Shown one piece after another: positions 1 to 41,689 of a stretch of DNA of 41,689 bases; the stretch's first letter is position 1; every line of letters starts with the position of its first letter. A model generated the notes under the pieces. The model ran no database searches, had not been told where the DNA came from, and was given only the letters and a program-made list of their open reading frames with translations. The stretch covers positions 1 through 41,689 of the forward strand of contig JAFGES010000048.1 of the NCBI GenBank assembly GCA_016931455.1, in the 5' to 3' direction. This stretch comes from Desulfobacterales bacterium. Its GTDB lineage: Bacteria > Desulfobacterota > Desulfobacteria > Desulfobacterales > JAHDSC01. A program made the translations under genes and the position numbers.

Positions 1-3000
1 CTACAGTATAAGTCCCTGCATTGCTCCAAGCGTGGGTTTGGGTTATTCCTGTATCGCCGGATGGATTGAATGTGCTGCCGTCGTAATCCCAATCCCACTC
101 GTAGCTGACGATGGCATCCGGGCTGGATATAGAACTGCCGGCATCGTAATTTCCGGCGGTTCCTTCATTTATAGTTGTATCACCTGTCAGAGCCGCAGTA
201 GGAGCTTTATCCGTGATGGTGACGTCATGAGAAATTGTGTCGGTCGATCCATCTTCATCGGTTACCGTCAATGTCACCGTATAAATACCGTTATCATCGA
301 AGGTAAAAGAAGGATTCTGGTCGGCACTTGTTCCCAAACCACCGAAATTCCAACTCCATTCGGTAATGGTGTCAGGGTATGAGGCGGAAGTATCCGTGAA
401 GATCACGGCAGTTCCCTCGGCCTGGGGTTCCGGCGCCCATATAAATGCTGCCGTCGGTCTCAGATCATTAACCATTACCTCGGCCGTATCCGTATTCGTC
501 AGTAACGAATCAGACACCTCCAAGCCTACCGTGTAGGTGCCGTTATCACTCCAGGTATACGTCGGCTGTTCAGCAGTGGAATCATCATAGTTTCCATCAT
601 TATCAAGATCCCAGGCAAAGTTCAGCGCATCACCGTTTGGATCAGATGAACTGCTACCATCCAAGGTGAGCGGTGAACCTTCATCCACAATATAAGGTCC
701 ACCGGCCTCTGCAATGGGTGGTAGATTGGCCTCAACGGTTACTGTTGTATACACGGGCAAAGACTCGAGGTTAGTACAATTTACTCCCGGTGTACAACCC
801 ATGGGATTAAATGCGCCGTTGTCCCATACTTTAAGACCGATGTTGTAAACTCCCGGGGCTGTGTAGGTATAAAGTGACGTGGCGTTTGTTGTTTCAAGAT
901 CCAAATCGTCAAACCAGACCCCATCATTGTCCAAATCCCACTGGTAAAGAGTAATGGAATCTCCCGGATCAATGTCGTAGGAACCGCTTCCATCCAATGA
1001 AAAGGCGATACCGGCAGTAACCGTATAAGGCCCACCGTTTACGGCAAATGGTGCATGGGGCGGTTCGGCTACTGTAACCTCTCTGGTATCTATATCGGTT
1101 TGGGCAGGTTCGTTGTCATCCGTTACCCGGAGCCGAGCCGTATAAACGATAGGGGGATCACCGGAATTTAATGGATCAGGATCCGGATAAGTATATTTAG
1201 CATTGGGATCCGAGGGGTCGGTAGTGGTGAAATCATAAATACCGTCACCATTGAAATCCCACTCGTATTTTATGATACTTCTTGTGGTATCCGTATGAAA
1301 AGATCCTGAAGCGTTAAAGGCAAGTTCCATGTCATAAGCCCAAATGATATCATCTCCGGCATCCGCCACAGGGGGCTGGACAAAAAGAGTCGGTGTCAGC
1401 ATGATTACGGCCCAAGACGTATCCAGACCGCGACCGCCATACCCCGAACTGTCCCATGAACCCCAATAGGACCCCGAAGTTGATTGCTGGTCGATAATTC
1501 GCTTGCGAACCCCGGTCGAGGCGTCATTGTACCAGTCAAGACCGGTAACGCTGAAAATTACGACAGGCTCAGGCCTAGCAAGTCTCATGGCTTTGACCAG
1601 GGCATAGATCGCATAGTAGTTGTTATTCTGCCAGAACCAGTTATTGGCAATATAATCTTCGGCAGTACGCCATCTCAGGTCGGATGTATATTGATCGCAG
1701 AAGGCCAATTGGATCATGCCGGATGGTGTGGTGGCGACACCGTTGCCGGCACCGGTATAGCCGAAGCCGATTCCGTTATAACTGTCCTGCAGCCAGTAGG
1801 TATTATTTTCATCTTTAACAAACTGGGGTACATTAATACCGAAGTTGTCTTCTGCCGCCAGCATGCCGATAGCGGCCCACTGGCAGGCTGAGTTGTCGGC
1901 ATCGCCATTCCAGTTGTACCGCCAGCCGCCTCTGTCATTAGTTCCGGCATCATCCTGGCCCCAGGCATACATATCCATCATATCAGTCAGGATATGGAAA
2001 TAGAACCTATTTTTGATATCGCTGCCCCCAGTGGTGGCAAAGCCAAGAGGGGCATTGGAGGAAGCAATGGCATCCATGACCATGCCCCCTTCATAAATCT
2101 CCCGGTCGTTTGTGGTCTCCAATCCGATACCGTTTCCGTTGGAATCGGGATCTCCGTATGTTTGTGTGCTGATACCGTAAGACAGTAATTGAGTGAACAA
2201 GTACTCAAAACCTCGGTTCACCGTTTCAACATAGGGATCCTCCTGGTTATCGCCCTCCTGAAGATGAGCGTTGATTTCAAAGGCCTGGATCGCCGAGGCT
2301 GTTGGAGAAGCATAATATGAGCCAGTGGATGACCACTTTCCATAATCGGTTCCGTCTCTGTCCTGGGTCTTGTGGATATACCAGAGGCCCTCATCAATGG
2401 CGATATTGGTTCGTGTATCGTCGTTATTCGGTCGGACAATCACGTAATAACTATCCGAGCCCGAAAGGCCGCTGCTGTCCCATACGGTTAGTACTGCTGT
2501 GAAGGGCGTTCCGTCTGAAGAATCCGGATAAGTATGGCTTGCCTCAATGGCGTATTTATTGCCAACCGGCTCCGGTGAGGAAGGGTAGACCGTTCCGTCT
2601 CCAAAGTTCCACTGGTAGGTGAGATCTCCTGCATCCCTGACAATAGCTTTTAGTCTGATACTGCGGCCATTATAGGTCTCGTGAGGTATGGTGGGATTTC
2701 CGGCTCTCCATGGTACACAGATGACGTTCGGGGCAAGGTTACCTGCTACGTTAATAGTTGCCGTTGCCGTATCTGCCTGGCCGGCGCCGTCCACTACGGT
2801 GAGGGTGGCGGTATAGGTACCGGCAGTGGTATATGTGTAAAAAGGCTTACGGCCAACAACATCTACGTCGTTGGTAAAGTTGCCGTCACTGTCGCTGTCT
2901 ACGGTATCGTCTACATCCCATAGGTATTTGACAATACCGTAGTCATCAGTGGAACTGCCGCCGTTAAGATAGGCAGGAGGTCCGCCGGTCCCGGCATTAT

Positions 3001-6000
3001 TGGGTCCACCGGCATGAGCCACAGGGGGATCGCCTTTGACTACGTGGACCGTTATTGTGTCGCTGTCGGACTGCATGGCCCTGTCATAGACGGTTAGTGT
3101 GACCGTGTAATCACCGTTTTCCCAGTAATGATGTCTCGGTGTTTTACCGATTCCTTTACTGGTAGGCCCGTCATCATTTACAAAGTCCACATAATCTCCA
3201 AAATCCCATTCGTATTTGTAAATTTCTAAGTCATCCGATGAACTTCCTCCATTAAAGACAGCCGGCCAATGACCTTCTGTGGTGATATTAACGCCGGCCT
3301 CTGCCGTCGGAGGATCACCTGTTGTCAAGGTAACGTCGGCCGTATCAGTGTGTGACTGCAGGGCATGATCCGTCACCCGTAAGGTCACGGTGTGGGTGCC
3401 GGAGGCACTAAAGATATGGGTTGCACTAACGCCGGTGTCGTCATAAACGCCGTCACTTTCCCAGTCCCACTCATAGGTGTAAATGCCGAAATCATCCGTG
3501 GAACCGGAGGCATCAAAATCAAAGCTCCAGGTACCTTCGAAGGCATCAGCCTCGTCACCGAATTTATCTCCTCCGGCATCTGCCACTGGAGAATCGTTAG
3601 TCTGTATGGTGATAATAGATGAATCGGTATCGGTCTGATAAACTTCATCCCATACCATGAGAGAAATGGTGCGGCTGCCGAGGTCGTAGAAGCGATAGCT
3701 TGGATTTATACCGGCGGCGATTTCCTCGACGTCATCAAGAGACAGAGTTCCTGAATAGACATCGACACCGCGTTTGAACTCCACATCGCTTCCGTAATCC
3801 GAATCATAGACTAGTATCCAGTCTAACTCACCCGATTGCCGATAATAATATTTGGCTCCTTGGGTTTCCTTAAGCTCAATTTTTACATCATACCATATAT
3901 TATCAGAGTAGTCATAACCTGTATCTCCTCTGCTGCTGCCGTTTTCGTAAATATAGATCGCATTAGATCGGAAATACATGGCATAGGGCATCTGATTATA
4001 GTGATAGGTAGTATTGGTGTTTTTAAAGCCGATCATAGGACCAACACCGCCCGTGTGCTTGATTTTGGCCTCAAAAGTCATACCATTGGCCCGAGAATAA
4101 ATATCCTTACTAAAAATGTAGTCCTTACCCCAGCCGGAACCAGTTGTTGCAATGGAAATTTCATCATTTTGGGTTACATTTCCACCGGCAACCCATTTTT
4201 TATCATTGATAATGGTTCCATCAAAGGCATCGGTACCCAACGCCCAGACATACTTAGCAATACTTGACTCATTATCAAAAGAACCGGAACCGTCAAGAGC
4301 GACGGTCCAGCCTCCTTCAAAAGCATCTCCTTCGTCAATCGTGTATGGCCCGCCGGTATCAGCCTTGGGAGGATTGCCCAGCGCCAAGGTGACGGTCATA
4401 GTATCGATGTGGCTCTGAAGAGCATGGTCCGTGACCCTTACGGCCACCGAATAGATTCCGGGCATATTCCAGGTATGGGTAGCTGTTTTTCCTGTATCTT
4501 CTGAGGGATCAAAGGTGCCGTCATAGTCCCAGTCCCATTCATAGGTATAAATGCCATAATCATCAGTGGAACCGGATGCATCAAAATTAACCGTCCAGGT
4601 TCCGTTTGACGCCTCGATTTCACCCAGATTCTGATTTGGCCCTGCATTTGCAACCGGGGCCTCGCCATCTGTGATTTCCACAGTAGTGCTGTCTGTATCA
4701 CTCTGCCCGGTCCGGTCAGAAACCGTGAGGTTCACGCCGAAGGTGCCTGTTCCTCGGTATAGAGTAAAATTAGCGTTCTGCCCTGCCGTTATTTCCGAAA
4801 AATCGTCTAGTTCCCAAGTGTTGTTATAAGCTACCAGCCCTTTTCTTAATTCCGTATCCACCGTCGTGTAGTCCGAGTTGTAAACAATGACCCAATTCGT
4901 GTCGGTGGAGGCTTTGTAAGAATAAACCGCGCCGTTTTCTTTCAGTTCGATCTTGAAATCATACCAGGTGTCGTAGGAATAATTATATCCGGTATCTCCC
5001 CGGTTATTGCTGTTTTCATAGATATAAATGTTTCCGTTATACAGGTAAAACTCATAGGGGAACTGGTTGTAATGGAAATTAGTAGTGTTTGCGTTCTTAA
5101 ATCCGAACATACATTGACCTGATCCTAGGGCCTTGAGCTTTGCTTGCAAAACTTGTCCTTTATCCTTTGGAAATGTCGCTCCTTTTGTTACAAGGTAACG
5201 GGTATTCCAGGTGTTTTCTCCTGTTAAGGAGACTGTCTCATTTTGGATGATGTCGCCGTTTGTAAACCATTTGCCGCTTTGAAAATCGGTACCGGCAAAT
5301 TCATCTATACCGAAGTCCCAGACATACTCCCGGATTTCCACATCATCGGAAGATCCGGATCCGTCTAGACCGAATGTCCATCCACCTTCGCCGGCGTCTC
5401 CTTCATCCGCGCTGTAAGGACCATTGGCATTCGCGATCGGAAAGGCCCCCGGCTGCATGGTCATAGGGATAATTCCCGTGTTTATCTGTCCGGCTGCATC
5501 GGTTACCGTCAATTCCACATTATATGTTCCGGCTTCAAATGCATGGTGAGCGGTTTGTCCTGCGGCAGTTGTCCTTACGCTGAGGTTATCGAACAAAGCC
5601 TCTGTACGGTAAGTGGAAAAACCGACCTTGCCTGACATGAATGTGCTGTCGGAAAAGCCGAAAAGAAAATGACCGTCCAAATAGAACTGGATCATGGAAT
5701 CGGTGCAAACAATTTTGATATGATAGATCACACCGGTAGTGATCGGATAAGAAGGAAAGCTTGAAGGAAGATCATATTCATAGCAATTGGTATCACTGCC
5801 GGCCACTCTTCTGTAAAGAAGGATGTCATTGTTTCCCCTACCTCTTAAAATATAATAAAAATTGTTTTGGTCGTCTTTGGCTCGAAAGACGATATGAGCC
5901 TCTTCACCCGTTCCGGATATCAGTTTGATATCGGCCTCAATGATCATATCCGTGTTATATTCTTTGTCAAACAGATTCCAGGTCCGATCCACACTGTTAT

Positions 6001-7522
6001 TGTTTTGAAGGTAAGAAGAGGTTCCTGCGATCGGATCTGTGTCATTTATCTCCCAGGTTCCGGCAAAGACATTCCATCCATCATCGTTTCCATCTTCAAA
6101 ATCATCCGTGTGGCCATCGTCAAGATTCCACCAATAGGATACAATTCCTTCCGTGTCAGAGGCATAGTCTGCACCATCCAGAGTTAAATTCCATAATCCG
6201 TCATCTGCAAGGGCCTCTCCAAAAATTACAGGCGTGGTATCGACGATCGGGGTGTCGCCCTGAACAACTACTTCGGCAGATGCATAACTGCTCTTACTGT
6301 CGTTATCCGTCACTTTCAGGTTCGGATAGTAGGTTCCCTCGTTCGTATAAGTATAGGCAGCCGGATTTTCCACATTGTCCGTTCCACCGTCTCCGAAAAC
6401 CCAATTCCAAGCCGTGATTGATCCATCACTATCACTAGATCCTGAACCGTCAAAGTCCACGGAACCACCCTCAATAATGGTGCCTGAATCCGGGGAGATG
6501 TCGGCTACCGGTACACCTGCGGGGGGTCCGATGGGTAGGGCGGATACGCCCAAAGAATTGGAAGACATGGAGCCGATTTCTACAGCTGTCCCAAAAGTCC
6601 CGTCTCCATTGCCGGGGTAATAATAGATTTTTCTGCCGCTATAATTTACGGCTACAATGTCCAGGTTTCCATCGGCATTAAAATCAAATGCGTCATAGCA
6701 GCCGTGGTTATTGAAATCGAGGCTCGTAATATAAATGCCCGATTCAAATGTCCGATCGCCGTTACCGGTCCAAAGATACGGGTCACCTCCACTGCCGCTA
6801 TTGGCGATAATATCTACGTTGCCGTCATTATCGAAATCTCCGGCTACAACACCATAAGGATCGCTCCCGGCATCCCCCACCTGGAGATTGGTCGGAAAAG
6901 CACCGGTACCGTCACCCCAATAGACATTAATGTATCCGCTGCTGTTTCTGCCCCTTACAAAATCAAGATTGCCGTCGTTATCAAAATCAGCCACATCCAT
7001 ACCGCGACCATTGCTGCCCAAGTCCATTTCGGTTTTGCTAAAATTTCCTGTTCCATCGCCAAGATAGATGCCCGTATTCCAATAATTGCCGTTGGCAACA
7101 AAGTCCATGTTGCCGTCATTATTAAAGTCGCCCGAAGCCATATCCATGGCATAAGAGTTGGCATTGGTCAGAGTTCCCACAATTGCAGTCTTTGTAAAAT
7201 TGTTACTGCTGTTGTTGACGAACAAATAAAAATAGGCCGTACTGGAAATGCCCCGTCCAACGATGAAATCCATATCACCGTCGTTGTCAAAGTCATTGAT
7301 GGTTACTCCGCGGGAGTAGTTGCCACCTAGATAATCCAACTGAGCATAATCGCTGAATGTGCCGTCGCCATTGCTCTTGGCATAGTATATGCTTGAGTAA
7401 TCGTCTACGGCGATAACAAAATCACCGGCCGCGTTCGCCGCGTTCAGACCCACTAAAAATAATGAAAACAAGACCAGCAAAATTGATAATAATTGCCGAT
7501 CCCTTATTGTATTTACCACCAT
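1..7522 (-). CDS. Giant secreted PKD / FG-GAP / jelly-roll / toroid protein (3' end beyond window)
   Basis: The frame is open from an ATG at 7522 to the left edge (2507 codons, no stop), with a strong ribosome site (GGGGG at 7527-7531). Residues 1-30 form a signal peptide ending near NAANAAG. Reading on: FG-GAP/VCBS repeats with DFDNDGDMDF-type calcium loops (about 7430-6570), then about 14 PKD domains recognisable by WDFGDG or WDWDYDG cores. Three PKD domains are interrupted by jelly-roll (LamG-like) inserts near 6105-5590, 5310-4790 and 4230-3710. An alpha/alpha-toroid (prenyltransferase/squalene-cyclase-like) domain lies near 2440-1390, followed by at least five more PKD domains. It is probably exported and acts as a surface adhesin or carbohydrate-binding scaffold; that function is inferred. 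The anchor and C-terminus are not visible. The stretch CVPW...toroid...PKD closely parallels the 771-residue protein at 9795-12110. Confidence 0.9.
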   Translation of the reverse strand, partial: MVVNTIRDRQLLSILLVLFSLFLVGLNAANAAGDFVIAVDDYSSIYYAKSNGDGTFSDYAQLDYLGGNYSRGVTINDFDNDGDMDFIVGRGISSTAYFYLFVNNSSNNFTKTAIVGTLTNANSYAMDMASGDFNNDGNMDFVANGNYWNTGIYLGDGTGNFSKTEMDLGSNGRGMDVADFDNDGNLDFVRGRNSSGYINVYWGDGTGAFPTNLQVGDAGSDPYGVVAGDFDNDGNVDIIANSGSGGDPYLWTGNGDRTFESGIYITSLDFNNHGCYDAFDFNADGNLDIVAVNYSGRKIYYYPGNGDGTFGTAVEIGSMSSNSLGVSALPIGPPAGVPVADISPDSGTIIEGGSVDFDGSGSSDSDGSITAWNWVFGDGGTDNVENPAAYTYTNEGTYYPNLKVTDNDSKSSYASAEVVVQGDTPIVDTTPVIFGEALADDGLWNLTLDGADYASDTEGIVSYWWNLDDGHTDDFEDGNDDGWNVFAGTWEINDTDPIAGTSSYLQNNNSVDRTWNLFDKEYNTDMIIEADIKLISGTGEEAHIVFRAKDDQNNFYYILRGRGNNDILLYRRVAGSDTNCYEYDLPSSFPSYPITTGVIYHIKIVCTDSMIQFYLDGHFLFGFSDSTFMSGKVGFSTYRTEALFDNLSVRTTAAGQTAHHAFEAGTYNVELTVTDAAGQINTGIIPMTMQPGAFPIANANGPYSADEGDAGEGGWTFGLDGSGSSDDVEIREYVWDFGIDEFAGTDFQSGKWFTNGDIIQNETVSLTGENTWNTRYLVTKGATFPKDKGQVLQAKLKALGSGQCMFGFKNANTTNFHYNQFPYEFYLYNGNIYIYENSNNRGDTGYNYSYDTWYDFKIELKENGAVYSYKASTDTNWVIVYNSDYTTVDTELRKGLVAYNNTWELDDFSEITAGQNANFTLYRGTGTFGVNLTVSDRTGQSDTDSTTVEITDGEAPVANAGPNQNLGEIEASNGTWTVNFDASGSTDDYGIYTYEWDWDYDGTFDPSEDTGKTATHTWNMPGIYSVAVRVTDHALQSHIDTMTVTLALGNPPKADTGGPYTIDEGDAFEGGWTVALDGSGSFDNESSIAKYVWALGTDAFDGTIINDKKWVAGGNVTQNDEISIATTGSGWGKDYIFSKDIYSRANGMTFEAKIKHTGGVGPMIGFKNTNTTYHYNQMPYAMYFRSNAIYIYENGSSRGDTGYDYSDNIWYDVKIELKETQGAKYYYRQSGELDWILVYDSDYGSDVEFKRGVDVYSGTLSLDDVEEIAAGINPSYRFYDLGSRTISLMVWDEVYQTDTDSSIITIQTNDSPVADAGGDKFGDEADAFEGTWSFDFDASGSTDDFGIYTYEWDWESDGVYDDTGVSATHIFSASGTHTVTLRVTDHALQSHTDTADVTLTTGDPPTAEAGVNITTEGHWPAVFNGGSSSDDLEIYKYEWDFGDYVDFVNDDGPTSKGIGKTPRHHYWENGDYTVTLTVYDRAMQSDSDTITVHVVKGDPPVAHAGGPNNAGTGGPPAYLNGGSSTDDYGIVKYLWDVDDTVDSDSDGNFTNDVDVVGRKPFYTYTTAGTYTATLTVVDGAGQADTATATINVAGNLAPNVICVPWRAGNPTIPHETYNGRSIRLKAIVRDAGDLTYQWNFGDGTVYPSSPEPVGNKYAIEASHTYPDSSDGTPFTAVLTVWDSSGLSGSDSYYVIVRPNNDDTRTNIAIDEGLWYIHKTQDRDGTDYGKWSSTGSYYASPTASAIQAFEINAHLQEGDNQEDPYVETVNRGFEYLFTQLLSYGISTQTYGDPDSNGNGIGLETTNDREIYEGGMVMDAIASSNAPLGFATTGGSDIKNRFYFHILTDMMDMYAWGQDDAGTNDRGGWRYNWNGDADNSACQWAAIGMLAAEDNFGINVPQFVKDENNTYWLQDSYNGIGFGYTGAGNGVATTPSGMIQLAFCDQYTSDLRWRTAEDYIANNWFWQNNNYYAIYALVKAMRLARPEPVVIFSVTGLDWYNDASTGVRKRIIDQQSTSGSYWGSWDSSGYGGRGLDTSWAVIMLTPTLFVQPPVADAGDDIIWAYDMELAFNASGSFHTDTTRSIIKYEWDFNGDGIYDFTTTDPSDPNAKYTYPDPDPLNSGDPPIVYTARLRVTDDNEPAQTDIDTREVTVAEPPHAPFAVNGGPYTVTAGIAFSLDGSGSYDIDPGDSITLYQWDLDNDGVWFDDLDLETTNATSLYTYTAPGVYNIGLKVWDNGAFNPMGCTPGVNCTNLESLPVYTTVTVEANLPPIAEAGGPYIVDEGSPLTLDGSSSSDPNGDALNFAWDLDNDGNYDDSTAEQPTYTWSDNGTYTVGLEVSDSLLTNTDTAEVMVNDLRPTAAFIWAPEPQAEGTAVIFTDTSASYPDTITEWSWNFGGLGTSADQNPSFTFDDNGIYTVTLTVTDEDGSTDTISHDVTITDKAPTAALTGDTTINEGTAGNYDAGSSISSPDAIVSYEWDWDYDGSTFNPSGDTGITQTHAWSNAGTYTV

Positions 7523-7630
7523 GGTTCCCCCTTTTCTATTCTTTCACCTATAAATTTAAAAATAATGTTTTAACAATTTAGCATCATTTTAAGTTGAATT
7601 TTGGTTTTTGCCTTTTGATATGCCCAAGGT

Positions 7631-8626
7631 CTACTCCATTTCTACATAAATCGGTTCGATATTGCTTTCTCGTTCCACTTCGATTCGAATAATCATACCG
7701 CTTCCCGGGCCGGAAATAGCCCTTTGAATCCCATCAGTCATCTGTTTGGAACTAGTAATCTCCGTTCCATTAATGTTTCTGATGACATCACCGGCATTTA
7801 ATCCGATCTGCGAAAACAGACTTCCCTTACTGATACTCGTTATTTGAATTCCCTTATTATCTTGAGAATAATCTTTGATATCCGTTCCGGTTTCATCTTC
7901 GGATAATCCATGGCGAAGGGTTACGGTATTTGCCGCAATCTGCCCGTATAGTTCTTCCCGATCAAGAGTTCTAAATTTATCCCGATCCGCTTTGTCAAAA
8001 AAGAATCCTTCTCTTTGCTCGAAAGTATTTTCTGTTTCAGCACTTGTTTCCTCTGCTATCGGTGCCTTCTGTTTGACGATGTTTTTATTGTGGTATTTAT
8101 ATATTCTTTCTGATTCCTCAGAGGAAATATCATTAGCCCTATCTGGTACCGGACTAAACCTTGATGCTCTGTAAGAAGCGTCTTTTGAAATTACAATTAT
8201 TTTTTTTAAAATAATTGAGTTGCCGCAAACCGGGGTGTCTACTTTTTGATAAAGAAAAGAAAAGTTAGAATTGGAAAGTAATCTTTTCAGAGTATTTTCA
8301 ATCGGCATATCCACGAGTTCTATGCTGACAGTCTGCTTTATGGAACCATAAAATAGAATTGAGATTTTTGTCCGTTCGGAAATTTGTTGTAATATGCGCT
8401 CCAATGGCACATCTTTGACATGGATAGTCAGTCTCTGATTTCGGACAATGACCGAGTTGTTGACTATAGCGATTGCATTTGGGGATAATTGAAAAAAACA
8501 GTAAGCAAGGAATAAGAATAAATAAACCATTCTTATTTGTAATTGTATTGTGAAAATTTTCCGAAGAAGCGTAGTAAAGTCCAAGACCTTTGCCGCCAAA
8601 TCATAGAAAGCGCTTTTTAAATTCAT
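7631..8626 (-). CDS. Exported STN (secretin N0-like) plus GspC-like PDZ protein, long paralogue
   Basis: 331 residues. The ATG at 8626 has a GAGAGG ribosome site. A hydrophobic segment (about residues 33-52) acts as signal peptide or anchor after a 30-residue cytoplasmic lead. Residues about 65-130 resemble an STN/secretin N0 domain (VPLERILQQISE, then MPIENTLKRLL). A polar linker follows, and residues about 245-331 resemble the PDZ domain of the type II secretion protein GspC (GSLFSQIGLNAGDVI, then NGTEI). It is probably periplasmic and membrane-tethered. The upstream neighbour (8932-9720) is a shorter paralogue and the downstream neighbour is the giant PKD gene, so a role in exporting or assembling the large secreted proteins is plausible. 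That role is inference; no complete secretin or secretion ATPase is visible here. Confidence 0.8.
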   Translation of the reverse strand: MNLKSAFYDLAAKVLDFTTLLRKIFTIQLQIRMVYLFLFLAYCFFQLSPNAIAIVNNSVIVRNQRLTIHVKDVPLERILQQISERTKISILFYGSIKQTVSIELVDMPIENTLKRLLSNSNFSFLYQKVDTPVCGNSIILKKIIVISKDASYRASRFSPVPDRANDISSEESERIYKYHNKNIVKQKAPIAEETSAETENTFEQREGFFFDKADRDKFRTLDREELYGQIAANTVTLRHGLSEDETGTDIKDYSQDNKGIQITSISKGSLFSQIGLNAGDVIRNINGTEITSSKQMTDGIQRAISGPGSGMIIRIEVERESNIEPIYVEME

Positions 8627-8931
8627 TATTTGCCTCTCGCTGTGAAATAGGCAATAGTCATAAAATATTATATTTTGAACAATATCATAATTATCTAATA
8701 TTAAATGAAAATCAGGTGTCTTCCTATCGCAGACTCGTATCGCGGCAGCAAAAATTTTCCTAAGAAGATCATTTAATATTTATTTGTCTGAAGGGATGCT
8801 ATGATGCTATATTTGGTAAAAGTAAAATAATCAGCTTATCTTACTTTTTAGTGGATTCAGCCTTAATTTTAATTTTTTTATTCCCTATGACTTCTAATAA
8901 ATAGGTGAACCCGGTTCGTGAAAGAACCGGA
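8627..8931. other. Intergenic spacer between the two STN-PDZ genes
   Basis: About 305 bp, AT-rich, with no convincing reading frame on either strand. It holds the hairpin just after the 8932-9720 stop codon (8911-8930) and the ribosome site of the 7631-8626 gene. I looked for a sigma54 -24/-12 pair on the minus strand and found only a near match with wrong spacing. The length and the hairpin suggest that the downstream gene has its own promoter, but I cannot place it. Confidence 0.5.
8911..8930 (-). terminator. Hairpin just after the short STN-PDZ gene
   Basis: A perfect 7-bp stem (CCGGTTC/GAACCGG) with a 6-nt loop begins a couple of bases after the TAA stop of the 8932-9720 gene. On the minus strand the following bases are AT-rich but not a clean T-run, so it may terminate weakly or protect the mRNA end. 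Confidence 0.45.
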
Positions 8932-9720
8932 TTAATGAAGCTCTATATAAATCGGGTCGATTTCGTGATTATTTTTTAAGCGCTCTATTCTTATTGAAGG
9001 CAGTTTTCCAGGAGAGCTCTGAAGTGCGTCAATGAAGTCATCTGTCGTATTGACGGATGTGCCGTTTACATCAGAGATGATATCGCCCTCATTTATGCCA
9101 ATCTGGTGAAAGATAGAATCTATAGAAATATTTTTAATAAGGATTCCTTTGCCGGACTGGTCTTCCGGCAATTTTGTACCCTTGTCGGCAGGAATTGCTG
9201 ATATTTGTTTTGTCAGTATATTTTTATTCTGAATCTTTTGCTCGAACCATTTCTTCCGATATTTTTTTTTATAATCTTCTGCATTTAACGGATCTCTACC
9301 TATATCAGAATTAGATTTTGATATAAAATTGTTTTTCTCATTAATTGTTTTCAGCGTATTATTACCTAATATCCGTACTTCTATGGGAACAAAACGATTG
9401 TTTTCAGTTTTTCTAAAGAGCAATACATAATTTCGATTCGCCAATAGACGTCGGAGACAATCCTCAATAGATGCTTCATAGAGGTGAAGAGTAATTGAAT
9501 CGGTCAAAGAATCTTCCGTTTTAAGAATCATGCCCGTTTTTAAAGAGATAGCTTGAAGGACATTGATAAGTGGAGACTGATTGGCTTCGATATCAATTAG
9601 AGAGTTTGTTACGTTTATGTTGAGGGAAGATGCCTGGGCCATACCTAAAAAGGATAAGAAAAGACAGAAGATGTATCCAATGATGGAGTGGTTAAAAAGT
9701 TTGGCATAGTTTAGATTCAT
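8932..9720 (-). CDS. Exported STN (secretin N0-like) plus GspC-like PDZ protein, short paralogue
   Basis: 262 residues with an N-terminal hydrophobic export segment (about residues 12-30, ending MAQASS). Residues about 33-115 are STN/N0-like (SPLINVLQAISLKTG, then ASIEDCLRRLLANRNY). Residues about 185-262 form a GspC-type PDZ (DSIFHQIGINEGDII, then SDVNGTSVNTTDDFI), ending EIDPIYIELH. The ending and domain order match the 331-residue neighbour (IEPIYVEME), so the two are tandem paralogues with a diverged linker. There is no clear Shine-Dalgarno before the ATG at 9720. It lies 74 bp after the 771-residue PKD gene, separated by a strong hairpin. A periplasmic adaptor role is inferred from the domain pairing. 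Confidence 0.8.
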   Translation of the reverse strand: MNLNYAKLFNHSIIGYIFCLFLSFLGMAQASSLNINVTNSLIDIEANQSPLINVLQAISLKTGMILKTEDSLTDSITLHLYEASIEDCLRRLLANRNYVLLFRKTENNRFVPIEVRILGNNTLKTINEKNNFISKSNSDIGRDPLNAEDYKKKYRKKWFEQKIQNKNILTKQISAIPADKGTKLPEDQSGKGILIKNISIDSIFHQIGINEGDIISDVNGTSVNTTDDFIDALQSSPGKLPSIRIERLKNNHEIDPIYIELH

Positions 9721-9750
9721 AGTTATTGCAGAATATTTTTGATATTTTAA

Positions 9751-9784
9751 TTCAGTCCGACAACCTGAAGGTTGCCGGACTGAA
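9751..9784 (-). terminator. Hairpin after the 771-residue PKD gene
   Basis: A long inverted repeat (TTCAGTCCG.CAACC, loop of 4, GGTTG.CGGACTGAA) with a single mismatch, just after the stop of the 9795-12110 gene. The flanking sequence is AT-rich. It probably ends or attenuates transcription between this gene and the STN-PDZ genes. Confidence 0.6.
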
Positions 9785-9794
9785 TAATTTACTA

Positions 9795-12110
9795 CTATCT
9801 TCCGGTTGGAACCAGAATTTGAACTGGATCAGAATCACAATCATCGCCGGCAAATACGCTCTTTACATAGTAAAAATAAGTATTCCCACTGGTAACGGTA
9901 CTGTCCAGATAAGTGGAATATGTCGAAGTGGTTTCAGCGATTTTGTTATAGATAGTTCCCCCGTCATCACTACGGTAGATATCATAACGATCAGCGTCTA
10001 CATGTGTCCAAACCAGTTGAACTTTGCCGCGTTTTGCTCGGGCCGTGAGATCATCCACACATGTCACACAATACTGATTATCCACGTGCACCGTCGTCCA
10101 GGCTACATTTGTCAAGCCATTGCTGTCCGTTACTTTCAACGCGATATCATAGATTCCCGGAGTTGCCCATGTCATTTCAACCGTTTCACCGGTTGCATCG
10201 TCATAATCATAAGGCACCAGCAGGTCGATTTCCCAATCCCAACTAGCGATATGATCGCCTTCAGGTTCGTCGATATCAAAAGATTCGGAACCATCCAAGG
10301 TGATCGTTCCACCCGGACAGACTGTATATGGTCCGCCTGTGACGGCTGTGGGAGCATGCGGAGGCGGTGTCACTTCAATATCAATGGTTTCCGTGTCTCT
10401 TTTCACCGGTGAGCTATCATCTGTTACTCTCAAGGTCACAATAAAGGTACAAGGAGTCGGATAGGTATCACAATGAAAGGTGTAAGTCGGTTTTGCATTG
10501 ATATCCGTCGATGACCAGTCATATGTTCCATCATCGTCAAAGTCATATTCAAAAAGTGTTAGATTATGATTAGGATCAAGGTGGTATGATGCGGAGTGAT
10601 CGAAGGTAACGGGGACATCCTGTCCTGTAGGATTGGGATCGGCTGTCACCACAGCTACCGGCTGTGCCTCGAAACCGCTTAAAATGATGGTTGCCCAGGC
10701 CGTTGCGAATACACGGCCATAATAATCTCTAAATCGACCTCGAGTTGAGGAGGAACTGACATTTCTATCTTGATCCTCAATGAGTCGTTTTGCCAGTCCC
10801 CAAGTTGTTGCATCTCCCCGGTACCAGTCAAAGCCGTTGTATAAAGTTTCCACCGGTGTCGGCAGGGCAAGGCTGAAGGCCTTGAAACCGGCATAATACC
10901 CATAGTAGTCGTAAGAATTGTTCCAGGAATTCCAATAGATGACAAAATAGTCTTCACATCCTATCCAGCGGTAATCACTGGTGTCTTTTCCACAAAAAGA
11001 CAATTGAACCATACCAGACGGAGTTGTCGCGGTACCCGCTCCCTGGCCTGTGTAGCCAAAACCGCTGTATGATCCATAATCCCGGTAGCTGTAGCCCAAC
11101 CAAACGTCATTTCGGTCTTTAACCCACTGGGGAACCGTACATCCCCAAGTTCTTTCGGCTGGGATCATACCAATAGCAGCCCACTGACAGGCGGAATTAT
11201 CACCTTGTACATTCCAGCTATATCGCCAACCGCCGGCATTAATACCTGAAGCGGCATCCCCCTGGCCCCAGGCATACATATCGCACATATCCTGAATGAT
11301 ATCCTTATATGTGCGGCCGATAACATTTACAGGTCCTGTCGCGGCAATCGCACCGGGCGTCCTGGAGTTGATGATCGCATCCATCACCATGCCGCCTTCG
11401 TAAATAGGACGACTTCCGGTTACTTGTATTCCAAGCATATTTCCGTTGGTATCAGGATCACCATAAGTTTGGGCCCCAATGGTAGCAGCGCCCAGGCGTG
11501 TAAAAATGTATGCCAAACCTTTTGAAACGGTTTCTACGTATGGATCTTCATTCGGATTACCGATTTCAAGGTGATTGTTTACCTCAAAGGCATGCACGGC
11601 CGAGGCTGTCGGTGATGCATAATAAGAGCCGTAGGAAGCCCAATGCCCGTCGGCATACTGCTGTTTATAAAGCCACCAAAGGGCATCATCAACCGCTACG
11701 GCCCTTTCCGTATCGAGGTTGAAATTTTTAATTCTTACTCGATAGATATCGCTGATTTCATTTGAGCCGTCGTTAACCGTTAATGTAGCGATAAAGGGCG
11801 TTCCCACCGTACCTGAATAGGCATGGAAAATATCAACATTATACTTTGTGGATCCGGAGAGAGAACCGGTGATGTTCGCACTTCCATCTCCAAAGTTCCA
11901 CGCATAAGACATAGCTGCCGTATTGTCTGCATGGACCACGGCTTTAAGAAGTATAACCTTGCCGTCCCATGTTTGGTGATCGGCAAGTATATTTCCTTCC
12001 CACGGCACACAGATGACTTTTGTCACTGCTGCTGCCCCCACTGAGGCCATGGATAGAAAGACAACGGCTGTCAGCGCTAGGAATAAGATATTTTTTTTAT
12101 TTATCTTCAT
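9795..12110 (-). CDS. Secreted PKD / alpha-alpha-toroid / PKD / FN3-like protein
   Basis: 771 residues with a signal peptide (residues 1-28, ending VGAAA). Domains in order: a PKD domain (about 31-130, YAWNFGDG); an alpha/alpha-toroid of the prenyltransferase/squalene-cyclase repeat type (about 135-480, with ALWWLYKQQYADGHW and Trp/Tyr-rich repeats); two PKD domains (about 483-583 and 584-678); and a C-terminal fibronectin-III-like domain (about 679-771, VQLVWTHVDADRYDIYRS). I see no DxDD cyclase motif, so a binding or structural role is more likely than catalysis. The first three modules align in order with the toroid segment of the giant protein at 1-7522, so one looks like a duplication of part of the other. 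It sits 108 bp downstream of the PEP-CTERM gene, probably in the same transcript. The ribosome site is modest (GGGAA). Confidence 0.9.
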   Translation of the reverse strand: MKINKKNILFLALTAVVFLSMASVGAAAVTKVICVPWEGNILADHQTWDGKVILLKAVVHADNTAAMSYAWNFGDGSANITGSLSGSTKYNVDIFHAYSGTVGTPFIATLTVNDGSNEISDIYRVRIKNFNLDTERAVAVDDALWWLYKQQYADGHWASYGSYYASPTASAVHAFEVNNHLEIGNPNEDPYVETVSKGLAYIFTRLGAATIGAQTYGDPDTNGNMLGIQVTGSRPIYEGGMVMDAIINSRTPGAIAATGPVNVIGRTYKDIIQDMCDMYAWGQGDAASGINAGGWRYSWNVQGDNSACQWAAIGMIPAERTWGCTVPQWVKDRNDVWLGYSYRDYGSYSGFGYTGQGAGTATTPSGMVQLSFCGKDTSDYRWIGCEDYFVIYWNSWNNSYDYYGYYAGFKAFSLALPTPVETLYNGFDWYRGDATTWGLAKRLIEDQDRNVSSSSTRGRFRDYYGRVFATAWATIILSGFEAQPVAVVTADPNPTGQDVPVTFDHSASYHLDPNHNLTLFEYDFDDDGTYDWSSTDINAKPTYTFHCDTYPTPCTFIVTLRVTDDSSPVKRDTETIDIEVTPPPHAPTAVTGGPYTVCPGGTITLDGSESFDIDEPEGDHIASWDWEIDLLVPYDYDDATGETVEMTWATPGIYDIALKVTDSNGLTNVAWTTVHVDNQYCVTCVDDLTARAKRGKVQLVWTHVDADRYDIYRSDDGGTIYNKIAETTSTYSTYLDSTVTSGNTYFYYVKSVFAGDDCDSDPVQILVPTGR

Positions 12111-12218
12111 TTGATTTCCCTTTCATTCAATCATAAATAGCCGTAAATTGAATTGATGCACAAAAACGCAGCCCTTTCCCCCCGAAAAGGATTGCAGCAT
12201 CTATTTCAATGAATTCCT
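12111..12218 (-). other. Intercistronic region with a G6-loop hairpin and ribosome site
   Basis: Between the PEP-CTERM gene and the PKD/toroid gene. On the minus strand it has a small hairpin at 12173-12190 (CCTTT/AAAGG stem, loop TCGGGGGG) and, at 12116-12125, the ribosome-binding segment of the downstream gene. The 12116-12125 plus-strand 10-mer TTCCCTTTCA recurs exactly at 17359-17368 inside the predicted sigma54-driven transcript. The G6 could pair with the C6 loop at 17386-17391. Confidence 0.4.
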
Positions 12219-12911
12219 TTATTTGTTTCTATGCCTCTTAGAAAGATTTTTTCTTGTAAAACCAATGAGTCCTAAAATACCCGTGCCGAACAACATCACA
12301 GTACAGGGTTCCGGGATCGGATGAATCTTTAACTCACTGGAAAAGTAGATCGTTGCATCGCTATCCGGATCGGTTTGGGCAAGATAAAAACCTGAATCCG
12401 GAACTTCATAGGATAAGTTAATAAAGATTTCAGCCCAATCACCCGGATTCAAGAAAAATTCCCATCCCATAGCCCAAGAGACGTCATCTTTAGATCCTTC
12501 AGGAACAGCATTGGTGTTGTCTAAAACTCCTGCTAAGACATGAGCGTAAATGTCGCCGAAACAGGGATCATCAATTTCCCAGGACTGTTTGATCTTTGGT
12601 GAATCAATTGCGGTTCCATATTCATTGAAAAAAGTATTTATTGCTTCATCAATTTCATAATCGAAAAAGGCAATAAAATTATGGGGACCAGCTTCATATG
12701 TTTTCCAGGTTAATTCTCCTAGATCACCTATCAATGCTCCGCCGGTAATGTCAACCGGCATTCCGGACGTATCGTATTCAGCCGGAGCAACGGTTAATGT
12801 TTCATCAATTTTAAACGCCCAGTCATAAAGGCTAATCGTAACAGCCGAAGCGGGCATAAGGCTAAGGCCTAAAAATAAAACGGATAAAAAAATGATTTGA
12901 AGTTTTTTCAT
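12219..12911 (-). CDS. PEP-CTERM sorting-signal protein
   Basis: 230 residues with a signal peptide (1-23, ending MPASA). The C-terminus has the PEP-CTERM tripartite signal: Pro-Glu-Pro (IPEPCTVMLFGTG), a hydrophobic helix, then a basic tail (RKNLSKRHRNK). This signal is recognised by exosortase, with the protein destined for the outer surface or exopolysaccharide matrix. The body (ISLYDWAFKIDETL...) has no recognised fold. Start ATG at 12911 with an ideal AAGGAGG at 12920-12926. It is first in the minus-strand series and lies about 100 bp downstream of a strong sigma54 promoter. No exosortase gene is in the window. Confidence 0.9.
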   Translation of the reverse strand: MKKLQIIFLSVLFLGLSLMPASAVTISLYDWAFKIDETLTVAPAEYDTSGMPVDITGGALIGDLGELTWKTYEAGPHNFIAFFDYEIDEAINTFFNEYGTAIDSPKIKQSWEIDDPCFGDIYAHVLAGVLDNTNAVPEGSKDDVSWAMGWEFFLNPGDWAEIFINLSYEVPDSGFYLAQTDPDSDATIYFSSELKIHPIPEPCTVMLFGTGILGLIGFTRKNLSKRHRNK

Positions 12912-13019
12912 TCAAATAACCTCCTTTTAATAAAATTATTGCTTTGCCCATTTTTTGCCTAGTTTTTTCTGATCACCTCCTTCTCAAAATTATGTATAGA
13001 AATAACCAATTCCTTAGAA

Positions 13020-13035
13020 TGCAATTAAAATGCCA
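13020..13035 (-). promoter_or_regulatory. Sigma54 (-24/-12) promoter for the PEP-CTERM gene
   Basis: On the minus strand the sequence is TGGCATTTTAATTGCA. GG and GC are exactly 12 bases apart, close to the consensus TGGCAC-N5-TTGCW. Predicted start of transcription is near 13009, giving a leader of about 98 nt. An NtrC-type activator is encoded about 2.7 kb away. Confidence 0.8.
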
Positions 13036-13118
13036 TTTTAAACTAGTTGAGAAAAAATCTTAACTATATGATATCATGTTGTATTTTTTAAAATCCATTT
13101 TTAAATATAAATTTGGCT

Positions 13119-13136
13119 TATGAAAAATTTTTCATA
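13119..13136. promoter_or_regulatory. 18-bp perfect palindrome, possible activator site
   Basis: A perfect inverted repeat (half-site TATGAAAAA) centred about 118 bp upstream of the predicted sigma54 start. That is the usual distance for an enhancer bound by an NtrC-type activator. It is AT-rich, so chance is a real alternative. Confidence 0.35.
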
Positions 13137-13331
13137 TTATTATGAACAGTATTACTCAATGTGTATCGATATAGCCATTTTATAGCAGCATCAGTAACAT
13201 AATGACATCTATTAAAAAGAAGCTGTGCATTGAATTGATGTAGAAAATATTTAAGACTATATTCCATATGAAATATTTATTATGTAGTAATTTATTAAGA
13301 CAAAAGACAAGAATCCTTTTTGAGGTTAATC

Positions 13332-13360
13332 TTGACATACCCTGCCGTCCTATCTATAAC
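13332..13360 (+). promoter_or_regulatory. Sigma70 promoter for the YdjY-kinase-activator operon
   Basis: TTGACA at 13332-13337, a 17-bp spacer, then TATAAC at 13355-13360. Transcription would begin near 13367, about 83 bp before the ATG at 13450. It is one of the best sigma70 matches in the window and would supply the regulators constitutively. Confidence 0.75.
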
Positions 13361-13449
13361 TTATTTTAAATACTAAATGATTATTGTGATTTCATAAAAG
13401 TGAGTTCATAAAACCTCTGATGAGTGATGAAAAAGAAAGGTCTTTTTAA

Positions 13450-14223
13450 ATGGGGTTAAAATTTGTTACAAACATTATTTTGATTTGTCTCATTTCTCTA
13501 TTGCCGTTAAAAGGATATGGTGCAGAAAAACCGGCAATTACTGCAATTGAAAAACCGGTCGGCAGAGATGCTCCTTTCTTGGATAAAGGGCCGGCACCGG
13601 AAATGGCGGCAATGCCGATCATTCAGAAACTCGAAAATGGAATATTACGCTTTGATAATATGACGATTAACAAACAAGAGGGATATGTGCGTGTAAATGG
13701 TGAAATAAACATGGACGAAGGTCTGGTGGAATATCTGGCTTGCGGCCCTTACGGAAAGCTTCACGAGAGCATTTTGAAACTTGACGTTGTTCCTTATTAT
13801 TTGCAGATTGCTTTGCTTCTTATCGACCTTGAACCCGGAAACAACCCTCTTGAATTTCAGGGCCAGCAACGTGCTCCGAAGGGTGATTTGGTCGAGCTAT
13901 GGATTTCATGGGAAGGCAAGAACAAGATAAAAGTGGGCTGCCGAGCTGAAGATCTGATTTTCAATAATAAAACGAAAAATAAGATGCAGCATACGCATTG
14001 GATATTTACCGGATCGCAGATATTAGACGGTCGATTTATGGCTGATGTGGAGCAATCTATTGCAGCCACCTATCACGATCCTTTCGCAATGTTTGATCAT
14101 CCGCTTGAAACCGGTTCGGATGATACCATTTACTTTGTAAACAAAGAGGTAGTACCGCCCAAGGGGACCCCCATAACTTTTGAAATCAGGCCATTGCCGC
14201 CTCTAAAGGCGATAAAAAAATAA
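13450..14223 (+). CDS. Exported YdjY-like domain protein
   Basis: 257 residues with a signal peptide (1-24, ending GYGAE). The core (about 60-200) has the pattern I associate with the YdjY domain family (LACGPYGKLHESIL, then LQIALLLIDLEPG). The function of that family is not established. The ATG at 13450 has an AAAGG ribosome site. It is first in an operon with the histidine kinase (53-bp gap) and the response regulator, so it may act in the periplasm in sensing or as part of the same envelope programme. The family assignment is from memory of the motif and is moderately secure. Confidence 0.65.
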   Translation: MGLKFVTNIILICLISLLPLKGYGAEKPAITAIEKPVGRDAPFLDKGPAPEMAAMPIIQKLENGILRFDNMTINKQEGYVRVNGEINMDEGLVEYLACGPYGKLHESILKLDVVPYYLQIALLLIDLEPGNNPLEFQGQQRAPKGDLVELWISWEGKNKIKVGCRAEDLIFNNKTKNKMQHTHWIFTGSQILDGRFMADVEQSIAATYHDPFAMFDHPLETGSDDTIYFVNKEVVPPKGTPITFEIRPLPPLKAIKK

Positions 14224-14276
14224 GCTTCCCTATCTTGTCGGATAGAATTATATAAGGGGTATACAAAATATTTTCC

Positions 14277-15671
14277 ATGAAAAAGCTGCGTACCCGGATC
14301 ATTATTCCATTTCTATTGCTGTTTTTAATGATCGGCCTGATTTCGATTTTAATAGAGCAGTCTTATATTTCCGGTTTGATAGATTCCAGGATATCCAGCC
14401 AAGCAGAGCGGATATCCCAAGTACTTTCCAATTCTGAATTTGTGCTCAATCCAATATACCTACTTAAATTAAAAGAGATAATCGATGGAGAGATTGTCGT
14501 TTTTGATAAGAAAGAGAAAGTCATCGTCTCCACTGTATCTAAAGAAAAATTGTTTGAGTACAAGCAAAAAATTAACATCCAAGATCTTTTTCTTCTTTTG
14601 GATAGGGGTAAAAGAAATGTTTCCCGGCAGGTTTTAACTAACGAGCATGATTCTTATCTGATAACGACGAGGTTGTTAATTGTTCCCGCAAATCCACGGG
14701 AAAGAATGATGCTTTGTATTGTTTCTCCTTTGGCTGATGTTTTCAGTGCTAAGGCAAAGATAAGAAACAGAATGTTTCTCATTGGTATTTGCGGTCTTAT
14801 TTTAGCCGGCTTGTTCAGTTATATTATTTCTAGATCCGTGACGAATCCAATAAATGATATTGTTGCCGTTACTCGGGATATTGCAGAGGGACATTTTGAA
14901 AAAAAGGTGATTGTTTCATCTGTTGAGGAACTCAAATTGCTGACGGTTTCCATTAACAGCATGACGGATAAATTAAAGAAATATAAAACTCAAATTGTTC
15001 GTTCAAGCCATTTGGCCGCTGTAGGCAAAGTGACGGCAGCCATAGCTCATGAGATAGGAAATCCGCTTTCCAGCATTAAAATGATGGCACAGCTATTGCG
15101 GAATCGGTTAGCTTCGAATTCGGAAAACAGATCCATCATTCATTCACTTCTGGAAGAGATAAGCAGATTGGAAAGAATTGTAAAAGAGCTCAATCAATCC
15201 GTGAAATCTTTTGAACTTACTCTCAATAAAATGAATCTGAACGAAATTATAGATGAAGTCCTTGCAGTGATAACGCCTAAGCTGGCTCATCGTAATATTG
15301 ACTTGACAACTGAACTTAAGCATTCATTGCCCTTGGTAAAAATTGATAGAGATAAAATTAAGCAAGTCATTTGGAACCTTCTCTTAAACGCTATGGAAAG
15401 CATGCCCCAAGGAGGTACGATCAAAATTTTGACCGATGAAAAACCCATTTCAAATACTCTAGAAATTATTATCGAGGATGAAGGTTACGGTCTTTCCGAT
15501 GATAGTTTAAAAAAAATATTTTCACCTTTTTTTACCACAAAAGAGGAAGGTTTGGGGCTGGGTCTTTCCACCAGCAGAGAAATTATTAAAAGACATGGCG
15601 GTAGCTTGTCAATCGAAAACCTTGCCGAAAAGGGGGCAAGAGCTGTAATTGTTCTTCCTATAAAAAGCTGA
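14277..15671 (+). CDS. Membrane sensor histidine kinase
   Basis: 464 residues. TM1 is at about 8-27, followed by a periplasmic sensor of about 135 residues, TM2 (about 166-186), HAMP (about 187-240), HisKA with phospho-acceptor His258 in AIAHEIGNPLSS, and an HATPase domain (N-box NLLLNAMESM, G-boxes DEGYGLS and GLGLGLSTS, F-box FSPFFTT). It autophosphorylates and should donate phosphate to the NtrC-type regulator that begins 12 bp after its stop codon. The sensor ligand is unknown. The form resembles kinases that partner sigma54 activators in Desulfobacterota; it is not the multi-membrane PrsK kinase described for PEP-CTERM systems. Confidence 0.93.
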   Translation: MKKLRTRIIIPFLLLFLMIGLISILIEQSYISGLIDSRISSQAERISQVLSNSEFVLNPIYLLKLKEIIDGEIVVFDKKEKVIVSTVSKEKLFEYKQKINIQDLFLLLDRGKRNVSRQVLTNEHDSYLITTRLLIVPANPRERMMLCIVSPLADVFSAKAKIRNRMFLIGICGLILAGLFSYIISRSVTNPINDIVAVTRDIAEGHFEKKVIVSSVEELKLLTVSINSMTDKLKKYKTQIVRSSHLAAVGKVTAAIAHEIGNPLSSIKMMAQLLRNRLASNSENRSIIHSLLEEISRLERIVKELNQSVKSFELTLNKMNLNEIIDEVLAVITPKLAHRNIDLTTELKHSLPLVKIDRDKIKQVIWNLLLNAMESMPQGGTIKILTDEKPISNTLEIIIEDEGYGLSDDSLKKIFSPFFTTKEEGLGLGLSTSREIIKRHGGSLSIENLAEKGARAVIVLPIKS

Positions 15672-15683
15672 GGAATACTATTG

Positions 15684-17117
15684 ATGGCCAAGGTGTTGAT
15701 CGTTGATGATGAAGAGAAAATCTGTTTCGCTTTTTCACATTTTTTAAAAGACATAGGCCATATGCCTTTTATTGCGGCTAACACAACAGATGCGCTTAAA
15801 ATCATATTAAACGAAAAACCCGAAATCATTTTTTTAGATATACGTTTGCCGGGTGAAAGTGGTTTATTGTTGCTCGATAAGATAAAAAAAAGAGATAGAG
15901 ATATAGAAAGCCGTGTTGTAGTAATGACCGCTCATGGTACGATGGACACGGCGATACAGGCCATGCAATTGGGGGCTGATGAGTATTTAACAAAACCGAT
16001 AGACTTGGACCAAGTGAGTCTCTTAATTAAAAGGCTGTCCCGATTTAACGAAGTCAAACCTCTTTTCAAACTGAACAAGCCGGATCTTGCACTAAATGGA
16101 AAATCGGATATTTTTATCGGAAAAAGTCAGGCCATACAAGATATTTACAAAATGATAGGTCTCATGACGACCAATGATGTTCCCGTTCTTATTGAGGGCG
16201 AAAGCGGGGTAGGAAAGGAGCTGGTAGCAAAAACCATTCATTTTAAGAGCGAACGTAAAAAATTCCCCTTTGTGGCCATCAATTGCGGCGCTATGCCGGA
16301 TAACCTTCTAGAAAGCGAACTTTTTGGATATGAAAAAGGGGCCTTCACCGGAGCCCAGAACCGTAAAATCGGTAAGTTTGAGTATGCAGCAGGAGGCACT
16401 ATCTTCCTGGATGAAATCGGTGATTTGAAATTTCCTCTGCAGATTAAGCTCTTGAGAGTCCTGCAGGAAAAACAGCTGGTTCGTATCGGAGGTCTTGAAT
16501 CCATTCCCGTACAGGCTCGAGTCATTACAGCTACAAATAAGAATCTATATGAAGAAGTAGAGTCCAAAAATTTCAGAAGTGATCTTTATTATCGACTACA
16601 GCTTATTACTCTGAAAATTCCTCCTCTGCGGGAAAGAAAGGTAGATATTCCGGATTTAACCGAATATTTTATTTATAAGTCAAACCGAGAACTGGGTAAA
16701 AATATCAGCGGAATTGAAAAATCAGTGTTGGATGAATTTCATTCTTACCACTGGCCGGGAAATGTTCGCGAACTTGAAAATGTTATTAAACGGGCTGCTA
16801 TACTTACACCGGGAAAAGTTCTAAGTATACATCAAATGGAGCCGCTTAGATCAAAGAACATTAAAACTCAAAATACCCCTTCAGCCGATTTATTGGAACG
16901 AACCATTAGAAAATGTTTTAAAGCCGTGGATTCTTCTCCATTTTTTAAATCCGGTCAACTTTACAAGAATATTATTCAAATAGTGGAAAAGACGATGATA
17001 GAAGAAGCGCTGGAATTTTGTGATCATAACCAGCTGAAGGCATCCGGACTTCTGGGAATGAATCGTTCCACGTTTAGAAATAAAATAACGGAATATGAGC
17101 TTAAAACCGAGAAATGA
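15684..17117 (+). CDS. NtrC-family sigma54-dependent response regulator
   Basis: 477 residues from the ATG at 15684; a TTG three bases upstream is less likely, with AGGA at 15671. The receiver domain (1-120) has the acidic pocket VDDEE and phospho-acceptor Asp in FLDIRLPG (about residue 52), followed by MTAHG and K. The AAA+ domain (about 140-375) has Walker A GESGVGKE, the sigma54-contact loop GAFTGA, Walker B TIFLDEIGD and the R-finger region FRSDLYYRL. The C-terminal Fis-type helix-turn-helix ends SGLLGMNRSTFRNKI. It should open sigma54 promoters; candidates lie at 13020-13035 and 17316-17331, flanking this operon. Confidence 0.95.
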   Translation: MAKVLIVDDEEKICFAFSHFLKDIGHMPFIAANTTDALKIILNEKPEIIFLDIRLPGESGLLLLDKIKKRDRDIESRVVVMTAHGTMDTAIQAMQLGADEYLTKPIDLDQVSLLIKRLSRFNEVKPLFKLNKPDLALNGKSDIFIGKSQAIQDIYKMIGLMTTNDVPVLIEGESGVGKELVAKTIHFKSERKKFPFVAINCGAMPDNLLESELFGYEKGAFTGAQNRKIGKFEYAAGGTIFLDEIGDLKFPLQIKLLRVLQEKQLVRIGGLESIPVQARVITATNKNLYEEVESKNFRSDLYYRLQLITLKIPPLRERKVDIPDLTEYFIYKSNRELGKNISGIEKSVLDEFHSYHWPGNVRELENVIKRAAILTPGKVLSIHQMEPLRSKNIKTQNTPSADLLERTIRKCFKAVDSSPFFKSGQLYKNIIQIVEKTMIEEALEFCDHNQLKASGLLGMNRSTFRNKITEYELKTEK

Positions 17118-17142
17118 CAAAAAATGTGCAAAAATGTCATTT
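17112..17142. promoter_or_regulatory. Inverted repeat at the end of the regulator gene
   Basis: AAATGACA (17112-17119) and TGTCATTT (17135-17142) flank a 15-nt spacer containing TGTGCA. The first arm overlaps the stop codon. It could be a weak terminator (TTT follows) or an activator-binding site upstream of the sigma54 promoter at 17316. I cannot choose between them. Confidence 0.3.
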
Positions 17143-17236
17143 TCTGTACAAATTTTAAGCTATTTCAATTTGAGCTTGTAAAATCAAATAAATATATTGT
17201 CTTTTAATACTTCCTGATTTTTCCCACATAAGTATC

Positions 17237-17260
17237 ATATAATATTTTAAAATATTATAT
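17237..17260. promoter_or_regulatory. 24-bp perfect palindrome upstream of sigma54 promoter
   Basis: A fully symmetrical AT-only inverted repeat (half-site ATATAATATTTT), centred about 94 bp before the predicted start site. The position suits an enhancer, but AT-only palindromes arise easily, and the half-site differs from that at 13119-13136. Confidence 0.3.
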
Positions 17261-17315
17261 CGATTCCCATACCTACCGGAGATAAAAACAAAATAGGGTT
17301 TTTAATATTTATTTT

Positions 17316-17331
17316 CGGCATATAAATTGCT
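17316..17331 (+). promoter_or_regulatory. Sigma54-type promoter before the toroid/TonB operon
   Basis: CGGCATATAAATTGCT. GG (17317-17318) and GC (17329-17330) are exactly 12 bases apart, with a consensus TTGCT -12 element. The -24 element lacks the first G-preceding T of TGGCAC. Predicted start is near 17342. Confidence 0.6.
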
Positions 17332-17341
17332 TGTAAAATAT

Positions 17342-17412
17342 AAACAAACTTAAAGAACTTCCCTTTCAATTGGATAACGCTTTTGCCCCCCAATTAAGCG
17401 TTATCCTTTTTT
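17342..17412 (+). ncRNA. Candidate sigma54-driven small RNA (or attenuated leader)
   Basis: From the predicted sigma54 start to the T-run of the terminator is about 71 nt. The 5' part is unstructured and pyrimidine-rich (CTTCCCTTTC at 17358-17367). The 3' part is the terminator hairpin, whose loop contains six C. Unpaired C-rich segments are typical of bacterial small RNAs that pair with ribosome-binding sites. The alternative is a leader of the 17548 gene in which the hairpin attenuates transcription. No reading frame of note. Confidence 0.4.
17372..17412 (+). terminator. Intrinsic terminator in the leader
   Basis: A perfect 11-bp stem (GGATAACGCTT / AAGCGTTATCC), a 13-nt loop with CCCCCC at 17386-17391, then six T. 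It is a textbook rho-independent terminator about 255 bp after the regulator gene but downstream of the sigma54 promoter, so it would act on that promoter's transcript. Confidence 0.85.
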
Positions 17413-17547
17413 CTAGTATGCTATGAAAAAACTTAAAATTCTATAATATTTTTTATTCAATCCAAACTGCGCTTATTGAAGCGCAAAACTGATTATAAGT
17501 TAAAATTACTTTTTATTTAAAATACTTTTGGAAAAGAGGATAAAATT
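17413..17547 (+). promoter_or_regulatory. Rest of the leader of the toroid gene
   Basis: It holds a perfect TATAAT at 17442-17447 with no good -35 box, and a 7-bp hairpin (17468-17485, TGCGCTT/AAGCGCA) without a T-run. If the upstream terminator is efficient, the toroid/TonB operon needs a promoter here or regulated read-through. I found no cobalamin-riboswitch-like element. Confidence 0.35.
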
Positions 17548-18765
17548 ATGAAAAGGTCTTTTAACTGTCTTAGAAGAACACCTCATGTGATTGCCGTCTT
17601 GCTGTTGATCCTGTCTTCAATTTTTTTAAGTTCAGAATCTGTGAAATCCGAAATCATTCAATCTACTCAAGAGGACATTTCTCTTAAAAAGGAGGTCAAA
17701 CGGGCATTTCAAAATGGATTTGAATTTTTAAAGACGAAACAAAACCCGGATGGATCTTGGTCAAATCCGGATTTTCCCGCTCTAACAGGATTGGTGATAT
17801 CCGCATTTTTAAATTCATCTGAATATGCCGCAACACCACAAAGACCCGATTTCATACAAAAAGGCCTTGATTTCATCATTCGAAACGCAAAAGAAAATGG
17901 TTCTATTTACAAGGAGATTTTGCCCAATTACAATACAGCGATTTGTATGATGGCACTGATGGCGGCAAATGATGCCCAATACTATCCATACGTTTTAAGA
18001 GCGCGCAAATATTTAATTTCGCTACAGGCCGATAAGGGGCAAAAAGGGGTAGCGGATGACATTTATGATGGTGGAATCGGATACGGCACCAAGGATCACC
18101 CTGACTTGTCAAATACTTATGTGGCTCTTGAAGGTTTGAAAATGACCGAAATCTTGGAGTCTGATCAGCATTTAAAAGCTTACACCGACCTTCAAGAAAT
18201 GCGGAAAAAAACATTAAATTGGGATGCTGCCCTCAAGTTTATTCAAAGGTGTCAGAATCTTCCCGGTTCCAACGATCAAAGCTGGGCCAGTGATGATCCT
18301 GATAACAAGGGCGGTTTTGTTTATTACCCGGGAAACAGCAAGGCCGGTGAACAGCACCTATCGGAGGGTAAAGTCGCTTTGCGATCCTATGGTAGTATGA
18401 CCTATGCCGGCTTGCTTAGCCTGATTTATGCGGATCTAAAAAAAGATGATTCAAGAGTGACGGCTGCTTATAAATGGATTCAAAAAAATTATACTCTAAC
18501 TGAAAATCCCGGATTAGGACAACAAGGACTTTACTATTACTATCATACAATGGCAAAAGCGTTAACGGTTTTCGGCGAAGATTATTTGAAAACCGCCGAT
18601 GGTCATCAAATTGACTGGCGTAAGGACTTGACGATTAAATTCGTCGAGCTGCAAAAAGGCGATGGTTCTTGGGTCAATGACAGCGGTCGCTGGTGGGAAA
18701 ACGATCCAATACTCGTTACCTCCTATGCGCTGATTGCCATGAACATGATCAGTTTTTGTTTGTAG
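17548..18765 (+). CDS. Exported alpha/alpha-toroid (prenyltransferase/squalene-cyclase repeat) protein
   Basis: 405 residues with an N-terminal signal (about 12-35, ending SEIIQS). The rest is a run of toroid repeats, each a helix pair with a Gly/Trp-rich turn (FLKTKQNPDGSWSN, ADDIYDGGIGYG, DPDNKGGFVYYPG, LQKGDGSWVND). The fold is shared by squalene cyclases, the thioester domain of complement-like proteins and the cobalamin carriers transcobalamin/intrinsic factor. I see no DxDD cyclase acid motif and no GCGEQ thioester motif, so a ligand-binding role is more likely. The ATG at 17548 has a good GAGGA site. The gene lies 43 bp before a TonB receptor in what looks like one operon, which hints at substrate capture at the outer membrane; that is inference. 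Confidence 0.85.
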   Translation: MKRSFNCLRRTPHVIAVLLLILSSIFLSSESVKSEIIQSTQEDISLKKEVKRAFQNGFEFLKTKQNPDGSWSNPDFPALTGLVISAFLNSSEYAATPQRPDFIQKGLDFIIRNAKENGSIYKEILPNYNTAICMMALMAANDAQYYPYVLRARKYLISLQADKGQKGVADDIYDGGIGYGTKDHPDLSNTYVALEGLKMTEILESDQHLKAYTDLQEMRKKTLNWDAALKFIQRCQNLPGSNDQSWASDDPDNKGGFVYYPGNSKAGEQHLSEGKVALRSYGSMTYAGLLSLIYADLKKDDSRVTAAYKWIQKNYTLTENPGLGQQGLYYYYHTMAKALTVFGEDYLKTADGHQIDWRKDLTIKFVELQKGDGSWVNDSGRWWENDPILVTSYALIAMNMISFCL

Positions 18766-18808
18766 CAGTATTATTAGAAAAAATTTATAAATTTATAGAG
18801 GAAAAAAG

Positions 18809-20731
18809 ATGAAGCAACAATTTATTTTGTTTTCCATCTGGTTTGCTTTGATTTTAACAGGGATAGGACAACTAGTTGATGCGCAAGAACCTGAAAATTT
18901 AATAAATTTATCTCCAGTTATCGTTTCCGCCTCTCAGATACCGAATTCCATTGAAAATATGCCGGGTAATATTACCGTTATTACACGTGAAGAAATTGAG
19001 GAGCGAAAGCCCGTGAGTTTGGTTGGTCTCCTTCAAGAGGTTCCCGGACTGCATATAGACCAACCGGGGGGACGGGGAAATATTAGTTCCGTCTATCTTC
19101 GCGGAAGTGACCCGAATTTTACTTTGGTTTTAATTGATGGTGTCAAGGTCAATGATCCCACTAACAGCCGCGGGGGATCATTTGATTTTTCTACAATCAA
19201 TGTCGAAAATATTGAACGCATCGAAATTACCCGGGGGGCGCTGTCATCGGTTCATGGATCTGATGCGATGGGAGGTGTCATCAATATAATAACACGCGAG
19301 GCAACGATTGAACCTGAAACTTCAGTAGAAATCGTGGGCGGTGCAAAAGGTTATTATTCAGGAAATATCGAGACGCGAGGATCCGTTACCCCAACTGTGA
19401 ATTATGCTTTCAATGCCGCTTATGATGATAATGGGGATCCTACGGAGGGAAACTCATTTGAGGACGGCAGCTTTAACGGTAAAATTAATCTATTCCCGTC
19501 GGATGAAGTGCAATTTAGATGGCTCATACGCTACTGCGATACGCATAGCGAAAGTTTTCCGGACGATAGCGGCGGCTCTCAATTCGCAGTGATAAAAGAT
19601 GTCGATAAACATGATACCGAGTCTTTTACATTGGGGATGGATTTTGTTTACGAACCTTCTTCCCGGTTAAAAGTCAATTTTAATGGAAGCTGGTATCATC
19701 ATGATGAAGATGTTTCATCACCGGGTGTTGCCCCTGGAATCAGAGATCCTTTTGGTATACCGCTTAATACGAGCGATACCACGTTTCGCCGAACAAGTTT
19801 GGGCGCAAATAGTATCATTTCTCTAAATGATCAATTCCGGATTGTTTTCGGTATGGATTATCAGTTTGAGGAAGGTACAAACGATAGTATGTATTTCTTT
19901 GGTTTTCCAGTATTAGATCAATTCGATTTGAACCGAGATATTTTTAGTCCGTTTATGGAATTACAATATAATTTCCCAATAGGATTAATGATCCAAGGGG
20001 GAATGCGTGTTGATTTGCCTGAAGACTTTGATACCGAGTATAGCCCGAGAGTGGGGTTAATCTATAAACACCCGGATACCCTGACGACTTTTAGAGCAAA
20101 CTGGGCTAAAGGATTTAAGCTGCCTAGCTTTTTTGCTTTAAGTAATCAAATTGTAGGGAATTCCGAATTATGCCCCGAGACAAGTGAAACTTATGATTTC
20201 GGCGTAACTCAAGAATTTTTTAATGGAGGTGCATCTGTAAGTGCAAGCATTTTTAACAGTCGTTTTTTTGATCTGATCGATCTTGAAGAGGGGCCTCCAC
20301 CAAAGCTCGTGAATCGATCAGAAGCCACGGCAAAAGGCGTCGAGTTGGGTTTGAGCATGCAAATTATCGAAGAACTGAGGATTAAAGCCCATTTGACTTA
20401 TGCTGAAACCGATATTAAAGGAACTGATGAACAGCTGCGCAATCGTCCCAAATGGCGGGGCGGAATCAATCTGCGATGGAAGCCGACAACTGATTGGGCC
20501 TTTAATTTTGATACGTTATATGTCGGTAAGACACTGGACTCTTCGATTCCCACAGGTGATCTAAACCTTAAAGAATATATCAAACTGGATGTCAGTGCGA
20601 TATGGAATCTGCATTTGAACTGGCAACTTGGATTGATGATTGATAACCTTTTGGATGAGGATTACGAAGAGGCTGTCGGTTTTCCTGCTCCCGGAATTAC
20701 GCCGCGAATCTCTTTGCGTTTCCGGTTTTAG
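18809..20731 (+). CDS. TonB-dependent outer-membrane receptor, BtuB-like
   Basis: 640 residues with a signal peptide (1-25, ending QLVDAQ). The plug domain (about 40-160) begins at a TonB-box-like segment (SPVIVSASQIP) and includes VPGLHIDQPGGRG, VYLRGSDPNFTLVLIDGV and VHGSDAMGGVINIIT. A 22-strand-type barrel follows, closing with ITPRISLRFRF, whose final Phe is the usual outer-membrane insertion signal. Length and plug resemble vitamin B12/siderophore receptors. The ATG has a GAGGAAAA site. It follows the toroid gene by 43 bp and precedes cinA by 16 bp. The substrate is unknown; there is no visible B12 riboswitch to support cobalamin. Confidence 0.92.
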   Translation: MKQQFILFSIWFALILTGIGQLVDAQEPENLINLSPVIVSASQIPNSIENMPGNITVITREEIEERKPVSLVGLLQEVPGLHIDQPGGRGNISSVYLRGSDPNFTLVLIDGVKVNDPTNSRGGSFDFSTINVENIERIEITRGALSSVHGSDAMGGVINIITREATIEPETSVEIVGGAKGYYSGNIETRGSVTPTVNYAFNAAYDDNGDPTEGNSFEDGSFNGKINLFPSDEVQFRWLIRYCDTHSESFPDDSGGSQFAVIKDVDKHDTESFTLGMDFVYEPSSRLKVNFNGSWYHHDEDVSSPGVAPGIRDPFGIPLNTSDTTFRRTSLGANSIISLNDQFRIVFGMDYQFEEGTNDSMYFFGFPVLDQFDLNRDIFSPFMELQYNFPIGLMIQGGMRVDLPEDFDTEYSPRVGLIYKHPDTLTTFRANWAKGFKLPSFFALSNQIVGNSELCPETSETYDFGVTQEFFNGGASVSASIFNSRFFDLIDLEEGPPPKLVNRSEATAKGVELGLSMQIIEELRIKAHLTYAETDIKGTDEQLRNRPKWRGGINLRWKPTTDWAFNFDTLYVGKTLDSSIPTGDLNLKEYIKLDVSAIWNLHLNWQLGLMIDNLLDEDYEEAVGFPAPGITPRISLRFRF

Positions 20732-20747
20732 AATGAAAATTTAGGTT

Positions 20748-22028
20748 ATGATCGCAGAAATACTTTCCACCGGCGATGAAATTCGTTCCGGTGCTATAAT
20801 GGATAGTAATGCCGCTTATATTTCCCAAAAGCTGGAAGAAGCAGGCCTACCTGTCATTCGACATAATTGTGTCGGCGATGATATAGACATTCTTGTTTCC
20901 GTGCTCGAAGAAATTGGAAGCCGGACGGATATTGCGGTCGTAACAGGTGGACTCGGCCCGACGATGGATGATTTAACTGCGGAGGCAGCTGCAAAAGCGG
21001 CGAAAGTCGAACTTGTCCTTAACGATAATGCATTGAGTTCGATTAAAAGTTTTTACTCGTCCAGAAATCGTCGTATGCCTGTTTTGTCGGAAAAAATGGC
21101 ATTACTGCCGAAAGGGGCTGAATGCCTAAAAAATAGAGTCGGAAGCGCGCCCGGTTTTCTGCTGGTTATCGGCAGATGCCGCTTTTTCTTCCTGCCGGGA
21201 GTACCCTTTGAAATGCGTAGTATGCTTTCGAATCAGGTTCTACCCCAACTAGAAAAACTACAAGGTCCCAATAGGAAGTTTTTCGCTGTAAAAACTTTGT
21301 CGACATTTGGATTAACCGAGTCCCAAACCGAAGAAAGGTTGGCTGGATTTTCCGCTAAATTCTCGGAAATAAAACTTGGATTAAGAGTTGATTTCCCGGA
21401 AATACAGATAAAACTTTATTGCAATGGGAGAAACCGAAAACGTTTGGAAGAAATTATAACAGCGGCTTGCAAATGGATTTGGCCGAAAATCGGCCGCAAT
21501 TTATTTTCTATCGATGGAGGCTCGATGGAGGGGGTTGTCGGCAAACTACTTTCCGAGCAACAAGCGACTTTAGCGGTGGCTGAAAGTTGTACGGGCGGAC
21601 TTATCTCTCATTTGCTCACAAACGTAGCGGGTAGTTCAGACTATTTTTTATTTTCAGGTGTAACTTACTCAAATGAATCCAAAATAAGGGTGCTGGGAGT
21701 ATCAGCTGCAACCTTGCAACAATATGGAGCGGTACACACGGAAGTTGTAAAAGAAATGGCGGAAGGCGTTCGACGGCTAACAGGGGCAACTTATGGATTA
21801 TCAACAAGTGGTATTGCCGGTCCCGGGGGAGGAACGGATGATAAACCTGTAGGAACGCTTTGCATAGGGCTTAGCACTGCGAAATCATCACGAGGGTGTC
21901 AGTATAATTTTTCATTTGCGCAAAGGTCCATGAACAAAAAGATATTTGCGGTGAAAGCATTGGATTTGCTTCGGCGGGAATTACTGGATGCGATTGGATC
22001 GGAAGAGGTTCAATCGTCGACCCTTTAA
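20748..22028 (+). CDS. cinA: CinA-family protein (NMN deamidase / ADP-ribose pyrophosphatase-like)
   Basis: 426 residues, typical full length. The N-terminal molybdopterin-binding-like domain has TGDEIRSG, VGDD and TGGLGPTMDD. The C-terminal PncC-type domain has VAESCTGGLISHLLTNVAGSS and STSGIAGPGGGTDDKPVG. Such proteins hydrolyse ADP-ribose and deamidate nicotinamide mononucleotide in pyridine nucleotide salvage. The ATG at 20748 is 16 bp after the TonB receptor with only a weak ribosome site, so it may ride on the upstream transcript. Its TAA overlaps the convergent stop of the EAL-HDOD gene. Confidence 0.93.
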   Translation: MIAEILSTGDEIRSGAIMDSNAAYISQKLEEAGLPVIRHNCVGDDIDILVSVLEEIGSRTDIAVVTGGLGPTMDDLTAEAAAKAAKVELVLNDNALSSIKSFYSSRNRRMPVLSEKMALLPKGAECLKNRVGSAPGFLLVIGRCRFFFLPGVPFEMRSMLSNQVLPQLEKLQGPNRKFFAVKTLSTFGLTESQTEERLAGFSAKFSEIKLGLRVDFPEIQIKLYCNGRNRKRLEEIITAACKWIWPKIGRNLFSIDGGSMEGVVGKLLSEQQATLAVAESCTGGLISHLLTNVAGSSDYFLFSGVTYSNESKIRVLGVSAATLQQYGAVHTEVVKEMAEGVRRLTGATYGLSTSGIAGPGGGTDDKPVGTLCIGLSTAKSSRGCQYNFSFAQRSMNKKIFAVKALDLLRRELLDAIGSEEVQSSTL

Positions 22029-23233
22029 GTTTTTAAAGTATCAGCCAATTTTAGGGCCTGCAAATAGATTTTGGGCAATTTATTTTCTTCAATGTTAAGT
22101 TTTTTTGAAAAAACAGTTACTTCTTGCCAATTTCCTTTTTCATATGCTTGAACAAGTTCTATGAAATGGGATAGGAAACCGGTTTTATATACTAAAGCAT
22201 CCTTTATATTTTTAGAAAGTGGAACCTTTTCCATGATATTTTCCATGGAATCATCCATAATGGCATCAATCAGAGAGAATAAGCCTAGCGTAAAAAGTTC
22301 CCGAGCGCTTACATTCGTCCCGTAATTTATTCCTAATATTTCACAAAAATTTGCCCGAACAGCTGATATTCTGATGAGTTCATGCGGTTTGTTTTTTGCC
22401 AGTTTCGTCATTGCCAGCACTGAAAAAAGACGTTTTATTTCAACTTCTCCCAAAAGAACGATAGCCTGTTTAATGGAGGATATCTCGAGAACTCTTCGAT
22501 GATATGCTGAATTGATATGACTCAGCAACTTATAGGATATGCGGACATCGTCTGAAATTAATTTTTCAAGTTGCTCCAAATTAAATTCCCGTTTGTTAAC
22601 TTCAATGATTATTCGAAGCAGATTCAATTTGGGGATAGATAGTTTTTTTCCTTTTATCGTAACAGGTTTGGAAAAAAAATAGCCTTGAAAATAGTCGAAT
22701 CCCATCTCTACTGCAGTCTTGAATTCTCCATAACTTTCAATTTTTTCGGCCAGAAGCTTTTTTTTATATTTCCGAATTTGTTCGACATTATCCTGAATTT
22801 TTTCAAGGGTGCCTTGCCTAAAATCAATTTTTATAATATCGGATAGTTGAATAAGGGGCTCAAGGTCGGATTTATAAATAAAATCGTCCAGTGCAATTAA
22901 ATAACCCTTTTGAGCTATTTGTCGGCATGCATCAATCACCGGGTCTTCAGCGCCCACATTCTCTAGAATTTCTACAACGGCAATATCATTAGGAAAGAGC
23001 AGAGGAATCAAATTGACGATTAGATTTCTGGTAAAATTGATAAATGCTTTTTTCCCGCTGGTATATTTTTGAAGGTCACTTGTTAAAAAGGTGTTCGAAA
23101 GGACTTCACAAGTGGCCTTATCACCGTCAATATCCGGAGCAAAGCTCATTATTCCTTCTCGAAAGAGAAGTTCGTATCCATAAATTTTCATATTTGTATT
23201 GAATATGGGTTGTCTAGCCACATAACCATACAT
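22025..23233 (-). CDS. Degenerate EAL plus HDOD signalling protein
   Basis: 402 residues from the ATG at 23233, chosen over a TTG at 23287 because it has a GGAAAGG site and gives the family's usual start, MYGYVARQPIF. The EAL-like domain (about 1-200) has ELLFR in place of the EAL signature, plus EILEN, ALDDF, AEKIES and QGYFFSKP. The divergent signature suggests c-di-GMP binding without turnover. The HDOD domain (about 200-390) has ISYKLLSHINSA and QAIVLLGEVEIKRLF. Proteins of this YuxH/CdgJ type act in motility and c-di-GMP signalling. The stop codon overlaps that of cinA on the other strand. Confidence 0.88.
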   Translation of the reverse strand: MYGYVARQPIFNTNMKIYGYELLFREGIMSFAPDIDGDKATCEVLSNTFLTSDLQKYTSGKKAFINFTRNLIVNLIPLLFPNDIAVVEILENVGAEDPVIDACRQIAQKGYLIALDDFIYKSDLEPLIQLSDIIKIDFRQGTLEKIQDNVEQIRKYKKKLLAEKIESYGEFKTAVEMGFDYFQGYFFSKPVTIKGKKLSIPKLNLLRIIIEVNKREFNLEQLEKLISDDVRISYKLLSHINSAYHRRVLEISSIKQAIVLLGEVEIKRLFSVLAMTKLAKNKPHELIRISAVRANFCEILGINYGTNVSARELFTLGLFSLIDAIMDDSMENIMEKVPLSKNIKDALVYKTGFLSHFIELVQAYEKGNWQEVTVFSKKLNIEENKLPKIYLQALKLADTLKT

Positions 23234-23267
23234 GAGCAAACCTTTCCGTAATGGGTTAAAACGTTTA

Positions 23268-24014
23268 TCATTTCGGATCGTTATCAAATCGGTTTTTGAA
23301 CCACAAAACCGCTTCCTGAATAAATTTTTTCTGATCCACCGGATTGCTCATCTGATGGTCGCCATCCTTCAGCATGATCAGACGTTTCGGCATTCCGACT
23401 TTTGCATAGATCTGTTGAGCATGCGAAGGGGGAACGACTATATCCGCATCGCCATGAAATAGGAGAATGCTATGGATATTTGTAAGCCTGTCCGCAATGT
23501 CGAATTTTAAATTCTCCTTGTCAAATGAATTTGCCGGATCAACTGTATCATCTGAATTTTCAATGGCAGTGATTATTGATCGACTACGGATAGGTGCTGC
23601 AAAGGTAACAATTGCCGCTACATTGAATGAGTTTGCCGCAGATAAGCAAACGGCTCCTCCCATGCTGCTTCCAAAAAGGCCAATTAATTTGCGGGTCTTA
23701 TTCAAGGCCTGGATCGCTTTTACAGCACTTTTCAAATCGTTGCAGCGTGCATTAAGTGAAGTTACATTTGCGAACTTTCCTTCACTTTTTCCGCATCCTC
23801 GATGGTCAAACCTGAAAAATGCAATACCGTATGCATTGCATTGATTCGCTAACGCAATCTGTTTTGGGGAACTACTGCTGCTGAAAAGGCCGTGACATCC
23901 GATAACTACCGGCGGACGATAGACCTGTGGTAAATGTAGGGTCCCTTTAAGAAGAAAACCGTCGGATGAAAAGGATATCTCAGTGCATGTCGAACTTATT
24001 TCTGATTGAATCAT
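23268..24014 (-). CDS. Alpha/beta hydrolase
   Basis: 248 residues with no signal peptide, so cytoplasmic. Oxyanion region HGLFSSS, then FRFDHRGCGKSEG, nucleophile Ser117 in GSSMGG, acid Asp in HGDADIVVPP, and base His in DGDHQMSNP. The complete triad and lack of a cap domain place it with small dienelactone-hydrolase/S9-like esterases. Substrate unknown. Start ATG at 24014 with an AAGGAA site. It lies 34 bp upstream of the EAL-HDOD start, probably co-transcribed. Confidence 0.88.
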   Translation of the reverse strand: MIQSEISSTCTEISFSSDGFLLKGTLHLPQVYRPPVVIGCHGLFSSSSSPKQIALANQCNAYGIAFFRFDHRGCGKSEGKFANVTSLNARCNDLKSAVKAIQALNKTRKLIGLFGSSMGGAVCLSAANSFNVAAIVTFAAPIRSRSIITAIENSDDTVDPANSFDKENLKFDIADRLTNIHSILLFHGDADIVVPPSHAQQIYAKVGMPKRLIMLKDGDHQMSNPVDQKKFIQEAVLWFKNRFDNDPK

Positions 24015-24198
24015 AAAATATATTCCTTGATCTAAAATATTTTTTAATAGTATACGAAGAAGTTTAAATTTTTACCTTAACATATCTGATTGTAATTTTT
24101 AATTATTATTTTCAATATGATTCAGGCATCAGATGATATGGTTCTGAAAACTCACAAAATAAAAAATTTATCCAATCGATACAAGGGAGATTTTATTT

Positions 24199-25587
24199 AT
24201 GGCCGTTAAAAAAGGGCAACTGCTTGAACTTTTCATATCTGATATGGCTTTTGGCGGAAAGGGTATTGCAAAAGTAGACGGTCTGACTGTCTTTGTTGAT
24301 CAGGCGGTACCTTTAGATAGGGTAATGGCACGTATATCAAAGAAAAAGAAAAAATATGCCGAGGCTCAGGTTGTCGATATTTTGAAGGCATCAACATTGC
24401 GAATAAAACCGCCTTGCCGATACAGCGGGTACTGCGGAGGCTGTAAGTGGCAATTTTTAGACTATGACAAACAGCTTGAGTATAAGAGACAGCACGTTGT
24501 TGATACGCTGAAACATATCGGTCTTATCGAAGCCGTTGAAGTGCAAGCGACGATCCCTTCAAATCAGATTTATGGATACCGAAACAAAATGGAATTTTCT
24601 TGTTCGGACAGAAGATGGCTTTTACCGGATGAATTGCAACGAGAAGATATTGATAAGGATTTTGCTTTAGGTTTACATGTGCCGGGGACTTTTCACAAAG
24701 TTCTTGATATTCGGACATGTCTGCTTTTACCCGAATTGGGCAATCAAATACTCGATGATATTCGGACGTATATGAAAAATTCCGATGCCCCGGTTTACGG
24801 ACTTCGAAGTCATGTCGGCTTTTGGCGGTTTGTGATGCTGAGACATTCCGCAGCCTATGATCAATGGATGGTAAATATCATCACCGCCACAGAGGATCGT
24901 ATGCAAGTACAACCGCTTGCAGATTTTTTAATGCGGAAATATCCCACTATCGTTTCGATAATCAATAATATAAATTCACGTAAGGCCGGTATCGCGCTCG
25001 GAGAATATGAAATTCTTCTGGCCGGTAATTCCTGCCTGAAGGATAAAATCGGGTCGTTAGAGTTTGAAATATCGGCGAACTCATTTTTTCAAACCAATAC
25101 ACAGGGTGCCGAGCAATTATATGCATTCGTAAAAGAATATGCAGCGCTCTCAGGTAGTGAAACGGTTTTAGATCTTTATAGTGGTACGGGAACCATTGCT
25201 ATTTACCTTGCAAATTTTGTCAAAGAGGTAATCGGTATGGAAATTGTCGAAAGCGCGGTATCCGATGCCGAAAACAACTGTCGTATAAATGATATTTCAA
25301 ATTGCCGATTTTATTTGGGCGATATAAATGACTGTCTCGCGAAGCTTACGGTCGGACCTGATGTCATGATCATTGATCCCCCAAGATCGGGAATGCATAA
25401 AGATGTTGTCAAGCAGATTCTTACAATGGCACCGCCAAGGATAATTTATGTTTCTTGTAATCCCGCCACAATGGCTCGGGATCTCGGCATGATGAAGAAT
25501 TTTTATCGACTTTTAAAAGTTCAGCCTATTGACATGTTCCCCCATACATATCATATAGAATCGGTGGTACAGCTTGAAAAAAAATGA
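24199..25587 (+). CDS. rlmD: 23S rRNA (uracil-5-)-methyltransferase, RlmD/RumA type
   Basis: 462 residues. The N-terminal TRAM domain (about 1-62) has FGGKGIAKVDG. A [4Fe-4S] ligand set follows: Cys73, Cys79, Cys82 (CRYSGYCGGC) and Cys174 (DIRTC). The methyltransferase core has SFFQTN, VLDLYSGTGTIAIYLA, DPPRSGMH, the catalytic Cys in YVSCNPATMARDL and the base in DMFPHTYHIE. It methylates a specific uracil of 23S rRNA using S-adenosylmethionine; the exact position cannot be fixed from sequence. AAGGGAGA precedes the ATG. It converges on the lipoprotein gene, with stops 5 bp apart. Confidence 0.92.
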   Translation: MAVKKGQLLELFISDMAFGGKGIAKVDGLTVFVDQAVPLDRVMARISKKKKKYAEAQVVDILKASTLRIKPPCRYSGYCGGCKWQFLDYDKQLEYKRQHVVDTLKHIGLIEAVEVQATIPSNQIYGYRNKMEFSCSDRRWLLPDELQREDIDKDFALGLHVPGTFHKVLDIRTCLLLPELGNQILDDIRTYMKNSDAPVYGLRSHVGFWRFVMLRHSAAYDQWMVNIITATEDRMQVQPLADFLMRKYPTIVSIINNINSRKAGIALGEYEILLAGNSCLKDKIGSLEFEISANSFFQTNTQGAEQLYAFVKEYAALSGSETVLDLYSGTGTIAIYLANFVKEVIGMEIVESAVSDAENNCRINDISNCRFYLGDINDCLAKLTVGPDVMIIDPPRSGMHKDVVKQILTMAPPRIIYVSCNPATMARDLGMMKNFYRLLKVQPIDMFPHTYHIESVVQLEKK

Positions 25588-25592
25588 TATTT

Positions 25593-26189
25593 TTATTGTA
25601 TATTTTTCCTTTTCTTTTCGAGTTGAATATCGAGATGTTTTAGTTTTTCTATGATTTCTTTCATATCTTGGTTCTCTCTGACCAGATTTTCGTATTTTTG
25701 TGTCAAACTCTCTTTTTGACGTTCCAACTTCGTGACGGTTTCTTCTTGAAGTGCTCTTTTTTCCTCTTTTAGAGTCGTAATCTGCGTTTTTAGCGCGTTG
25801 CAACTGTTCTCATTTTTTACTAAGCGGTCTAAAAGGCTTAGTAGATATTGAACCGAGTTATTTTGTTCTGATTCCGGCTCGATCAAGATATATTCCTCCA
25901 GCTTCTCAAGCGCACGTTTATAATTGGGTTCCGGATTTTTATAGTGTGAATGAAGCAGTGCTAAGTAAAAATATGATTTTGGGTCGAATAAGGAGCCGTC
26001 TGAGCTTTCTGAGGAACTTTCCAAGCGAGATATTTCGGTTTCGATCGCTTCTGTTTGCAAGGCGAGATAATAGGTAGAGCCTTTTATATTTTTTGTTTGT
26101 TGAGCACACCCGGTGGAAAAAAATAACATGGCAATAAAGAAAAAAAAGGAAATTATTGGTCTTGCCTTTAAAAAATAGTATGGTTTCAC
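25593..26189 (-). CDS. Coiled-coil lipoprotein
   Basis: 198 residues from a GTG at 26189 with an ideal AAGGAG site; the ATG two bases away is out of frame. The signal peptide ends in a lipobox, FSTGC, giving lipidation at Cys28. The middle (about 40-130) has helical TPR-like segments (YFYLALLHSHYKN, ALEKLEEYI). Residues about 130-198 are a strong coiled coil (KTQITTLKEEKRALQEE and following). The form is reminiscent of QseG-like lipoproteins found beside sensor proteins. It lies 58 bp after the GGDEF gene, probably in one operon. Function unknown. Confidence 0.75.
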   Translation of the reverse strand: MKPYYFLKARPIISFFFFIAMLFFSTGCAQQTKNIKGSTYYLALQTEAIETEISRLESSSESSDGSLFDPKSYFYLALLHSHYKNPEPNYKRALEKLEEYILIEPESEQNNSVQYLLSLLDRLVKNENSCNALKTQITTLKEEKRALQEETVTKLERQKESLTQKYENLVRENQDMKEIIEKLKHLDIQLEKKRKNIQ

Positions 26190-26247
26190 ATTACTCCTTA
26201 TATATTTAAAATAAATTACTTGGTGTATGCGTGTGAATGAGTTTTGT

Positions 26248-27591
26248 TCATGTTGTTTTTTCTCTACGATTGACTATGAACACACTGCCGGGGATTGTTT
26301 TTGCATGTTCTTTGATTTCTGCCGCAATCTCTCCGATTTTAATATGATTCATCTGCCTTTGCCTATGAGTTGCAACGACGGCAATTGAAACGGACATAAT
26401 CGGAAACTTCACTTCCTGTCCTTGCCGAGTTTTTCCAACAATATAACCCCGTGACTTATCATCAGCATTGTAGAAGTCGATGATCTTTTTGTCAAATTCC
26501 TTGATGATCTGTTTACAAAGTACACGGTAACTTTTAGGAGTTGTTATGATTGCAAAATCATCCCCGCCGATATGACCCACAAAATCATCACCTGATCCAT
26601 ATTCGACAACAGTTGTTTTGATAATTTTTGCAGTTGTTTTGATAACTTCATTGCCTAACGCATATCCATAATTGTCATTAAATGATTTGAAATTATCTAA
26701 ATCTAGTAGACAGAATGCGACCAACCCGCCCTCGGTCAGTTTATTTTTGAGGACATTCTCAATTGCTATTCCACCAGGCAGCCGCGTTAACGGGTTTGCA
26801 TTCAGATTGGCCTCTTCCAGACAGGCCAACCGCTGAGCCATTTTAATGAAGGCATTTGCAAGTTCACCCAACTCATCTCGAGCTTTAACATCGGGAATAT
26901 GATCAAATTTTCCTTCAGATATTTTGCGGGTCGCTAATTTCAGCTGTTGGATGGATCTTGAAATATTACGAGTTGTCAGTGTTAATGCGCCGATTCCCAG
27001 GATAAGACCGATACTTGATAACATAACCGTAATCCGAAACGTTTTCAATCCGGCATCACTTGTCTTGATAATTAGCCGGCTTTGGTCTTGTTTGACATTA
27101 TCAATCATTTTTTGGATAAAGGCCATTAATTCGTCCAGCTTATTTTTTATTTTTGCATCATATTCCTTGGTAATCGCTGATGATTCTTTATCGATATCCT
27201 TTATCCAATCTTCGTAGAGATTATTAAATTCATTATGGAGACTATACAGTTGCTTTGAAGGAATGTTTTTTGATCCCTTAAGGGCCTGAATTTGGGTGAC
27301 AAATGCGTTGAATTCTTTGCTTCGTTGCCGGAACAGGTCAAGCATCTCCCGGCTACCCAAGATTAAATATCGACGGCCGTAAGATTCCTGTGCAAGAAGG
27401 CTGTCGATCATATGATTTGCGGATTCGAGTAAAACAATATCGTATTCTACAATATTTTTACTGGTTTTATTCGCTTCAGTAAGACTTGAAAGCGCAATGA
27501 TTGTTATCAGCATCATAACTATAAAAATCGGCAGATAACCAAAAATTATTTTTGTTGAAATGCTGAATTTCTGAAAATCCGTTATCTGCAT
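26248..27591 (-). CDS. Membrane GGDEF protein with CHASE3-like sensor and HAMP
   Basis: 447 residues. TM1 is at about 14-34, a helical CHASE3-like periplasmic domain at about 35-180, TM2 at about 186-206, HAMP at about 207-260 and a GGDEF domain at about 265-440. The active-site signature reads GGDDF in place of GGDEF/GGEEF, and the position of the inhibitory RxxD reads SGDD, so product feedback is probably absent and cyclase activity is uncertain. NPLTRLPGG marks the domain start. ATG at 27591 with a GAGGG site. Together with the EAL-HDOD protein it points to c-di-GMP signalling in this neighbourhood. Confidence 0.85.
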   Translation of the reverse strand: MQITDFQKFSISTKIIFGYLPIFIVMMLITIIALSSLTEANKTSKNIVEYDIVLLESANHMIDSLLAQESYGRRYLILGSREMLDLFRQRSKEFNAFVTQIQALKGSKNIPSKQLYSLHNEFNNLYEDWIKDIDKESSAITKEYDAKIKNKLDELMAFIQKMIDNVKQDQSRLIIKTSDAGLKTFRITVMLSSIGLILGIGALTLTTRNISRSIQQLKLATRKISEGKFDHIPDVKARDELGELANAFIKMAQRLACLEEANLNANPLTRLPGGIAIENVLKNKLTEGGLVAFCLLDLDNFKSFNDNYGYALGNEVIKTTAKIIKTTVVEYGSGDDFVGHIGGDDFAIITTPKSYRVLCKQIIKEFDKKIIDFYNADDKSRGYIVGKTRQGQEVKFPIMSVSIAVVATHRQRQMNHIKIGEIAAEIKEHAKTIPGSVFIVNRREKTT

Positions 27592-27853
27592 GAAATCGAC
27601 CCTCTTTTCAATAGAACCATGTTGTCCAGTTTCTTTTTAGCTTATCGGCATAATTAAGCTTGTAACTTATTTTTTTTATAATAAATTTAATTTTTTTGAA
27701 ATTGATGATAAAAAAAAGAAGCTGAAGTGTCAAATATAAATTATTACATATACGTCACAGCTTTAAAACAGGTTTCATTGGAGAGGCATAGTGAAAACGA
27801 TTACAATAAATCTATGTTCCCAAGTGAATTTTAACGAATAAGGAGTCGCTACC

Positions 27854-28258
27854 ATGAGCATCGAAATAAACCCTATCGGCTTTGTAAGTGCCAATCTTAA
27901 GAAAATTCCACGGCATTGGACTGTTTCCGATGCCGAAGGTATTCTCATAATTGATGAAAAATACTTAGAGGGTCTTAAGGATATCAAACCCGGTCAACGT
28001 GTGGTTGTTATTTTTCAATTTCACAAATCTCCGCCGTTTACATCCGAGTTCTTAATTCAAAAGCCACCCCATCATAATGGAAAACGCGGAATTTTCAGCA
28101 TCTGTTCCCCCATTCGACCCAATCCCATCGGTATGTCGGTTTTGGAAGTGCTTTTCATTAGAGCGAACAAAGTTTATGTCAAGGGGCTCGATATGCTCAA
28201 CGGCACACCCATTTTAGATATCAAACCTTACATTGAGGCGGAAAAAAATACAAATTAA
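27854..28258 (+). CDS. trmO: tRNA (t6A37 N6)-methyltransferase TrmO-like
   Basis: 134 residues, a single-domain form; E. coli TrmO has an extra C-terminal domain. The beta-barrel TsaA/VirR signature is clear: RGIFSICSPIRPNPIGMS and GLDMLNGTPILDIKPYI. It would transfer a methyl group from S-adenosylmethionine to N6-threonylcarbamoyladenosine at tRNA position 37. ATG at 27854 with an AAGGAG site. Short stand-alone versions are common and are sometimes annotated only as SAM-dependent methyltransferase. Confidence 0.82.
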   Translation: MSIEINPIGFVSANLKKIPRHWTVSDAEGILIIDEKYLEGLKDIKPGQRVVVIFQFHKSPPFTSEFLIQKPPHHNGKRGIFSICSPIRPNPIGMSVLEVLFIRANKVYVKGLDMLNGTPILDIKPYIEAEKNTN

Positions 28259-28374
28259 GTGCGTTTCCATTTTAGAAATTAGATTGAAAGCAGACCATTA
28301 CGGCATTCATAAGTCTTCTTTCTTTGTCACAGAGGATATGTTATGTATTAAAAAATTGGAGAAATATTTTAAAA

Positions 28375-30354
28375 ATGAGACAGCTTTTTGAAAAAAAAAT
28401 CAATGATGCTCTCAAGAGCTTAAGAAATCATATTCCACAGGTTTCCGAGGTCCTTTGTCTTGAAAACAGGAAGGAGCTTAAATCATGGATGAATATCATT
28501 GATGGAAAATTACTTCCAAGGCTTTCAAAGGGGTATCCATTGACCGCTGCGATTTGCGGAGGAGGTTCTTCGGGCAAATCCACGCTATTTAATTCACTAA
28601 TCGGTAAACAGATTTCACCCACCAGTGGTATGGCTGGTATAAACCGTCGCATTTTAGTTTCAGTGCATGCGGAACTACTTAACGGAAATGATTTTTTACC
28701 GATTCTATTTGAGCCCTTTGGATGCATTCCTGAGCCTCTGAAAGACCCTCATGAACTCACCATGCCCGGATGCCCGCTTTATGTTTTAAACCGATCGATC
28801 GCCGAAAATTTGGTCATAATAGATACCCCTGACTTTGATACGGGGTCGAAGGGAACCTACAATAATCGAAACGTTGCCAGGCAAGCCTTGGAAACCTCCG
28901 ATATCCTAATATACATTTTTACGAACGCCAACTATAGTAATCGCGACAACACAAATTTTATTAGCCAAATATTAACCGGCATCGGGATGAGAAAGTGCTT
29001 TTTATTGTATCGAGTATATCCCAATTTTAAAAATTCCGAGGTGCTTGAACATGCAATGACCGTTGCACGTAATTTGTACGGCAATCAAGCCGACCATTAT
29101 GTTCTCGGCATTTATCGAATTGATGAAGACAATGCGGTTGCTGCAGGTCAACGGTTTATGGAAATAAAGCCGGTGCGGGAAAAAGATTCGCCGTTCATGC
29201 AAGCCCTGGAAACTATTGATCCCCGGAAACTAAAAGTCGAACTTTCGGCGTCGATCTTAAGCGATGTTCTGGTGATGGCCGAAGATGTTCTTGCCAATGC
29301 GAGGGTTTCATATGATGAGCTTAGTCTCTATCTTGATATTCTTCAAACGGCTCAAAGCCATTGCGTCCATGAGGCCCTTTTACATTTTCCCATGAATTTG
29401 ATATTGAATCGTTTTATTGAAATATGGTTTTCGACGGACCCGGGGTACATCAGAGCCATGCGAAAAACAGGTAAGGTACTGGAATTGCCGTTTAAGGTAT
29501 TTTTAGGCGCTGCTCGGTGGGCCGGAAATCGTCTGGTTAAAAATTATAAAAAAGAGCCTTCCCGGGATTTTAATTCGAAATTAGAGGAAGATCTTCTAAA
29601 TGCTGCAAACAACTTGTACTATAGTGCGGTTGGATCGGAAATCTCTGCTTCGGCGACTTTAAATGATTCCGTGGGTAGACGCATGCGTGAAACCGTGGAG
29701 CGGATAAGGAGCATTAAGGGTATCAATAACAAACAAAATCCCCATATAGAACCTTCAAGTGAAAAGCAGAGTTTAACTTTTTTTGCAATCCCTCCTCCGG
29801 TTGTTTTAATGGAACAAGAAAAATTAAAGAATACGGATTGGAAATTAAAACTGCAATCCATTCTTGCTCGCCGGGATTTGCTCATCTCTTTATCCCATGG
29901 AATTGAGACGGAGCTGAAAGAAATTGTAGAGCATTTCCGAAACCGAATGGGTCTGTGGAATAAGATGCAACATACTTTTTCAGCTTTTTTAAATGTGTTG
30001 CCGGCAACAGTCGCCGTGACGTATGTGCTTTCTACGGGTGATCCGATCGGAGCGGCGGGAATTAAGGTAAAGTTGACGGGTCTTTTCGGATTGCATGATC
30101 TGTATGCCTTGATAGCTATACCTGCCACATCCGGTTTGAAAAAGGCGGATCAGAAGCAGCTCGAAATACTGCTCGGTCCGATTGCAGAGACATGGTTGAA
30201 AAACAAATTGAAAACCTTGCATGAACTTTTCGAGAAAGAAATAACCGGCGGATTAATCCATGCGGCAAAAGATGCGCTTGATGAATCCGAGCGGGTGATC
30301 AATGAAATCCAAATCGATATTAAACGATGTAAAGAGGTATTGACCGTAAGATGA
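28375..30354 (+). CDS. Dynamin-like GTPase, partner 1
   Basis: 659 residues from the ATG at 28375; a TTG at 28324 would add 17 residues. P-loop GGGSSGKST (about 62-70) and G3 DTPDFD (about 150-155). At the place of G4 (N/TKxD) the chain reads LLYRVYP, so the guanine-specificity motif is not recognisable. Long helical regions follow, then a mildly hydrophobic segment (about 545-590) that may touch membrane. It resembles bacterial dynamin-like proteins, which often occur as adjacent pairs and remodel membranes. The stop overlaps the next gene's start (ATGA), so the pair is translationally coupled. Confidence 0.75.
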   Translation: MRQLFEKKINDALKSLRNHIPQVSEVLCLENRKELKSWMNIIDGKLLPRLSKGYPLTAAICGGGSSGKSTLFNSLIGKQISPTSGMAGINRRILVSVHAELLNGNDFLPILFEPFGCIPEPLKDPHELTMPGCPLYVLNRSIAENLVIIDTPDFDTGSKGTYNNRNVARQALETSDILIYIFTNANYSNRDNTNFISQILTGIGMRKCFLLYRVYPNFKNSEVLEHAMTVARNLYGNQADHYVLGIYRIDEDNAVAAGQRFMEIKPVREKDSPFMQALETIDPRKLKVELSASILSDVLVMAEDVLANARVSYDELSLYLDILQTAQSHCVHEALLHFPMNLILNRFIEIWFSTDPGYIRAMRKTGKVLELPFKVFLGAARWAGNRLVKNYKKEPSRDFNSKLEEDLLNAANNLYYSAVGSEISASATLNDSVGRRMRETVERIRSIKGINNKQNPHIEPSSEKQSLTFFAIPPPVVLMEQEKLKNTDWKLKLQSILARRDLLISLSHGIETELKEIVEHFRNRMGLWNKMQHTFSAFLNVLPATVAVTYVLSTGDPIGAAGIKVKLTGLFGLHDLYALIAIPATSGLKKADQKQLEILLGPIAETWLKNKLKTLHELFEKEITGGLIHAAKDALDESERVINEIQIDIKRCKEVLTVR

Positions 30355-32132
30355 AATTAAATCGGAATCCTGCTGAGATAAAAGTAATTAGCCGAATTGA
30401 CGGTTTCAAAAGTGATATTGACATGCTTTCATCCCTCCTAACCGGAGCTTCTCTGTGGCGACCGGCAACCGGACTTAAAAAACAATGCGATGCGATGCTC
30501 AATTGGATCAATGAGCTGGAAGAACGTTTTGACCGCAAGCTTGTCGTCACGCTGATCGGACCTTGCGGCTCCGGCAAATCCACTTTGCTCAATGCTTTGG
30601 CAGGTGTTGATGACCTCTCTGAAACCGGTATCTTACGCCCTACAACGCAAAGCTTGGTCGTTCTAAGTCGCGACAAAAACAATATAGATTCGCTGGTCAG
30701 ACATTTCGGTCGGGAAAATTTTGAGATTAAATCAAGTCATGCGGCTTCTTCTCTGGAAAATGTTTTGATGATCGATACACCGGATATCGACAGCACGCAA
30801 CAGGAAGAGCATATTCCGATGGTTAAAAAAGCCATTGAAATTTCAGACGTATTGATTTGCCTTTTTGATGCGGAAAATCCGAAAAGAAGAGATTACGTTG
30901 ATTTTATGGCGCCGTATGTGCGGATGTTTAATGGGGAATCGGTATTCGGCATCATCAATAAATGTGACCGAATGGATGAAAGAGAACTAAAGGAACTGAT
31001 CGTTCCTCAATTTGTCAGCTATATTGAGGCCGCATGGGAACGCTCCGTCAATAAAGTCCTCTGCATTTCCGGTCGCCGGCATTTGCACCATCCAAAGTGG
31101 GATCAAAAGGCTCTTCCCAAGCACGATTTCGATCAATTCGAAGAACTCCGCCGGATGATTTTCGGCACCTTCAACACCCCGGGATATGTTGTGAACACAA
31201 GACTGGAGAATGCCGGGAGTTTTCGCGATTATGTTTTTAATGAGTCCAAGATAGAGGTTGAAAAAGACAAAGAGAATCTGTTGATTGCCGGTAATCATAT
31301 CAAGGAAATGGAAAGCACGGCACTGTCCGCAGCTCTTTCCGAACTTAGAAGAAATGAGTCGGCACATTTGTTGGGTATTAATGTAATGCTATACCAGAAA
31401 TTGGCCCAACAGTGGCTGGGGCCGGTTGGATGGCTGATCGCGATATGGGCCCGGATACTCATTTTTGGTTTTGGTATCGGGGCGATTTTTAGATTCGGCA
31501 ACCCGATTCGGCAAATATGGGGTATTATTTCTTCACTGCGGCATTTCAAAGAATCGCAAGCTGCGGTAACGGACACGAAGAGCGGTGAAAAAGTCGATAC
31601 CGCCTTGAGGAATTACCGTTTATCGATTAAGCAAGATTGGCCGGGTGTTGCCGAAATGCTCGTCAAAGCACGATTTGATCATTCGGTTCGCAAAATTGAG
31701 GACATCCTTCCCAATGAAAATATATTAGGTATTGATTTGACCGATATCTGGCGCGAGTCGTTAAATAATACCATTGAAGATGCATCTAAAAGACTCAGTG
31801 GTTTTATGTTGCAGATCCTTTTCAACCTGCCCGTTGTTGGAATTCTGGGGCATGCAGGATGGATTACGGCCCATGAGTACTTTAGGGCAACCTATCTTTC
31901 ATCGGGATTTTTTCTGCATGCTTTCTTGACCATCGTTATCATTTTATTTTTAGTCTTTTTTATTTTCCAGGGATGTGTACGGATATTTGCGAGCAACGAA
32001 CGGATTACCAATCTTGCATTTGAAATGATGAAGCAACGTGCGGAGCAATACCAATCGGTATCCATGAATCCGGTAAAAGATCAGATTTCAAATATTCTTG
32101 CAATAGCTTCCTTAAGTCAATTTTCCGAATAA
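30351..32132 (+). CDS. Dynamin-like GTPase, partner 2 (membrane)
   Basis: 593 residues with a complete GTPase signature: G1 GPCGSGKS (70-77), G2 Thr in RPTTQS, G3 DTPDID (142-147) and G4 NKCD (203-206). A hydrophobic stretch lies at about 355-385 and a C-terminal hairpin of membrane helices at about 485-555 (FLTIVIILFLVFFIFQG). The membrane segments and helical stalk fit a bacterial dynamin-like protein acting on the inner membrane. It starts within the stop codon of partner 1. Role, whether stress repair, division or phage defence, cannot be told from sequence. Confidence 0.8.
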   Translation: MKLNRNPAEIKVISRIDGFKSDIDMLSSLLTGASLWRPATGLKKQCDAMLNWINELEERFDRKLVVTLIGPCGSGKSTLLNALAGVDDLSETGILRPTTQSLVVLSRDKNNIDSLVRHFGRENFEIKSSHAASSLENVLMIDTPDIDSTQQEEHIPMVKKAIEISDVLICLFDAENPKRRDYVDFMAPYVRMFNGESVFGIINKCDRMDERELKELIVPQFVSYIEAAWERSVNKVLCISGRRHLHHPKWDQKALPKHDFDQFEELRRMIFGTFNTPGYVVNTRLENAGSFRDYVFNESKIEVEKDKENLLIAGNHIKEMESTALSAALSELRRNESAHLLGINVMLYQKLAQQWLGPVGWLIAIWARILIFGFGIGAIFRFGNPIRQIWGIISSLRHFKESQAAVTDTKSGEKVDTALRNYRLSIKQDWPGVAEMLVKARFDHSVRKIEDILPNENILGIDLTDIWRESLNNTIEDASKRLSGFMLQILFNLPVVGILGHAGWITAHEYFRATYLSSGFFLHAFLTIVIILFLVFFIFQGCVRIFASNERITNLAFEMMKQRAEQYQSVSMNPVKDQISNILAIASLSQFSE

Positions 32133-32181
32133 TTCCACTTTTCCCGCTAAGACCTTGGTTACGGTGCAATCATGAACCCAA

Positions 32182-32345
32182 TTAAGGTTTTGATTTCAAG
32201 TGGATAAAGGTACCCTTTCTTTGGGGGCCACAAGCCATATTCTGACCTAAAATTCTTCCAGGAATACCATTCAGCCTAATCACCTCTCCAAAAGGACCAT
32301 AGGATGACAGTTTCGTTTCGGACAGCTTTTTCTTTATGAATACAG
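32182..32345 (-). pseudogene. RHS-repeat protein remnant
   Basis: On the minus strand a short frame reads KLSSYGPFGEVIRLNG, which carries the YGPFGEVIR signature of RHS/YD-repeat proteins, followed by unrelated residues and a stop at 32182. No longer RHS frame flanks it. Probably the debris of a polymorphic-toxin or RHS gene. Confidence 0.45.
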
Positions 32346-32506
32346 AGAAATCGAACCACAATATCCTGAAAATGCGATTGCGTAAAAACTTTTATAAAAT
32401 TATACCCTTGGCCGATATTTCTAGTTCAGTGCATAGGAAATACTTAGCTGTATGGCTGGTATTTATCGTAGAAGATATGCTTGATTATCTTTCATTTGAA
32501 CTCTAA
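32336..32506 (+). CDS. Small uncharacterised frame
   Basis: 56 residues from an ATG at 32336 to a TAA at 32504, with a hydrophobic, aromatic C-terminal half (YLAVWLVFIVEDMLDYL). No clear ribosome site and no recognised family. It sits among gene debris and may be chance or part of a decayed gene. Confidence 0.2.
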   Translation: MNTEKSNHNILKMRLRKNFYKIIPLADISSSVHRKYLAVWLVFIVEDMLDYLSFEL

Positions 32507-32740
32507 AAGAAACCATGAAAAGGGGTTCAAGAATAGTCCTTTTTATCTAAATGAGTTTATTCGCTTGGTTGAAAACTGGGATGAAAAGAAAATTGTTGAA
32601 AGAGCCCAAATACTTGGTAATAAAATATCTATAATATGGCCTTACCCCGTAATTGATAAAGAAATATTAGAGCATTAAAAAATAAACCTATGAAAGAGGC
32701 TAATGACTACTCGATCGAGTCTTATGAATATTTAAAATGA
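32481..32740 (+). pseudogene. 3' remnant of a GmrSD-like (DUF262/DUF1524) type IV restriction gene
   Basis: The frame at 32517-32678 reads NSPFYLNEFIRLVENW ... ERAQILGNKISIIWPYP, which matches the way DUF1524-containing GmrSD proteins end their nuclease domain. After a stop at 32676-32678 a short second frame (32690-32740) reads DYSIESYEYLK, similar to the start of the tail domain that follows in such proteins. The N-terminal part and HNH motif are missing. It lies directly upstream of the type I restriction operon, so this spot has hosted other defence genes. The family call rests on motif memory. Confidence 0.5.
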
Positions 32741-32808
32741 ATTAATTGTCACGAGCTATGTTTTGAATAAAAGGCAAGGACAGTATTTAAAAGTGAGCGG
32801 AGAAATAG

Positions 32809-34368
32809 ATGGCAAAAGCTAAGAATAACAACAACACCAAAGAGCCGATTGAAAAACAGCTCTGGAAAGCAGCGGACAAGCTCAGGAAAAACATCGATGC
32901 TGCGGAATATAAACATATTGTTCTGGGGTTGATATTTCTCAAATACATCTCGGATGCGTTTGAAGAATTATATGATAAACTGAAAAAAGGCGAGGGTGAA
33001 TATGCGGGCGCAGACCCTGAGGACAAGGACGAATACCAAGCAGAAAATGTCTTTTTTGTGCCGGAAATTGCCCGATGGTCTTATCTACAATCCAGAGCCA
33101 AATTATCGAATATCGGCGAGGCGGTGGATAATGCCATGGATGCCATTGAAAAGGACAATCCCTCGCTTCGGGATGTTTTGCCGAAAGTGTATGCCAGAGG
33201 CAACCTTGATCCCACAAATTTAGGTGGCTTGATCGATCTTGTGGGAAACATTGCTTTCAGTGATGCCAAAATCCGAAGTGCGGATGTGCTCGGTCATGTG
33301 TTTGAATATTTTTTGGGCGAATTTACCTTGGCAGAAGGAAAATATACCCCGCGAAGTGTTGTCGAATTGCTGGTAGAAATGCTGGAGCCTCACAAAGGTC
33401 GAGTATTTGACCCATGCTGTGGTTCCGGGGGCATGTTTGTGCAGTCTGAAAAGTTCGTAGCAAGTCATCAAGGCAGGATGAATGATATTTCCATTTACGG
33501 CCAGGAGAGCAACCAAACTACATGGCGACTGGCAAAAATGAATCTGGCCATTCGAGGGATTGACAGCTCCCAGGTGAAATGGAACAATGAAGGTTCTTTT
33601 TTAAATGACAGCCACAAGGATTTGAAAGCCGATTATGTGATTGCCACTCCGCCCTTTAATGACAGCGATTGGAGCGGTGATCTTCTCAGAAAAGACGGCC
33701 GGTGGAAATATGGTACTCCCCCGACTGGAAATGCCAACTATGCCTGGATACAGCATTTCATTTATCATTTAAGTCCTAGCGGGCAGGCCGGTTTTGTTTT
33801 AGCAAAAGGCGCCTTGACTTCCAAAACCTCCGGTGAAGGAGATATCAGAAAAGGATTGATCGAAGGTCGGTTGGTGGATTGTATTGTCAACCTGCCTCCA
33901 AAATTATTTTTAAATACCCAAATCCCTGCAAGCCTTTGGTTTTTAAGTCGAAACAAAGCCAACGGGAAGTTTCGCTACCGTGTGGATGAAATCCTCTTTA
34001 TCGATGCACGCAATATGGGTCATTTAATCAATCGTAGAACCCGGGAGTTTTCGGAAAAGGACATTGCCGCCATCTCAGGCACCTATCATAACTGGCGAAA
34101 TCCGGATGGGGATTATAAAGATGGCAAAGGATTTTGCAACTCTGCCTCCATTGAACGGGTAAGGGAACTGGATTACGTGCTCACACCCGGGCGGTATGTG
34201 GGATTGGCTGATGAAGAGGATGATTTTGATTTTAATGAACGGTTTGGCAAGTTGAAAGCTGAGCTTGAGGGACAGTTGAAAGAGGAATCCAGGCTGAATG
34301 TGTTGATTCTGGAAAATTTGAGAAGGGTGAAAGTGGGTGAGCCAGACAAACAAAATCAGAAAGTCTGA
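32809..34368 (+). CDS. hsdM: Type I restriction-modification methyltransferase subunit HsdM
   Basis: 519 residues. The N-terminal helical domain (about 10-140) begins KQLWKAADKLRKNIDAAEYK. The N6-adenine methyltransferase core has motif I FDPCCGSGGMF (200-210). Motif IV reads TPPF (280-283) in IATPPFNDSDW, where the family has NPPF; the Asn normally contacts the target adenine. The codon is ACT at 33646-33648, one base from AAT. HsdM and HsdS form the modification enzyme, and HsdR adds restriction. ATG with a GGAG site. The C-terminus (EESRLNVLILENL) is repeated in a short frame at 35225-35329. Confidence 0.95.
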   Translation: MAKAKNNNNTKEPIEKQLWKAADKLRKNIDAAEYKHIVLGLIFLKYISDAFEELYDKLKKGEGEYAGADPEDKDEYQAENVFFVPEIARWSYLQSRAKLSNIGEAVDNAMDAIEKDNPSLRDVLPKVYARGNLDPTNLGGLIDLVGNIAFSDAKIRSADVLGHVFEYFLGEFTLAEGKYTPRSVVELLVEMLEPHKGRVFDPCCGSGGMFVQSEKFVASHQGRMNDISIYGQESNQTTWRLAKMNLAIRGIDSSQVKWNNEGSFLNDSHKDLKADYVIATPPFNDSDWSGDLLRKDGRWKYGTPPTGNANYAWIQHFIYHLSPSGQAGFVLAKGALTSKTSGEGDIRKGLIEGRLVDCIVNLPPKLFLNTQIPASLWFLSRNKANGKFRYRVDEILFIDARNMGHLINRRTREFSEKDIAAISGTYHNWRNPDGDYKDGKGFCNSASIERVRELDYVLTPGRYVGLADEEDDFDFNERFGKLKAELEGQLKEESRLNVLILENLRRVKVGEPDKQNQKV

Positions 34369-34409
34369 TTTTAAATATGGCGAATTTGCCACAATTGAAG
34401 GTGGATAAA

Positions 34410-35228
34410 ATGGCTAAGTTGAAAGTAAAGGGAACCGTCGTAACCATAGATACCAAAAACAAGGAGGATTACATCTGTATTACGGATATTGCACGTTTTA
34501 AAGACCCCAACAGAACCGACTATATTATTCATAACTGGCTGCGAAACCGTAATACCATTGAATTTCTTGGTATCTGGGAACGATTGAATAATCCGGATTT
34601 TAAACCCATCGAATTCGATGGGTTTAAAAATCAGGCCGGACTCAATAGTTTTGTACTGACACCAAAACAGTGGATCGATAAAACCAATGCGATGGGTTTG
34701 ATTTCAAAATCAGGTAGGTACGGCGGCACCTATGCCCATAAAGACATTGCTTTCGAGTTTGCCTCATGGATATCCGTAGAATTTAAACTCTATCTGATCA
34801 AAGAGTTTCAGCGCCTGAAGGATGAGGAGAAAAACCAGCTCGGCTGGGATATCCGCCGAAATCTGACGAAAATCAATTACCGGATTCATACTGATGCCAT
34901 CAGGGAAAACCTTGTCCCCCCGGAACTGAGCAAATCCCAGATCAACCACATTTACGCTACGGAAGCCGATATTTTAAATATGGCCTTGTTCGGTACAACC
35001 GCTACCTTGTGGCGGGACGCAAACCCCGATAGAAAAGGAAATATCCGGGACTATGCCGATATTTCGCAATTGGTTTGCCTGTCCAATCTTGAAAACCTGA
35101 ACGCTCTGTTTATCAATGAAGGATTATCCCAGGATATTAGGCTTGAAAGGCTGAATCAAATTGCGATTCAGCAGATGCGGATATTGACTGCTGATTCGGG
35201 GATGAAAAGGTTGGAGGAAAAGGGATGA
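34410..35228 (+). CDS. KilA-N domain protein inside the type I RM operon
   Basis: 272 residues from the ATG at 34410 (AAGGTGG site); an ATG at 34377 would add 11 residues. The N-terminal KilA-N DNA-binding domain (about 15-130) includes YICITDIARFKD, NWLRNRNTIEFLGIWE and GTYAHKDIAFEFASWISVEFKLYLIKEFQRL. The C-terminal half is helical (INHIYATEADILNMALFG). KilA-N proteins are typical of phages and mobile elements, and relatives sit in type I RM operons elsewhere; their role there is unknown. Its stop overlaps an hsdM-like tail, so it was probably inserted at the hsdM-hsdS junction. Confidence 0.85.
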   Translation: MAKLKVKGTVVTIDTKNKEDYICITDIARFKDPNRTDYIIHNWLRNRNTIEFLGIWERLNNPDFKPIEFDGFKNQAGLNSFVLTPKQWIDKTNAMGLISKSGRYGGTYAHKDIAFEFASWISVEFKLYLIKEFQRLKDEEKNQLGWDIRRNLTKINYRIHTDAIRENLVPPELSKSQINHIYATEADILNMALFGTTATLWRDANPDRKGNIRDYADISQLVCLSNLENLNALFINEGLSQDIRLERLNQIAIQQMRILTADSGMKRLEEKG

Positions 35229-35329
35229 TGGATTATTGTGAAACGGGGTTTGAGGGGCGGTTGGAGGAGGGGGCGAGGTTGAATGCTTTGATTTTGGAAA
35301 ATTTGGGGAAGGTGAAAGCTAATGCATAA
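35225..35329 (+). pseudogene. Duplicated 3' tail of hsdM
   Basis: A 34-residue frame reads GFEGRLEEGARLNALILENL ..., matching the last 30 residues of HsdM (LEGQLKEESRLNVLILENL). Its TAA (35327-35329) overlaps the hsdS ATG (35322), the coupling expected between a native hsdM end and hsdS. The codons are G-rich (TTG, GGG) and differ from intact hsdM, so this end probably comes from another hsdM allele. It begins at the KilA-N stop (ATGA) and may still be translated to deliver ribosomes to hsdS. Confidence 0.75.
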
Positions 35330-36497
35330 TTGGACTTCTCATAAATTAGGCGATGTTGTAAGTTCAAATAATAATTGCATTGGTAAAGGGTATCCGCATC
35401 AAAAAATATTATACTTAGATACTGGTTCTATAACGTGTGGCAAGATTGATTCTTTTCAAAAATTGTCGTTAGAAAATGCACCGAGTCGGGCAAAGCGCCT
35501 GGTTAAAAATAATGATATTATTTATTCAACAGTTAGGCCTATTCAAAGGCATTATGGATTTATTATAAATCCATTACCAAACCTTGTTGTTTCTACAGGT
35601 TTTTCTCTAATAGAGATCAATAAAAAATTAGCAGATCCATTATATATCTATAATTTCTTAATTTCTGATGAGATTGTTGAGACATTAGATATTATTGCAG
35701 ATGGCTCAACTTCAGTTTATCCATCATTAAAACCATCTGATATTGAAAATGTAGAAATCCTTCTCCCACCTCTCCCTGAACAAAAAGCCATCGCATCGGT
35801 ACTTTCCAGCCTGGATGACAAAATAGACTTGCTCCACCGCCAGAACAAAACCCTTGAAGCCATGGCGGAAACGCTTTTCAGACAGTGGTTTGTTGAGGAA
35901 GCGCAGGATGATTGGGAGGAGAAACATTTAAAAGAAATCTGTGTTATCAATAATGGGTATGCATTTAAAAGCCCGACATACCAAGATTTCGGCCAAAAAA
36001 TTATTCGCACTTTAAATTTTTCTAACCACTGGATCGAACTAGATAGGTTAGTTTTTATTTCTCAAGAATTAGCAAAGTCCTTTGAAAAATATTACTTAAA
36101 AAGAAATGATTTTTTATTAGTAATGGTCGGAGCTAGTTTAGGTAATTTTGCGATTGTTACAAAAGATGTAATCCCAGCATTACAAAACCAGAACATGTGG
36201 TGTTTCAGGGCAAAGAAAAAAATAAAGCAACATTATTTAAATTTTGTGCTGCGTAAGTTGATAGATGAAAATTTACATGGTGCATCAGGGAGTGCTAGAC
36301 AATTCTTCCAAAAAAGTGTTTTTTACGAAATTGAAGTGCCAATCCCCCCTTTAACAGTGATGGAAGAATTTGAAAGAGTTGCTGAAGGATATTTTCAAAA
36401 AATTGAGTTAAACAAATGCCAAATCCGCACCCTCGAAAAACTCCGCGACATGCTGCTGCCCAAACTCATGAGCGGTGAAGTCCGGGTGAAAATATGA
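35322..36497 (+). CDS. hsdS: Type I restriction specificity subunit HsdS
   Basis: 391 residues with two target-recognition domains (about 1-150 and 205-350) joined by conserved helical spacers. The central spacer starts LPPLPEQKAIASVLSSLDDK, and the C-terminal one is LEKLRDMLLPKLMSGEV. It determines the bipartite DNA target. Both recognition domains are much more AT-rich than the spacers, consistent with exchange of these domains between strains. The start overlaps the hsdM-tail frame and the stop overlaps the start of the RAYT gene (ATGA). Confidence 0.93.
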   Translation: MHNWTSHKLGDVVSSNNNCIGKGYPHQKILYLDTGSITCGKIDSFQKLSLENAPSRAKRLVKNNDIIYSTVRPIQRHYGFIINPLPNLVVSTGFSLIEINKKLADPLYIYNFLISDEIVETLDIIADGSTSVYPSLKPSDIENVEILLPPLPEQKAIASVLSSLDDKIDLLHRQNKTLEAMAETLFRQWFVEEAQDDWEEKHLKEICVINNGYAFKSPTYQDFGQKIIRTLNFSNHWIELDRLVFISQELAKSFEKYYLKRNDFLLVMVGASLGNFAIVTKDVIPALQNQNMWCFRAKKKIKQHYLNFVLRKLIDENLHGASGSARQFFQKSVFYEIEVPIPPLTVMEEFERVAEGYFQKIELNKCQIRTLEKLRDMLLPKLMSGEVRVKI

Positions 36498-37165
36498 AAA
36501 ATAGTCTAATGCCAGCCAAACCAACAAAACGGGCAACCACAGGGGGTTGCCCCTACCAGGAACCGCCCAAACGAAAATCCATTCGGTTAAAAGGATATGA
36601 TTATTCACAGGCTGGATTATATTTCATCACCATTTGCACGCAAAACCGGTTGTGTTTATTCGGGGAAATTAAAAATAGAGAAATGGTTTTGAATAACGCC
36701 GGCATGATGATAAAAATCACATGGAATGAAATACCGATTTATTATCATGAATTTAATATTCACGAATTTGTTGTTATGCCAAATCATGTTCATGGAATCA
36801 TTCAAATTATCCCCAATCCCAAATCCAACCCCAATCCCGTAGGGGCAGGCCCCCGTGCCTGCCTTGGCATTGACGAACAACCAACAAACGGGCAACCACA
36901 GGGGGACGGGCAACCACAGGGGGTTGCCCCTACGATGTCAATATCTGATGTTGTGCATCGGTTTAAAACATTAACCACAAAACGATATACGGATGGTGTA
37001 AAAAATAATGATTGGCAAAAGTTTAACAAAAAATTATGGCAACGTAATTATTACGAACACATCATCCGTAATGAAAGATCTAATTGTCAAATATCGGAAT
37101 ACATACAAAGCAATCCCCTGAAATGGCAGGATGATACATATTATGCCGAAAATCACCGAATCTAA
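36494..37165 (+). CDS. REP-associated tyrosine transposase (RAYT, Y1 family)
   Basis: 223 residues. The N-terminal core has IRLKGYDYSQAGLYFITICT. The metal-binding HUH motif lies in MPNHVHGI (HVH at 98-100) and the catalytic Tyr in RNYYEHIIRNE (186/187). Such enzymes cut and join single-stranded REP hairpins. Its own coding DNA contains REP hairpins, translated as residues about 13-21 and 115-147 (Gly/Pro/Gln-rich, unlike the family core), so the protein is longer than a plain RAYT. It overlaps hsdS by 4 bp and hsdR by 23 bp and would be translated with the RM operon. Activity is uncertain. Confidence 0.88.
   Translation: MKNSLMPAKPTKRATTGGCPYQEPPKRKSIRLKGYDYSQAGLYFITICTQNRLCLFGEIKNREMVLNNAGMMIKITWNEIPIYYHEFNIHEFVVMPNHVHGIIQIIPNPKSNPNPVGAGPRACLGIDEQPTNGQPQGDGQPQGVAPTMSISDVVHRFKTLTTKRYTDGVKNNDWQKFNKKLWQRNYYEHIIRNERSNCQISEYIQSNPLKWQDDTYYAENHRI
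36531..36556 (+). repeat. REP hairpin 1
   Basis: GGGCAACC (36531-36538) pairs with GGTTGCCC (36545-36552), with a CCTAC tail. The hairpin is in frame inside the RAYT gene and identical in sequence to the full repeat at 36908-36933. Confidence 0.85.
36839..36863 (-). repeat. REP-like hairpin 2
   Basis: GGCAGGC (36844-36850) pairs with GCCTGCC (36857-36863), preceded by GTAGGG. This gives the opposite orientation to the other copies, with a different stem sequence. Confidence 0.75.
36890..36933 (+). repeat. REP 3: half copy plus full copy
   Basis: A half repeat (GGGCAACCACAGGGGGAC, 36890-36907) is followed directly by a full hairpin (GGGCAACC 36908-36915 with GGTTGCCC 36922-36929, tail CCTAC). 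It looks like a tandem duplication within the RAYT reading frame. Confidence 0.8.
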
Positions 37166-40100
37166 AATTGAAGAATTTGCCATCGAACTGTTGGAAAAAT
37201 CCGGATTTCAATACATCTATGCACCGGATATAGCCCCGGACAGCGACACGCCGGAAAGGAAATCCTTCGAAGATGTGCTGCTATTAGATCGACTTCAGGC
37301 AGCAGTCGGCAGGATCAACCCGAATATACCACCGGATGTTCGGCAAGACGCGATTAAACAGATCCAAAGACTGAATTCTCCCGACCTTATTGTCAATAAT
37401 GAAGCTTTCCACAGGATGTTGACTGAAGGCATCAATGTAAGCTTACAGAAAGACGGCAATAGCCGGGGAGATCTGGTCTGGTTGGTTGATTTTACGAATC
37501 CGGAAAATAATGATTTTACCGTTACCAACCAGTTTACGGTGATTGAAAACAATGTGAACAAACGTCCGGATGTGGTCCTTTTTGTAAATGGTTTACCGTT
37601 GGTGGTCATTGAACTGAAAAATCCTGCCGATGAAAATGCCACCGTAAGATCGGCCTTCAAACAACTCCGAACCTATAAACAGGCCATTCCCAGCCTTTTA
37701 ACCTATAACGGTGTGATGATTATCTCCGATGGCCTGGAAGCTAAAGCCGGTTCTATTTCTGCAGGGTTCACCCGATTTATGGCTTGGAAAACATCCGATG
37801 GCAAGGTTGAGGCTTCGCCGCTGATCGGTCAGCTTGAAACACTGATCAAGGGCATGCTGGATAAGAAAACCTTGCTCGATCTGATTCGCCATTTTATCGT
37901 CTTTGAGAAATCTAAAAAAGAGGACAAAGAAACAGGGATTATCACTATTCAGACCGAGAAGAAACTTGCCTCCTATCATCAATACTATGCCGTTAATCGG
38001 GCCGTGGAATCGACTCTGCGAGCTTCCGGCTATTCTAAAACAAAGCTTAAAAGTTCAGATGGATTCAAGGTGATGGAGTCACCCGCCGGTTATGGTGTTG
38101 CCGGGGTAAAATCTCAACCCGTGGGCGATAGAAAAGGCGGGGTGGTCTGGCATACCCAGGGAAGCGGAAAATCCCTGACCATGGTTTTTTATACAGGCAA
38201 GATTGTCTTTGCTCTGGGCAACCCAACCGTTGTGGTTATTACCGACCGAAACGATCTGGACGACCAGTTATTCGATACGTTTGCCGCTTCAAAACAACTC
38301 CTCAGGCAGGAACCGGTTCAGGCGGAAGACAGGGGACGGTTAAAAGAACTTCTCAAAGTTGCATCAGGTGGCGTGGTTTTTACCACCATCCAGAAATTTC
38401 AGCCTGATGAGGGTAATATTTATGAGACTCTCTCAGAACGGGAAAATATTGTTGTTATTGCCGATGAGGCCCACAGGACCCAATATGGGTTTAAACCCAA
38501 AACAATTGATGCCAAGGACGAAAATGGCAATGTCATCGGCAAAAAAATTGTGTATGGTTTTGCGAAGTATATGCGCGATGCCTTACCTAATGCCACGTAT
38601 CTTGGATTTACCGGAACACCTATTGAAAGTTCGGATATTAACACACCGAAGATTTTCGGAAATTACATCGATGTTTATGACATTTTAAAAGCTGTGGAAG
38701 ATGGTGCAACAGTTAGAATATATTATGAAAGCAGACTGGCCAAAATAAGCTTAAGCGAAGAAGGCAAAAAACTGGTTTCTGAATTTGATGACAACCTTGA
38801 TCCGGATGAACTGACTGAAACGCAAAAATCTAAAGCCAAGTGGACCCAACTGGAAGCACTTATCGGTAGTGAGCCCAGGGTAAAACAGATCGCTCAGGAT
38901 ATTGTCCATCATTTTGAGCAAAGAAAGGAAGTATTTGAAGGCAAGGCCATGATAGTTGCCATGTCCAGACGGATTGCCGCTGCTTTATACAAGGAAATAA
39001 GGGCAATTAAACCTGAGTGGCACAGTGATGATTTAAAAAAGGGAGTTATTAAAGTGGTAATGACATCCGTATCTTCCGACGGCCCTGAAATTGAACAGCA
39101 CCATACCACCAAAGACCAGCGCAGGCTATTGGCTGATCGAATGAAAGACCCGGAAGATGAGCTTAAATTGGTGATTGTTCGTGATATGTGGTTGACCGGG
39201 TTTGATGTGCCGTCTTTGCATACCCTTTATATCGATAAGCCCATGAGAGGCCATACCCTGATGCAGGCCATTGCCAGGGTGAACCGTGTTTATAAGGATA
39301 AGCTCGGCGGCCTTGTAGTGGATTACCTCGGTATTGCATCAGACCTTAAAAAAGCGCTGTCTTTTTATTCAGACAGTGGCGGTAAAGGCGAGCCAGCCAT
39401 TGCCCAGGAAAAAGCCGTACAAATGATGCTGGAAAAACTGGAAGTCGTTTGCCAGATGTTTTATGGGTTTGACTATGAAGAATATTTTGAGGCCGATACT
39501 GGGGAAAAGCTTTCAATGATACTTGCCGCAGAAGAACATATTCTGGGTTTGGATAACGGAAAAAAACGGTACATCAATGAGGTAAATGCATTATCGCAGG
39601 CCTTTTCCATCGCTGTTCCCCACGAACAGGCCATGGATGTTAAGGATGAAGTTGCGTTTTTTCAGGCGGTAAAATCCAGATTGGCTAAATTTAATGGTAT
39701 CGGCTCCGGTAAAACAGACGAAGAAGTCGAAACAGCCATTAGACAGGTGATCGATAAAGCGTTGGTGAGTGAGCAGGTAATCGATATTTTTGATGCCGCA
39801 GGGATCAAGAAACCGGACATTTCCATACTTTCAGAAGAATTTCTTTTGGAAGTTAAAAGTATGGAACATAAAAATATTGCTCTGGAGGTTTTAAAGAAAC
39901 TGTTGAATGACGAAATAAAAACAAGAACCAAGAAAAACCTGATACAGAGCAAATCTCTGATGGAAATGCTGGATACAGCCATCAAAAAATATCACAATAA
40001 AATTTTAACCGCAGCGGAAGTCATTGAAGAACTCATTCAATTAAGCAAAGAAATTCATGAGATGGATAAAGAGCCCGGGGAAATGGGGCTTTCAGATTTT

Positions 40101-40379
40101 GAATATGCTTTTTATACAGCCATCGCCGATAATAAAAGCGCACGTGAGTTAATGGAAAAAGACAAATTAAGGGAATTGGCGGTTGTTCTGTTTGAAAAAG
40201 TCAGAGCAAATGCTTCAATCGACTGGACGATAAAGGAGAGCGTAAAGGCAAAATTGAAAGTCATTGTAAAAAGGACATTGCGGCAATACGGCTATCCGCC
40301 GGATATGCAAAAACTGGCAACTGAAACAGTAATGAAACAAGCTGAATTGATTGCTGAGGAAATTACAAGAGAAAAGTAG
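37143..40379 (+). CDS. hsdR: Type I restriction endonuclease/translocase subunit HsdR
   Basis: 1078 residues from the ATG at 37143 (MPKITESKIEEFAIELL), preferred to an ATG at 37131 whose AGG is too close. The N-terminal PD-(D/E)xK nuclease has RPDVVLFVNGLPLVVIELKNP (about 138-158). The SF2 helicase/translocase has Walker A HTQGSGKS (about 336), DEAH (about 438), GFTGTPI (about 489) and motif VI ARVNRVYKD. The C-terminal helical domain binds the methyltransferase. It uses ATP to pull DNA and cuts on collision. All core motifs appear intact, in contrast to the altered HsdM motif IV. It begins inside the end of the RAYT gene. Confidence 0.95.
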   Translation: MPKITESKIEEFAIELLEKSGFQYIYAPDIAPDSDTPERKSFEDVLLLDRLQAAVGRINPNIPPDVRQDAIKQIQRLNSPDLIVNNEAFHRMLTEGINVSLQKDGNSRGDLVWLVDFTNPENNDFTVTNQFTVIENNVNKRPDVVLFVNGLPLVVIELKNPADENATVRSAFKQLRTYKQAIPSLLTYNGVMIISDGLEAKAGSISAGFTRFMAWKTSDGKVEASPLIGQLETLIKGMLDKKTLLDLIRHFIVFEKSKKEDKETGIITIQTEKKLASYHQYYAVNRAVESTLRASGYSKTKLKSSDGFKVMESPAGYGVAGVKSQPVGDRKGGVVWHTQGSGKSLTMVFYTGKIVFALGNPTVVVITDRNDLDDQLFDTFAASKQLLRQEPVQAEDRGRLKELLKVASGGVVFTTIQKFQPDEGNIYETLSERENIVVIADEAHRTQYGFKPKTIDAKDENGNVIGKKIVYGFAKYMRDALPNATYLGFTGTPIESSDINTPKIFGNYIDVYDILKAVEDGATVRIYYESRLAKISLSEEGKKLVSEFDDNLDPDELTETQKSKAKWTQLEALIGSEPRVKQIAQDIVHHFEQRKEVFEGKAMIVAMSRRIAAALYKEIRAIKPEWHSDDLKKGVIKVVMTSVSSDGPEIEQHHTTKDQRRLLADRMKDPEDELKLVIVRDMWLTGFDVPSLHTLYIDKPMRGHTLMQAIARVNRVYKDKLGGLVVDYLGIASDLKKALSFYSDSGGKGEPAIAQEKAVQMMLEKLEVVCQMFYGFDYEEYFEADTGEKLSMILAAEEHILGLDNGKKRYINEVNALSQAFSIAVPHEQAMDVKDEVAFFQAVKSRLAKFNGIGSGKTDEEVETAIRQVIDKALVSEQVIDIFDAAGIKKPDISILSEEFLLEVKSMEHKNIALEVLKKLLNDEIKTRTKKNLIQSKSLMEMLDTAIKKYHNKILTAAEVIEELIQLSKEIHEMDKEPGEMGLSDFEYAFYTAIADNKSARELMEKDKLRELAVVLFEKVRANASIDWTIKESVKAKLKVIVKRTLRQYGYPPDMQKLATETVMKQAELIAEEITREK

Positions 40380-40428
40380 GCACCTATGCATTTTCTTTGA
40401 TCCTATTTAACCACTCCAATTTTTCCGT

Positions 40429-40447
40429 GTCAGCACTTTATGCTGAC
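40429..40447. terminator. Small hairpin after hsdR
   Basis: A 7-bp stem GTCAGCA/TGCTGAC with a 5-nt loop, 50 bp after the hsdR stop. No T-run on either side, so termination is uncertain. Confidence 0.35.
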
Positions 40448-40507
40448 GAAAATTAACATGCTAATATAACTGAAAATAGATTTCAATAATAGGAGATAAA
40501 TTTATTC

Positions 40508-41449
40508 ATGATAATGCTCATTCCTATTTTGCTTATGCTCATTAGCCTCCTAACCGCTTTTATAATAATAACAGCTATAAAAAAATATCATCGCTTTAAA
40601 AAGCATCGATCTCCATTTATAGATAACTTTCTAAGAGGACCTGGCCAGTCACTTATTGATGAATTAGCAGAAATCAATATGGATATTTTCGGGTATGCAG
40701 CAGGATTGATGGTAATACCTATTTTTTTATATGCAGGCTTTATATCAAATCTTTATATAGGAAACCGTCCGCTTTCTTTATCCTCAGCAAGAAGCTTCAT
40801 TATCATAGGCGTTATTTTTACAGGATACATATCGTTTAAGTTGGTGCAACTTCTCAACCGTCGCCGAAAAATTCGGTTGGGATATGAAGGAGAAGTAGCC
40901 GTAGGCCAGGAACTAAACCAGATGATGAGATATGGATATTATGTTTATCATGATTTTGTTGCAGATCAATTCAACATAGATCACATTGTATTGGGGCCGG
41001 CCGGTGTGTTTGCGGTGGAAACCAAGGCTAGGACTAAACCTACATCAGATAATAGAAAAGCGGATGCCACAGTGATATATGACGGCAAATGTCTTCAGTT
41101 TTCCAATTGGAAAGATGTGAAAACATTGGACCAGGCTGAAAGACAGGCGAAATGGCTTGGGCAATGGCTTTCTTCAGCCACGGGTGAACAGACCCAAGTG
41201 AAACCGGTTGTAGCTTTGCCTGGATGGTATATCAATCGAACTTCTAAAAACGGTATCCCGGTTGTTAATCCCAAAGTATTTGAATCTTATTTCAAATCCA
41301 TCAAAGAGAAAAGATTAGATGAGTCACGGATTATACGTATTGCTCACCAGATTGACCAGCGATGCAGAAATATTATACCTCATACCGCAGATGGTTTTGG
41401 CCGGAGTGAATCGTCCAAAAATAGGGTACCACGTAGGCATCCAGTGTGA
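40508..41449 (+). CDS. Membrane NERD-domain (nuclease-related) protein
   Basis: 313 residues. Three hydrophobic segments are visible (about 2-24, 64-84 and 95-113). A cytoplasmic NERD domain follows (about 122-240): RLGYEGEVAVGQEL, DHIVLGPAGVFAVETKAR and AERQAKWLGQWL. NERD domains are distant relatives of PD-(D/E)xK nucleases; the E-x-K in VETKAR would be part of such a site. A related NERD protein often lies beside defence genes, but its role is unknown. AGGAG lies 13 bp upstream of the ATG. It is the last gene of the block before the selC terminator. Confidence 0.8.
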   Translation: MIMLIPILLMLISLLTAFIIITAIKKYHRFKKHRSPFIDNFLRGPGQSLIDELAEINMDIFGYAAGLMVIPIFLYAGFISNLYIGNRPLSLSSARSFIIIGVIFTGYISFKLVQLLNRRRKIRLGYEGEVAVGQELNQMMRYGYYVYHDFVADQFNIDHIVLGPAGVFAVETKARTKPTSDNRKADATVIYDGKCLQFSNWKDVKTLDQAERQAKWLGQWLSSATGEQTQVKPVVALPGWYINRTSKNGIPVVNPKVFESYFKSIKEKRLDESRIIRIAHQIDQRCRNIIPHTADGFGRSESSKNRVPRRHPV

Positions 41450-41476
41450 TTTTACGACAAAATCAGGTAAAGAATA

Positions 41477-41518
41477 TTTGCCCAAAGGGCAGGGATGCTT
41501 TACTTCTCTTTGGGCAAA
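41477..41518. terminator. Hairpin terminator between the NERD gene and selC
   Basis: A perfect 11-bp inverted repeat TTTGCCCAAAG / CTTTGGGCAAA with a 20-nt spacer, 28 bp after the NERD stop. T-rich runs lie on the right and A-rich on the left, so it may serve both converging transcripts. Confidence 0.65.
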
Positions 41519-41603
41519 CATATCTTTTATAATTTTGGTGGTAGTCCGGTACTATAAAATTGGGGAATATGGGAGTGATAATATGAATAAAAACAAAAAA
41601 ATA

Positions 41604-41689
41604 TGGCGGAAGTGCATGGGAATCGAACCCACCCGGGACGGTTTTAGCGCCCCACACCGGATTTGAAGTCCGGGAGCCCCACCAGTGAG
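41604..41689 (-). tRNA. selC: tRNA-Sec (selenocysteine, anticodon TCA), 5' end beyond window
   Basis: The minus strand has an anticodon arm CCGGA-CTTCAAA-TCCGG with anticodon TCA. A long variable arm follows (GGGGCG/CGTCCC stem). Then come a T arm (GTGGG-TTCGATT-CCCAT), the 3' half of an 8-bp acceptor (GCACTTCC), the discriminator G and encoded CCA. About ten bases of the 5' acceptor strand and the start of the D stem lie outside the window. Its presence means the organism makes selenoproteins. The 3' end faces the NERD/restriction block. Confidence 0.92.

Follow-up and report, generated by a model that had tools for sequence, protein, structure and literature searches.

A small RNA (sRNA) that lies over the ribosome site or the first codons of an mRNA lowers its translation. 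The Qrr sRNAs of Vibrio need Hfq, and their targets are quorum-sensing regulators. Two reports present the LuxO-activated Qrr RNAs as post-transcriptionally acting sRNAs driven by sigma54 and an enhancer-binding protein (PMC10162802, PMC8043402). CrcZ and CrcY of Pseudomonas, associated with CbrAB, are sigma54-dependent sRNAs that form their own units just downstream of the NtrC-type regulator gene, an arrangement conserved in synteny (PMC8871633). GlmY, associated with QseEF/GlrKR, is a sigma54-dependent sRNA encoded by its two-component genes and linked to the cell envelope (PMC6075780, PMC8745638). In the sulfate reducer Desulfovibrio vulgaris, Dv_sRNA2 is a target of the response regulator DVU0679; it is described without a function or a named target mRNA, and similar candidates were reported downstream of DVU0679 orthologs (PMC3333781). 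For PEP-CTERM genes, the PrsK/PrsR report describes an NtrC-type regulator and sigma54-type promoters located before these genes (PMC1569441).

The locus analysed here lies in a 41,689-nucleotide stretch of DNA from a member of the Desulfobacterales, referred to below in its full length as the window. Positions 17342-17412 probably constitute the gene of a trans-acting sRNA, which would be driven by an NtrC-type regulator together with sigma54 and would block the translation of a PKD-domain protein encoded in the same cluster. Comparison of the sequences shows a conserved element and a pairing that co-varies in seven genomes.

The element at 17316-17412 and its surroundings

The element is located on the plus strand, between the gene of an NtrC-type regulator and a toroid gene. 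As the sequence-only reading had stated, it opens with a sigma54 -24/-12 promoter, CGGCATATAAATTGCT (GG-N10-GC; 17316-17331). When the 5' end is set 12 nt past the GC of the -12 element and the 3' end at the run of T, a predicted sRNA of about 71 nt is obtained (17342-17412), belonging to an element conserved in eight genomes. It contains box 1, UUCCCUUUCA (17359-17368), and box 2, a run of six C (17386-17391) in the loop of the terminator hairpin. The terminator (17372-17412) is made up of a hairpin with 11 bp and a C6-containing loop (17372-17406), followed by six T (17407-17412). Its minimum folding energy of -15.4 kcal/mol (z -4.4 against shuffles) bears out the earlier claim of a strong terminator at the end of these 71 nt or so, and all coordinates given with that claim proved correct when checked against the window sequence.

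Upstream, on the same strand, are the genes of a sensor histidine kinase (14277-15671; HAMP, HisKA and HATPase domains) and of the NtrC-type sigma54 response regulator (15684-17117; receiver, AAA+ and Fis-type HTH domains), which is the proposed activator. This regulator is 61% identical to the one adjoining the element in G301 (locus L015), a Desulfosarcina MAG, and it scored 372.6 bits with the PrsR equivalog TIGR02915, below the cut-off of 502.6. The sigma54 gene rpoN was found in the window genome. About 180 nt 5' of the -24 site lies a predicted regulator box, TGTCATTTTCTGTACA (17135-17150, plus strand), which has one match only within the window and agrees at 15-16 of its 16 positions with boxes that lie about equally far upstream in G301 and G279. 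The form common to the three genomes, TGWCATTTTYTRTACA, situated ~180-195 nt upstream, is a candidate binding site of the regulator. A 20-bp perfect palindrome, ATAATATTTTAAAATATTAT (17243-17262), is found ~55 nt 5' of the -24 site and is a possible second regulator site.

The toroid gene located 3' of the element (17548-18765, plus strand; squalene-hopene-cyclase-like, PF13243) is 72% identical to its ortholog in L015 and is followed by the gene of a BtuB-like TonB receptor. A further hairpin, TGCGCTT/AAGCGCA (17467-17486), follows the sRNA terminator ahead of the toroid gene, and the far end of the window (41608-41689, minus strand) carries a tRNA-Sec gene (Rfam RF01852) truncated by the window end. 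The element reached the Rfam gathering score of no family, either in the window or in eight relative loci, and gave sub-threshold matches only. Hfq (PF17209) had no match in the window genome (G000, 97% complete), while the same search was positive in controls such as E. coli; with no recognisable Hfq in the genome, the proposed pairing would need either no chaperone or another one.

Recurrence of the element in other Desulfobacterales

A DNA search with positions 17250-17550 found no homologous element in 40 relatives, and relatives were therefore located by protein synteny. By way of protein orthologs the cluster was traced in the Desulfobacterales genomes G301, G279, G236, G350, G351, G243, G042 and G182, in which the regulator gene usually precedes, or faces, the order Ino1, toroid, EboE-like, UbiA and phosphodiesterase (Pfam assignments). 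By this kinase/regulator-Ino1-toroid cluster the element recurs in seven other Desulfobacterales genomes, with the same anatomy 5' of Ino1 or toroid: a sigma54 site, a UUCCC box, a second C-rich box and a terminator-like hairpin. The motif GG-N8-TTGC was present at the corresponding position in G301, G236, G351 (two), G243, G042 (two) and G182. The two boxes are spaced by 19-20 nt in seven elements (window, G301, G279, G236, G351, G243 and G042), while stems and flanks vary, stem lengths differing widely; in G182 and the second G042 copy the same parts stand in a somewhat different order. GG-N8-TTGC with a C4-loop hairpin within 15-90 nt was found in 6 of 9 regions, a combination that arose in no more than 0.25% of the dinucleotide shuffles of any one region. 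By fold, the ends are terminator-like in the window, G236, G243, G351 and G182. The regulator and kinase genes adjoin the element in the window, G301, G279, G182 and the second copy of G042, and are close but re-arranged in G236 and G351. The second G042 copy of cluster and element is on another contig, with YdjY-toroid downstream, and its target-like paralog carries AGAAAGGGGAA.

Three genomes depart from this anatomy. In G279 the hairpin is present and the sigma54-like site is 315 nt away from it, with an inserted-looking stretch between the two. This stretch (L077, about 9030-9340) has inverted ends, TGGTGTCAGGAAA/TTTCCTGACACC, and is possibly a small insertion. In G351 the copy on the Ino1 side lacks a terminator and extends into the ribosome site, an intact copy being found before toroid. 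G350 holds the element in degenerate form only. In the same genome (L105, about 8800-11100 and 12978-15457) a stretch that resembles a reverse transcriptase by eye lies between toroid and PKD, the PKD gene is split, and an intact sRNA was not found, possibly a case of joint loss.

The element was absent from the more distant YdjY-toroid loci of G067, G088, G139, G162 and G039. A search for the sigma54-C-box-C-box pattern over 389 genomes gave mostly chance matches, and the window genome yielded the known copy only. The toroid family (PF13243) itself occurs in Desulfobacterales within ebo-like clusters together with Ino1, a xylose-isomerase-like TIM barrel, UbiA and phosphodiesterase (L015 to L062), and has relatives in many Verrucomicrobia/Kiritimatiellae; the toroid of the window is accompanied by the BtuB-like receptor instead of ebo-like genes.

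Probable pairing with the PKD mRNA

The proposed target is a PKD/toroid gene of 771 aa with PKD domains (9795-12110, minus strand), whose product would be a large secreted protein. Its ribosome site is covered, from -15 to -6 of the start, by UGAAAGGGAA (12116-12125, minus strand), and this is indeed the perfect 10-nt complement of box 1 that had been claimed. A PEP-CTERM gene (12219-12911, minus strand) lies 5' of PKD, possibly in the same transcript; the C-terminal PEP-CTERM motif of its product is weak (19.1 bits against a cut-off of 20.7). The pair is preceded by a sigma54-like promoter, TGGCATTTTAATTGCA (13020-13035, minus strand; -124), a site which is clear in the window, near-consensus in G236, and looser or absent elsewhere when a strict pattern is applied. 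The PEP-CTERM/PKD pair is kept in seven genomes. PKD homologs occur near the element in G301, G350, G351, G243, G279 and G236, each adjoined by a PEP-CTERM gene, and they have unusual ribosome sites of the GGGG type. The giant PKD gene of the window has the ribosome site AAAAGGGGGAACC (7525-7540, minus strand); it scored 18 against the sRNA, as compared to 24 for the 771-aa gene.

Genome-wide rankings covered ~440 kb of the window genome and ~200-240 kb each of G351 and G279. Among 325 start regions of the window genome, the PKD site ranked 8th by accessibility-corrected energy, and by ungapped run ten regions, PKD included, reached the PKD score; within the window it was sixth of 25 start regions by duplex energy. 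Over 3.38 Mb of this genome the 10-mer was counted 22 times, and of 20 other sites examined one was a clear further ribosome site (L128). The sequence-only reading had itself warned of chance matches, and for the window alone the warning was justified: at rank 8-10 of 325, the 10-nt match is not significant.

The comparison among genomes is more telling. The cognate element and PKD gene pair over 10 bp in the window, 19 in G301 (where the site comprises codons 2-8 of PKD), 14 in G279, 8 in G236, 20 in G351, 14 in G243 and 14 in G042, and both sides change together, as in UUUCA/UGAAA (window), UUGCA/UGCAA (G243) and the GCAG/CUGC end (G042). In the seven genomes the true assignment of elements to targets scored best of all 5040 reassignments; it was still the best in every subset tried (1/720 for six genomes without G042, 1/720 without G351 but with G042, and 1/120 for five genomes). 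When the CCC core was kept and the flanks were shuffled, none of 2000 trials reached the observed sum. Duplex energy used in place of the score gave a weaker result (13/720 reassignments).

Individual genomes point the same way. In G351 PKD was the top start region, with a score of 45 against 27 for the next (176 genes); it was also the top region in G301 and G243, and ranked first by accessibility-corrected energy in all three. A blind scan of all ORF starts within 20 kb in G042 singled out a secreted 551-aa gene by a PEP-CTERM gene, with 14 bp and a score of 34 against 24 for the next. In G351, a search with the sequence complementary to the PKD ribosome site retrieved the second, complete sRNA copy before toroid, which comprises a separate sigma54 site, both C-boxes and a terminator, and ends well before the toroid gene. 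The Ino1-side copy, considered earlier as the sRNA of G351, was replaced by this intact one; with the Ino1-side copy in the test, or with G351 left out, the true assignment still scored best. G236 is an exception, as its 8 bp are formed through box 2 and the neighbouring PEP-CTERM gene matches better. In G182 the element is present and no PKD target was detected. Covariation in related genomes had been proposed as a check of the pairing, and for box 1 the outcome is positive, in the reassignments as well as in the blind G042 match. Taken together, these comparisons suggest that the sRNA very probably pairs with the PKD mRNA, and that it would lower its translation.

The other pairing proposed by that reading, between the C6 of box 2 and a G6 loop upstream in the PKD mRNA, fared differently. 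A terminator-like hairpin with a G6 is present (12172-12191, minus strand; G6 at 12178-12183), but the G6 is only partly in the loop, two of its six G belonging to the stem, and the structure resembles a terminator following the PEP-CTERM gene. Shuffles gave the C6-G6 match of the window an unremarkable p of 0.35, and 289 of 720 reassignments were as good or better; second matches in G301, G279 and G243 reached p 0.01-0.05 singly and were jointly no better than reassignment. What stands of the earlier interpretation is a predicted discrete sRNA under sigma54 control, as suggested by the conserved element, that pairs with the ribosome site of PKD.

Other explanations of the match have to be weighed. 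Such matches could arise simply because the hairpin is rich in C and ribosome sites are rich in purines, and for the window taken alone this holds; as an explanation of the whole it is very improbable, since the reassignment and flank-shuffle controls retain the C/G cores and still pick the true pairs, and since the G042 match was found blind. The match might also represent a DNA site for a single protein, shared by two places on opposite strands, with no RNA pairing. Both places do lie within one gene cluster, but the sequence differs strongly between genomes despite regulators that are 50-60% identical, yet matches within each genome, and it overlies the start site as a complementary sequence, so that this idea can nearly be dismissed.

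Alternatively, the element may belong to the toroid (or Ino1-toroid) operon as its 5' leader, working in cis from the sigma54 promoter by termination or readthrough at the hairpin. Its invariable position just 5' of Ino1 or toroid on the same strand (YdjY-toroid for the second G042 copy) would agree with this, and so would the Ino1-side copy of G351 that continues without a terminator into the ribosome site. Such a leader is nevertheless improbable, given the terminator-like ends listed above, with no conserved alternative fold noted, the complete G351 copy that stops well before toroid, and the co-variation with the PKD ribosome site, which it leaves unexplained. A somewhat unlikely scenario, which overlaps the trans-acting sRNA and is not exclusive of it, is that the element serves both roles, a stable sRNA being formed where a longer sigma54 transcript terminates, with partial readthrough into toroid/Ino1. 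The element and the operon are co-located in every genome, and before the window toroid only weak sigma70-like matches and no other clear promoter were seen; the strong terminator argues against it. The trans-acting sRNA that blocks PKD translation is the reading adopted below.

Proposed mechanism and relation to known systems

We infer that the element is transcribed with the regulator as its activator, that it represses PKD, and that the genes are wired as a feed-forward loop. The kinase and the NtrC-type regulator would sense a signal, upon which the regulator, with sigma54, would activate the sRNA; box 1 would then cover the PKD ribosome site or the first codons and block ribosome binding. 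As a separate sigma54 site precedes the PEP-CTERM-PKD pair in the window, the same signal may switch on this operon and lower its second gene: the mRNA could be made while the sRNA holds down PKD, and the outcome would be discoordinate expression, an incoherent feed-forward loop. The full proposal is put forward tentatively, at somewhat below even chances: a new sRNA family, independent of Hfq, would diverge between species together with its mRNA partner and, under one sigma54 signal, repress the second gene of the PEP-CTERM-PKD surface-protein operon during expression of that operon. Since the terminator separates the sigma54 promoter of the window from the toroid/TonB operon, a sigma54 signal that raised this operon would require readthrough or another promoter. 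The PEP-CTERM genes adjoining PKD in G301 (L103, 3958-4659) and G236 (L076, 14648-15319) have the ribosome site GGGGGA, which also matches the sRNA, and are possibly a second target.

Having no Rfam match and an arrangement like those of CrcZ, Qrr, GlmY and Dv_sRNA2, the predicted sRNA is, as judged from the genomes compared, a new family of that kind, with an unusually well supported target. CrcZ differs in that it sequesters Hfq/Crc, whereas the present RNA appears to pair with one mRNA, in a genome where no Hfq was found. The Qrr RNAs are unlike it in both sequence and targets, and GlmY is a decoy that acts through RapZ, without mRNA pairing (PMC7073468). No sRNA is described for PrsK/PrsR in the passages of PMC1569441 that were examined, and the present regulator falls below the PrsR cut-off; the open-access literature searched yielded neither post-transcriptional control of PEP-CTERM genes nor an sRNA of this sort. 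The locus offers a predicted, regulator-linked sRNA with a named target and co-variation in seven genomes, and no Hfq is recognisable in its genome. Each species has its own, cleanly matching pair, which makes swap and compensatory tests direct. By description, Dv_sRNA2 resembles it in belonging to a sulfate reducer and in lying downstream of the gene of the response regulator that targets it, and the present case hints at what an sRNA of the kind that adjoins a response regulator in Desulfovibrio may do.
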